A stretch of 64,000 bases of DNA from Sphaerolaimus hirsutus (lineage: Eukaryota > Nematoda > Chromadorea > Monhysterida > Sphaerolaimidae): positions 3,038,001-3,102,000 of the forward strand of contig OZ038458.1 in assembly GCA_964036195.1 (NCBI GenBank), given 5' to 3'. The notes beneath the pieces were generated by a model. It saw only the letters and a program-made list of their open reading frames with translations, ran no database searches and was not told the DNA's origin. Positions 1 to 64,000 of the stretch are shown here, piece after piece (the stretch's first letter is position 1; the number at the start of each line of letters is the position of its first letter). Made by a program: the position numbers and the translations under genes.

Positions 1-39
1 CAGGCGCGGCAGGTATTTTGCTCTTTTTTTGAGCTAATG

Positions 40-304
40 GTATACTCGGCGGACTGCAAAGTATGCGCCAAAAATTACTTATGTCATGGTCGATAACGCG
101 CGATCACGATACTTATATATGCACTTTCATGAAAAATAAAAAATATTTTAAAAAGAAAAAGGTGGAGTCACGTACAAACGATGAATGTTTTTTCCCGAAA
201 TGTTTTTTCTTTTTTGCTGTAACGATTTTTTATTATTAATGATGACGTCACGATGGAGTATTTCCCTCAGAAAAATACATAGAGTGCGGTCTGCCGAGTA
301 TATC
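40..304. repeat. TATACTC-family inverted-repeat element
   Basis: GTATACTCGGCGGACTGCAA at the left and a returning GCGGTCTGCCGAGTATAT at the right, with a TGACGTCACGATGG core near 243. Related copies or ends occur at 23097, 31993, 45857, 61087, 62813 and 63590. Confidence 0.7.
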
Positions 305-463
305 TTCTTTTTTTTTGGGGGGGGTTACTGGTGACTACTTGACGCCTGGCGCTAGTTTCGTACGCTTTTCTGGGACTGGGGTGTCCCTACTTATCGGTAA
401 CATTTAGGGGTCATGAACATTGATGGATGTTCAAATTCCCGGTGGGGCGTTATTACCTAAATT

Positions 464-873
464 CAGGGACGTAGCCATGATTTTTGAGCGGGAGGGCGGA
501 TTGTATACGGACCCCGGCGAACGGGGGTGGCGCCCTAAAATTTAACCCCTGTAGTAAGGGAATGGCGCCATGGCGTCCGGCCATTTGTAGGTGCCACGCC
601 ATGGCGCCACTGGCGTTGGCATTGGCGCCAAAGACCGCCGTATATGTCTATATTTTTCATATATTTACAGCGACGTGGACAGGATTGAGTGCATTTTTAC
701 AGGATTTAGGCTGCCGAGACCGGCCAGCCGTTAATACCTATCGCGTGGGGGGAAATGCGCGCTTGTGCGCAAAAAATTTTCAAATTGCCAACAAAATGGC
801 TTTACGAAAGTGACATTTCTGGCATATTTTTTGTCCGGCCCGGGAAGGGGGCTCCCACCTGGCTACGTCCTTG
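464..873. mobile_element. hAT-like MITE, GGCGCC family
   Basis: Termini CAGGGACGTAGCC and GGCTACGTCCTTG, flanked by CCTAAATT/CCTAAATC (7 of 8 match). Inside are a G-run next to GAGCGGG, a GGCGCCATGGCG cluster and a GCGCGCTTGTGCGC palindrome. It is the first of at least eight copies in the window. Confidence 0.85.
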
Positions 874-2062
874 CCTAAATCCCGTTTTGACACCAAAAAA
901 ACGTGGCACTCTGTAATGATGCCAGAAATTGCCTACCGGTAGGGTTCACCAGGATTCTGACCTTGAGTTGGTTTGCGGGGTAAAGCCAAAATTTACCTGG
1001 GGTAGATTTTTTTCGGCCGTTTTCTCAGTTTGGGGATGTTTTTTTATTGAATTTAGCTTTGATAATACAAAACATTCACAAACAAATTGTTGCTTGATTT
1101 TGCGTGTGAATATGGTGCGGACTAAAAATAGACTTTTACCACCGCAGTAGAGATATTGCTAAAAATTTCTGCATTTTGGGGGCACAAGAATATAAAATGG
1201 AAGCTGTTTTGTGTTTGCTGTTGGGTTGTGATATAGCTCTATGAGGGGACACATAGCTGAAAATTTTTCTGTGGGGGGGGGCTCGCGCGGGCAAAATATA
1301 TAGGCTTGTTCAAGGTAAAGATTGGTGAATGGGGAAAAATCGCCTTTAATAGGTTAAACGCGCGCGCTCTACGGGAACCCCATTTTCAACCACAAACTAC
1401 CAAAAAACCCTCAAGCCAACTTTAACCCCCTCTTAACCCCCCATTACCCCCCTCTCAGCGACGTTGGCTCGCTGCGCGACGGGCGGCGCTCCCCCCGGCC
1501 GGAGCCAGGTGCCCGGGGATGGGGGGGTCGCGACCGCCCCTGGTACGGCGGCCAACCCCCCAGGGATGACAGCAGGGACAGGAGCCCTGCCAGGAGGAGG
1601 AGGTATTAGGGGGGTTGGGGGGGGGTGTTTCTGTGAATGGAGAAGTGAGAGTGCAGTTGTGAAATAATGGGAAGTGAGACGTAAAAAGTGAAACGTTAAA
1701 AACGTAGTAAAATGACAAGTGAAACGTAAAAAAAAACGAAGTAAATCAAAGTGAAAAGTACTTCTCCACTTGCGGAATTGGCACCCGGCCCTGTGATGGT
1801 GGTGTGTTTGTGTGTGTAAGGCATTTTTCGAATGTTATTTTTTCAAAGTGAGTGATGTTGATTTTTTAAATTGTGTTAAACTGGATTTTGGAGCTTATTA
1901 CAAAAAAAAGAAAGATAAAAATATGGTTCGAAAAAACTGGCCGATGGAGGGTTCGCAGTGGCTGAATGATTCTGGATTAGCTGAGTTGTGTTGTTAAAAT
2001 ATGTTGATTTAAAAAAAATTCCATTATTTAATAATTGATAACTATCTGACTGTAACTATGTA
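874..2062. other. Intergenic, no gene seen
   Basis: The stretch holds a C-rich block at 1370-1660 and an AAGTGG-family half-element at about 1680-1796 ending CCACTTGCGGAATTGGCACC. Short frames on both strands show no family signature. Confidence 0.6.
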
Positions 2063-2070
2063 TCTGACAC

Positions 2071-5000
2071 TAGGGTTGGTAATTTCAAAATTTTCGGTTA
2101 CGGTTCTCGGGTCCAAAAGATTTCGGTTCGGATATCGGTTCTCGGTTCCTCAGAATTTTCGGTTCCGGTTCTCAAGTTCGGTTCCGGTTCGGTTCTTTCG
2201 GTTCCGAAATGTCCAAAATTTCAGTTCCGGCTAATAAAATTGTCGGATATTGGGTCATTATCTCCTGAATCCCACAGTAACCACCCTCGAATTACCTTCA
2301 GGTCTGAAAGGGCTTTGAAGAAAAAAAACCTCGAAATATCCCCACCCAAAATAAGTGTACAGACAATGTCAATTGCCAATGTAGTTTGTGATCTGTGTAA
2401 TCAGAATTTAAGTCCATCTGATCTACCTACATAAATAATAATAAGTCAATAGACACTTATATTTACACGTTGGTTATTATTGCATTTTAATACGTCTGTG
2501 CACGTTAAAAACAACAAATAAGTAGGAGTTCAAAAAATTCTGGCGAAATAATACCCCCCGCCCCTTTGAAATACCACCTCCCTCAAATTACACCCCACTC
2601 AACACGTGCACTCTGGAAATAATGCTGGGGGTATTTCGAGGTAAATATAGAGTGACAGCCACACCATTGAATATATTTTACAAGGAATTGCGAGTATGGG
2701 ACCCATTTCCTAATACCTAATACATCTGTGCAATGGAAAAATGCGCTTGCGCGCAATATGTTTGGCATATGACCTCGCAAGATATTACAGAAAGTTGTAT
2801 TTTTCTGGGTAATGATACATACATTTCGGTTCTTTCGGGTATTAAGTTCGGTTCCGGGTATAAGTGCCGGTTCTCGGTTCCGGTTCGGGTATTTTCTTCG
2901 GTTCCGGTTCACGGTTCTCGGTTCCAAAATACGCTTGGAACCGCGGTTCGGTTCGGTTTGGGTCGGTTCGGGGTCCCAACCATAGCATAAATCGAGGGTG
3001 GCATTTTAGGGGGGGGGGGTCGCCAAACTTTGATGTCGTCCCATTCTGTCGTACATTGGCTGATTTTGATGCCCGTCGAGTATGTTGGGGTTTGGGGTTG
3101 GGGCAACGACCAAATTTTTTTGTTTGCTCGAATAATCCCCCAGTCCCGAGAAGGGGGGGTCTATACAAAGGTGTTCATTTTACATGGCCTATCTTGTCAA
3201 TCGAGTTTGAAGATCGATAACTCGGCCATTTCTGGTCCGATGTTGACCATTCAACACTTAAAATGATCAGCAAGATTTGTAGATTCCATTTTTGATAGAT
3301 TCCATTTTTGTAGATTCCAGTCGGCTTAGTGATGTCTAAATTATTTATGCCGATTTGACCAGGTTTTTAAATGCGAAAAGGAATTTTTCTGAACATGCCA
3401 TCGTATACATTAGACCACGAGAAGTCGTAAACTGGTGGACAATTTAAATGGAAAATTGACCACATAAATTTTCGAAATATTCTCATGTGCAAATGATCAG
3501 CCCAATCTGGCTAAAATTTTGTGTGAATGTGGGGCCAACATTTATTTACATTGTCCCCAAATAACACCCCCCAGCACCCCCCTGGTTAGTCGTGACAGCC
3601 TTCTATATATTTTTTCCGATTTTTTTTCTGGCCAATATAAATGGAAAATTTTGGAATCCCACACAGAATATTGCTGCGGGAAAGCGCGCTGCCATTTTTG
3701 GCATGCTGCCAACACAAGCATTAGATACGCTTGTGCTGGCAGTTTTTTGATGGAAAAAAAATCACTAATGGCTCGCTCAGAGCCGCACATAGGTTGCAGG
3801 GTGATTTTTACCTGCTGCTGTCCCCACACTGCTGCTGCCTCACAAAAATCCATCCTAATTTGCAGATATCAGCCACTTCATGACATTCAAACATATTAAG
3901 AACTTTATAAGTGCAAACATTTTGATTGTGATTGCAAAAACCACAAATTTACACTTTCTGGGAATGACCTCTTCATCTGTCTGGCCCATTTACACAAAAT
4001 ACAGGACACATTTCCAGTTGTCCCCTGGTATATGTTTAACAGATAATTGTTGCCTGAATTCAATGGGCACTAGCATTTAATGATTTGCATGCAGATGCTG
4101 CAGAGGCCGGTCACGCTTTTACGGAAATGCTGTCTTTGAACAGTGGTATTTCCACTGATCGCCATAAATGCAATCTTCATGCAACAATGTGGTGCAGGAC
4201 CAGCCACATGTTGCTCATGACACTTAGGAAGCCAGTCCTGGCCACCATGTGCTGTATCATAAGCCTGGGGCTGTGTAAGACACATTAGTTCCAATATATG
4301 TTTTGTTCAAAAAAATATTTCAGGTTTGATCTTCAGCAAAATTTTGGTGTAGGGATTGCGTCGGTTGTGAGGGGGTGGAATAGTTGCAGGAAGTTACCAT
4401 CTCATATGTCCCAAAAAATCAGTGGCCTAAACCATCCCAAACACATTTTATAAATAAATCAAATTACGGCCTGAACAAAAATTTGTATGGATTTTCCATT
4501 TATATTGACCAGAAAAAAAGTGTAAAAAAAAAAATATTTTCAGCAACAAGGGTGGCCTGAGGGGGTGCCACTTTGGTTATATATAGTATATACTTTGGGT
4601 CACCCTCACACTAAGTGACAGCCTGATGGCTTGCTTGTGTGATTTTTAAAATGTTATTTTGTGAATTTTCCATTTATATTGTCCACCAGTTTATGCCAAA
4701 TGAATGAGTTCAATATCTCTTTCCAATCAAAAGTTAGAGCACTTCAAACTTTTCCCTCCCATCCACATAAATCACCACATGAACAGCGATGCACGCAAAT
4801 TCAAAAGTTCATATCTCGACCATTTATTGGCCGATTTTTCGTCAATGAACACTTAAAATGATCAGAATGACCCGAAGATTTCATTTTCATTGTCAATTCA
4901 TCCATATATTTAATCAGACTTCCCATACAATAAAAAAATGCGAAATCTTATGTGTAATTATCATGATGAAATAATATATGGATTTTAATCATTTTAAGTG

Positions 5001-5579
5001 ATCATTGACGAAAATCAGCCAAGAAATGGTCGAGATATGGACTTTTGAATTTGTGTACATCACTCTTTATGTGGATGGGAGGGAAGAGTTTGAAGTGCTA
5101 TAACTTTTGATTGGAAAGAGATATTGAACTCATTCTCTTGGTATACGACTTCTCATGGTCTAAGGTATACGATGGCATGTTCAGAAAAGAAATTTTTCGC
5201 GTTTAAAAATCGGGTCAAATCGGCATAAAGAATTATACAACACTGAGCCGACCTGAAAAATAGAATCTACAAACTTTGCCGATCATTTTAAGTGTTGAAC
5301 GGTCAAAATCGGCCAAGAAATGGCCGAGTTATTGATCTTCAAACTTAATTGACAAGATTGGCCATGTAAAATGACCACCTTTTTATTGACCCCCCGTATC
5401 TCGGGACTGGGGGATTATTCAAGAAAACAAAAAAATTGGTCGTTGCCCCGACCCCAAACCCTAACATACTCGAAGGGCATCAAAATCGGCCAATGTATGA
5501 CAGAATGGGACGACATCAAAGTTTGGTGACCCCCCCCCCCTAATATGACACCCTCGATTTATGCGTGGTCCCAACCCTA
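2071..5579. mobile_element. hAT-like element (TAGGGTTGG...CCAACCCTA) with nested giant palindrome
   Basis: Flanked by a perfect TCTGACAC duplication at 2063-2070 and 5580-5587. The host part is rich in CGGTTCCGGTTCTCGG. Its right end has been pushed away by the insertion at 2982-5566. Confidence 0.8.
2982..5566. mobile_element. 2.6-kb palindromic element with 10-bp target duplication
   Basis: Ends ATAGCATAAATCGAGGGTGG and its inverse CACCCTCGATTTATGCGT, flanked on both sides by GGTCCCAACC (2972-2981, 5567-5576). Arms match over roughly a kilobase (for example TTTTGATGCCC, CCCCAGTCCCGAG). A 9-10 bp duplication is usual for Mutator-like elements. No transposase was recognised; the frames in it are short. 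Related ends occur at 13940 and 51372. Confidence 0.75.
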
Positions 5580-5670
5580 TCTGACACTGCGGATGATCAT
5601 TGTTGTAGGCATGACTGTGTTTGCCTCTGTGTAGTTTTGATACTTTTGAAAAGACAAGTATGAATAGTTA

Positions 5671-6818
5671 CAGGACCGATCACTCACATCCGACCATGAG
5701 CGATTTTTTTAGACAATCATTCACCACCCTCGAACTAGGGCATATCGGCCGGGTCTGTTCCATGAAAAATAAAGTTCAAACATTTGCCTAAAAAAGTATA
5801 TGGGCACCCCCTGGCTGGAACCCACTTTGGGCCGTGTAAACGGCCCACATTTTTTTATACTCGTTTTGGCTGATCACTCAAGTCCGACTGCGAGTGATAA
5901 TCAACTAAAATCCTGCTTTTCAAGGCTGAATTTTGGCCTGAAATACAGTGCATGTTCATGGCGAATTGCCAAATGCAACTTCAATGGCTTTTTTAGCGAT
6001 AAAAATAGGATAATGATATCTTTTTAGTTTGTATTGATTTGTATGGCGGAACACACTTCGTCAGAATTTTTATCGCAGCAATTTTTAACACTGCAAAACG
6101 AAACTATGAAAACACTTCCACATTAAAGAGAAAGCCAGAGGCATTTTTTTTAAACTTTCCCCGCTCAAATGCCAAATAAATCAAATTTGAGAAAACGCGA
6201 GGTGAAATTGTTAAAACCTCGCTACATTTCCCTCAGTACTAATTTTCTTCCCAGAACGAAATAAGTAACATCTCCAAAGTTCGCCTCACACGTTCTCAAA
6301 TTTGATATATTTGGCATTTGAGCGGGGAAAGTTTTTAAAAAATGCCTCTAGCTTTCTCTTTAATGTGGAAGCGTTTTCATAGCTTCATTTTGCAGCGTTA
6401 AAAATTACTGCGATAAAAATTCTGACGAAGTGTGTTCCGCCATACAAATCAATACAAACTAAAAAATATCATTTTTTATCATATTTTATCGCTAAAAAAG
6501 CCATTGAAGTTGCATTTGGCAATTCACCATGAACATGTTCTGTATTTCAAGCAAAAATTCTGCCTGAAAAGCAGGATTTTAGTTGATTATCACTCGCAGT
6601 CGGACTTGGAGTGATCAGCCAAAAAGAATATAAAAAATATATGGGCCATTTACACGGCCCAAGGTGGGTTCCAGCCAGGTGGTGCCCATATACTTTTTTA
6701 GGCAAATGTTTGAACTTTATTTTTCATGGAACAGACCCAACCGAAATGCCCTAGTTCTGGGGTGGTGAATAATTTTCTAAAAAAATCGCTCATGGTCGGA
6801 TGTGAGTGATCGGTCCTG
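5671..6818. mobile_element. 1.15-kb palindromic element flanked by TA
   Basis: CAGGACCGATCACTCACATC and its inverse bound a near-complete palindrome, with TA at both borders, suggesting a Tc1/mariner-type MITE. Inner matches include AGGCAAATGTTTGAACTTTA and GGCGGAACACACTTCGTCAG. Confidence 0.75.
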
Positions 6819-6820
6819 TA

Positions 6821-7374
6821 CACTCCGGGGAAAAATGTCTATATTCCTGGCCAGGAACAAAAAAATCAATGTCTCCCCAATTAATGTGCGACCTGTTTTG
6901 GGATATAAATACATGGGATCAATTCTCGTAGATTAGGGTTTCTTTATGCCACATGTCGATTTTAGCTTTCTAGGTGCTTTGTTTGCTCGTTTGACGGCCA
7001 TCCAAGTCAAATTTCCGGTAGTAAAGGGTCTTCCCCGTTTGTGTGAAAACATTGTAACAAAATAAAAACATGTTAAAACAATAAAAAAGAGTTGCGTGCC
7101 GGTCTTATTTACCATTCTAACAAATTTTTTCTTTGTTATAATGTTTTCCACAAAATCGGTGAAGACTTTTTACTACCGGAAATTTGACTTTGGATGGCCG
7201 TCAAACGAGCAACAAAGCACCTAGAAAGCTAAAAATCGACATTGTGCATAAAGGCACTCTAATCTACGAGAATTGATCCCATGTATATCCCGACACAGGT
7301 CGCACATTAATTGGGGAGACATTGATTTTTTTTTTGTTCCTGGCCAGGAACATAAAGACATTTTTCCTGGAGTG
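6821..7374. mobile_element. 550-bp palindromic element flanked by TA
   Basis: CACTCCGGGGAAAAATGTC and GACATTTTTCCTGGAGTG are the ends, with TA at 6819 and 7375. It begins at the TA that closes the preceding element. Inner arms contain CCTGGCCAGGAAC and ATTAATTGGGGAGACATTGA. Confidence 0.8.
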
Positions 7375-7598
7375 TATGTGCTGCAACAGCGATAAGCCAA
7401 ACCACCATTTTAGTTCTTGAGAAAAATCTCCCGCCGATTTTACTTTGTGATTTGATTACTGAACATAAATCTTAAAATACACTATATTCATTTGAGTGTG
7501 TTTTAAAAATATTTTGTCGCGTCTCCTGTATTTTTAGAATGTTACACTACACCAAAAGTAGCGTGTACTTTGTCGGATTTGTTGTTTTCGCCTACGAT

Positions 7599-8049
7599 CA
7601 GGGACGTATCCAGGATTTTTGAGCGGGGGGGGGGCTGCTTGTTTACGGGGGGCGGGCGAACGGGGGGGCTCAGCCCCCCCTAAAATTTTTCCTATATAGG
7701 GACGGAATGGCGTTTTGGCGCTAGCGCCATACAAAGGCGCCACGCCATGGCGCTATTGGCGTTGGCGCCAGCGCTAGGAACCGCTTTGTATGTATGTGAA
7801 TATGCATACATATACAGCGAAATTTGGAAAAATCTGTTCATTTCCAAGGAAATTGGTTTTCAGGGGCCGATCCGCTGTAAATACAATGCATGGGCAAGAA
7901 ATTGCGCGCTTGCGCGCAAAAAGTTTTAAGAAACATCGAAAAAATATATAGGAAAAGTGGCATTTTCCGGGACTTTTTAGGTCTCACCCCCGGGAAGGGG
8001 GGGGGGGCTGCAGCCCCCCCCCCGCCCCCCCCCCCTGGATACGTCCTTG
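7599..8049. mobile_element. hAT-like MITE, GGCGCC family
   Basis: CAGGGACGTATCCAGG ... CCTGGATACGTCCTTG with a perfect CCTACGAT duplication at 7591 and 8050. Confidence 0.9.
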
Positions 8050-8426
8050 CCTACGATGGATTAATAAAACTTGTTTTCACGTGTTTTCTATTAGTCTATT
8101 TGTATCTGAATATAAATAATTGACATTGACAATATGATATTTCCTTTAAAATACACTATAAATTATCAAAAATCGAAACATTCAATTTCGCTGTTTACGA
8201 GTTATATACCTCACTACATCATCCGTGATGTCAGTAACTATTGCAAACTGTTTGAAAAAGTGTTTACATTTATAAGTGTTAAACAGTGTTTACACAAGTG
8301 TGTTATACTTAGGTCTTCCGAATATCCGAATTTTCGCTTTTTTTCGAAAAAGTTCATAGCAATTCATATGAAAACTCGCGAAAAAATTAGAAAATGTTTT
8401 CGAATTACTGTTTGCCGTCGTTAGAT

Positions 8427-8638
8427 CAGGGGCCAGTTCCGCAAGTGGAAAAGTTAAGAGTTAAAATTTAAAAGTTGAGTAAAATGACAAATGACAAGTT
8501 ATGAGTAAAGTTAAGAGTTAAGAGTTCAGTAAAACGACAAATGATTTTACTCAACTCTTAACTTTTAACTTTACTCTTAACTTATAATTTATCATTTTAC
8601 TCAACTCTTAACTTTTCCACTTGCGGAACCGGCACCTG
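8427..8638. mobile_element. Solo AAGTGG-family element, intergenic
   Basis: CAGGGGCCAGTTCCGCAAGTGG at the left and CCACTTGCGGAACCGGCACCTG at the right enclose inverted TTAAGAG arrays. It is a 212-bp, non-intronic copy of the element forming CTNNBL1 intron 6. Here the right end is CACCTG rather than CCCCAG. No convincing flanking duplication was seen. Confidence 0.8.
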
Positions 8639-8952
8639 TACTATCAATTTTGACCAAAGCTGCCCGCTCAATAAAATGGTTCATATTTTGCCTGAATCAG
8701 ATCAAAGCGTTCCAATTCTATCAATTCCCGAAAAAATCTCCCACATTCCATCAAACGCTTTACACACCAGTTGACCAGTACACCAAATGTCTACTGGTTC
8801 CCATCCCTATTCAAGATTGGTCACGAATACAAGCGCCAGGGTAATGAAGTTAATATTAAGTTTATATGTGTATTTATACAAAAATGCGTCAAACCTCGTG
8901 AGCAAGCCTTGAATTGGGACGGGAACCAGTTGACATTTTTGTCTCGTGTAGT

Positions 8953-9372
8953 TAGGGTTCAAACGGATCCCCGATCCGGATCCCGTGAAATTCCGGGATT
9001 TAGCAGTCCCGATCCCGATCCCGAAACTTTTCAAATCCCGATCCCGAGAAACTCCAACGTCCGGGATCCCGATCCCGGAAAAATTAGTGGAAATTATCAA
9101 AAGTGAAAAATGACGTTTTTGCATGCAAAAATGTGAACGCAAACCCCCAGCGTTCATTTTATGCCACGTTTCTGGCATCCAACAGTGTTTTTAGACCTTT
9201 ATGAACAACTGTGGATGCCAAAACATTGGCCAAAATCTCTATCCCAAGACCCCAATCCCGATCCCGAAAAAATGCCAATCCCGATCCCGTGACCCCAATC
9301 CCGGCTAATCCCGATCCCGATCCCGAAATCTCAAAAAACCAATCCCGATAAGTCAATCCCGTTTGAACCCTA
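8953..9372. mobile_element. hAT-like MITE, GGGATC family
   Basis: TAGGGTTCAAACGGAT ... CCGTTTGAACCCTA with a perfect CGTGTAGT duplication. The arms are runs of CCCGATCCCGAT. The core contains GGATGCCAG, GCATAAAATGAACGC-type sequence and the palindrome CATTTTTGCATGCAAAAATG or close variants. It ends 78 bases before the TAK1 start codon. Confidence 0.9.
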
Positions 9373-9450
9373 CGTGTAGTTCCGTCTGAAAAACCCCAAT
9401 CAACATGAAGCACCAGTGCCAAACTCTGACCACCCCCCAGCTCCCCTGGG

Positions 9451-12400
9451 ATGGCTTTGGGCCCGCTGCAGCTGTGCATCAGCGACGACATGCTGCTGGA
9501 CAGGCCGCCCTCGCAGCACCCAGTGCCCGACGGCGGGCAAGTGCCCGACTGCCCGGGGCCCGCCAACCAGGTGCCCTGTGTCAAGTACAGTGACGTGAAG
9601 AGCTTGCAGGTGGGTCACGCGATAGGCCCCACGCACGCTTAGTTGACATCGACACCAAATGTCAACTGGTTCCGTTCCTTATTCAAAGATTGCCTATGAA
9701 CGTCGTTCGTCCACTCGTCAGCAAGCTTTGAATCGGGATCGGCACCAGTTGACATTTGGTGTCGATGTCAACTAGCGTGTGTGGGCCCATAGTCGCTCTT
9801 TAGTGCTACTGCGGTGCACGGCTTGCAAAATGTTCTTGTTGCACCGTTGGTCGATTTAGCCTGTGAATGCGCTACACTAGTGGACATCGATTGTCGACAC
9901 GTTTGTGTCGATTCAAATTTTAGTTCACGTGTCACAACGATTTCCAACTACGCATGCCACAATGTTGAAAATTTGGTATCCCGGCATTGCATTTCAAGAT
10001 CGTTCTGCGACGCGTGAAACAATATCTGCATTGATATCGACCAGTTAACATTAAAATGTCAACTAGTGCGCGTTGCGCTAAAACGACCAAAAATCATTAG
10101 TGGATTGTGTGACAAGTATATTCAAGGACGTGGGCGGGGGGGCGGCCTGTCATAAAAATTTGCCAGAAATGGCACTTTCCTAAGGCGATGTTGTAGGCAC
10201 CTCAAAAAAATTTTGCGCGCACGCGCGCAAATCGACACCATTGTTTAGTATGTACTTTTAGGGGTCTAAACAGCGTTATGAATATGCCCAAGATGGTCGT
10301 AGTATACTATATATAGATATACATAAGTACCTATATAGTAGACGTTGACGCCAGCGCCAACGCCAATACTGCCATGGCGGTGGCGCCTACAAATGGCGCC
10401 AGCGCCATGGCTCCATTCCTTTACTATAGGGCCAAATTTTAGGGGGGGGGGCGCCGCCCCCTCCCGTTCGCCGGGCTCTGTATACAATCCGTCCCCCTGC
10501 TCAAAAATGCTGCGCACGTCCGTGAGTATATTCAGTTGTGAATTAGGTGTCACCGGTGGGACATTCTTTGCGCAGTGGCTGGGCAATGGAACCTACGGCC
10601 GGGTGGAGAAAGTTATGTGGAGCAAACGAGTGGCCGCTGCAAAAATCGTCGATAACTGTTACAAGAAAGAGTTTCAACAGGAGGTTTGTAATACTTTTCA
10701 TTTCGATAAAGATTTTGAATATTTGATGTGGTTTATTGAAGTATACCGCTTTGAGTTAAGGCGGCTGAAGTTTCTTGAACCGTTTTTAGAAAAAAGCACA
10801 AGCATTGGGACCGTTTTTTAAAATATGGCAACCTATATTGTCAGCACTCATCATTAGGTTAACATTTTGCAAATTATTCCGCTTGCTACATCAAAATTTG
10901 AGGTTTCTTTGTGGCAAATCTGTCATTTCTCTCTAGGGTTCAAACGGGATCGGGATTGATTTTTTAAATTTTCGGGATCGGGATGCGGATGGTTTTTTTA
11001 GTTTTCGGGGTTGAGACCGCGTAATCCCGAACATTATCGGGATTCGGGGGTCGAGATCGGAATACCATTTGAACCCTATTTCTCACTGCTACTACACTTT
11101 CACCCTCGAAATAACCCCCCCCCCCCGCAGCTACAAAACCTGCAAAGTGTGTCCCACCCAAAAGTGGTTTCCCTCTACGCATATTGTCAGCAACCATTGT
11201 GTCTTCTAATGGAATTTATGGAAGATGGTTCATTATTTGTTTTGCTACATGCTGACTGGCGGGTGAAATATAATTGCGGACATTCTATTGATTGGTTCAA
11301 ACAGATTTCAGAGGGCGTGGCCTATTTGCATAAATTGGGTATGGCCCACAGGGATTTGAAGAGCCCAAAGTGAGACTGGGATTTTCTTTTTTTATGATTT
11401 TTCTTTTTTTGTTTATTTGGGTGACAAACTTGCGTGGGCCTTTTCGGAGAAATGTCGCCATATTGGTCCCACACACAACGACACGAAATGTCAACTGGTC
11501 CCATCCTAATTCAAAATATGAAAATATATCTTTAATTTTGATCATTCACGCTATTATTCACGCACTAAGATTGTGTGCCTCAGGGCAGGGCCGTATCCAG
11601 GGGGGGGCGGGGGGGGGGCTGCAGCCCCCCCCCCCCTCCCGGGGAGAGACCAGAAAGTGACCGGAAAATGCGACTTCCTTAACGTCAGCGGAAAAAAATG
11701 CGCGCAAGCGCGCATTCTTCGCCGGACCTAGGGTATTACCATCAGATTTGCTCCATGTGGCCGCAAATCATTATAAATACACTCAATGTTGTGCTTTTTT
11801 CTGTTTTGTATGTATATTTACATACATATACAGCGTTCCATGGCGCTGACGCCAACGCCAATGGCGCCATGGCGTGGCGCCTACCAATGGCGCCAGCGCC
11901 ATGGCGCTATTCCGCCACTATGTAGCTAAAATTTTAGGGGGGGCTGAGCCCCCCCCTCTCGCCGGCCTCCGTAAACAAGCAGCCCCCCCCCCCCGCTCAA
12001 AAATCCTGGATACGTCCCTGCCTCAGGGGTCACGAATGGGGGGTTACCCCCCCCCCCCCGAAACCGCCCAGCTATCTATCTATCCCGAGGCCGCTCAGCT
12101 ATTTATCTATCTAACCCGGAGGCAAATTTTTTGGCTACTACCCGCTAAACCCCCCCCCCCCCCAATCGCCTAGCTATCTACCTATCTGGAGCGATTTTTG
12201 CGAAACTATACCCCAATTTTCGCTCAAAATCGCTATTTTTCATACCTTTTTATAGAATTTCACTTCCAAAATCATGGTTCTGGTTCCTTTTTGCCTATTT
12301 TCAGCAATATTTAGTACTATATGCTATTGTATACCCATTTTGAGCCATTTTACACCTACTTTTAGCGATTTGTCTCCCTTTTCTTCCTTCTATGCCCCGA

Positions 12401-15400
12401 AAAAGCCTATATATTGAACCACCACAACCCTAGGGTTCAAAAGGGATTGACTTTTCGGGATCGGGATCGGGATTCACTTTTTGAGATTTCGGGATCGGGA
12501 TCGGGATTGGGGTTTCGGGATCGGGATCGGGATTGGTATTTTGAGATTTCGGGATCGGGATCGGGATTGGCCGGGATTGGGGTCACGGGATCGGGATCGG
12601 GATTGGGATTGTCATTTTTTCGGGATCGGGATTGGGGTCTAGGGATAGAGATTTTTATCACTGTTCTGGCATTCACAGTTGTTCATAAAGGTCTCAAAAC
12701 ACTGTTGGATGCCAGAAAAGTGACATAAAATGGACGCTGGGGGTTTGTGTTCACATTTTTGCATGCAAAAATGTCATTTTTTCACTTTTTATAATTTCCA
12801 CTATTTTTTCCGGGATCGGGATCCCGGACTTGGGAGATTCTCGGGATCGGGATTTGAAAGTTTTCGGGATCGGGATCGGGATTGGTATTTTTGGATTTCG
12901 GGATCGGGATCGGGATTGGGGTTTCGGGATCGGGATCGGGACTGCTAAATCCCGGAATCTCACGGGATCCGGGATCGGGATCCCGTTTGAACCCTACACA
13001 ACCCCCCAAACCCCCCCCCCCAACCCGCCCCCCAGAAAATTTTTCAGCTATCTATCCCTCCGGAGGAGCGATTTGCTATCTATCCAACCACTCGGAGGGT
13101 CAAAATTCAAGATACCCCTGGTGTGCCTTATGGTTGATACCCTATTTAATCCAAAAATCGTTAACAAAAAGAAATTTCACATTTTTGTCAGTGTGCTCCT
13201 ATCTGATCAATGCCGCACTGTGAAGATCTGCGATTTTGGCACCATGGTGAACATCAAGAACACCATGACTACTAATATTGGCAGCGCTTGTTGGATGGCA
13301 CCGGAAGTTATTAGAGGTTGATGTTTTTACATTAATTTTACAGAAGAATACGTGTATATCGATTTCGCAGATTCTCTATATTCGATACGATATCGTGATA
13401 CTTTTTCGGTCTCGATATGCGATATTATTCGGAAATTATCACAATCAAAGACTGTCGATAACCGGTACGATTTATTTGTTCAGCCCTAGAACTTTTCTTT
13501 CAACGAGCTGACTTGCAGGGTTCGGACGATATATCGTACAGAATATCGACTATTTAATCATACCGAATATCGATATCGAAAATTTAAAAAGTATCCGATA
13601 TCGACCATTTTTTCTATTGAATATCGATATCGAAAAGTCATATCATCCCAACCCTACTGACTTGACATCACCTCAATTCCAGGTACAAAATACACTGAAA
13701 AGTGTGACATATACAGTCTGGCCATCATCATGTGGGAAGTCTTGTCTCGGAGAAAGCCATTCAACGGATACCCCGCCTATACCATCCAATGGCAAGTGCC
13801 CAATGGCGCCCGACCGCCCCTGCTTGAAAACTGCCCCCGGCCCCTGGAGGAGCTCATGACAAAGTTGGTTTATGCGACGTTTGTGCATGCGGCATCAGTG
13901 TGACCAAGGACGTACGCAGGGGGGGGCGCCCATAGCTGGAATCGAGGGTGGCATTTTGGGGTGGGGGGGGGGTCCACCAGACTTTCGTGTCATCCCATTC
14001 TGTTGTACGTCAGCCGATTTTGATGCCGTTCGAGTATGTTGGGGTTTGGGGTCGGGGCTATGTGTAAATTTTTTTGTTTCTTCGAATAATTCCCCAGTCC
14101 CGAGATAAGGGGGTCTATAAAAACATGGTCATTTTGCATGGCCGATCTTGCTGATTGACTTTGAAGCTTAATAACTCGGCCATTTCTTGGCCGATTTGGA
14201 CCGTTCAACACTTAAAATGATCGGCACAACATGTAGATTTCGTTTTTGAGGTAGAATCAGTGACGTCTAAATTCCTTATGCCGATTTGACCAGGTTTTTA
14301 AACGCGAAAAATAAATTTTTCTGAACATGCTATCATATACTTTATACCACGAGAAGTCATATACCAAAAGAATGAGTTCGATATCTCTTTCCAATCAAAA
14401 GTTATTGTACTTCAAACTTTCGCCTCCCATCCACATAAAAAAACCGCTTAAAGAATGATGTGTGCAACTTCAAAACTCCATATCTCGACCGTTTCTCAAC
14501 CGATTTGCACCGATGAAGACTTAAAATGATCACAATAACCTGGAGATTCTATTGTGATGCTCAGATTATCTCTACTCATTTTCATAATGATAATTTCATA
14601 CAAGAGTTTGCATTATTTTATTGTATTGGAAATCTAATTAAATATACAGATTCTCACATATGGCTCCATTCCTTTACTATAGGGCCAAAATTTAGGGGGG
14701 GCGCCGCCCCCCCCCCGTTCGCCGGACTCGCTATACAATCCGCCCCCCCCCCCCCCGCTCAAAAATCCTGCGTACGTCCCTGTATGTGACGACAGCAAAA
14801 ATAGTGAAAAAGTCGAGTAAAGTAAAGTAAAAGAGTAACTCACTGGCAGATAATTAGTTCGAGAACTTAGAATTCAATTTTTTCGAAATGAACTTTTTGA
14901 ACTTATCGAGTGTGGACATTTCTCGCAGTCTTAATATATTTATTCCCGTCCAGGGAATAACAGGTGTAGGCTTCAGCCAAACAGTAAGGCCGCGTTTACA
15001 CGGATTTTTTGTGACAACTCGACGACATAAAAAGTTCAATAAGTTGAGTAAAAAAATTCCATATTCATGAGAAAAAGTGGTCAACTATACATTCTCCCTA
15101 GGTGAATATGCATGTCAAATTGCGGAATCGTGCTTGCAGCTCAAGCGTTGAAGACGTTTGAAAACATTTTGATGTTGTCGGAAGCTGTCGGGCAGTCTCC
15201 CGACAGCTTCCGACAACAGCAATATGTTTTCATACGTCTATAACTCCTGAACTTCAAGCACAATTCTGCAATTTGACATGCATATTCGCCAAGGGAGAAT
15301 GTATAGTTGACCAATTTTTCCTCATGATAATGGAACCTTTTTACTCAACTTATCGAACTTTTTAGCATTGTCGAGTCGTCACAAAAAATCCGTGTAAACG

Positions 15401-18400
15401 CGGTCTAAGACATGCACTCTGAGTGACCGCAGTGCAGTATTTATTTAGATATGTAGAGGGCTCAGCAGCTGTGGACATCAAACACCCCTGGGCAACAAAC
15501 ACCCCGGGACAAGAGCGTGCGCGCAGCGGGCCGCAATCACCCCTGGACAACGGCAACGCGTGCGATCAATACGCACGCGTTGCTGTTGTCCAGGTGTGAT
15601 TGCGGCCCACTGCGCGCACGCTCTTGTCCCGGGGTGTTTGTTGTCCAGGGCTGTTTGATGTCCAGGGGTTATTCGCCGTGTAGAGCAGTACACAAAAAGA
15701 CGGAGTAAAACAGCAAACACAAAACAGCGTCGTTTTTGTATTCATGCGCCCCAAAAACCAGAAATTTCCAGCAATATCTCTACTACGGCTGGTAAAAGTC
15801 TATTTCATGCCACACCATATTCACACTAAAAATCAGTGGCGCATATTTATTTACCTTTTACAGAGATGTACATACAAACTAATTAGGATCTCTCGCTGGA
15901 GAGTTATAGACAGTTGAATAGAAATTTCTTTGTCGCTGGCAAATTTCGCAAGGGAAAATAATAAAAAATGCAAATGTCTATAACTCTCAACTGAGAGACA
16001 CTACGTATCTGCAGTTTGTAATGTCTGTACAGAGTAGTATTTAGATGTCACTGCTTTTTGTCGCAAATATGAAACTTTTTCACATGTTTTTCCTGTCGTC
16101 ACACAAATGTCGTGTGAACGGTACTTTATTCAGCGGAATTCGGGTGCAATTCATTTTGCACGATTTGAGTTTTGTCTGGTCGAGTTGCCCCATATGTAGG
16201 TGATATTCACGCTCGCCCGTGTACTGGGGGCAGTCCTTGACTAGGGTTCAAACGGGATTGACTTTTCGGGATCGGGATCGGGATTGGTTTTTTGAGATTT
16301 CGGGATCGGGATTGGCTGGGATTGGGGTCACGGGATCGGGATCGGGATTGGCATTTTTTCGGGATCGGGATTGGGGTCATGGGATAGAGATTTTGGCCAA
16401 TGTTTTGGCATCCACAGTTGTTAATAAAGGTCTAAAAACACTGTTGGATGCCAGAAACGTGGCATAAAATGAACGCTGGGGGTTTGCGTTCACATTTTTG
16501 TATGCAAAAACGTCGTTTTTTCACGTTTGATTATTTCCACTAATTTTTCCGGGATCAGGATCCCGGACTTTGGAGTTTCTCGGGATCGGGATCGGGATTT
16601 GCAAAGTTTCGGGATCGGGATCGGGACTGCTAAATCCCGGAATTTCACGGGATCCGGGATCCGGATCCGCATCCCGTTTGAACCCTATCCCAGACCCTGT
16701 AAATTGTCACGCAAAGTGTCAAAAGTCATGTGAAATGACCTGGAAATGGTAAATCGTTCGCCGTTTCGAAGCGTATTTTACATGACTTTTGGCACTTTGC
16801 ATGATATTCAACGGAGCATATGACTTTTGATTGAATGGTATGTTTCATATGCCTTTAAAAGGCTTCACAACATTAGTTAGTAAACTACCGCGTAACCCCC
16901 CTTGAATAAGTCCCCATGTCGCTGTGAACCCCGCTAAATAAAACGCTAACCACCTTGCAGATGTTGGACAGATAAGCCAAATGACCGGCCAGATATTAAT
17001 GAAGTGTATCGGCAGCTGGTGGACATGCAGGCCGTGAGTGCAAATTTTTGTTTTTGAAAATTCCCGAATTCTATGGTGGCAGAATTCCCCGCACCGAAAA
17101 ATAGGAAAATTTACCGTTTACCCCAATTTTCATAATTTACCATACTGTACCGTCTACCGCAAAACCGTCTGCCACACTAAATTGTTACATCATCAATAGG
17201 GTTGGCAAGCGATTTTTTTTAAATACGATTTTTTTTATCGCAAACTCTACCGATTTTTTTTTAAATCGCTGGCGAAAATTTTGGTACTTAAGCACTAGGT
17301 AAAATGCGAAAATTTCGCGCAGTTTCGCATATAAATTACCTTAGTTTCTTGTTTTCACTTCTTATTTGCAGCAAATTTGGTGGGGTAGCATCTGTAGCAT
17401 CCTTTTATGTATGCTTTTACACGGGTAAGGTAAACCGTGAATCATTAGGGGGAGTATACACCATTGTGTTACATGATTTCTTATCAGAAATATATGCAAA
17501 TCCATCCACATTCACTCCTTAAATGATTTTGACTGTGTTCTCAGCGAGAACATGCATTTTCTGCCAAGAATATTTCAAATGGTCGATGAAATGTAGTTCA
17601 CACTGCAAATATAACAAATTTATTGCATCCAAAATTGAAAATAATTTTTTTTCAAGCTTTTCCAAAGCTCTACAGCAATTGAGGCCTCTACTTCTAAAAG
17701 TCGACAAGTCCACAAAGTGTGATTTTGAGTAAATCGCATTTTAAGTTTCGGACCCAATTCCAGGCCCGTGGTGCGTGTCCAATTTGGCTCTCTCATGCTT
17801 TCCATTAAGTTCCATATGTTAACAATAAAGTGTCAAATTTTCAGCCCCTGCTCTCAACCTTTATGTGAAAAATTGGGTGTCCAAAAATTTCTTCAATTCG
17901 CTTAGGACAGGGACGTATCCAGTATTTCTGAGCGGGGGGGGCTGTTTGTTTACGGAGCCCCGCGGACGGGGTGGGGGGGGGGGGCTCAGCCCCCCCCCAG
18001 TAAAATTTTGCCTACAAAGCAAGGGATTGGCGCCATTGGCGTTGGCGCTAGCGCCAGAAACCACTATATGTATGTAAACATACGCACATATACAGCGACG
18101 GGCACACGATTAACTGTAATTTCATGGATTTGAGTCCATGGGCGATCAACTGATAATTCCGTGTGTGCGGGACGAATGCGCACTTGCGTGCGAAAATTTT
18201 CACACGGTACCTTCAAATTTGGTACAAAAATTGCATTTTCCCGGAGTTTTTCCAGTCTTACCCCGGGAAGGGGGGTAGGGCTGCCGCCCCCCCCCGCTGG
18301 ATACGTCCATGGCTTAGGAGTACTAAATCTAAAGTATAAAAATATCTTAAAAAATCGAAGAGTATCTGAATAACACACTATTTTAAATGCAATTTCCCAA

Positions 18401-21400
18401 TTCATTCATTTTTATTATAAAATTATAAATATAAACCATAAAAAGCAATAAACATCAATATTCATACATAAAAACCCGAACCGCAGAAATTCCCCGGTTA
18501 TCTGGACCCGTTGCAATGCTACACGAGTCCCGAATCAGTATACGAAGACCCGGTAGTTTCAGCGGCGGACGGCATGCCCCTGGTCACGCCCATGTCACCC
18601 GCCAGTGCCCGACAGCCCGCCATTTCGGGCGAAAGTGACGGGCAAATTGACAATGGCGGGCAAATGGAGCAGGGCACTGAATTGGTGACGCAGTTTGACA
18701 CTGATGATTTTGGTGCTCGCCCGCCGCCATTGGTTGATGTGCTGGTCAGTGGGACGCACAGTTTTTCTGATTTCAGGGTTGTTGGAATGAAGAAGTGTGC
18801 TCTTTTTTCTTATTGGGGAGAGGAGAAGTGTGCTCGATATCATGGATATGTCAGATACGATACCTCGATTTTTTTATCGATATTGTGTCAAAATATTATA
18901 TAGCTGGGGTTTTGTAGATTTGGACACCCGCGGGGGTTCATATAGATAGTAAATCGCTCCTCCGGTGGGATAGATAGCCGAAAAAAAAATTTGGGGGGGG
19001 GGGTTCGCGGGGCTTCAATGTCCAAGGTATAGGTATAGAAGGAAGAAAAGCGGAAAACATCGCTAAAAGTAGGTGAAAAATAGGTATATAAACATATATA
19101 GTATGCAAAGTTGCTGCAAATAGGCTATAAAACACATGAACAGTGATTTTGAAGGTGAAAATGGGTGCGAAAAGGTGCGAAAATTAGCGATTTTGTGCCA
19201 CAATTTGGCCAAAATTTGGTAAAAATCGCTCAAGATAGATAGATAAATAGCTGAGGCGACCTCCGGGATAGATAGATAGCTGAGCTACCTCCGGGATGGA
19301 TAGATAGATAGCTGGCGGATTTGGGGGGACCCCCCCTCCTACTCAACCTCTGTTATATAGTGCAAAATACTTCATTTGTTGAAAAACTGTATATAAATAA
19401 TGTACTTAAAAACTGCAGTCATGCAGCATGGATTATAGATATGATAAAAACTACTATATAGTGGCGGATTCATAGTATTGTCACTTTCCAATTTTTATAT
19501 CCTTTGCTCTCGCGTCAAAAAGGCACTTCAAGTTGGCATTTTTCTTCAGACAAATATGTCAACTCATTCCAGGAAACACCGCCGCCTTGCTCATCTGGTG
19601 CGTTGACACCGCTGTCTGGTGGAATGAGGGGCAGAACTTACTCTGATGCAAGTTATGACCATGAAGCTGCTGGACTGAAACCTCCGCAGAGGAAAAATGT
19701 TGTGAGGAGTAGAAATGGTTGGTGGTTTTTGTGAAGTTTGATGAGTGTCTTTTGTGTCACAGTGGATGGTATCAGTGGTGTTGATTAGGTTATGGTGGAT
19801 AATCTGTGTTTGTGGTTATTTCCTCAGGTGATCATACCAGCCAAATCAGTGGAGGTGATAACAATTACCTGAAACCACAATTTCAGTGTAAATGTGATAA
19901 CACTTGATCATAATAAAGTGTTATCTTTTGCACATTTTTGTTAATTTGTTGCTGTGAATATTCCTACATTTTCCATAACACTTGAGACACCAAAAGGTGA
20001 CAATTCTACACCAGTCATATTCACCAATCTGTCAGTTGACCATTCATACAATAAAATTGTCCCAGTTGACAACTTTGTTCCACACATCACGTAAACTCAG
20101 ATCGCCGCGGCGGGTCATATGAAACTGCGTTGATCCGCGTGCAAGAATGCCCGGACATGCCCTTGCCCGACGAGCAGCCCGGCCCGTCCAGGGTGACCCA
20201 AGTTGACAGGCCTGGCAGATTGTCTATACCGACTGCGAGAAAGTCTAGTTGGTTACAGGGTGGCTCGTTTGCAGTGGCGTAGACAGTGGGGTCGGCCGCC
20301 CCCTCCCTTCCCGGGCCTGACCTAACATGTACCAGGAATGGCACTTTCACAAAGCCATTTTGTAGGCTTTTTTCAAAAAAATTGCGCGCACGTGCGCATT
20401 TTGTCGTCACACGGCAGGTATTTCCATTTCGCCGGTTGCGACAGATTCAAAACTCGTGCAAATTTACACACAAACGTTCACGTTGCAGTATATGTGTGTT
20501 AAATGCATACATATACCGTGGTATTTGACGCCAATGCCAACGCCAATGGCGCTTTTTCTTCACAATATCGGTCAATTTTTTTTGTTTGTTTTTTGGGGGG
20601 TGCCGCCCCCCCCGTTCGCCGGACACTGTATACAATCCGGCCGCCCCGCTCAAACATCCTGGCTACGCCACTGCTCGTTTGTGTCTTTAGTTTTTGACCG
20701 AGACATAAAAGTCTCAAATTTTGTCCGGACACTGTGACCAGGTAATCTAATTAAATCTAAATAAAAGTATATATCATTTGCAAATACACAGATTTGTCCG
20801 TTTCGTCGGCTGATAAATCGCCTGTTGAATTGCCACCCGCTTACAACGCGATCGAACCAGAGCTACAAGTAATTTTTTTTAAATTATGTTTTTGGCAATT
20901 TTCAACCCTTACATTGTTCTCACAGCCTATTCCGCCGCTGCACAACAACGAGTATTCGCATGGCATTTTTACTGAACACTGTCAGGTGAGCTGAGTTTTC
21001 AATTATCCCGTTTTTAAAAAAAAACGAAATCGGGCAGTTATCGAAAGCTCCCGTATGTGATAAATGAGCCAACATGAATAAGTATATCAAACAAGCATCA
21101 GAAAAAGTCAAATACTTCGAAATGGCTCCAGATAAATAGATAGATAGCTGGCGGCTCGGTTCAAGGTGTTCAGTGCATATAGTCGCCAAAAAATTCCCTC
21201 GTGATAGATAGACAGCTGGAGCGTTTTTGGGGTAACCCCCCCCCCAGAAAAAACCTACACCCCTGAGGAGCAGAGCAGGGTGTAGAAACCTATTGACTTT
21301 GAGTTGATTTAACCTTCGCACAAATCATCAATGTTTAATTTTCAGGTGGCAGATGCTTACGTTGCCGCCATGCACGAATACGACGATTTGAAGCGAAGAA

Positions 21401-24400
21401 AGTGAGTACATTTTCCGGTTGGGACGATATATTGTATCGAGTATCGACGATTTTTCATATCAAATATCGGATATCGACCATTTTTTTCCTTTCGAATCGA
21501 TATCAAAATCAAGGGTCCACATCGATATCGAATATTGGAAAGTTATATCGCCCGACCCTAATTTGTATTTGTCTTTTTCTGCATGTATTGTGTTGCGTGT
21601 TATTTTGCAAATTCATTTTGCAGACGAGAATGCATAGGGACTCTGTCGCGCCGACACAAGGACGAGAATAGAAAACGAGAGTTGGATGAACAAGCGCTGA
21701 TCAAGGTGACTTTGTCAACTCGTTGGCTTTGAATGCCCACATGCTACAGCCAGTGTGTAATGTCAAATGTCCCCAGGCCCCAGATTTAATTGGGCAGGCA
21801 GATTTCTGCCCTCCGCGCCCGGCACCTGACACGCCCGTCATGCACGCCAGGCAAAACGAGATTCAATTGCGCCCCGCATGCCAGGCGCCTGACACGCCCG
21901 ACGCGCCTGCCAGGCATGCCCTCACGAGTGCCTGGCTTGCCTGAAAATTGCAAAATGAGATTTAATTGTGAGGGCATGCCTGGCAAAATTTAACAGAACA
22001 TGAAAAATGTGCCCTGCATCCTCAGAGGTGCAGGGCAGGTAACTTTTCATGTTTTCAGTTTGACTTTTTCCACAGTGTATCCAAATATTTTTTGTATCCA
22101 AATCTTATTTTTCATGTATCCAAATCTTATGTTTTTGGTATCCAAATCTTGTTTTTTGTATCCAAAACTTTTGTTTGTGTATCCAAATCTTATGTTCATG
22201 CCTGTCCTGCCAGGCACCTGACAGCTGCCGCCTGGCATGCAATTAAATCTCGCTCTGCCTGGCGGTCGGGCGGAGTCTGTCAGGCGCCTGGCATCACCGG
22301 CGGGTGGTGCGGGCATGCCTACCCAATCAAATCTCGAATTGCCAGACATGCCCGTCATGTCCTCCCTCTCAGGGATAATCTGCCCAATTAAATCTGGGGC
22401 CAGGGGTCAAAATACATGCTTATCATGGAACACACAATGCCATCCACTTTTTTAAATTCCCAATTTCGTTCTATCACCCAAATGCTTTGAACCTGTGACA
22501 GTGATCCACAGTGACATGACACTCCTTACGCGCAGTTATTTATGTCTCACGGTGGCAGCGTGCCAATGATAATAAAAGCACGCGTGAAAAATTATTGTTG
22601 TGAATTGTAAAACGTTAAACAGCAGGGGGGTTTTTAATGAAAAATCGTTGGCACGCTTCCAGCGTGAACCATGCTTGCAAGGTGCAAAATCACTGGAGTA
22701 TAAACACTACAGCTTTTCATTTACAGCAACAATTGATCGATTATCGGGATGTATTAAAGGAACAGGTCACATCGAAAAGATCCTGATGAAGCTGTGTACA
22801 CAAATTTTGTAAATTTCATTTTGCCCACGCATTTTTTTGAGCGATCCTATAAATTGGGTAGGGTTGATTGAATTTTTACGCATTTTGTGTTTTGCAGTTT
22901 TTTAGATATACTTTCAGCACACACGCACGTAGTTTATCATGATAAAAATGACACAAGGTTATGTTGATAGTTTGGCCCTATAGTTGACAAGGACACCAAA
23001 TGTCAACCGGTCCCCATTCCAATTCAAAGCTTGCTGACGGGTAACATCGCGCATTATTGTATACACCTAGGCATACTTACTTGAAGTCGCTTGTGTATAC
23101 TCGGTGGACAGCACACTCAGTATGGAAACTTACCATAATAATATGAATAAAATCTTGTGATAAATTTCGTAATCAAGTATTCCAAGGTAAAAACAAAATA
23201 TTATGATGAAAAAACTGTATAATTTTTGGTCCACTATTCAGATGGGTTATGGTAGGTTTTCGTAGTAAGTGTGATGTCCGCCAAGTATACATTGCATATA
23301 CCGCAATATTCCTTTGAACACTAGCTTCATTGGAACGTCGTTGGTCGGCCCGTCAGCCTGATTTGAATTAGGATGGGAATTAGTTTGATGTCCTTGTCTG
23401 CTAGTGTGTAGCAGAGTTGTTAAAAGTACCCAACTTTTTTCAAAGTATACATGAAAGTAAAGTATTTATTTTTTACTCACCCCCTGAGTACAGAAAACGT
23501 AAAGAAAAAAATTTAGAGTAAACATGAGTAAAATACTTTTTCTCCTAGGAAACGTATAAGTGAGTATTTTTTGACAATTTTCACTTTCAAACTCACTAGT
23601 TAATGTGTTATTTGTCTATTTTAAACTATTTTTGGAAATTTTTCCGTATTTTTCGTTGTTGTTTTTTTCTTTTTCCGCGTCTATGCCTTGGAAAAGCCTT
23701 TAAAAAGCCGATCTGAAATACGTTTTCTGTACTCGAGTACTTAAAAAAGTATCCGTAAAAGCGAGTACAGGTACTTTTTTCGAAGTATACGTAAACGTTT
23801 ACTCAGTACTCGAGTATACGTACTTTTTGCGTAAACGTAAATACGTTTTAACAACTTTTGTGTGTAGGGCCTTTGTGACCGAGTGGGAATTATTGGGACG
23901 TTTTTTCGATTCATTTTATTCGATAAAGATACAGGTGCGGATAGGGTTGGCCGATGTTTTTTTTAAACGTTTTTTTTTTAAACATGACGTCCGAAATGTG
24001 TTTTTTTTAAAACATCGGCCGAAATTTTTAGTACTAAGCACTAGGTATTTTGCAAAATTTTTGCGCGCAAGCGCGCAATTTTACACAGAAATTGACATTT
24101 GTGGTTGTTTTCATTGGTTTTGTAGCATTTTTTGTATCAAAGCATCCATTTCTATGTGCTATCATGGGTTTATAAGCCGTCATATGTTGCTGTAGTATAT
24201 AATATTGAGATAATGTGCTTCCAGGTACCTCCATAGTCTGTAACTTAACTCTCAAAGTAACAACCTCCTTTTATAACCTTGTTTGATCACTGTTCCGTGC
24301 TAAACTTCACCTGAAGTCACGAACATTTGACTATAAGGCGATATACGAACATGTCGACAAAAAATGGCCATTTTTGACACAAATCACCACTTATAATGCT

Positions 24401-25144
24401 ATCCCATGCCTCCACAGCTATTATATGGTCATATTTAACATCACAGAGTATTGCCACTGTCTGATATACCTATATATGTTGACACTAGGTCATATCTGAG
24501 AGCTTTTAAAAAAACAACGTTTTTTATTAAAAAAACGTTGTTTTTTTAAACAACATCGAGTTAAAAAAAACGTTTTTTTCCAACCCTAGGTGCGGAAAAG
24601 TGCCACAAATTTCGAAAACCAAAATGTTTTTATTTTCCATTTTACGATTTTACGATTTGTCGAAGGTAAAATTTATCGGAGATTGTCCAGTTTTCTTTCG
24701 ATCCATGATACGTAGGGCAGTGAAAATACTCGTGAAAACAGTTTAAGTGAAATATTTTTACCGTAGAATATTTCCACCGTTTAAACGATTTAAGTATTTC
24801 ACTTGCACTGTTTTCTCTACGAAGTTTCGTGTCCCAGTAATTTCGGATCTGAGGTGACGCAGCACCTAGGGATGGAAATTAGAAATATCTATTTTTTGTA
24901 GCTGTATGATTTGAAAAAATCCAAAATGCCTAAACAGAATTCAAATTGGGATCAGATTTTTTTAAATTCCCCAAATGTGGAGTATAATGCAAGAAAAAAA
25001 TATGGATTAAGTTTCCTATATTTTTTTGTCATGTCGTGTCTACTGTGGACATATAATGACTGTGACGCCATGGAATATTTTTACGACGTTTTTCTGCCAA
25101 GAAAAAATCAATATGGACTTGTGCTTACTGGAGTAGTGCTTTAA
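9451..25144 (+). CDS. MAP3K7: TAK1/MAP3K7-type protein kinase, complete split gene
   Basis: TAK1 kinases relay cytokine, TGF-beta and innate-immune signals to MAP2Ks and IKK in the cytoplasm, working with TAB proteins (family knowledge). Sixteen exons are inferred from conserved reading plus GT/AG junctions: 9451-9609, 10576-10683, 11131-11369, 13192-13316, 13683-13863, 16961-17033, 18487-18744, 19573-19717, 19828-19887, 20101-20259, 20792-20868, 20926-20985, 21346-21401, 21624-21705, 22727-22765, 24902-25144. All phases join, giving about 687 residues (vertebrate TAK1 is about 580-606). The start at 9451 lies in GGGATGG and opens 53 residues that run into the kinase at VKSLQ|WLGNG. All kinase motifs are intact. 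The C-terminal part of exons 12-13 (PIPPLHNNEY, FTEHCQVADAYV) resembles the TAB2/3-binding end of TAK1. Exons 7-11 are proline/serine-rich linker and less certain. The last exon is the weakest call. Introns are filled with MITEs. Confidence 0.9.
9625..9788. repeat. E-family inverted repeat (CACTAGTTGACA type), TAK1 intron 1
   Basis: GGCCCCACGCACGC, GTTGACATCGACACCAAATG and their inverse ending GTGTGGGCCC; flanked by ATA. Other copies or ends: 8765-8950, 22978-23405, 26955-27499, 30470-30597, 50050-50246. Confidence 0.7.
10123..10524. mobile_element. hAT-like MITE, GGCGCC family, TAK1 intron 1
   Basis: CAAGGACGTGGGC ... GCGCACGTCCGTG with a perfect AGTATATT duplication. It ends 51 bases before kinase exon 2, so a long ORF runs from it into the exon by chance. 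Confidence 0.88.
10576..17033 (+). CDS. MAP3K7: TAK1 kinase-domain exons 2-6
   Basis: Exons 2-6 encode the kinase domain, about residues 54-295. Visible motifs are the glycine loop GNGTYG (57-61 region), the ATP lysine in RVAAAK (K76), a hinge reading CLLMEFMEDGSL, the catalytic loop HRDLKSPN (D164), the metal-binding ICDFG (D183), WMAPE (203-207), KCDIYSLAIIMWEV and the terminal NDRPDI arginine. Split codons restore conserved residues: AA|T across 11369/13192 makes the catalytic-loop Asn, and G|GT across 13316/13683 makes Gly. In the activation loop the equivalents of human T187 and S192 are present (T195, S200), while the T184 equivalent is Asn (N192) next to Thr193. Nothing suggests a dead kinase. 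Confidence 0.93.
10934..11078. mobile_element. Deleted GGGATC-family MITE, TAK1 intron 2
   Basis: A 145-bp copy with TAGGGTTCAAACGGGAT and TTTGAACCCTA ends and TTTCTCTC/TTTCTCAC flanks. The conserved core is missing. Confidence 0.8.
11586..12020. mobile_element. hAT-like MITE, GGCGCC family, TAK1 intron 3
   Basis: CAGGGCCGTATCCAGG ... CCTGGATACGTCCCTG with a perfect CCTCAGGG duplication. Confidence 0.9.
12026..13118. repeat. AGCTATCTATC-family repeat with nested MITE, TAK1 intron 3
   Basis: The left arm has AGCTATCTATCTATCCC units beside C-runs; the right arm has AGCTATCTATCCCTCCGGAG. The middle reads TTTCGCTCAAAATCGCTATT and AGCCTATATATTGAAC-type motifs. Related copies: 18935-19345, 21120-21270, 37130-37420, 41289-41520, 42660-42920, 43145-43550, 46496-46735, 55970-56190, 61255-61684. 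Confidence 0.7.
12431..12996. mobile_element. hAT-like MITE, GGGATC family
   Basis: TAGGGTTCAAAAGGG ... CCCGTTTGAACCCTA with a perfect CACAACCC duplication. This is the longest copy (566 bp), nested in the AGCTATCTATC repeat. Confidence 0.9.
13516..13656. mobile_element. hAT-like MITE, ATATCGATATCG family, TAK1 intron 3b
   Basis: CAGGGTTCGGACGATATATC ... CATCCCAACCCTA with a perfect CTGACTTG duplication. The interior is repeated ATATCGATATCGA. It ends 26 bases before kinase exon 5. A related copy without clear duplication is at 21414-21562. Confidence 0.85.
13905..14782. mobile_element. Composite of a GGCGCC-family MITE and a CGAGGGTGG-family element
   Basis: Outer ends CAAGGACGTACGCAGG and CTGCGTACGTCCCTG with AGTGTGAC/TATGTGAC flanks (6 of 8). 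Inside, from 13930, is a diverged arm of the 2.6-kb palindrome family. Confidence 0.65.
14986..15408. mobile_element. Palindromic MITE, GCGTTTACACGG type, TAK1 intron 5
   Basis: GGCCGCGTTTACACGGATTT and its inverse bound a palindrome centred on GTCGGAAGCTGTCGGGCAG. Similar GCGTTTACACTG termini occur at 39412-40252, 43855-44335 and 44493-45187. Confidence 0.7.
15472..15668. repeat. GC-rich near-perfect palindrome
   Basis: Arms containing ACACCCCGGGACAAGAGCGT, GCGCGCAGCGGGCCGCAATC and GGACAACGGCAACGCGTGCG return in inverse order around about 15571. Partial copies occur at 37450-37570 and 39095-39175. Confidence 0.8.
16242..16687. mobile_element. hAT-like MITE, GGGATC family, nested in an intron-type element
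   Basis: TAGGGTTCAAACGGG ... CCCGTTTGAACCCTA. Flanks TCCTTGAC and TCCCAGAC match 6 of 8 and belong to a split CTGGGGGCAGTCCCAGAC terminus (16224 onward), so the MITE entered an existing CTCCCAGACC-family copy. Confidence 0.82.
17908..18311. mobile_element. hAT-like MITE, GGCGCC family, TAK1 intron 6
   Basis: CAGGGACGTATCCAG ... CTGGATACGTCCATG with a perfect GCTTAGGA duplication. Confidence 0.9.
18487..22765 (+). CDS. MAP3K7: TAK1 linker and C-terminal coiled-coil exons 7-15
   Basis: Exon 7 follows the kinase in phase 0 and starts KFPGYLDPLQCY, matching the FPGADEPLQY segment just after the kinase domain in vertebrate TAK1. Exons 8-11 are Ser/Pro/Gly-rich linker; phases 1-1-1-0 close properly, for example T|AT at 19887/20101 and G|AT at 20259/20792. 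Exons 12-13 carry the TAK1 C-terminal motif (PIPPLHNN, EHCQVADAYVAAM). Exons 14-15 are charged and helical (HKDENRKRELDEQALIK, QQLIDYRDVLKEQ), as expected for the terminal coiled coil that binds TAB2/TAB3. If exon 9 were not spliced, the frame would stop after nine more codons, just before an AATAAA at about 19912. Confidence 0.82.
20272..20673. mobile_element. hAT-like MITE, GGCGCC family, TAK1 intron 10
   Basis: CAGTGGCGTAGACAG ... TGGCTACGCCACTG with a perfect CTCGTTTG duplication. It starts 13 bases after the exon 10 donor. Confidence 0.88.
21771..22406. mobile_element. Inverted-repeat element, GGGCAG type, TAK1 intron 14
   Basis: CCCCAGATTTAATTGGGCAG and its inverse bound repeated GGCATGCC-rich units and five GTATCCAAATCTT units at 22077-22195. 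Flanking duplication is unclear. Confidence 0.65.
23412..23859. mobile_element. hAT-like MITE, CAGAGTTGTTAAAAG type, TAK1 intron 15
   Basis: CAGAGTTGTTAAAAGTACCC at the left and CGTTTTAACAACTTTT at the right, flanked by GTGTGTAG on both sides. Rich in AAACGTAAAG and AGTACTCGAGTATACG. Relatives at 28227-28683 and 47193. Confidence 0.75.
23942..24588. mobile_element. hAT-like MITE, AAAAACGTTTTTT type, TAK1 intron 15
   Basis: TAGGGTTGGCCGATG ... CCAACCCTA with a perfect GGTGCGGA duplication. The core has TTGCGCGCAAGCGCGCAA. Related TAGGGATGG copies: 33833-34627, 60190-60840, 61981-62610. Confidence 0.88.
24902..25144 (+). CDS. Putative terminal exon of the TAK1 gene
   Basis: A TTTTTTGTAG acceptor opens an 80-codon frame in phase 0, continuing exon 15 as ...LKEQ|LYDLKKSKMPKQ, which extends the helical segment. 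The rest (SFLYFFVMSCLLWTY, then NDCDAMEYFYDVFLPRKNQYG) is hydrophobic and does not look like any TAK1 tail I know. The true coding part may end earlier at an unrecognised donor, or this may be a lineage-specific tail or a separate small exon. Codons are ordinary and the stop is TAA at 25142. The next hAT MITE starts 37 bases downstream. Confidence 0.5.
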   Translation: MYDLKKSKMPKQNSNWDQIFLNSPNVEYNARKKYGLSFLYFFVMSCLLWTYNDCDAMEYFYDVFLPRKNQYGLVLTGVVL

Positions 25145-25180
25145 TCAGTTGAGAAGGGAAGTTAATATTTACATTGAGAG

Positions 25181-25600
25181 TAGGGTTCAAACGGGATCCC
25201 GATCCCGATCCCGTATCCCGTGTAATTCCGGGATTTAGCAGTCCCGATCCCGATCCCGAAAATTTTCAAATCCCGATAAACTCCCAAGTCCGGGATCCCG
25301 ATCCCGGAAAAATTAGTGGAAATAATAAAAAGTGAAAAATGTCATTTTTGCATGCAAAAATGTGAACACAAACCCCCGGCGTCCATTTTATGCCAATTTT
25401 CTGGCATCCAACAGTGTTTTGAAACCTTTGTGAACAACTGTGGATGCCAGAACATTGGCCAAAATGTCTATCCCTAGACCCCAATCCCGATCCCGAAAAA
25501 ATGCCAATCCCGATCCCGTGACCCCAATCCCGGCCGATCCCGTCCCGAAATCTCAAAAAAACAATCCCGATCCCGAAAAGTCAATCCCGTTTGAACCCTA
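25181..25600. mobile_element. hAT-like MITE, GGGATC family
   Basis: TAGGGTTCAAACGGGATCCC ... CCCGTTTGAACCCTA with a perfect ATTGAGAG duplication, 36 bases past the putative TAK1 stop. Confidence 0.9.
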
Positions 25601-25872
25601 ATTGAGAGTCATGTTTTTTACTTCAGAAGCATGTGAAAGCACTTTTTTCATCTCAAATACGACAGTAAAGTAGTCTTGTTCTGTAACGACTTTTGAACCA
25701 TAAAAAACTGATTATTTATCTTTGTAAATAAATTTTGGTTAAATCAAGCAGGCGGAAAAAATAGATTTTTTGCGCCCCTAGTGCCATTTCTAGCTGCACT
25801 CTCTATGTAAATAATTCGTTTTACCTAATTTTTATTCCTGGGTATTATTGATAATCTGTTTCTTTCAATTCG

Positions 25873-26063
25873 CTGTGGCAGTCCCGCACCCTGTAAAGTG
25901 TAAAGTAAAGTCATAAAAATGTCATGCAAAGTGTTAATTAAAATTAAAAATGCTATTTTATTACTGATATTTTGAATGACATTTGATAAATTTGTATAAC
26001 ATTCTACTTAATATTTTACACTTTACTTCACAGTTTACAAGGTAGTGAAACACCTGCCACCTG
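25873..26063. mobile_element. Solo CTCCCAGACC-family element
   Basis: CTGTGGCAGTCCCGCACCCTGT at the left and a diverged ...TTTACAAGGTAGTG...CTGCCACCTG at the right enclose TGTAAAGTG arms. It lies downstream of the TAK1 stop. Confidence 0.55.
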
Positions 26064-26101
26064 TAGTGACTGAGATAACTTTTTTAAATTTTATTTTGAA
26101 G

Positions 26102-26914
26102 GCCTTTGTAAATCTGACAGTGGATAACTGGCATAAAGCAATGTTGGTAAGTATATCAATCAAGTGACAAGAATATATTAGTGAAGTATTTTTTGATTTC
26201 TTATTTTGCACTTAATGTTTACACTTGCCACTTGTAATTTTACTTATCTTTACCAATAATTCTGACACTATTAGCATTGAAAAAATGGGTGATTTTGAGA
26301 AAATATAATTAATATTAACCTCAGAAAATCTCTCAAAAATAGAACATAATTAAATCTCTGTTGAAATATGGTGTACTTTATATATTATAGTTTTATGAGA
26401 TTTCCTGATATTTATAAAATCTCAGAAAACTTTTCAAAAATAAGATGTAGTTGAATCTATCCTGGAAAGATCCTGGAAAAATAAAAATAATTTTTTATAT
26501 TTTCTGGCATTTTTAAATATAAATCTCCCAGAGATTTTTTCATTCCAAATCACTGCGTAAGACCCTCCCATTTCATATCACTTCCTAGTTCCTAGTAGAT
26601 GTTCTAACAAAATCATGCCTCAGTAATACTTATTTGCATTGTTGTGAATATTTGCAAATTATCATTGTGTAAAAAGTGATGCAAGCATTTTGTCCATGTA
26701 CAGTGGCTTTTGTTTGTTTAAAGTTTCAATTGAACCTGTTTCTCATTTTGTGCAACGGGTTCGGAGGAAAGAGTTTTTTTAAAGATAAACTCTCACATTT
26801 TTTTCATCTAATCATTTGTATTCGAAATTGATAAAGAAACGCTGTTCACAAACTATTTTCTTATTTTTTCAGGGATTTTCAAGGTTTTATAACCGTATGA
26901 AATTGGAAAAATGA
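26102..26914 (+). CDS. Orphan exon pair, possible alternative TAK1 end or unknown gene
   Basis: 26102-26146 has a TTTGAAG acceptor and a strong GTAAGT donor and reads AFVNLTVDNWHKAML. 26873-26914 follows a long pyrimidine tract with TTTTTTCAG and reads GFSRFYNRMKLEK then TGA. The two join in phase 0. The splice signals look real but I recognise no family. They could be alternative 3' exons of TAK1, a short unrelated transcript, or chance. The DNA between and around them is AT-rich and free of the common MITEs. Confidence 0.3.
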
Positions 26915-26954
26915 TTGAAATATTTTCCCGGAACAGTGTAAAATTCACGGAATT

Positions 26955-27499
26955 GGCCTACACACACTAGTTGACAACGATAAAATGTCTGTCAACTGGT
27001 CCCGATACCAATTCAAGGCGTGCTGACGAGTAACACCATGCATTATTATACAGATATTAATTTATTTAACTAATACCTGTACATTGCACACACTGCAATA
27101 TTTGTGTCAACACTAGGGTGTCAACAAATATTTTTTACGGAAAACGGCAAAAAATTTGCACTTGCCGGAAAATGGAAACGGAAAAATATTTGCACTTGCC
27201 GGAAATGGAACGGAAAACTGAAAAAATTTGCCTGCGGAAAACGGAAAGAACTTTGCCTGCGGAAACGGAAAAAAATTTGCATTTGCCGGAAAACGGAAAC
27301 GGACATTTTTTGCACTTGCCGGAAAACGGAAAAAAAATTGCCTGCGGAAAACGGAAATTTGACACCCTATTCAACACTTCAGTTTCATTTGCGGCACGAT
27401 TCAAGCAATTGAACGTCGTTGGTGGGTTCGTGAGCAGGCTTTGAATTGGGATGGGAACCAGTTGACATTTGGTGTCCTTGTCAACTAGTGTGTTGGGCC
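26955..27499. repeat. E-family element with nested MITE, upstream of CTNNBL1
   Basis: GGCCTACACACACTAGTTGA and its inverse ending ACTAGTGTGTTGGGCC. It contains a second hAT-type element at 27114-27369 (TAGGGTGTCAAC ... TTTGACACCCTA; GTCAACAC/TTCAACAC flanks), made of GGAAAACGGAAA units. Confidence 0.75.
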
Positions 27500-27895
27500 A
27501 ATGACTGCACAAGTGTCTGGCCTCTCCAACTAATTTCTGGCCAAACCGAGCAGTAATATCTAGGTATTTTAATGTGATGATGTGATTTTTATTTATCTAG
27601 AGATATTATCTAAGTCATTGAAAATATTTTCCATTCGCTTTTTTTTCTACCCAGTTTTGTTTATTTGATGTTTTTGCCGCAATGAAAATGAAAATCAAGC
27701 ACCCCCGTCTGTATACAAAATGATCCACACATTTGAAATGTGAACGTTATTTGTGTATAACCCATTGCTAATTCTGCTCAGACGCAATTTACCTAACTCA
27801 AAAATTACTGAACGTCATAACATGAACTACCTATTTCAAAAGTACAGTAACGACGGTTTAAAAAGAAATCGAAATAACGTATCCCTGCATAGAAA

Positions 27896-30800
27896 ATGGC
27901 GCACGCGGGTGTCGATGCGGGGGAGATTTTGTCTTATGAAGTTAGTTTGTAGCGTTTTTGTCCAAAAGGTGTTTTTCTGAGCAAAAAGAATCCCTAATGA
28001 GCGCAGTGTGAGAATTAATCCAAAATTCTTCGTGAGTACCTGTGTAACCCCCCCCGCCCCTGAAAAATCCATAAAAATTATTTTAGCTCTGCAACTGTGC
28101 CACCATTTCCATGACAATGTTCTCTGACTGTTTTCCACCGTTACTGCGAATGCATTCATCTCTCTGGGATATACCTAGGTACTTTTCTTCAGTTCTTTCT
28201 TCTCTTCAATAATCATCGATTGATACCAGAGTTGTTTTAAGTACTGAACTTTTTTCAAAGTAAACGTAAAGTATTTTTATTTTACTTACAGCTGAGTACA
28301 GAAAACGTAAAGTGAAACGTTTGTACTGTTACATGTGTAAAACGTGAGTAAAATACTTCTTCCCCAGGAAAACGTAAAAGTCGGTGTTTTTCTCACAGAA
28401 CATATAAAACTGAGTATTTTCTCTCACAGAAAACGTAACAAACGTAACAGACTGTATTTTTTCAATTGTTACTCTGGAAAACATATATATGTGTTTTTTT
28501 CTTCCTGATAATAATTTATTGGTAAAATATCCAATGTTTGTCACTTTCTATATCCCCTTAAAATACGTTTTCAGTACTCGCGTACTTTCAAAAGGTAAGT
28601 GAGTACTGGTATTTAAACGTATTTACGCAGTACTCGAGTATACGTATTTATCGAGTAAACGTAAATACGTTTTGATAACTATGATTGATTGATACCTAAG
28701 CGTTTAGGGGCGGGTAGATGAGCTGTGGACATATGCAGTTAGCGTTAGGGTTCAAACGGGGACCAGTTTTTGAGCGCGTTTTTGAGTTGACTAGAATCGG
28801 TCATTTTCAGTTTCTTTTTTACTCCTCATACCTCAAAATCAAAATCAAAGCTTAAGAATAGTAAAAAAAATTAAAGCTGATGTATTGAAGAGATTTTCCC
28901 AAAAAAAGTTTTCAGAAATTTTGGTGGAAAACTAGTAGGTGTAGGTAGGGTTCAAACGGGATTGACTTTTCGGGATCGGGATTGGTTTTTTGAGATTTCG
29001 GGATTGGCCGGGATTGGGGTCACGGGATCGGGATTGGCATTTTTTCGGGATCGGGATTGGGTTATTGGGATAGAGCTTTTGGCCAATGTTCTGGCATCCA
29101 CAGTTGTTCATAAAGGTCTCAAAACACGGTTGGATGCCAGAAAAGTGGCATAAATGAACGCTGGGGTTTGCGTTCACATTTTTACATGCAAAAATGTCAT
29201 TTTTTAACTTTTGATCATTTCCACTAATTTTTCCGGGATCGGGATCCCGGACTTTGGAGTTTCTCGGGATCGGGATCGGGATTTGAAAATTTTCGGGATC
29301 GGGATCGTGACTGCTAAATCCCGGAATTTCCGGGATCGGGATAGGGATCCCGTTTGAACCCTAGGTGTTGGGCCAACAAAAACCTATCCATAATAAGTAG
29401 CCATATGAAATAACGCACGTTTCATCTCAGCCGGAGGCAAAACGGCCGCGTGAAAATGGCGTCGCGCCAACGACCAGCGGCAGTGCTGCAGCCGTCTCCG
29501 CAGAGGTAAAGGCCGCGAAAAAAAGCGAAAAAAATATAACGATTTTTTTGTTAGCGTGGGTAGGGTTGGCAAAATCTCAGGAAAAATTTAATGCAATTTT
29601 ACTAAAACAAATTCTGGTCACGAACTAAACTAAAAAAAAAATGGAAAATTGAAGAATCAAATAAAAATAACCTGGAAAATTGAAGAATAAAGAAATACAA
29701 TTTTTATACAACTGACTACAATTTTAGGAAAAAGAATTTTACTAAAACCAACCCTGAGCGTGGAGAAATGCGCGCCCGCGTTCAAAATTGTGCAGACTGC
29801 ATGCACAATGGGTATGTAAAACTGCATTTGAGGCGTCCAATTCTAAAAGTCGACAAGTCCAAAATATGAAAATTTCGAGTTAGGCCCGGAAACGTCATCT
29901 GGGGCTACTTCTGCACATTTTTCATCATTTTCCATAAATTTTTTGACCTCACATCCCCCTATGGCAAAGTGCCAAATTTGACATTTTTGGGGAAAAATGC
30001 AAAAAGTTTGGGCAAGAAGTCGACAAGTCCACTTAGTTTTGGGCTAAAAGGCGACAAGTCCATATGGACACCCCATTTTTCACATATACGTTGAGATAAG
30101 GGGCTGAAAATTTGACACTTTATTGTCAACATATGGACCTTTATGAAAACGATGAGAGAGCCAAATTGGACATGCACCACGGGCCTGGAATTGGATCGGA
30201 AACTTAAAATGCGATTTACTCAAAATCACATTTTGTGGACTTGTCGACTTTTAGAATTAGACGCCTCATTTGCATTCCTGAAGATTTTCCGTCTAGCCCG
30301 GGAATGGGGTGCTGCATCACTGCTGCGTCCCCGTTCGTTGAATCAGCCTTTGTCTTACAAACACGCATTTATGTATACCCAGTGGAGCGCATACTTTGCG
30401 CACAATTCTACCACAATTTCATGAAAAATGTCGTAATTCGTTATTCCATAGTAAAAACGAGACATGGGCCCACACACACTACTTTACCATAATGAAATTC
30501 TCGACCATTTCAGTAAATTGTTTGCACAAAACGATACGAAACGGTTTACCAAAATGGTCAAGCATTTCATAATGGTAAACTAGTGCGTGTGGGCACATTA
30601 CGTTAAAAAACTATAACTTTTGGTTCATTATTCAGATGGGTTATGGTAGGTTTGGTTTGGTAAGTGTGATGTCCGCCGAGTATACCTAAATCCGCAACAC
30701 AATCTTTTTCAATGGTGGCACTCTGCCAACTCAGGAACTTTTAGCCGCGCTCGAAGCCGAGGGCGGGGCCGAACCGCTCGACGAATTGGCAGTGCGAAAA

Positions 30801-30914
30801 TTGATAGGCACTTTTGAAAAGCGCGCAGTCAAAAATGCAGAGATGCGAGTCAAGTTTGCCGACGAGCCGGCCAAGTTTATGGAATCCGAAGTGGAATTGA
30901 ATACGGCTATACAG
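27896..30914 (+). CDS. CTNNBL1: CTNNBL1 N-terminal exons 1-3
   Basis: Exon 1 reads M-AHAGVDAGEILSYE, matching the MDVGELLSYQP start of the human protein and so fixing the initiator at 27896. Its donor is the weak GTTAGT. Exon 2 (29431-29505) reads PEAKRPRENGVAP, containing the KRPR basic motif that serves as a nuclear localisation signal in this family. Exon 3 (30735-30914) is 60 codons from ELLAALEAEGG through EPLDELAVRKLIGTFEKR to KFMESEVELNTAIQ. The acidic stretch of the vertebrate N-terminus is much shorter here. The 5' untranslated region and promoter were not recognised; upstream lies an E-family repeat with a nested MITE. Confidence 0.9.
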
Positions 30915-33900
30915 GTTGGATGTGGCATTTCTATGGAGTTCCGACAAAATGTCACGATTTCCGGTCCCGATCGGGACTAGGGTTCAAACGGGATTGACTT
31001 TTCGGGATCGGGATTGGGGTCACGGGATCGGGATTGGCATTTTTTCGGGATCGAGATTGGGGTCTTGGGATAGAGATTTTGGCCATTTTTCTGTCATTCA
31101 CAGTTGTTCATAAAGTTCTCAAAACACAGTTGGATGCCAGAAAAGTGGCATAAAATTGACGCTGGGGGTTTGCGTGCACATTTTTGCATGCAAAAACGTC
31201 ATTATTTCACTTTTTATAATTTCCACTAATTTTTCCGGGATCGGGATCCCGGACTTGGGAGTTTCTCGGGATCGGGATTTGAAAATTTTCGTGATCGGGA
31301 TCGGGATTGGTATTTTTGGATTTCGGGATCGGGAACGGGATTGGGGTTTCGGGATCGGGATCGTGACTGGTAAATCCCGGAATTTCACGGGATCCGGGAT
31401 CGGGATCCCGTTTGAACCCTAATCGGGACTTGATGGATAGTCTGTGCCCCGATGCGGACAAACAAACAACTTCCAGAATTCCGATCCCCGGCAACCAAAA
31501 ATCCCAAACTAACAGTCGGGCTTTTGTAGGAAGTAAAAATGACGGTGCTGCTAAAAATGTGACCTATAGTGCGCGCAGAACTTCCTGTGCGTATTGCACC
31601 GACGCATGTGTCACTCGTTCTCCGTGCACTCGCGCCCGTCTAAAGATCTTTAAACCGCGCGCTGAATTTTGCCCAGTTTTCCCAATACAAACTTGTAATT
31701 TTTAGAGGCCCATCACGCGCTTGAAAATGGGAATTGTGAGTGGAGATTACGCTCAGAGGGCTAAAATTATGTGCGTTCTCTGTTAAATGTAAGAAAATGT
31801 AGAAATTTAACTGTCATTGTGGAGCCCACACACAAAAAAAGGCGAGCCTGAGCGATTTTTGGGTTACCGCTCGCGGGCATTCACACGATAGTGGGCGGAG
31901 TCAACTTTGAGCGGGGATGCGCATCAAAATATGTGCGCGGACTGTATAAGCTGCAACGCTGCAATTAGCCTCATTTCCACCCCGCAACACTAGTATACTC
32001 CGCGGACCACATGCTATGCATTTTTTGAAGGAAACACTCCATCATGACGTCATCGTAAATTAAATAAACTTTGGTCAAAAAATAAAAAAACGTTTCAGGA
32101 TGAAAACATTCGTCGCTTGCACGCGACTCCGCCTTTTTTGAATTTTTTTTTGTGAAGTGCGTACATAAGTATCGTCCTGGTGTACTATCGACAAGTTAGG
32201 GCGCATACTTTGTGGTCCGCCGAGTATACCCATTCCGCAAGTGGAGAAGTGGCAAGGAAACTTGTGGGTGGCAACCAGGGTTGGCAAAATCTCAGAAAAT
32301 AATGAAAATAAAATTTAAAAAAAATGAAAAATTCAAGAATAAAATAAAATGTCAAATTTCAAAATAAAAATAAAAATTGTAGAAAAATTCGAATTTTTGT
32401 AAAATTGTATAAAAAATTCATATTTTTGTAAAAATTGTATAAAAATTAGTATTTTTTTGTAAAATTTTAGTCTCGTTCTACCTGTTTATTCGCGGAGCTG
32501 GGGCAGTCTCAAGCCCTGTAAAGTGTCAAATGTCATATGAAATGTCATGCAAAGTGCCAATTGTCATGACAAATGTTAAGTGAAGTGTCAATTGTCATGA
32601 CAAATATAAATTAAAGTGTCAATTTTAAAGCAAATTGTATCCAAGTCTTTTGTTTTATATCCAAATGTTGTGTTTTTGTATCCTAATCCTTTGTGAATAT
32701 TTGGATACAAAAACATGAGATTTGGATACCAAAACGTAAGATTTGGATACACAATTTACACTTTGCATGACATTTGACACTTTAATTGACATTTGACATG
32801 TCAATTGACTGTTTACTTTACATTTGTCATGACAATTGACACTTTGCTTGACCTTTTACAAATGCACCCAGCACACTCCAGTAGTCCTTCTACTGAAAAT
32901 GCAAACAAATGTTATCAATAATTGTAACTTTACATTTGCAGCTAGCTAACAATACCGACTGCATGTAACTTTTGCAAAGTAATGAAAAAATTTGTCACAC
33001 GTTTTTCATGTTTAGGTCTAATTATAACATTTTGCTGGCATCGCATGCAAGATTCTGATTTTTTGTAAACTTAATGTAAAAAGTTTCTAAAATGGTGTCA
33101 TTTTATTTCATTAATGACTTTTTGGAATAAAATAAAATAAAATAAAATGAAACAAGAATAAAATTAAAATTAAATACATTTTTATACAATTTGTATACAA
33201 ATAATTTTTATAAAACCAACCCTGGTGGCAACTCCATAAAATGAAAATATTTGCTACTTTAAAGTTTACCTGTCACTTGACTTAGCACTCACAACTTGAA
33301 TCAGCACTTAACACTTAACGCATCACTTCACCACGGGCAGGAGCTGCACGCGATCGCTGCCATGCCCGAGTGCTACGAGCTGCTGAACGAACTGGATGGC
33401 ACCAAACACCTGCTCCAGCTGCTCAACCACGCAAACACGGACATCCTCGCAGCCGTGCTCGCCTTATTGCAGGTTCGCGCATTACGGTACGGGTGTCCGG
33501 TAAATGTTACGGTACGGTAAATATTCGCTTTTGCGGTAAAATTTATGGTATAATACGGAAAATTTTGAAAATTGAGAAAAGCAGTACGGTACGGTAAATC
33601 TTGCATACTGTGATAAACGGTGCGGTAAACTTGTTCACTTTTACCGTACCGATATCCCGCCTACCCTTCTACAGGAGCTGACCGATATCGATGCCGATGA
33701 GGCGATTGAAAGTGACCAGGTGCTTGCCGTGGAGGGCGGCAGGAAATTGGCTGACGCACTGTGTGATGGACAGGTTTGGGGGGTCTTTGATTTTGGTTGT
33801 TGTTTTTGGTGAGCGTTTTTTAATGTGGCTAATAGGGATGGAAAAAAACGTGTTTTTTTCAACGACCCCTTTTTTAAATAAACCGGTTTTTTCAAAAGCG

Positions 33901-36900
33901 CCCAGATCTGGTCATGGGTCTACAGGTACATTAGACAACTGGCTACTTTGTGATGTTATATTTTTATAGGCAGAGAATGGCTGTAGAGCCATGGGATAGC
34001 ATTATAAGTGGTTATTTATGTCAAAGATATCTGTTTTATGTCGACTTCTTACGTATATTGCCTTTTGTTGAATGTTCATGAGTTCAAGTGAAGTTGGGCA
34101 TGGAATGTGCTTGAATTAGGTTATTAGAGCAGGCAAATACATTGGCAGTGATGTATCACACTGTACAAGTATATGGAGTTGAGGCACATTGACTGGACAT
34201 TATATACTACCCTCACATATCACGGCTTATTATGGCACAATAGCATGAACAAATGGAAGCTTTTACACTAAAAATGCCTCAAAACCAATGCAAACAAGCA
34301 CCAATGGTAATGTGTATGTGAAATTGCGCAATATACCTAGTGCTGAAGTACAAAAAAAATTTTGCCAGCGCTTTTTTTTTTTAAAGCGCTGGGGCCCTTG
34401 CGCTTTTTTTAAAAAAAGCAGAGGTTTTTAAAAAAAACGCTTGAAAAAAGCGCTGGCCATCCCTACTAAGCACTAGGTATTTTGCAATTTTTTTGGCGCG
34501 AAGCGCGCAATTGATGTGAAATTGCAAAAAGTTTTGGCTGACGTTTTAAAAAAACGGTTTCGATGCTTGCGTTTTTTTATTTAAAAAAACTTTTATAAAC
34601 CTTTGAAAAAAACGCCGGCCATCCCTAGTGGCTTATGCACAGTTCACTTTTTGGATTTCGCTTTGTTTCTGTGGCGACAAGTGGCGCTTTTATCACAATC
34701 ATTACAAAATCACACTGATTCCCTTAGAATCATCAAACAATTTTGAAAAACAAAAAAAAAATTCCTAAAAAATCTCAATCCCACCCCGATTTCGTCACAT
34801 TGCAGATCGTGCCCCTTCTGGTGCGTTGCATGGAGCGCCTGGACGAATCGCAACGTGACGAATCGGATGCTGTCCATCAGGCGCTGGCCGTCATTGAGAA
34901 CTTGGCCGAATTGAGAGCAGGTGCCGGTTCCGCAAGTGGACAAGTTAAGAGTTAAAAGTTAAGAGTTGAGTAAAATGACAAATGGCGAGTTAAGAGTAAA
35001 GTTAAAGTTTAAGAGAAAAGTTAAAATTTAAGAGTTGAGTTAAAAGTTGAGTGAAATGTTAAGAGTGGAGTTAAAGGTTAAAAGTTGAGTTAAGAGTTAA
35101 GAGTTGAGTTAAAAGTTGAGTTAAGAGTTGAGTTGAGAGTTAAGAGACAAGTGGAAAATGATGGTAAAAAAATAAAAATCTGAAATTGGTATTGATACGG
35201 CTGTTCGCTGGCATGCTGCCAATGTTGTATGCACGACATTTGAAAATAACGTATCCAAAAAAATTATCGCTAAAAAAAAAAATCGCGGAACGTTGTTTCA
35301 AAATGGCCATGCGGGGACAAAATATGATTGAAGATCAGCGTATCGCGCTTCTGCAACGAATGACCCATTTGTCTTTTATATCAACTTTTAACTCACATTT
35401 TAACCTTTAACTCAACTCTTAACATTTAACTCAACTTTTAACCTTTAACTCAACTCTTAACTTTTAACTCAACTTTTGACTCAACTTTTAACCTTTAACT
35501 CAACTCTTAACTTTTAACTCAACTTTTGACTCAACTTTTAACCTTTAACTCAACTCTTAACTTTTAACTCAACTTTTGTCTCAACTTCAACCTTTAACTC
35601 AACTTTTAACTCTTAACTTGTCTACTTGCGGAACTGGCCCCAGATTTGGCACATACGGCTGCTGAAAATGGATTGTTGCAGTGGTTACTGAAGAGGGTTA
35701 GACACAGGTGCGTGTGTTTATTTTTTGAATAGTGTGGATGAGGTCTCACCCAGGGGGCACTCCCAGACCTCGTAAAATGTCTAATGTCATGCAAAGTGTC
35801 AAAAGTCATGTATAAGTAGTAAGTACCTGCAAAATGCCGAACGAAGTTTGACACTTTGAATGGCATTTGACATTTTACAGGGAACCAGGTTTGAGCGATG
35901 ACACTAAACGCACTGGGTGACATCGGTGTCAACTGGTTTCGATGGAAATTCAGATTTTAGTTGATGGGATGTTCACAGCGATTCAGCAACGTTATGACAT
36001 GTAGTGCCAACAGCGAAACAACGTGTTGACAAGGCATTGTCAGCACGTTGTTTCGCTGTTGTCTCGATGTGTCTGTCATAATGTTGTTTCCATGCTGGGT
36101 TTGTGCGCGTCACAATAAAAGCATGCATTTACATGCTGTGGGAAAATGTTGTCCCAACGCTGAAAATTTTGTCAGAACGTTGTTTTCAAGTTGGTGGAAA
36201 TCGCTGTGGTTCGAATGGACATACCGCAATATTGAAAAAATATTCGGTCGTGTGCATTTCAAAGTGGTCCTGCGATCCGTCAACTAAAATCTGAATTGAC
36301 ATGGAAACTTGTTGACACACGCCATCAACTGGGTGTGCGTAGTTGCGCTGTTGAATATCGATAGCGAACATTTTGAAGTAAATTATTGATATTGTTAACT
36401 GATGTCGTTTCAATTGATGTTGTCAAATTTGCGCCAATAAAAATCACAGAAGAGTGGTCTGAACAAGTTTCTCTACATTTGCAGAACGTTCGACGGGAAC
36501 AAGCTGTACGCCAGTGAAATTTTGGGCGTGCTGCTGCAACAATCGGAGCAGGTGCCACTCCCAGACCTTGTAAAAGACCCTGCAAAGTGTAAACGACCGT
36601 ATAAAATGTCACGTGTCATGTAAAAAACCCAGTAGAGTGTCATGTGTCATGTAAAAGACCCTGTCAAGTGTCTAATGTCATGTAAAAGACCCTGTAAAGT
36701 GGCATGTGTATACAAATCTGATCTTTTTGTATCCCAATCTTACTTTTGGGTATAAGGGTTGGATACAAAAACAAATGGTTTGGATAAGATACAATAATAT
36801 TTGGATACACATGACACTTTAAATACGTTATCTTTTACATGACTTTTGACACTTTACAGCGTCTTCTAACACTTTACCAGGGTTTTTTACAAGGTCTGGG

Positions 36901-39900
36901 AGTGCCCCCCCAGTTGCGCAAGGCGCTCGGCGCTGAGGGAATTGACATTTTGTTACAAGTCAGTTTTCACTTCTTGCAAAGGAGCGGGCATATTTGGGGG
37001 CGAAAGCAAAGCAAGCAAGCAAATTTAGTTCTAGTGAATGGCCATGGCAGTAAGCAAAGGGCGGCGAAGACTGAGGCTCGCTGTGCATGTTTACCCGCTG
37101 TGCATGTAGACTCTAATTTTCACACAAAATCGCTCATTTTCATACCATTTTATACATTTTCACCTTCAAAATCACTAGTTCATGTGTTTTATTGTCTATT
37201 TTCAGCTATTTCTTGTAGTATGTGTGCTTATATACCCATTTTTAGTCATTTTTCACCTACTTTTAGCGATTTATCTACCTTTTTTCCTCATTATGAAAAA
37301 GCCTATACAATGAACCCCCACGAACCCCCAAACCCCCCAAATTTTTTTTCTAGCTATCTATCCCTCCAGAGGAGCGATTAGCCATCTATCCAACCCCCTG
37401 GAGGGTCATAGTCTTGAATACTCCTGACATGCACAGCGGGTAAACATGCACAGAGGCACAGGCCCGGCGGCGAATAACCCCTGGGCAAGAAACACCCCTG
37501 GGCAACTGCGCTCAGTGGACAAGAGCGTGCGCGCAGCGGGCCAATCACCCCTGGGCAACCGCGGCACACGCAGTGGGGGTGCACTGATACGCACATCTGC
37601 CCGATACGCACATTTGCCCGTTTTTTCACTTGACACTTTTTCAAGTGATTTTCAGTTATGAGTGAAGTGAAAAAAGTTCACTAATGTCATTGCGCAACTT
37701 TTTTTCACTTTACTCATATCTGAAAATCACTTGAAAAAGTGTCAAGTGAAAAAAACGGGCAAATGTGCGTATCGGGCAGATGTGCGTATCGGGCAGATGT
37801 GCGTATCAGGCCTGCCCCCACGCAGTGACCGCACGGCGCCGGCGCCAATCGTGCAGCGCAGGTCTACATTTTGCGAGTGCTTCAATTAGCATCCAAAAAA
37901 TGGTTTTTCAGAAAATATTATTCAATATTATTAAACCCCGAACGCAAAGTTCTGTCGCCTCGATGTTTTCTAAAACTTTCAACTGCGCGTAGCGATCAGA
38001 TCGTGCTAGGGTGCTATAGGTTTCAAAAGAAAGCCCATAAATTTATCTACAAACGTGTCAGTTTTCAGCCCCTTAGCTTTATCGTGTCCCAATTGAGAGG
38101 GATCCAAATAAAATTTGTGCACACTAAAGTCTTGTTGCTAGGAACAAAATTTACAGAAGTTTAATTCCTGGGAATTGTTGTTCATGGTCATAGCAGTTCA
38201 GCCACACATGGCACCTTAAGGAAAAACAGTTTTTGAAAAGAGTATACATACACGAAACATTTATTGTAGGGGATAAAGATAAATCTACCCATCATGTGGC
38301 ATCATGGGTTTGAATTTACAAAACAACCAAAACACCAAAAAATCGTACTTTTTCCATCGGAGTAAAGACTGACAAAATTGATGGCGGCCGTGTCGTGAAT
38401 TCAAACCCATGGTGCCACATGAGGGTGACATATATTTATCCCCTACAACTAATTTTTGGTCTATGTATACTCTACAAAAAGTGCCTTTCATTGATGGTGG
38501 CATATGTGGCTGAACCGCTATGACCATGAACAACAATTCCCAGGAAGTAAACTTTTGTAAAATTTGTTCCTGGCGACAAGACTTGCGTCTGCACAAATTT
38601 TTATTTGGATCGCTCTCAATTGGGATAGGGGGTAGGGGGTTGAAAATGGATACGTTTGTAGAGTTGTGTATGGGCTTTTCTTTTGATACCTATATCAGCC
38701 CCCTAGCAGGATCTGATCGGTACGCGCAGTTGAAAGTTTTAGAAAACACCGAGGCGACAGAACTTTGCGTCCGGGGTTTAAATTAATTAAATATTATCAG
38801 AAAATATCTCAAATAAATAAAATACTGAAATATTTAATAAAGTATTAAAAAAATCAAAAATATCTCTGAAAAAACCCAGTGGAAATGAAAATAAAATCAA
38901 AGATTTTTTTTACGTTTTTCTCAAAAGATATAAAATGTTATCTCCCCAATAAAACCCAGAGTAAATATAAATTAACATGAAAAAATTTTATGTTAAAAAT
39001 ATTGATCTTCCAATATTTTTGGAACGCTAGTTGTGATAGCGCAGGTGGCCACAAAAGCAGCGGAAGTGGGGCGCGAGCGGGGCAGTCGCCAATGCATTGG
39101 CGCCGGCTTGGCGTGTGCCCTTGTTGCCCAGGGGTGTTTGCGGCCCACTGAGCGCAGTTGTCCAGGGGTGTTTGTTGACTACAGCTGCTGTTTGTTGTCA
39201 CACGGCTTCTGCATTAAACAAATAAATATTGAAAATTTCTGCATTTTTTAATTGAATTCGCAACTACATACGGCACAACTTTCTTCAATATTAAGTCCCT
39301 GGCTCTCTACAAACGGCGAAATCCCGAGGGTGCGGACGAGAGGGAATTGATGGAAAATTTGTTCGATTGCTTGTGTGCAGCGCTGATGTTAGTCAGGCGA
39401 AGTTTTCTTTTTTTAAGCGACGTTCGCACTGTCGCCTGTGCCGACAAAATTTCTTTGGGCTTTCTACTTATGTCATGAAAATTGGATATTTGTTGTGTGG
39501 GACACCTAGATCTCAATCACCTTTTTGCCCGAGACGAACATAAATTTTCATCTATGACGTAATCATACACAATATGATGTTACACATTATGATGTTACAC
39601 AATATGATGTTACACATGTTATGATCATACACAATATGATGACATTTTTTCTTGTTCTCGGCGGCTGTCAGTTCCATTTGTTCTATTCGTTAACGTGGCT
39701 ACCTAGAACAAATGGAACCGACAACCTGTGATGACAAGAAAAAGTGTTATCGTATTGTGTATGATGGGGGTGCACTGATACGCACATCTGCCCGTTACGC
39801 ACATATTCCCGTTTTTGTACTTGACACTTTTTTAAGTGATTTTCAGATATGAGTGAAGTGAAAAACGCTGCGCAATGACATTAGTGAACTTTTTTCACTT

Positions 39901-42900
39901 CACTCATATCTGAAACTCACTTGAAAATGTGTCAAGTGACAAACAGTGAAAAATGGCTATTTTTCACTGTTTTTTTTCACTTGACACATTTTCAAGTGAT
40001 TTTCAGATATGAATGTGCGTATCAGGCCTACCCAGGCCCGATTTTCACTTGACACTTGACGGGCAGATGTGCGTATCAGGCCTACTCCTGTATTATTACA
40101 TCTTAGATGAAAATTTATGTTTGTCTTAGGCAAAAAGGATGATTGAGATCTAGGTGTCCGGCACAACAAATATTCAGTTTTCATGACATAAAGAAAGTAG
40201 AAAGCCCAAAGAAATTTTGTCGTCACAGGCGACAGTGTAAACGCAGCGTTAAAAAAATTTAATCTGAAAATTAAGTGACTCGAATAAATATTATACTACA
40301 AAAATCTAATTTTTCGAAGATATTTCTTTTCAGTTTCAAAGATAATCGACAAAAGTTTCTGGATGGCGAAGGCTTGCAGTTGATGAATTTGATGCTGCGA
40401 GAGAAAAAAGAATCGAGAATGAGTGCGCTTAAGGTAAGGATTTTCAATGTTGTTATTTTCAATGTGTGTTTTTCTGTAAATATTTTTCCGACTGGACGCC
40501 AAAAAAGAATGCTACCATATTTAGATAAAAGTCTGTGATGTTTAACACTATTTATGCACCAAATTCACTCATGATGGGAGCAGTGCAATGTGACGAAGAA
40601 CGAATTTTTCAAATGGCGTGCTGCCTGTGTATAGGGTGGACAAAATTTACCGTACCGGCCTTCAACTACCGATAAATGTAAAAGTTTACCGGCAATTTAC
40701 CGTACCTTTTACCGAGGGTCCACGAATGGCCGCAGGTAATCGACCACGCCACTTCTGGTCCCGAAGGCCGGGCCAATTGCGACAAATTCGTTGAGATTCT
40801 CGGCTTGCGAACCATTTTCCCGCTTTTCATGAAAACGCCCGGCCGTTCGCATAGGAAACACGCGGGAAGATCAGGTGCCACTCCCAGACCCTGTAAAATG
40901 CCCTGTGAAATGTCAAATGTCATGCAAAGTGTCTAAGGTTACGTAAAATGCCCTGGAAGATGTCAGGTGTCATCTAAAATGCCCTGGAAAATGTCTAATG
41001 TCATGCAAAGCGTCAAAAGTCGTGTAAAATGTCAAACGGAAGTTAACCTGTAAAACGGAAGTGTGCCATTTTTAAAGGGTATTTGACAGGGTCTGGGAGT
41101 GCCCCCAGCTGAAGAACATGAAGAACACGTTTCCGCTATTTTGGCGTCGATGTTGCGTTCTTGCGCGGCACCCGCCAGACACAGGATTATCGACAAGTTT
41201 CAGGAACAGGTACGCCGTTTTGGCTAGGGCCCATTACGCATCAAAGCCCATTCCGCATGTAGACCCATTATAGACACATTATGCCTGCAGGGGTAAGAAA
41301 GGGGGTGGGTAACACCACCCCAAACGGCCCAGCTATCTATCTATCCCTGGTGCAATTTTTTTTGGCTACATTCCCTTGAACACCCCCACACCCGCAAATT
41401 GCCCAGCTATCTGGAGCGCTTTTGAGCAATTTTACCCTAATTTTCACCAAAACTCCCTCACTTTCCTACTTCTTATAAATTTTCACCTTCAAAATAACTA
41501 GGTCATGTGTTTTATTACATATTTTCAACATGCCATTAAATGTGTTCCGGGTCAACATGCGGGATGGGTTTAGATGCGGAATAGTGCACTGCCGATTTAG
41601 TTTGCCCAAATTTTGTCGGGCAGCCCAATTTATTGTGATTGAGATATTTTTTAGATGTTTTACCAGCCATCCCGAGTTTATATCTTTTGTCATATTTAAT
41701 TGTCGTCATGATTTCTGGATTTGTATTATTTTAGATTGTAAATTTGACAGAAATTAGCCAATGATGAAGCTGGAGACAATCACAAATCCTGTCAAATGTC
41801 ATGAAAAAACAACAATTTATTTTGTCTGAAATTGTACGCCGCTCGGTGTGGTATATTTTTTTATCTTGAATTGGCGAGATAGTTTCTGGGTTTGTAAATA
41901 TTCACTTTTGTTAATTTTAAATTTGACAGAAATCAGCCAACGATGTGCGATGGAGCGAGTCCGTACCCAATATCATTGACATTTTAAAGTTCAAGTGCCC
42001 TGAAAAATCTACTTTGTGTTTTGCCGAGCATCATACATTTTGCGACAACTTTTTTTCTAACACTTTTCACTTTACATGACATTTTGCAGCGCGCGGGACT
42101 TGTCCCTGGCCTGCCAAAAACTGCAATGACCTGGCAATAATGATACCGAATAGGCCTTTAAATATCTCTCAGCCCTTATCCGAAAGAATTCCCACAATAA
42201 AATAACTCCCCCAAACCCAGGACCTAGCCAAAATCGACCGCCTAGTAGAATTATTCCTCAAATATCGCCATGTGGTGCGCCGTTACGATTTATCCGTCGA
42301 ACAGCACCGACAGCAACACGGACAAGAACTGGATACCGGAGAAGATGAACAATATGTTGCCCGACTTGACGCCGGATTGTTTACGCTGCAACTTTTGGCG
42401 CTTATTGTGGCCGATGTGTTTGTGAATGCGGGGAAACAGGTTCGGGGGGGGGGGGATTTTTTAGTGGAAGTGTTGGTTTCTGTTTGTTTTTTCTTGGTTT
42501 TGGGAAGGTTTTCGGGCTCGCTTCTCCGGGAAGCGCAATATTTGGCAGCATGCACACATATCCGTTACACATTTTTGCGATTGTTTTCGCTGATTTTTGG
42601 CACTGCACCATTCCGCATGTAAACCCATCCCGCATGTTGACCCGGAACGCAATTAATTATACCCGGGATGCTGAAAATGGGCTATAAAACACCTGACCTA
42701 GTGATTTTGAAGGTGAAAAGCTATAAGAAGTATGAAAATAAGCGTGTTTGGGTGAAAATTAGGGTAAAATTGCTCAAAAGCGCTCCAGATAGCTAGATAG
42801 CTAGGAATTTGCGGGGGGGGGGTGTTCAGGGGAAAGTAGTCAAAAAAATTACGCCAGGGATCTAAGGATAGCTGGGCGGTTTGGGGTGGGATTACCTGCC

Positions 42901-44458
42901 CCTCTTTCTTAACCCTGCGGGTATAATGTGCCTATAATGGGTCTAGATGCGTGCTGGGTTTAGATGCGGAATAGGCTTGACCCGATTTTTCTTCGGGAGT
43001 ATAGTCAACGCGAAACACGGTGAAAACTGCATTGAAGAATATAAAATTCACAAATCATTCAGTTAACCAATCACATTCGATTGACCTCTTATCAAGTTCA
43101 ATTCGCCATCGATCCCATTCAATTGACACCCACATCAGGGGTTGAGTAGATTTGGACCCCGGCGGGGGTTTATATAGATAGTAAATCGCTCCTCCGGAGG
43201 GATAGATGGCTGAAAAAAATTTTGGGGGGTGGCGGGTGTTCAATATATAGGCTTTTCCAAGGTATAGACGGAAACAAGGGGGAAAATAGGTGAAAAACAG
43301 CTAGAAATAGGTCTATAAGTACATATAGTAAAAAAAATCGCTAAAAATAGGCAATAAGAAACGTGAATTAGAATTTTGAAGGTGAAAAACTATAAAACGG
43401 TACGAAAATTAGCGATTTTGAGCGAAAATTGGGCCAAAATTTCTTTAAAACCAGACGATTTGGGGGATATATCGCCAAAAAATTTGCCTCCGGGATAGAT
43501 AGATAGCTGGCGGATTTGGGGGGGGGGGGGGGTAAGCCCCCCTACTAAACCCCTAACCCACATTGATCACACTGATGCTATGGTCTGAGCGCAGACCCGC
43601 GACAAGGTGACCAAGCTGCTGCAAATGAAGGGCTGCTCGCTGGCCAATGTGGCCTCCATCTTGGCCGAATACATGCGCAACCTGGTGCCACTCCCACACC
43701 CTGTAAACCACAGTGATGCAATGTAATGCACAGTGTCTAAAGTCATGCAAAATGCCCTGCAAAATGACAAACCTTTGCCATTTTGCAAGGCATTTTCCAT
43801 AACTTTAGACACTTTGCATGACATTTGACATTTTACAGGGCATTTTCCATTACTTTAGGCGCCTTTCACACTGTGAAACTGTGACGACAAAAAATGCAAT
43901 TTTTCAGCCATTTTTGTTGGATGCATATGAAATATTTTACATGTGTGAAGCCTCAATCGATCTAGTTGATCAGCCCCACTGCCTAAGACAAACATCAAAT
44001 TATATACATTGTGTGTTCATGCACACTAGATCACACTTTTTTTTTGTTGTCGGAGGCTGTCGCTGTACTTGTTCAAGGGGCGTTGTCGGCGGCCTCGTTA
44101 AAGGGGCTGGTGACAACAAATCAGCGACTACCTCCGACAACAAGAAAAAAGTGTGATCTAGTGTGCATGAACACGCGATATATATAATTTTATGTTTGTC
44201 TTAGGCAGTGGGGCTGATCAAGTCATGATCGATTGAGGCTTCACACATGAAAAATATTTCATATGTATCGCACAACAATGGCTGAAAAATCGCATTTTTG
44301 TCGTCATAGTTTCACAGTGTGAACGCTGTCTTAGACACTGTGCATGACAGTTGACATTTTACAGGGCACTTTACAGGGTCTGGGACTGCCCCCAGGGGGA
44401 GGAAGCCAAGCCGGAGAGAAACAGGGTAGACGCCTTGGTGGCTAAGTTGCCCAGTTGA
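27896..44458 (+). CDS. CTNNBL1: CTNNBL1 (beta-catenin-like 1), complete split gene
   Basis: CTNNBL1 is a nuclear armadillo-repeat protein that associates with the Prp19/CDC5L spliceosome complex (family knowledge). Sixteen exons: 27896-27940, 29431-29505, 30735-30914, 33341-33472, 33675-33773, 34806-34920, 35644-35707, 36485-36551, 36914-36958, 39296-39387, 40334-40433, 40736-40874, 41109-41209, 42221-42439, 43595-43684, 44396-44458. Phases all close, giving 541 residues against 563 in human. Recognisable blocks in order are DAGEILSYE, EAKRPREN, TFEKRAVKN with KFMESEVELN, ERLDESQRDE, NGLLQWLLKR, GEGLQLMNLMLREKK, ILGLRTIFPLFMK, EEHEEHVSAILAS and RLDAGLFTLQ. No frameshift or stop is seen. Introns 6, 8, 12 and 15 coincide exactly with inverted-repeat elements. 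It runs in the same direction as TAK1, about 2.7 kb downstream. Confidence 0.95.
28946..29363. mobile_element. hAT-like MITE, GGGATC family, CTNNBL1 intron 1
   Basis: TAGGGTTCAAACGGGATTGA ... CCCGTTTGAACCCTA; flanks GGTGTAGG/GGTGTTGG (7 of 8). Confidence 0.88.
29561..29756. mobile_element. hAT-like AT-rich MITE, CTNNBL1 intron 2
   Basis: TAGGGTTGGCAAAATCTCAG ... ACCAACCCTG; flanks AGCGTGGG/AGCGTGGA. Same family as 32276-33224 and 46276-46490. Confidence 0.75.
29831..30268. repeat. GTCGACAAGTCCAC inverted repeat, CTNNBL1 intron 2
   Basis: GGCGTCCAATTCTAAAAGTC and its inverse TTTTAGAATTAGACGCC bound the element. Copies at 17511-17880 and 62930-63545 share GTCGACAAGTCCAC and CATTAAGTTCCATATGTTGA-type sequence. 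Confidence 0.65.
30978..31421. mobile_element. hAT-like MITE, GGGATC family, CTNNBL1 intron 3
   Basis: TAGGGTTCAAACGGGATTGA ... CCCGTTTGAACCCTA with a perfect ATCGGGAC duplication, 63 bases after the exon 3 donor. Confidence 0.92.
31993..32229. repeat. TATACTC-family element, CTNNBL1 intron 3
   Basis: GTATACTCCGCGGACCACAT and its inverse TGGTCCGCCGAGTATAC, with CATCATGACGTCATCG. This is the best-preserved copy of the family. Confidence 0.75.
32276..33224. mobile_element. hAT-like AT-rich MITE with nested element, CTNNBL1 intron 3
   Basis: CAGGGTTGGCAAAATCTCAG ... ACCAACCCTG with a perfect GTGGCAAC duplication. A CTCCCAGACC-family element sits inside. Confidence 0.88.
32498..32871. mobile_element. 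CTCCCAGACC-family element nested in a hAT MITE
   Basis: CTGGGGCAGTCTCAAGCCCTGT followed by AAAGTGTCAAATGTCAT arms and a central run of TTTGGATAC/GTATCCAAAT units. The right end is eroded. It lies in CTNNBL1 intron 3 within the element at 32276-33224. Confidence 0.6.
33341..41209 (+). CDS. CTNNBL1: CTNNBL1 armadillo-repeat core, exons 4-13
   Basis: Exons 4-13 encode the helical armadillo core. Exon 4 is exactly 44 codons (ELHAIAAMPECYELLNELDG...), the same length as the human segment. Exon 5 gives ELTDIDADEAIE, exon 6 ERLDESQRDESDAVHQALAVIENLAEL and exon 7 NGLLQWLLKR. Exon 10 ends at a second GTTAGT donor (39387) and joins exon 11 (40334) to read ALIFKDNRQKFLDGEGLQ, which aligns residue for residue with the human protein. 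Exon 12 gives GPEGRANCDKFVEILGLRTI and exon 13 EEHEEHVSAILASMLRS. Exons 8|9 and 12|13 flank transposon-like introns. The protein is 1 residue shorter and 2 residues longer than human at those two joints. Confidence 0.93.
33833..34627. mobile_element. hAT-like MITE, TAGGGATGG type, CTNNBL1 intron 5
   Basis: TAGGGATGGAAAAAAACG ... CCGGCCATCCCTA; flanks GTGGCTAA/GTGGCTTA (7 of 8). The core repeats GCACTAGGTATTTTGCAA. Confidence 0.85.
34921..35643 (+). mobile_element. Introner-like TIR element = CTNNBL1 intron 6 (AAGTGG family)
   Basis: The intron starts GTGCCGGTTCCGCAAGTGG directly after exon 6 and ends CTACTTGCGGAACTGGCCCCAG directly before exon 7; the two ends are inverted copies over about 30 bases, on through the GTTAAGAG motif. 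The 723-bp interior is mostly inverted arrays of a TTAAGAGTTGAG-like unit plus a 220-bp unique core. The left end gives the donor and the right end the acceptor. The protein has the same length as human across the joint. Confidence 0.88.
35751..35888. mobile_element. CTCCCAGACC-family copy inside CTNNBL1 intron 7
   Basis: CAGGGGGCACTCCCAGACC at the left, AAATGTCTAATGTCATGCAA arm, and a returning CATTTTACAGGGAACCAGG end. It sits wholly inside a normal intron, so it is not using its own splice sites. Confidence 0.65.
36552..36913 (+). mobile_element. Introner-like TIR element = CTNNBL1 intron 8 (CTCCCAGACC family)
   Basis: The 362-bp intron starts GTGCCACTCCCAGACCTTGT after exon 8 (SEQ) and ends AAGGTCTGGGAGTGCC then CCCCCAG before exon 9 (LRKALG). 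The interior is a large hairpin of AAAGTGTCATGTGTCATG-type units with a TTTGGATAC motif near the middle. Confidence 0.88.
37580..37827. repeat. Palindrome with GATACGCACATCTGCCCG ends, CTNNBL1 intron 9
   Basis: Arms GATACGCACATTTGCCCG and TTTTTCACTTGACACTTTTT return in inverse order. The right arm carries three GTGCGTATCGGGCAGAT-type repeats. A second copy is at 39767-40090. Confidence 0.75.
37912..38806. repeat. 900-bp palindrome, CTNNBL1 intron 9
   Basis: Inverse matches include AACGCAAAGTTCTGTCGCCT near the left and AGGCGACAGAACTTTGCGT near the right, and GGGAATTGTTGTTCATGGTC with its inverse. Low divergence between arms suggests it is young. Flanks are AT-rich. Confidence 0.75.
39412..40252. 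repeat. GTTTACACTG-type inverted repeat, CTNNBL1 intron 10
   Basis: GTCGCCTGTGCCGACAAAAT at the left and ATTTTGTCGTCACAGGCGAC at the right, enclosing ACACAATATGATGTTACA repeats and the second GATACGCACATCTGCCCG palindrome. Confidence 0.65.
40875..41108 (+). mobile_element. Introner-like TIR element = CTNNBL1 intron 12 (CTCCCAGACC family)
   Basis: At 234 bp this is the shortest and cleanest example: GTGCCACTCCCAGACCCTGT at the donor and ACAGGGTCTGGGAGTGCC plus CCCAG at the acceptor. There is essentially nothing in the intron except the element, so splice sites and termini coincide to the base. Confidence 0.9.
42221..44458 (+). CDS. CTNNBL1: CTNNBL1 C-terminal exons 14-16
   Basis: Exon 14 (73 codons) reads from DLAKIDRLVELFLKY to VARLDAGLFTLQLLAL and VFVNAGKQ, matching the conserved RRLDAGLFVLQ block. 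Exon 15 (TRDKVTKLLQMKGCS...EYMRNL) matches the penultimate helices. Exon 16 (44396-44458) is 20 codons plus TGA (GEEAKPERNRVDALVAKLPS), equivalent to the human PEFRENEQKRILGLLENF tail and about three residues shorter. The exon 15/16 intron is a TIR element that itself carries a 480-bp palindrome. No confident poly(A) signal was picked; a MITE nest starts about 35 bases after the stop. Confidence 0.92.
43685..44395 (+). mobile_element. Introner-like TIR element = CTNNBL1 intron 15, with nested palindrome
   Basis: It starts GTGCCACTCCCACACCCTG after exon 15 and ends ACAGGGTCTGGGACTGCC plus CCCAG before exon 16. A separate 480-bp palindrome (about 43855-44335) has inserted in its centre. The host element's short CATGACATTTGACATTTTAC arms flank it on both sides. 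Confidence 0.88.
43855..44335. repeat. 480-bp palindrome nested in the exon 15/16 intron
   Basis: CACACTGTGAAACTGTGACG and its inverse bound arms with GGCTTCACACATG-type and CTAGATCACACTTTTTT sequence. Confidence 0.75.
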
Positions 44459-44519
44459 CACTTGCAGAGTTTACAAGCCCTCATTCTGCTAAAGCTGCGT
44501 TTACACTGCCACGTGTGAC

Positions 44520-44896
44520 CAGGGACGTAGCCAGGATTTTTGAGCGGGGGGGGCGGATTGTATACGGAGCCAGGCGAACGGGGGGGGGGCGGGCGGCGCC
44601 CCCCTCAAATTTTACCCCTGTAGTAGAGGAATGGCGCCATGGCGCCACTGGCGTTGGCATTGGCGCCAAAGCAGCAGTATACGTCTGTATTTTACAGGCA
44701 TATAGTGCGACATGGATTGTAATTGAGTCCATTTTCACTGGCTTTGAGGCCGCGGAGAACGGTCAGCCAAAAATATATGTTGTGAAGTGAAAATGCGCGC
44801 TTGCGCGCAAAATTTTTTCAAACTGTCGACAAAATCGTCCTCTGAAAGTGCCATTTCTGGCACATTTTTTGGTCCCCTCCCCTGGCTACGTCCTTC
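44520..44896. mobile_element. hAT-like MITE, GGCGCC family, nested
   Basis: CAGGGACGTAGCCAGG ... CCTGGCTACGTCCTTC with a perfect CGTGTGAC duplication. It splits the left terminus of a GTTTACACTG-type element (44493-45187). Confidence 0.9.
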
Positions 44897-45664
44897 CGTG
44901 TGACGACAAAAATTTTTGGGGCTTTCAATTTTCGTTATGCCGTCTCGTTTACGAGGCCACCTAGAACAAATCACCGTCAACCGAACCGACAACCTGTGAC
45001 GACAATAATTTTTTTGTTTTATTGTGTATGATTACGTCATATAAGACAATTTATGTTTGTCCTGGGCAAAAAGAGTGATCGAGATCTAAGTGTCTAACAC
45101 AGCAAATATTCAATTTTCATGACATAAAGAAAGTTGAAAGCCAAAAAAAAATTTGTCGTCACACGTGGCAATGTAAACACAGCTTAAGCTACAATTTGTT
45201 CAAAACAGATTTATGTGTTCCTCAGATTTCAGTGGTGTATGTACTAGTGTGCGTTGCGCCAATAAAATCTCATCTGTATCGCTAATTCGTGAGGTTGTCA
45301 AGTAACAAAAAGTGATGTGGCCGGTGAGAAAAGTTGTAAGTGAAGTGAAGTTAAAGGTCAGATGTAAATGTGTATGAAACTATTCATTTGTCACTTAAAG
45401 GGTTCAGTTTTCACGCTACGCAACGTCACTTACCACTTAGCCCTTTTCTCATCGCTGAATTTTGGCTTCGATTTTTTTTGTGATTTCTCGAATTTCTTAA
45501 TGGTTGTCGACCATCGATATTTATAATGCAAAAAATGCAGAAAATCCCGAATAACCATTCCCAAATTTTGTTGCATAGTTGAATAGACATTTTTATACAG
45601 AAAAAAATTTGAAACTGTTACAATGTCATTGCTCGTTTTTCATACGTCAATAATAGGTATACTC

Positions 45665-45853
45665 CAGGTGGCAGTCCCAAGCCCTGTAAAGTGTAAAGTA
45701 AAGTGTCAATCAAAACAAAAAAGAAAAGATTTTATTATTGAACTTTGCATGACAATTGACACTTTACTTTACTTTTGTCATGACAATTGACACACACTTG
45801 ACTTTACATTTGACACTTTACTTTACACTTTACAGGGCTTGGGACTGCCCCCG
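45665..45853. mobile_element. CTCCCAGACC-family element inserted in a TATACTC repeat
   Basis: CAGGTGGCAGTCCCAAGCCC at the left and GGGCTTGGGACTGCC at the right, with TGTAAAGTG arms. It splits the left terminus of a TATACTC-family element (TATACTCC before, GGGACCGCATGCC after), so the empty site can be inferred from other copies. Confidence 0.75.
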
Positions 45854-47770
45854 GGACCGCATGCCATGCATTTTACTGAATAAACACGCCATCATGACGT
45901 CATCGTTGATAAAATAAAAATTTATTCAAACAAAAAGGAACAACGGTTGCGGGAAAAGACATTCGTCACACATAAGTATCCCGTTCGTGCGTTATCGACT
46001 GAGACATAAGTAATTTTGGGCGCATACTTTGCGGTCCGCCGAGTATATTCTATGTTGATCGAAATTACAATATAAAATCAACACAAGAGAAAAGTTAATA
46101 TGGTTGGCTGGCAATGCTTTGGTGTTGGTGCTTTTTACGGTTAACGTAAATACGGCTTTTTCTATGGCATCGGACAGTAACTCTTCATTGGAATGCGACC
46201 GGGTGATGTCCACTGGAGACTGGCTCAATTTACCGGGTGTGCGCCTCAGCGCAAGTAACTTACTCCCAGTCACGGACCAGGGTTGGCAAAATCTCAAAAT
46301 ATAAATAATATAAATTTTTTTATAATTTTACTACAATTTTAGTAAAAAGAATTTTACTTAAACAAATTCTGGTCACGAACTAAACTAAAAAAAGGGAAAA
46401 TTGAAGACTAAAATAAAGTGGAAAATTGAAGAATAAGATAAAATACAAATTTTATACAATTTTAGTAAAAAGTATTTTTACTAAAACCAACGCTGCTTTG
46501 GACCCCTCCGGGGGTTCTTATAGATAGATAGTAAATCGCTCCTCCGGGGCGATAGATAGCTGAAAACATTTATGTGGGCAGGTTCGCGGGCCGGCGTTCA
46601 CGGTGAGCGATTTTGAGCGAAAATTTGGGCAAAATTCCCCAAGACTCGCTCCGGATAGATAGAAAGCTGGTCGATGGGGGGGGGGGGGTCGAGGGATAGT
46701 AGCCAAAACTTTGACCTTGGTATAGATAGATACTTGTTTGTGTGAATGCCGAAACCGAGTGTGTGTGAAACCGAATTTGATGAATAAAATCTTGTGATAA
46801 ATTTCGTAATCAATTATTCCATAGTAAAAACGAAATATGATGATGAATAACTATAATTTATGGTCATTGTGGGTTATGGTAGGTTTTCATACTATAATAA
46901 GTGTTATGTCTGCCACGTAGAATCAAAAAGTCCAACTGCACCGGTAGATTCTCGATGAACATCTGCGCAATGAACATCTTTACCGATGAACATCCAATTG
47001 AGATGATCATTCATACATAGTGGATGATCATCGGTAAATAATTCTGAACACCTGATGATCATACAAAAGCTAATGTACCGATGAACATCTCACGTCACTT
47101 GTGCATCTGTTGTAACCTAAATATGTTGGCAACGGTTAAAGTTCAAAGCCTAATTAATCCTCCATTTGTGGCGTTTTTTGGAATGTGCGGCACATCAGAG
47201 TTTTTCAAATTACTGAACTTTTTCAACAGTATATGTAAATGTAAGTATTTTTTTACTCACCACAAAGTAAAAAAAATGTAAAATACTTTTTTTACTTGTA
47301 CTCATGTGTGAATGTGAGTAAATTACTTTTTTCCCAGAAAAATGTAAAAGTGAGTACTTTTCCCCTAGAAAAAGAAAAAGCTGCCAATTTTTACATGTGA
47401 AAGTGAGTTTTACACTGGAAGACATAATAGATGTCGTTTTATAGTGATTATTTAGTATTTTTACAAAAATGATATGATTTCTTTAAAAAAAAATTATTTT
47501 AGCAAAAGAAAATTGTGATTTTAGAAACAAAAATATATTTGATGACTTTTCTAATGCACTTTATTTATTTTCATTACTTATACACCAAATTGTTTATTCT
47601 GAATGGTAAATTAGCGCCATTTTGGATTACAAATAATTATATTTATGTCATATCAAATCCACACATTTATGTTCATTACCTAAAAGGCCAAATCATTTTA
47701 TGATTGACAGTAAAATAGGGCTTGCACTCACTTATCTATTTGCACTACATAATCCCCACTGTCTGCTTAG

Positions 47771-48167
47771 TAGTGATGTGAAAGTGCCATGTCGCTAGCG
47801 CCAAAGCAAAAAGCGATATGGCGAAATCTTGAAATATTCAATAGATTGAACCACTGCGACCCCCAACCTCCAGACAATCTTTCAGCTTCTACCACTTCAG
47901 AGAGGCAATCTGCTATCTATTTGAACCAGTCTTAGTTACACTTGTGTGTTGAGCAAGACAACTTATTGATTTCCATTATTTGACCATTTTTGTGTTTTTG
48001 GAAGCAATACAGGTTATTGAAAGTAAAGAAAATAGTAAATACTTAGTCTCATCTGTATCATTACAGGCATAATTATTTTGGTGCTGGCGCCTTTGGCTCT
48101 TGGCGCTAAGGTCCAGAGAAGCGCCACGACACTTGGCGCCAAAAGTCTGGCGCTTTTTACATCACTA
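47771..48167. mobile_element. hAT-like MITE, TAGTGATG type
   Basis: TAGTGATGTGAAAGTGCC ... GCGCTTTTTACATCACTA with a perfect CTGCTTAG duplication. Confidence 0.88.
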
Positions 48168-48710
48168 CTGCTTAGATTTAACCGCATGCACTGAATACAC
48201 GTGGGGAGTGGGATGTTCATCAGTACATTGAAGATGTTCATCAATACATGAGAGGTAATGAACATCTCGCACTGTAGGATTCATACCTGGGTGGGGATAT
48301 TGATTGCGGAGATGTTCATCAGTACCCTCCCACTGCACCCGGGTTACACTGCAGTCACTTCAAAGTTCCTAAGTTTTGGTACAATTGCTGTATATCTAGT
48401 CCGTAGACTATACCGCCCGATTGTCTGGCCGCTACCATATTTTTGTGAATCAAATCACGAGTAATCAATATGGAATAAAACAATGTTCACACATGGTGAA
48501 AGAAATGTAGCTCGTTGAGAAACAATTTCGTTCTCATGTGCCGCTCCCAGTTCCTGTAAAATGTCAAATGTTTAATCAAATATTTGAACTGCAAAATGTT
48601 CCGCAACAACGAAAAACCATGCATTTTGCGTCACTATTACTAGTGATGATGAAACAGGTGTCAGCACTTTGGCGTGGCAGCAAAACGACATTTCACAACA
48701 CTGGGGCCAA

Positions 48711-48826
48711 TCTCAGATCCTGTCAAATGTCAAATGTCGTGCAAAGTGTCAAAAGTCATGTGAAATGTATTTTTTACGTGTAATTTGACATTTTACAGGG
48801 CATTTTACAGGCTTTGGGGGTGGCCC
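48711..48826. mobile_element. Short CTCCCAGACC-family relic
   Basis: CTGGGGCCAATCTCAGATCC and the returning ACAGGCTTTGGGGGTGGCC flank AAATGTCAAATGTCGTGCAA arms. A second diverged left end (GTGCCGCTCCCAGTTCCTGT) is at 48540. Confidence 0.5.
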
Positions 48827-51173
48827 AATATGGCAAATGGTAAATTCCACTGTGATGTCTGCGGTATACAGAGTTTTAAACCAAAAATGTACTCACATTT
48901 ATGTCCTTTCCAAAGTCCAAAGATAAATAAAAAATATTTATTGTGGTTGGCGCTCGGCGGCTAGCTTTGGTAACCTAGCTTTATGATTTCAATTTTTTTC
49001 AAATGTCATACAGCCAGATAACCAAAGTTATCCAAACGAGTCGCTTCATTCATTGAAATAGTTTGAAACGAGATAGATAATTGAATGAATTAGCCTAAAT
49101 ATATTTGGAATAGCCGGAGGCATTTCCAAATTTAAATATTTAGTAAAGTTTAGTTTTAGTCCCAATTTAGTATTTATTAATATTCAATATAAAAATCTAA
49201 ATAGACATTGTAGCAAACACTAAAACTTGTCAAATGCAGCCAATCTACACAAATGACTCCAAACTGAAGTTCACCCGACAGATAAACTGCAGTTATGTAG
49301 TAGTACACCGAACTATTTAGTTTCATACACACACGCGGGGGGGGGGGGGGGTTGGGCTATCATTGCATGGCATCGGGTGTATTTTACACAGGTATGTTCC
49401 CAACTCGTCATAATCCATGTTGTCATGTTCTGAGTGGCCAAGCGCCGAATCGTTATGGAAATGTTTTTGACACATAAATAAGCTTGACAGACAACACACT
49501 TTGTATGAAACCTACCATAGTCCATCCGAATAATGAACAAAAAATTATACGGTTTTGTCCATCATAATATTTCGTTTTTACTATGGAAAAATTAATTACA
49601 AAATTTACCACAAGATTTTATTCATTTAGGTATGGTAGGATTCTGCGAAAAAGTATGCTGTCCACTCTATTCATTTCATTTCACTATACTCTGTATGGCA
49701 TGCGCCATGTTTTTAATGACGAGCTATGACGAGTATGACAATGAAAGTGTATGACGAGTCGGCACTGTGACGCTTTGGGCGTAAACCTTTACACAGCCCT
49801 GCAGCACTGGGTGATTGATGTCCGTGCATCCATATGTGATGTGGGCGTATTGGTAGCGCTGGCTACCCCCCAACTGGTGACAATTCTGTAAGGGGAGAAG
49901 GAAAGAAACATTTGAGGAGTGTGAAGTAAAATGGTGAGGAAAAAGTGGAGTTAACTTTTTACTTCTCATCTTAAGTCTCATATTACTTTGCTTTTAACGT
50001 TTCTTACTTCTCACTTCTCAAATGATTTTTTACCTTTTTTCTTGAGGAATGGTCCCATGCACACTAGTTGGCAAAGAAAATGTTCCACACTGATAAATTT
50101 GTTTTAAACACATTTGAGTTTACTAGAATATGATGTTTTGTACCTCTGTCAACAGTATTTGAAGGCTCTACATTCTGGTAAACTTTTTATGTGTGAAAAC
50201 AGATTTATCAGTTTTAATTTTTGTTGTCAACTTGTGTGCATACCAGAAATATGTTTTTGGTTCAGTGCATTTTAATTTTGGTGGTGTTTTTTTGGTTATC
50301 CTGTTTTTGAAAAAATAAGTATGGCAATGAAATAATGGTTTCCGAGGTAACTTTCCTAAAATTGGAGTATGGTTTTGGCTTTGTGGATTCTGGCATTTTG
50401 CAATTGAAGTAAGCAACTGGTGCCAGTTTTGTGAGTATTATCAGACATGACAAAATCTTGATGAATTGAGTAGAAATTTTACAAGTGCTTTGTTGTTTTT
50501 GTGTACATTGTGCATGCATCTAATTTCTCATATTTACTAAAAACACAGACTGGGGGGTGGCCAGCGCTATGACAACTCAAAAATTCCTTTGCACAGTGCA
50601 CGGTTGCATTGAATGCAATGGTGGGCCAAAGTTATGACTGATACACAAACAGATTGTATAGTCTGATAGTGCAACACAAGTATATAGATATTTATACACA
50701 TCCCAGTGGAGTATACGATAAATTATGTGAACTAATTTCAAATGCCATAACTACTTTCATGAGCCCCGATCAAACGGCCGGCGGAATGCATGACACACAT
50801 TGCTCAAGGTTATTCGTTCATGCGGTGGGACTTAAGTTTCGCTAAATACGCAACTTTCGTTTGACATTGACACTGTTTTGGCGCGGCTGTATGTAAAAGT
50901 GTAGTTTACAAAGTCGAGTGCGCACTCTCGGTTTCGAATATTGCTATTGGGACTGATCACCGAAAATGGACAAGTGAAAAGAAAAGTGTTGAGACATGGC
51001 TATTCCCAGAATTCCCATGTAAAATGTAAGATGTCACGCAAACTGTCAAAACTCAAAAGTTATGCCCTGGAGGAAATTTTACATGATTTTGGACATGTTG
51101 CGCGATATTCGACATTTTACAGGGTCTGTGAGTGCCCTGCCGCCCCTGGGGGCAGCCCTGCATCGTGCTTTGA

Positions 51174-51733
51174 AAATACAGGGGTGGGCATCTTCAGTTA
51201 CCGCTGGGAAAATGCGATAGAATGAGCTACGGTTGAGCTATCAGAATGAAATTTTAACACACTCCATAGGACACCTATTCTGAAGTTTGCAACCCAAACG
51301 GCCACATTTTGGGTGAGTTGTGGAACACACGGTTTTTAGTGTAATTTTGTGACTTGGCGTCACCCATAGGATAAATCGAGGGTGGCATTTGAGGGGGGGG
51401 GGGTCACCGGTCGTTGGTGTCGTCCCATTCTGTCGTACATCGGCCGATTTTGATGCCCTTTGAGTATGTTGTGGTCGCGCCTACTACCAAATTCTTTTTT
51501 TACTCGAATAGTCCCCCAGTCCCGAGATAAGGGGGGTGAAGTCACAAAATTACACTAAAAACTGTGTGTTCCACAACTCCTCCAAACTGTGGCCGTTTGG
51601 GTTGCAAACTTCAGCATAGGTGTCCTATGGAGTCTACTCTATTGTGTTAAAATTTCATTGTGATAGCTCAACTGTAGCTCAAGCTATCGCGTTTTTCCAG
51701 CGGTAACTGAAGATGCCCACCCCTGTACTGACC
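51174..51733. repeat. Palindromic element with nested CGAGGGTGG arm
   Basis: CAGGGGTGGGCATCTTCAGT and its inverse bound arms containing TTTGGGTTGCAAACTTCAG. A fragment of the CGAGGGTGG family sits at the centre (51366-51540). Confidence 0.75.
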
Positions 51734-52173
51734 TGAGAATGACCCCCGAATCAACCGCCGAAAATTTTGCTAGTGAAAAAATAAACACCCGAAATTTCGA
51801 GTATACTGGGCGGACTTGATACTCTGCACTCGCGCTGATTTACGTCTCATGTTGGAAGCGTGCCAATGATAATTTAACAATGCTATATTTGTAAAAAAAA
51901 TAAAACAATTCATTCCTGTATATATACGACAACGGAAAATATTATAACAGCGATGAATTTTTACAAATTTCAATGAAAGTCGCATGCGTTAAATAACATT
52001 GGCACGCTTCCAGCGTGAACCACACGTGCAAGGTGTAAAGTCGCTGGAGTATATTTCCACAACAAAAAATACAATACCTATTAGTAACTATGATGCAAAA
52101 AGGCGCCAGGACGTTGGCGCCAAGCGACAATGGCGTACTAGCAAAATGGAAACGAGCCATGGCGATTACTGTG

Positions 52174-52297
52174 GCCCAGTAAAATGTCAAATGTCAAGCA
52201 GTGTCTTAAGCCATGGAAAATGTCAAATGGCCGGTCAAAAATAAATAAAAATGTGACATTTTAAAGGGCAGTTTACAGGGTCTGGGAGTGGCACCCC
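52174..52297. mobile_element. CTCCCAGACC-family relic, intergenic
   Basis: AAAATGTCAAATGTCAAGCA arm, then ACAGGGTCTGGGAGTGGC and ACCCC at the right. The left terminus has eroded. Confidence 0.5.
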
Positions 52298-52453
52298 GTC
52301 ATTTGATCGTATTTCTTTTCTATACAAACAGCCAAACCGTCATTGGATTTATTCCCAGATAAATTCTTCCGTGACAATGATTTGAAATGTGAAATGTAAA
52401 CGAAATTGTAAGTGACAATAAAATGTACTTAACGTTAGTAGTATAAATATATA

Positions 52454-53445
52454 TACCGTATTTCCTCGAAATACCCCCGGGGGGTTTATTGTTTCAGAGT
52501 GAGAATTTTGAGGGGGGGTTAAACGAGGGGGGGGGTATTTCGAGGGGGGGGTTTATTATTTCGCCAGAAATTTTTTGAAATCCCAGTACTAAAATGTAGT
52601 CTGAAACGTACGCAGACGTCGAAAAATGCAACAAAAATCGCCATTTATAAGACTCTAAAGACATTTATAAGTGTGTAGACGTACAAACACTGTTCTCACA
52701 TAACAGAGTCATCGTTTTTAACGTGTATTCTGCATTGTCGGGATGACAAACCACAGCCTTTGTCATTTACGTTCCCTATACACTAAATTTGGGGGGGGGT
52801 ATTTCGAGGGGGGGGGTTTATAAGTTCATAGTGTCCATTTTGAGGGGGGGTATTTCGAGGGGGGGGTATTTCGAGGGGGGGGGTATTTCGAGGAAATACG
52901 GTATTCGGGCACCGCGGCGCTATTCAAACTACCGATTTCCTCGAATTACCCCCCCCCGGGGGGTGATTGTTTCATAGTGCTCCCGAGAGGGGGGGGGGGT
53001 TTTAAACGAGGGGGGGTTATTATTTCACAGGAAATTTTTTGAAATCCGAGTACAAAATCGTGGTTTGTGATGTGCGCTGGGGTAGAAAAATGCATCAATA
53101 ACTGACATGTATCAACTCCTGTATACTAATATTAGTATGTAGATGGTATTAAACACTGTTCTAACGCGATTCCAACATTGTTTTAACGTGTGTTCTGCAC
53201 TATGCAGAACACAAACTGCAGTATTTGTCATGTACGTTCTCTTTACACTCAATCTGGGGGGTGTATTTCGAGGGGGGGGGTGATTGTTTCATAGTGGTCT
53301 CGAGAGGGGGGGGGGTCAAACGAGGGGGGTTGGTATTTCGAGGGGGGGGTGATTGTTTCATAGTGGTCTCGAGAGGGGGGGTGGGTCAAACGAGGGGGGG
53401 GGGGTATTTCGAGGGGGGGGGTATTTCGAGGAAATACGGTATATA
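52454..53445. repeat. Two G-run elements with TTTCCTCGAAATACC ends
   Basis: 52454-52905 has ACCGTATTTCCTCGAAATAC and its inverse at the ends. 52935-53445 is a second, less regular copy. Both consist of TATTTCGAGG followed by 7-10 G, repeated many times, with TTTGAAATCCGAG-like spacers. Confidence 0.75.
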
Positions 53446-53521
53446 AATATATAATACCGTATATACTCGAATAATCCCCCCGGGGAAAAATGTTTCGTCA
53501 GATTTTTTGAGGGGAGGTGGG

Positions 53522-54266
53522 TAGTGATGGAAAAGCGCCAGAAAAAAGGGCGCCAGGCGCCAATGGCGCCATGGCGCCATTCAGAAAGTGGGCGCCAAGC
53601 GCCAAGGGCGCCACAGAAAAAGGGCGCCAGGCGCCACGGAAAGCGGGCGCCATGGCGCCATTTGAAAAATAGGCCAAAGGCGCCAGGATAAATAAGTGCA
53701 TACAACACCCTGCGTGTGCTAAAAGCGTTACTACAGCACCCTAGTACATGCATTCACTACTTAATTTGCTTTCTCCAGGGTGTAATGAACAAAGACAAAC
53801 ACTAGCAAAAACAAAATTCGAGTAAAATTCACATGACAATTCAAACACAATGGATATTGTCATTTGACAACGATCCATTCACTTCAAATTGACTTTTCCA
53901 ATCAATGTTTCCAATCAATCCCGAAATGGACAAAAAACGGAATTGCAACGATTTGAATCCGTTGATTTATGATTTTGCAAGTTCAACATTCCATCATTCT
54001 CGTCTTCTGATCTGTCAGACACATCTGATGAGCCGTTGCACAAAAGATTTATACGCACTCACACCACTCCGTCCATTTTTCTGGCGAATTCAGATGATCC
54101 ATAAATGCGTTTTTCATCTTTTTTTCCATTTATACAGCACTCACCTTGAAACCCTGCTGGCGCCCTTTAAAAGCAGGGCGCCACGGAAAAAGGGCGCCAA
54201 GCGCCAATGACGCCATGGCTCGGCGCCCTCAAATGGCGCCAGCGCCATGGCGCCATTCCATCACTA
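53522..54266. mobile_element. hAT-like MITE, TAGTGATGG type
   Basis: TAGTGATGGAAAAGCGCCAG ... GCGCCATTCCATCACTA with a perfect GAGGTGGG duplication. It interrupts a third G-run element whose halves lie at 53455 and 54267. Confidence 0.9.
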
Positions 54267-54414
54267 GAGGTGGGGCATCGAGGTGGGAATTAATCAAGGG
54301 GGAAATTATTATTTCGCCAAAAATTTCAAGCATGTAAATATCTATTACCTAACTGATTTCATGAAATACCTATGCTTTATTTACTAAATAATGTGCCATT
54401 TTTGTTCAAATTAA

Positions 54415-57400
54415 CAGAGTTGTTCAAATACTGGTATTTTTGGAAAGTGTAAGTGTAAGTGTAAATACACTTTCCAAATTTTAAGTATGGATACCAAAAG
54501 TGTAAGGTATTTTTAAAATACCCAGGAAAGTGTTGTTGTAGTTAGAGTCCACTACATTATATACACTTGCATTCCTATGGTTGGATAGGTTTGGGGTGAT
54601 TGGTCTGAACCGTTAACTTTTATGTTTCAACCAATCTTGAGTAGTGACCACTTGGGTGTTTAGGTCATTAACTGTGTTGATGTTCATTAACTCATTTTCC
54701 CTCATCATTCATGTCCCCTTCAGGGGTTCACCATCTATGAATATGAGATGTTACCATTTGAGACCCGTGTCGCTGAGCGACGTTCCCCCCAAACACACAA
54801 ACACACCACATCACAAACGCAAATCTCCTCTGGTTGTTGGCTTAGTGGACTTGGCTTCGCCTCTTGCCCAAGGTCCACATACCAATCCAGCTGAAACTCA
54901 CTGCACGTTTCTCATCTGTGCGCCACGGACTCGGTACGCAGTCAGCCCCGTTTCCCGTGTGCACAACAGTGTAAAAAAAGTGTAAGTGTAAATTTTTTTT
55001 AGAAAGAGCTCTCACAGTTGAGCATTAGAAAACACCACTGTTTTCACCTTTAGATCAATTTATCTATCATTTTCATTCATTATTTCACATTTTACTGCCA
55101 ATTATGAAACATTTCAGACTGTAACAAATTTAGTGGTATGAAGTTGCCTAATAATGGCACTTTTTCAGTCACAGCAAAAAATAGATCCATGAAGCGTGTG
55201 GAAGCGGGCTGGATGCGCGTGAAGCGGCCCGCTTCCACACGCTTCCACCAACATCACGAGATTCTGGGTGAAGTGTCTTCCACACGCTTCACCTAGCTTC
55301 ACCGCGCGCTTCACGCGCATCCAAGCATGTGGGAGACACTTCACGCCGCTGGCGCTTCCACACGCTTCCCCGCGTATAAATTTGTGTGGTAACACCATAT
55401 TAAGAAGCGTGAAGTGCCTTCACGCATTTTTTCGTGATGTGTGTGGAAGCGCTGGCATGCTTGATGAAGCGTCCAAGAAGTGTCGGCGTGAAGACACTCC
55501 CCGACGCTTCACCACGCACCCACACACCCATTTTTTGCTGAGTGTTGATATTTTACTGATTAAGCAATGTGATAAACTCGGCAGACATGAAACGAATCAG
55601 GAATTCGGCCCTTGGTTACCAATGACGTATCTTTTTTAATTCGAACTTGAATGGACGGATTTAGTGATGGAAAAAGCGCCAGGCTTTCGGTGCCAAGCGC
55701 CAAAAGCGCCATGGCGCTTTTCTGACCCCGGCGCCAAGCGCCAATGGCGCCAGAGCAAAATGGCGCCAAGCGCCAAAAGCGCCATGGCGCTTTTCTGAAC
55801 CTCAGCGCCAAGCGCCAATGGCGCCAGAGGGTGATGGCGCCAAGCGCCAATAGCGCCAGCGCCAAAAAAATTGTTCTACAATTTGTTGGTAGAAAAATGA
55901 GTGCATAACTGTGAGTGAAGTACCGCTGAAGTCATAGTAGTCTATTCAACTTTTGCCCATTCACTAAATCGGGGCAAAATTTCTTAAATAATCGCTCTGG
56001 AGAGATACATATCTGGTCGATTTTGGGGGGGGGGGGTGGGGCGGGGGGCTCGAGCGATAGTAGCCTTAAATTTAGCCTCAGGTTAGATAGATAGCTGAGC
56101 GGCACCGGGGATAGATAGATCGCCGGACGTTTGTTGGGGGGTAACCCCCCCCCCCACCCCCCTCCAACCCCCGCCAGACTGAACCCCTGATTTAGACTGC
56201 AAGAAAAAATTGGGAGCAAAGCATAAAAGGGCATTTACCGCGATTTTAACACCTCTGCTTTTATTCGTTGTTCACATCTATTTATATAAAGTCTACCCTA
56301 ATATTAATCAATATTTATTCAGTTGCCTCAAAATTGATCAACTGCAGTGTCGATTTCACCGTATTATAACAATTTTTTATTATCATGGTTGGCGCTTTTT
56401 TGGCGCCATTTAAAATGCCGGCGCCAGGCGCCAATAGCGCCACCAGAAAATGGCGCCAAGCGCCAAAAGCGCCATGGCGCTTTCTCAAACCCCAGCGCCA
56501 AGCGCCAATGGCGCCAGAGCGTTTTAGCGCCAGGCGCCAAAAGCGCCATGGCGCTTTTTGCTTTGGCGCTAGCGCCAGGCGCCAGCGCCATGGCGCTTTT
56601 CCATCACTAGACGGATTCCATTCGGTTCACGATACTTTTGATTCAATCCAACTTTTTATGCAAGAACGAGATGAGTTTGATAGACAAATCGTTATAGAAA
56701 GTCAGATTGTAAGGTCTTAGGTCGGATCTTATCGTCGCAGTCTCGACGAATTCCTTCAAAAAAGAACGTATGAACTTCCCAGTGCGTCCAAGTTACCTTT
56801 GCGTTGAATACGAATGAGGTAAAAGATGCTAGATTTCCGCTCTCGTCAACGAAAATGACCGCGGTATCCAATTATATCAACATGTGTGTCAACTCGTGTG
56901 TGCGCCGCCATTAGCGACCAATTGCGTTCGCTTAATCGCATTCCGCAGCCATTTTTGGTGACGCAGACGGAAATCCTGCATCTTTCATACTGGGTAACAT
57001 TCTCTCAAACGGTAACTTGGACGAGTGCCAACTACGAATATACGCAGTTGTACGAAAATCCCGTAGAGCATTGACTTCCATAATGTCCGTCGAGTTTACA
57101 CACTGTTTAAATGCAAGAATGTACATGCAGCAAATATCAATGCAAAAGCAGTCGACTTTGTGTCCAGCTGGTGAATTTCAATTGATCTTGTCCTTTTTAC
57201 AAAAGTATGATGAAATTGTAGAATACCATGAGTACTGTTCAAATGTCAGTGATAGTGCTAGTTTGCACATTTTCCATTTTTTCTACATTCAATGCATAAC
57301 TGCATATGTGCACTCTGCAGTTTTTTTTGTACATGAACCTGTTTTATGCTTTCTCAAAAGCATAAAACAGGGACATCTGAAAGAAAAAAATACACTTTCT

Positions 57401-57529
57401 GTACCCGGGTATTTTGCCCAGGAAAGTGTAAAAAAAGTGTATGGGTATTTTATGAAAGTGTAAGTGTAAATATAAATACCCATTTACCCGGGTATTTCGG
57501 GTAAGTGTAAATACACTTTCGCAACTCTG
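54415..57529. mobile_element. 3.1-kb TIR element with perfect 8-bp duplication
   Basis: CAGAGTTGTTCAAATACTGG at the left and TTCGCAACTCTG at the right, flanked by CAAATTAA at 54407-54414 and 57530-57537. Subterminal GGAAAGTGTAAGTGTAAATA arrays are inverted. The interior includes a nested MITE (55662-56609) and non-repetitive DNA that might be decayed transposase; no domain was recognised. Confidence 0.8.
55662..56609. mobile_element. hAT-like MITE, TAGTGATGG type, nested
   Basis: TAGTGATGGAAAAAGCGCC ... GGCGCTTTTCCATCACTA with a perfect GACGGATT duplication. An AGCTATCTATC repeat is nested in it at about 55970-56190. Confidence 0.9.
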
Positions 57530-58413
57530 CAAATTAAACACAAAAACACAACTATGATTTTCGAAGCAGCCAGTGCTGAACTGCTGTACATAGGTTTATT
57601 CTTAATGAAACGTTTCGTTATCCTTTTACGTTTTGATTCTGAAATTTGCAGTAAAAAAGAAAGTTTTTCTGTGCTTAGACATCTGAAAAACTAAAGAATG
57701 GAGCTATGGTGCCAATTTATCACAGGACTGGACATTGTCCAAACTGTACTTTTCCAACATAATGCCATTTTCATCATATTGTATTTGGTGAACGAAGTAA
57801 AATAATTGCAAAATGAAACACATTTTCAAGAGGGCAATTTTTCATCAGTTTATCGTGTATGGATTGCATCGTATTTATTTATAAATACCAGATCCCTTTC
57901 ACATTTAGTAAAGATGTTAAGAAAACGAGATATATAAACAGACAACCAAATACACACTTTGCTGCAAATCACCATACCATACCCCACCTGAAAAATACGA
58001 AAAAAATGTACATCTAAATACAGGGGTCAGTTCCGCACTCATCAAATGTCATGCAAAATGCCAAAAAAAATGAAATATTATCGAACATTTGGCAAATGTG
58101 TGTGCAGCATTTTACATAAAAATTGGGAAATTTGCAAATATTTATGAAATATTGCTTGGTGCGGGACATGCCCCTCGACACGGTCTAAAAAATGGTGCTA
58201 TAAATGCCAATCATTATCCAAACACCAAAGCTAAGCTAAATAGATTAATCACAGAATTAATGCAAATATGAGATGCTACTTGAATGATAAAATTTGGCCA
58301 AAAATGAGTTAGCAAGTGAAAAACGCTCACTAGTCTGATACAATATGTAGAAATGCCAGAAAAAATCCCTAAGAAAAATGTCTAAAGTCCAAAAAACCAT
58401 TCAGCCTAAAATA

Positions 58414-61067
58414 TCATTTTTCTGCGGTGCCTTGGCCAGCCCCCTTTTTGGCAAGCTGCCCAGTTTCAAACTTGTGCACAAGCTGTTGACTGAGTACCCA
58501 GAGTTTCTGTGCCAAATCGACACGTTGCGCCAATGCATTCGGTTCCCTGGGCCAGCAACTGTCATAGTAGTAACCTGTTAAACCTGAAATTGGGAGTGGT
58601 ATTTCTATTGGATTTGGGACACAGAGAAAATGGCTGCAGGCTCGTTACTCATCTAAACTCGCTACTCATCTAAACCCACTACTTATCTAGACCTGGCATG
58701 CACCTATGTAGATCTACCTGCTACCCATCTGTACCCACTACTCATCTAGACACAGCCTTCATCTAGCTCTACCTGCTACCCATCTGTACCCGCTACTCAT
58801 CTAGACCCAGCACTGACCTAGATCTACCCACTACTTTTCTGTACTCACTACTCATCTATACCCAGCACTAACCTAAATCTACCTGCTACTTTTCTGTACC
58901 TGCTACTCATCTATACCCAGCACTCACCTAGATCTACCCACTACTTTTCTGCACTCACTACTCATCTATACCCAGCACTCACCTAAGTCTACCTGCTACT
59001 TTTCTGTTCCCGCTACTCATCTATACCCAGCACTGACCTAGATCTACCCACTACTTTTCTGTACTCACTACTCATCTATACCCAGCACTAACCTAAATCT
59101 ACCTGCTACTTTTCTGTACCTGCTACTCATCTATACCCAGCACTCACCTAGATCTACCCACTACTTTTCTGCACTCACTACTCATCTATACCCAGCACTC
59201 ACCTAAGTCTACCTGCTACTTTTCTGTACCTGCTACTCATCTATACCCAGCACTCACCTAGATCTACCCACTACTTTTCTGCACTCACTACTCATCTATA
59301 CCCAGCACTCACCTAAGTCTACCTGCTACTTTTCTGTTCCCGCTACTCATCTATACCAGGCACTCACCTAGATCTACCTACTACTTTTCTGTACCCACTA
59401 CTCATGTATACCCCCATCCCACAGGTACATACATAGTGCAATTTGCACTGCGTGACTGAAGAATGCATGCACTCCACATGCCCACAGCAGTACAGTTGCC
59501 AGCACTATAATCACATATTTGCTGTGCAGTGCATGTGTGTTGTAATTATGTTGCGTAAAGTGTCAGCCAGCTGACATCAGATGCAGTGTGTGTGTGTGTG
59601 CGTGTGCAGCCCATGGTGGTGTGCAGTTGCACAGTCCAGGCAGATTGCCCAATGTCTGTGGCTGCTGAAGGGGGTGTGTAGATAAGTAGTAGGTACAGAT
59701 TAGTAGTAGGTATCACTAGATGAGTGCTGGGTCAAGATGAGTAGCGGGCATAGATGACTACCGGGACAGGCTCGAGACCACACAAATGATGAAATAGATT
59801 TAATTGTTTCCCCCACTCTAAAAAATGGAACTATTAAATTTTGAAATGTATAAATCATCAATTAAAAAAAATTTAAGTGAAGATGTAAATCACATAATAC
59901 TCTCTCTCTGAAATAATTTCCCAGCCAAAATTGACCCGAAGAAGATGCGGATGCAAATTTCGATGCAAAAGAAAGATGCAAAAGAAAAAATCATCGATGA
60001 AAGGATACAAATAGATATTTATCTCTTTCTAAATGACTGCATTCAGTACATGTAATCAGCATAAAAATCATAAAGAACCAAATAAAATGTAAACGACCTT
60101 TTATTTCTGGAGCGACAGCACAGAAGACATTGGTGGCAGCGCCCTAGGGGCAATTCCATAAGTGGACAAGTGACAAGATAGGTGCTACGTAGGGATGGAA
60201 AAAACCCTTTTTGATCAGCGACAGGGTTTAAAAAACTTTTTTTTTTAACAGGTGTTTAAAAAAAACGTTTTTTTCCAAAACCTCCCAGATATGGTTATGA
60301 GTCTACGTGTACAGGTATATCAGACAGGTGGCAGTACTTTGTGATGTTATATATAGTGACTGTGTGGCCATGGGAAAGCATTACAAGTGGTGATGTCTGT
60401 CAAAAATATACGTTTTATGTCGACTTATCATGTATTTATATAGGCTTTTGTTGAACACTCGTGACTTCAAGTGAAGTGGGCCATGGGATAGTGTTTTAAT
60501 CAGGTTGCAATAGAAAGCTAATACATTGGAAGTGATTTTTCACGCTGTACAAGTACATGGAGGCACATTGACTGGATATTATATAGTACATAAACATATT
60601 GCGGCTTATTATGACACAATAGCATGAACAAATGGAAGCCTTCACAATAAAAAATGCCTCAAAACCAATGAAAACCACCACAAATGGTAAAGTGCAGGTA
60701 AAATTGCGCTCTTGCGCGCAAAAAAATTGCAAAATACCTAGTGCTTAGTACTAAAACTTTTGTCCAGGCTTTAAAAAAAACGGTTTCGATGTTAGGGCTT
60801 TTTATAAAAAAAAACTAGAAAAAAACCCCGGCCATCCCTAGTGCTAAGTGGTAAGTCAAGTTAAATATAACTGAATTACTACTTATAACTGATTTTACAA
60901 CAGAGAAGTGGTAAGTGAATCGACAAATAATTCCATTCACTAATTCACTTCTCACAAACACTTTTCTGGCCACTTGCCAACTCGCGGAATTGACACCTGT
61001 GCTATGGATTTCTGTATTGGCTTGGACAATGCAAGGAACCATTTTGGCAAGGCTTGGCGAGCTAAGC
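58414..61067 (-). CDS. SDR 3' exons 3-5 with element-derived intron
   Basis: Exon 61067-60997 reads LARQALPKWFLALSKPIQKSIAQ after a TTCACAG acceptor. Exon 60143-60098 reads GAATNVFCAVAPEIK and exon 58583-58414 LTGYYYDSCWPREPN...LAQKLWVLSQQLVHKF, then a Lys/Gly-rich tail and TGA. These are the usual SDR C-terminal substrate-loop and helix segments. The Q|G junction falls inside the conserved QGA motif, with no residue gained or lost. The intron there is exactly an inverted-repeat element. Confidence 0.88.
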
Positions 61068-63876
61068 CTGTGAATGTTTACACAAGTATACCCCGCGGAC
61101 TGCATGCTAAGCTTTTTCTGAACGAAACATTCCTGCATGACGTCATCGTTAATGAAAGAAAAACTGTTCCAATAAATGGTTTCATGTAGAAATGATTTCA
61201 GGTTGTACTCAGCTCCGCATTTTTACTTCTTTCTTTTTTGTGAAAGTGCATACATGGGGGCTGGGGGGGGGCCTCAAATCGGACAGCTATCTAGCTATCC
61301 CGGAGGCCGTTCAGCTATCTATCTATCCCAAGGCAAAATTTTTGGCTACTACCCCAAAAGACCACCCCCCCCCCCAAATCGCTCAGCTATCTATCTGGAG
61401 TGGTTTTTGAGAAATTTTGCCCCAATTTTCGCTCAAAATCACTCATTTTCGCACCTTTTTATAATTTTTCACCTTCAAAATCGTGCTTTACGGCTATATA
61501 CATGGTTATATACCTATTTTGAGCCATTTTAAAGCTACTTTTGGCTACTTTTAACTGATTATTAGCGATTTTTCCCCCTTTCTGCCTTCTTAACCTTGAA
61601 AAAGCCTATATATTGTGCCCCCGCCAGCTCCCCCAGAAAATTTTTCAGCTATCTATCCCTCCGGAGGAGCGATTTGCTATCTATTATAAATTATTAATAA
61701 TTTACATCAAAAAATACTTTTGTGATTTTCAACCAGCCCCAACATACCAGTGCTGATAACGCCTGGATGCAGTACACTGACAGAAATATTATCTTCCTTG
61801 ACTTTCAGAGCGAGTTCCCTCGCAAACCAAATATTGTACAACTTGGATCTGCCGTAGTTTTTGAAGTTGTCCATCATTCCAGTGCTTTTGTACGGCTCAG
61901 TCAAGAAAGATTCCGTTAAGTCGTCAACTGGTATGTTCGTTTTTATAGACGACATTCTGAAGGGAGATGTGGGGGGGGATTAGGGATGGCGGGCGTTTTT
62001 TTCAAAGGTTGGTAAAAAAACACGTTTTATAAAAAAACACGCAAGCATCGAAACCGTTTTTTTTTAACCTTCAGCCAAAACTGTTAGTACTAAGTACTAG
62101 GTATTTTGCATTTTTTTTGCGCGCAAGCGCGCAATTTCACATACGTATTACCATTGCTGGTGGTTTTCATTGGTTTTGAGGTATTTTTAGTGTAAAAGCC
62201 TCCATTTCCTAGTGATATTGTGTGATAATAAGCCATGATATGTGAGTGTAGTATATAATATCCACCCAATGTACCCCCACATAGACGTACAGTGTGAAAC
62301 ATCATTGCCAATGTATTTGCCTGCCCTTATAACCTTATTTAAGCACTATTCCATGCTGAACTTCACTTGAAGTCATGAACATTCGACAAAAGGCGATATA
62401 TGTAAGAAGTCGACAGAAAACGGATATTTTTTACATAAATCACCACTTATAATGCTATCCCATGGCTCCACAGCCATTCTGTGGCTATATAAATATAACA
62501 TCACAAAGTACTGCCAGTTGTCTAATGTACCTGTATATGTTGACCCATAACCATATCTGGGAGCTTTTTAAATGGGGTCATAGAAAAAAAAACGTTTTTT
62601 TTCATCCCTAAGTGGGATAAAACTTGATTTGTGTTGTTATTCTGTTGAGTAAACTAAACAAAAAGGAAACCTTGCCCCAAGAACACGACCTCTATTTAAA
62701 AAACCGCACATTTTTCTACCATTCGTTCGGGGGCTCATTTCAATACCATTATTGGAATATTTTGAAGGTTCCATTTCAGAACGCTATCTCAAAAAGAGCA
62801 ATGCGCTAACTATACTCAGCGGACATCACACTTAGTATGGAAACCTACCCTAACTCATCTGAATAATGAACCAAAATTATACAGATTTTTTCGTCATAAT
62901 ATTTCGTTTTCACTATGGAATATTTCATTGACGCGTCTACTTCTAAAAGTCGACAACTCCACAAAAAGTGATTTTGAGTAAATCGCATTAAAAGTTTCCC
63001 ATCCAATTCCATCCTGCGTGTCCAATTTGGCTCTATCGCACCTACCATTAAGTTCCATATGTTGACAATAAAGTGTCAAATTTTCAGCCCCTGCTCTCAA
63101 CGTATTGTGAAAAATGGGGTGTCCATAAAATTCCATTTGGACAGAGCAAAACTGTTTTGGGGAGGGAAATGGACTTGTCGACTTCTTGCATTCGCGAACA
63201 TTTTTGTTCCCGGGGAGCCCGAGGCTGCCTTATGGGCAATTTATAGACTTGTCGACTTATAGAATTAGCTGTGCACTGCGGACATATCACATTTCGTTCT
63301 ATCTTTTCCCAACAAAAAAGAAAGCGGAGGATGGTCTTGTCGACTTTTAGCCCGAAACTAGATGGACTTGTCGACTTCTTGCTGGAAATTTTTGCATTTT
63401 TCCCAAAAAATGTCAAATTTGGCACTTTGCCATATGGGCATGTGAGGTCACAAAATTTATGGAAAATGATGAAAAATGTGCGGAAGTAGCCCCAGATGAT
63501 GTTTCTGGGCCTAACTCGAAATTTTCATATTTTGGACTTATGAAATTTATCACAAGATGTTATTCATAAAATTTGGTAGGATTCTGCGCATACTTTGCGG
63601 TCCGCCGAGTATAGCTCTCTCCACAAAAACATGACAAGTATAATACTTCCCCCCAAAAACACAAAAATACCCAAAAAAACACACTTATGCGCCTCCGAAG
63701 AAACAACCACAATCCTTTTATCATCATCATTGGTCTGCTTGATTGTGTCCAAAAGCAACTGGGTCAAATAGAAATGGCCCAAGTGGTTTGTGACGAAAGT
63801 GCGGTCCAGCCCATCAGTGGAGGTGCCGTCCGTTGGTGAGGATACTCCAGCGTTCAGCAGTAGAACGTGCAGCGGC
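58414..63876 (-). CDS. WWOX/retinol-dehydrogenase-like SDR, C-terminal three quarters
   Basis: NAD(P)-dependent short-chain dehydrogenase, incomplete at the right edge. The Rossmann glycine motif (about 90 residues) must lie beyond 64000. Minus-strand exons in order: 63876-63685, 61956-61748, 61067-60997, 60143-60098, 58583-58414; phases 2,1,0,1 all close to give 228 residues plus TGA. Motifs are RPLHVLLLNAGV, VTNHLGHFYLTQLLLD (structural Asn), IVVVSSEAHK (catalytic Ser), YGRSKLYN (YxxxK), HPGVISTG, KSIAQGAATNVFCAVAPEIKG and TGYYYDSC...KLWVLSQQL. The VNHLGHFYL, VVVSSE, QGAAT and LW-LS segments are closest to WWOX among SDRs I know. WW domains cannot be judged from here, so no symbol is given. 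The first exon could instead begin at 63923, immediately after another element's CCCCCAG end. Confidence 0.88.
58640..59415. repeat. 55-bp tandem satellite in the last SDR intron
   Basis: The unit CTACTCATCTATACCCAGCA... repeats every 55 bases (for example 59013, 59068, 59123). Alternating variants give a higher-order period of 220 bases (58861 and 59081 are the same variant). A short inverted copy lies at 59680-59770. Confidence 0.88.
60144..60996 (-). mobile_element. Introner-like TIR element = SDR intron, reverse strand (AAGTGG family)
   Basis: Read on the minus strand, the intron starts GTGTCAATTCCGCGAGTTGG after the CAG codon of the SDR motif and ends CCACTTATGGAATTG then CCCCTAG before GGC. 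These are diverged AAGTGG-family termini. A hAT MITE (60190-60840) with 8-bp duplication is nested inside, which explains the 853-bp length. Confidence 0.83.
60190..60840. mobile_element. hAT-like MITE, TAGGGATGG type, nested in the SDR intron element
   Basis: TAGGGATGGAAAAAACCC ... CCGGCCATCCCTA; flanks GTGCTACG/GTGCTAAG (7 of 8). Confidence 0.87.
61981..62610. mobile_element. hAT-like MITE, TAGGGATGG type, SDR intron
   Basis: TAGGGATGGCGGGCG ... TTTTTTCATCCCTA; flanks GGGGGGAT/AGTGGGAT (6 of 8). The core repeats the TACTAGGTATTTTGCA and GCGCGCAAGCGCGC signature. Confidence 0.75.
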
Positions 63877-63923
63877 CTGCGGACACAGTTGAATAAAAGT
63901 GGATAACCGCTGGACATACACTC

Positions 63924-64000
63924 CTGGGGGCAGTCCCAGACCCTGTAAAGTGTAAAGTAAAGTAAACTGTCAAATGTAAAGTAAAGTGTCATGTGAAATG
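63924..64000 (-). mobile_element. End of a CTCCCAGACC-family element, cut by the window edge
   Basis: On the plus strand CTGGGGGCAGTCCCAGACCC is followed by TGTAAAGTG units. On the minus strand it ends ...GGGACTGCC then CCCAG at 63924, and the next bases (GAG TGT ATG...) stay in frame with the SDR exon. It could be the acceptor end of another element-derived intron, competing with the TGTCCGCAG acceptor at 63877-63879. Confidence 0.6.

Follow-up and report, generated by a model that had tools for sequence, protein, structure and literature searches.

The window, i.e. the whole stretch of 64,000 nucleotides analysed here (C14:3038001-3102000), is part of a 348.5-Mb assembly of 762 contigs, which we used for all genome-wide searches. 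Its plus strand encodes CTNNBL1 (Table 1). The gene model comprises 14 exons, the first of them partial, and 13 introns. All 13 introns have GT-AG ends, and with the donor of intron 8 set to the GTTAGT at 39388, a single open frame runs to the stop. The 509-residue product aligns with human CTNNBL1 over residues 15-497 (E 5.4e-149). An earlier note on this DNA had drawn the exon boundaries from protein homology and phase. Only the last junction (MRNL/GEEA) has weaker homology support, because the human match ends 12 residues short of the stop. Rfam and ARAGORN searches of the whole window gave no matches. By eye, we found two copies of another inverted-repeat sequence with ends like GATACGCACATCTGCCC, at ~37575-37812 in intron 7 and at ~39770-40085 in intron 8.

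Table 1. CTNNBL1 and copies of the two element families in the window
Feature	Position	Strand	Basis
CTNNBL1 gene, first exon partial	30711..44458	+	gene model; human match, E 5.4e-149
Intron 4, second-family introner, GTGCCGGTTCCGCAAG ... CTTGCGGAACTGGCCC then CAG; target copies CAG/CAG	34921..35643	+	
Truncated antisense family-1 copy within intron 5; left end unrecognisable, end coordinate approximate	35754..35890	-	
Intron 6, family-1 introner; preceded by CAG, terminal CAG, 2 extra C before the final CAG	36552..36913	+	
Intron 10, family-1 introner; target copies CAG/CAG	40875..41108	+	
Intron 13, family-1 introner, 711 nt; target copies CTG/CAG (exon side/intron side)	43685..44395	+	
Family-1-like copy 3' of CTNNBL1, away from its splice junctions; flanks CAG, CGG	45668..45851	+	
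Family-1 left end, exact; within 900 bases no corresponding right end was listed	52279..52294	-	

Four of the CTNNBL1 introns are distinguished by their ends. Scored for inverted repeats over 30 positions, the ends of introns 4, 6, 10 and 13 reach 27, 27, 26 and 21, respectively, vs 9-13 for the remaining nine. The earlier note had described three introns, which it numbered 8, 12 and 15, as copies of one element family with inverted terminal repeats. These introns are confirmed, but they are numbers 6, 10 and 13 of our partial model. They belong to one family, hereafter family 1, as GTGCCACTCCCASACC occurs exactly at 36552, 40875 and 43685 of the plus strand. A fourth exact occurrence lies on the minus strand (52279-52294), and with up to three mismatches the window holds 11 matches vs 0.45 expected from shuffles. 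The set was nevertheless incomplete, since intron 4 is a copy of a second family of like design. The ends are not alike to the base either, given the extra C residues of intron 6 and the unequal target copies of intron 13. The notion that the splice sites lie in the termini holds for the donor and the C-run, but the acceptor AG is located in a 3-bp target duplication, outside the element. Lastly, the family does occur away from splice junctions, both downstream of the gene and in intron 5.

The check proposed with the earlier note, a search of the genome with the termini, revealed 7,568 family-1 left ends at up to one mismatch (3831+3737), vs 10 for the control (7+3). Exact left ends follow CAG in 2183 cases and CTG in 1900, and exact right ends precede CAG in 1679 cases and CTG in 1121; the controls gave 0 throughout. 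We then examined individual loci. Among 30 selected by an exact left end, the right end was recognisable in 20, and 13 of these 20 have an identical CAG or CTG on both sides, although CWG was not required. Among 30 selected by a right end followed by CTG, a left end was present in 26 and preceded by CTG in 23. Exact ends were also paired blind to genes in the first 11.8 Mb of contig C1, where they were complete. The 48 pairs comprise 24 CAG/CAG, 16 CTG/CTG, 7 CTG/CAG and 1 CAG/CTG, so that 40 of 48 are identical on both sides, with end patterns that required CWG. The target duplication is thus CWG, and the element itself runs from GTGC to CCCC. The intron closes with the second target copy, which supplies its final three bases. 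Whatever the target, excising the element with one target copy yields the pre-insertion sequence.

Two element pairs at C1:8158110-8189453 have the same flanks in opposite orientation, which suggests a large inverted duplication. Arrays of TTAGGC, the nematode telomere repeat, are present near the ends of contigs C1 and C2 and at internal positions, among 100 of the 17,412 places found; they may mark old fusions or assembly joins. Together with domain matches such as CHGN and Srx (see below), the arrays point tentatively to a nematode or a relative. A search with the SL1 sequence gave no match at up to two mismatches.

From 41 copies, each 115-200 nt in length, we derived a palindromic family-1 consensus of 188 nt. 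It folds into a hairpin in which everything is paired except four terminal bases per side and a 4-nt loop. The palindrome is broken only at its ends, GTGC vs CCCC, and a T replacing G at position 2 of one terminus creates the GT. Family 1 is short, non-coding and highly repeated, with inverted repeats and a target duplication, as MITEs are. As in introners, the similarity extends up to the splice boundaries, in the four CTNNBL1 introns and in the junction peptides of other genes. Family 2 is a distinct repeat of the same design, with a CWG duplication, a left end GTGCC and a right end that reads GGGCC inward. At up to two mismatches, its left ends number 4,123 genome-wide (2044+2079; control 1). 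Twelve copies of 492-805 nt were examined, of which 4 are CTG/CTG, 4 CAG/CAG, 2 CTG/CAG, 1 CAG/CTG and 1 of another type.

As to transposon class, family 1 behaves like a NuwaI MITE and is a candidate member of that group. According to the part of PMC4482050 consulted, elements of the NuwaI group, in the PHIS (PIF/Harbinger-like) superfamily, generate CWG duplications and have repeats that usually begin with GGG. The 3-bp CWG duplication is common to both, and the family-1 right terminus begins with GGGG when read inward (47/47 copies, as for the left GTGC, with these bases fixed by the search patterns). Unlike NuwaI as described there, family 1 has a GTGC left terminus and consists of a short, intron-making hairpin, and we found no transposase with these ends. 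DDE_Tnp_4 has 163 matches genome-wide. An autonomous partner was sought at four of these loci, from two families, in which only the right ends could be placed; none was found, and their right ends read GGGGCC, unlike that of the introner. Two other candidates were dropped. Matches that were ~190 bp too long had hinted at a transposase gene carrying a family-1 copy, but this failed at the locus concerned (L102). The CACT core had suggested a CACTA transposon, but the duplicated bases are found four positions further outward, and we abandoned this reading.

The DDE_Tnp_4 transposase family numbers well over 100 copies with nearly identical scores, two of which (L102 and L105) are 99.07% identical over 4105 bases. 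The family thus appears to be a recent burst. In another locus (L103, minus strand, ~3872 down to 3690), the 5' coding part of the DDE_Tnp_4 gene harbours a variant introner-like copy, CTG followed by GTGGCAATCC...GATTGCCC then CAG. The related gene of L102 is without such a copy at the corresponding place.

To relate the copies to genes, we joined the 99-base flanks of each side without the element and scored their codons by log-odds trained on 1,521 codons. The training genes were CCT genes, and no sense copy with intact ends was found in the four CCT regions examined. One CTG/CTG pair was lost, and 47 of the 48 exact pairs were scored. We obtained 26 sense-coding copies (10 CAG/CAG, 10 CTG/CTG and 6 CTG/CAG), 3 antisense ones, all CAG/CAG and with margins of 1 to 6, and 18 that are coding on neither strand. 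Among the 15 exact CTG/CTG copies scored, 10 are sense, 0 antisense and 5 neither. In 24 of the 26 sense copies, the flanks on either side of the element share one frame; the exceptions, L047 and L048, are both CTG/CTG. One antisense call (L097) has an RsmB/F-type methyltransferase match on the sense strand, beyond the junction.

A wider set of 95 copies was made by adding all other oriented copies, some with imperfect ends and many picked for a CTG right end. It contains 44 sense, 9 antisense and 42 neither, or 37 vs 5 at margins above 5. Its CTG/CTG copies are 16 sense vs 4 antisense (p 0.012), and two of these 4 have a clear margin (L040 and L046). Random pairing of the flanks of the 95 copies gave a mean of 31.5 sense calls with 60% frame agreement, a high null because either flank may be coding alone. 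The observed 44 is nonetheless higher than any of 200 shuffles, which peaked at 40, and the frames match in 40 of the 44 (91%). The score is a blunt tool: CTNNBL1 intron 4, a proven intron, scores below zero, so some coding copies must be missed. It called none of the 12 family-2 copies coding. Open-reading-frame length failed to distinguish coding from non-coding flanks.

These data support the earlier note's main proposal of intron gain driven by a transposon. The copies run to thousands, have inverted repeats and lie between 3-bp CWG duplications, and 26 of the 47 exact ones have sense-coding sequence up to both ends. They also bear on the idea that the element entered pre-existing introns secondarily. 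Non-coding copies do exist, namely the 18 exact copies on neither strand and the truncated copy in CTNNBL1 intron 5. Nevertheless, in CTNNBL1 introns 6, 10 and 13 and in the named conserved genes described below, the exon abuts both ends of the element bar one target copy (plus two C in intron 6), and no older splice site remains outside the element. Secondary insertion is thus hard to hold for the sense-coding copies, because no intron sequence lies outside the element, and we regard it as highly improbable.

Removal of the element from DNA is another alternative, as it too would go with inverted repeats and 3-bp direct repeats and would restore the sequence exactly. Internal eliminated sequences of ciliates are excised at the DNA level, and precise somatic excision of a transposon would leave the same picture; precise excision of mPing is reported (PMC4561436). 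However, excision of DNA is blind to strand, and the coding copies are 26 sense vs 3 antisense. Furthermore, in CAG copies GT and AG occupy the places that splicing requires, and the acceptor drifts toward AG, as described below. DNA excision is therefore scarcely credible. As neither DNA excision nor plain breakage distinguishes the strands, the sense bias argues for removal at the RNA level, and the sense-coding copies are probably spliced.

Protein homology across the junctions gave firmer evidence than the codon score. Peptides read through the joined flanks were compared with Pfam, in sense for 43 of the 47 copies (L033, L073, L074 and L090 being left out, the last of them compared in antisense) and in antisense for 20 of the 47, comprising all 15 CTG/CTG and five CAG/CAG. 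At E<=0.01, matches were obtained for 11 of the 43 sense peptides and for none of the 20 antisense ones (Fisher p 0.009). The 11 include two zinc-finger matches under the family cut-off (L078 and L079) and one beyond the junction (L097). CTG/CTG junctions fall within the matched domains of BCKDHA, an SLC23-type permease, OSCP1, an Srx receptor and Rcd1/CNOT9; a CHGN domain is also among the junction-peptide matches, as is Srx. In the wider set, CTG-type junctions fall within DDX47, which has both a CTG/CTG and a CCG/CTG copy, and within an amino-acid transporter, and Pfam gave no match for two other peptides of that set (L044 and L028). The names BCKDHA, DDX47 and CNOT9 come from matches to solved structures, and SLC23 is our label for a Xan_ur_permease match. 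The joined peptides align with these structures without gaps at the CTG junction for BCKDHA (E 1.3e-18), DDX47 (E 4.8e-40) and CNOT9 (E 1.3e-39, over 80 of 80 residues). CNOT9 has three exon matches genome-wide, all at one locus; profile positions 49-125 and 122-260 are spanned by the two matches next to the element.

At CTG copies, the sole removal that starts with GT and restores the mRNA ends in TG, and GT-TG would thus be the exact junction. If the 17 sense TG-type copies were retained, 16 would bring in an in-frame stop and the remaining one, CNOT9, would shift the frame. A TG acceptor violates the AG rule. The ordinary introns that we examined, 13 in CTNNBL1 and 8 in one CCT gene (by eye), are all GT-AG. 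GTGCCA is also a weak donor relative to the usual consensus, which we counted against the intron reading. In the part of PMC2374985 consulted, human TG 3' ends occur only as alternatives to a nearby AG. Sense CTG/CTG copies might accordingly be unremoved, as broken alleles, pseudogenes or assembly errors. However, broken copies would have no reason to prefer the sense strand, as the CTG/CTG copies do in both sets; the codons flanking the sense CTG/CTG copies are intact; and CNOT9 and OSCP1 are each represented by a single locus in the genome, with the CTG/CTG copy inside. We consider this explanation improbable.

CTG/CTG copies could also be spliced at a canonical AG nearby, either that of the inner ACAG or an exonic AG downstream. 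The inner TTTTACAG resembles an acceptor. All 15 exact CTG/CTG copies retain its ACAG intact, as do 23 of the 31 CAG-ended ones (the single CAG/CTG copy being outside this count). In 10 of the 17 sense TG-type copies, CNOT9 among them, the first AG downstream would keep the reading frame. However, if the inner AG were used with the outer GT, 19 nt would stay in the mRNA and the frame would be lost. In the other 7 of the 17, which comprise BCKDHA, both DDX47 junctions and others, the first downstream AG would not preserve the frame, and in CNOT9 its use would remove VKTDE, which is identical in human. In-frame AGs are in any case often expected, from codons that end in AG. Splicing at a nearby AG is thus unlikely.

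The GT-TG reading is favoured further by the state of the two target copies. Genome-wide, CAG accounts for 53.5% of left, exon-side copies and 60.0% of right, intron-side copies (chi-square 28.2, p 1.1e-7), with the proviso that the left and right end patterns permit slightly different bases and thus sample slightly different copies. Among the exact pairs, CTG/CAG outnumbers CAG/CTG by 7 to 1, and among sense-coding copies of the wider set by 8 to 0; CTNNBL1 intron 13 is itself of the CTG/CAG kind. Taken at face value, these figures mean that AG comes to replace TG at the acceptor. Selection may be a cause of this excess of CAG, but is probably not the sole one, because the excess is also seen outside coding copies, in the 'neither' copies of the wider set (4 vs 2) and in the 12 copies of family 2 (2 vs 1).

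Altogether, we propose that a non-autonomous DNA transposon, a palindromic MITE, would land at CWG and duplicate it. Its GTGC terminus would supply the GT donor, the other terminus would end in CCCC, and the second target copy would provide the last three bases. If the element left the RNA with one target copy, the mRNA would be exact, and a sense insertion in an exon would be an intron from the outset. A CAG target would give a GT-AG intron and a CTG target a GT-TG one, with removal in the latter case being an inference. We assign a probability of about 0.8 to this reading, i.e. that sense insertion of the palindromic MITE in an exon makes a ready-made intron, with GT-AG or GT-TG ends according to the target.

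How TG ends might be used is suggested by the hairpin. Folded in the RNA, it would join both ends of the element and hide GTAAAA and TTTTACAG, which lie further in. An early AG-recognition step may rely on the inner ACAG, whose last base is 19 nt before the TG; the inner AG would perhaps serve for entry of the spliceosome and the outer TG for joining, with the ends held by the hairpin. For human TG 3' ends, which have an AG within 28 nt, it has been proposed that the AG is needed early and the TG can be chosen late (PMC2374985, in the part consulted). A later T-to-A change in the intron-side target copy would turn TG into AG. We lean toward the view, with less assurance than for the origin of the introns, that CTG targets planted hundreds of TG-ending introns, that these are removed with the help of the hairpin and the inner AG, and that they later change one by one from TG to AG, with the exon-side copy keeping the original base. 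Extrapolating the sense-coding share of exact CTG/CTG copies (10 of 15) to the 1121 exact CTG right ends would give several hundred TG-type introns, a rough figure that rests on one third of one contig.

This system bears on the old questions of how introns originate and of how a transposon acquires splice sites that are adequate for survival in exons. As the duplication keeps the original base beside the intron, each of thousands of natural replicates records how its acceptor has since changed, and the CAG targets provide an internal control. Should splicing remove the CTG copies, introns can be born without an AG end, and annotation restricted to GT-AG will overlook a large share of family-1 introns (10 of the 26 sense-coding copies).

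Introners, near-identical introns that form families and carry inverted repeats and target duplications, are already known (Gozashti et al. 2022, PMC9860276), and among animals two groups only are reported in the part of that survey consulted. An introner with target-made TG acceptors, let alone on such a scale, was not met in the literature searched, which included the consulted parts of PMC9169325, PMC13326754 and PMC12730881. PMC9860276 describes introners with rare GC and GA donors, with TG acceptors unmentioned in the text consulted. The Chrysochromulina type in that survey likewise has its 5' site within the element and its 3' site from a 4-bp duplication. Here, in contrast with the introners described there, the target is CWG, so that half of the targets give TG and the exon-side copy preserves the original base. 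The human U2 TG 3' sites (Szafranski et al. 2007, PMC2374985), as far as that account was consulted, likewise combine a GT donor, a TG end and a nearby AG, located 19 nt upstream in our case. Nevertheless, in the 36 human introns TG is only an alternative to AG, whereas here many introns would use it as their regular site. Lastly, the introner elements of Amoebophrya (PMC7789003, consulted in part) similarly harbour inverted and direct repeats, form stem-loops and have non-canonical ends. Their ends vary widely and U1 was undetected, whereas the elements described here have a fixed GT and CWG, in a genome whose ordinary introns, where examined, are GT-AG.
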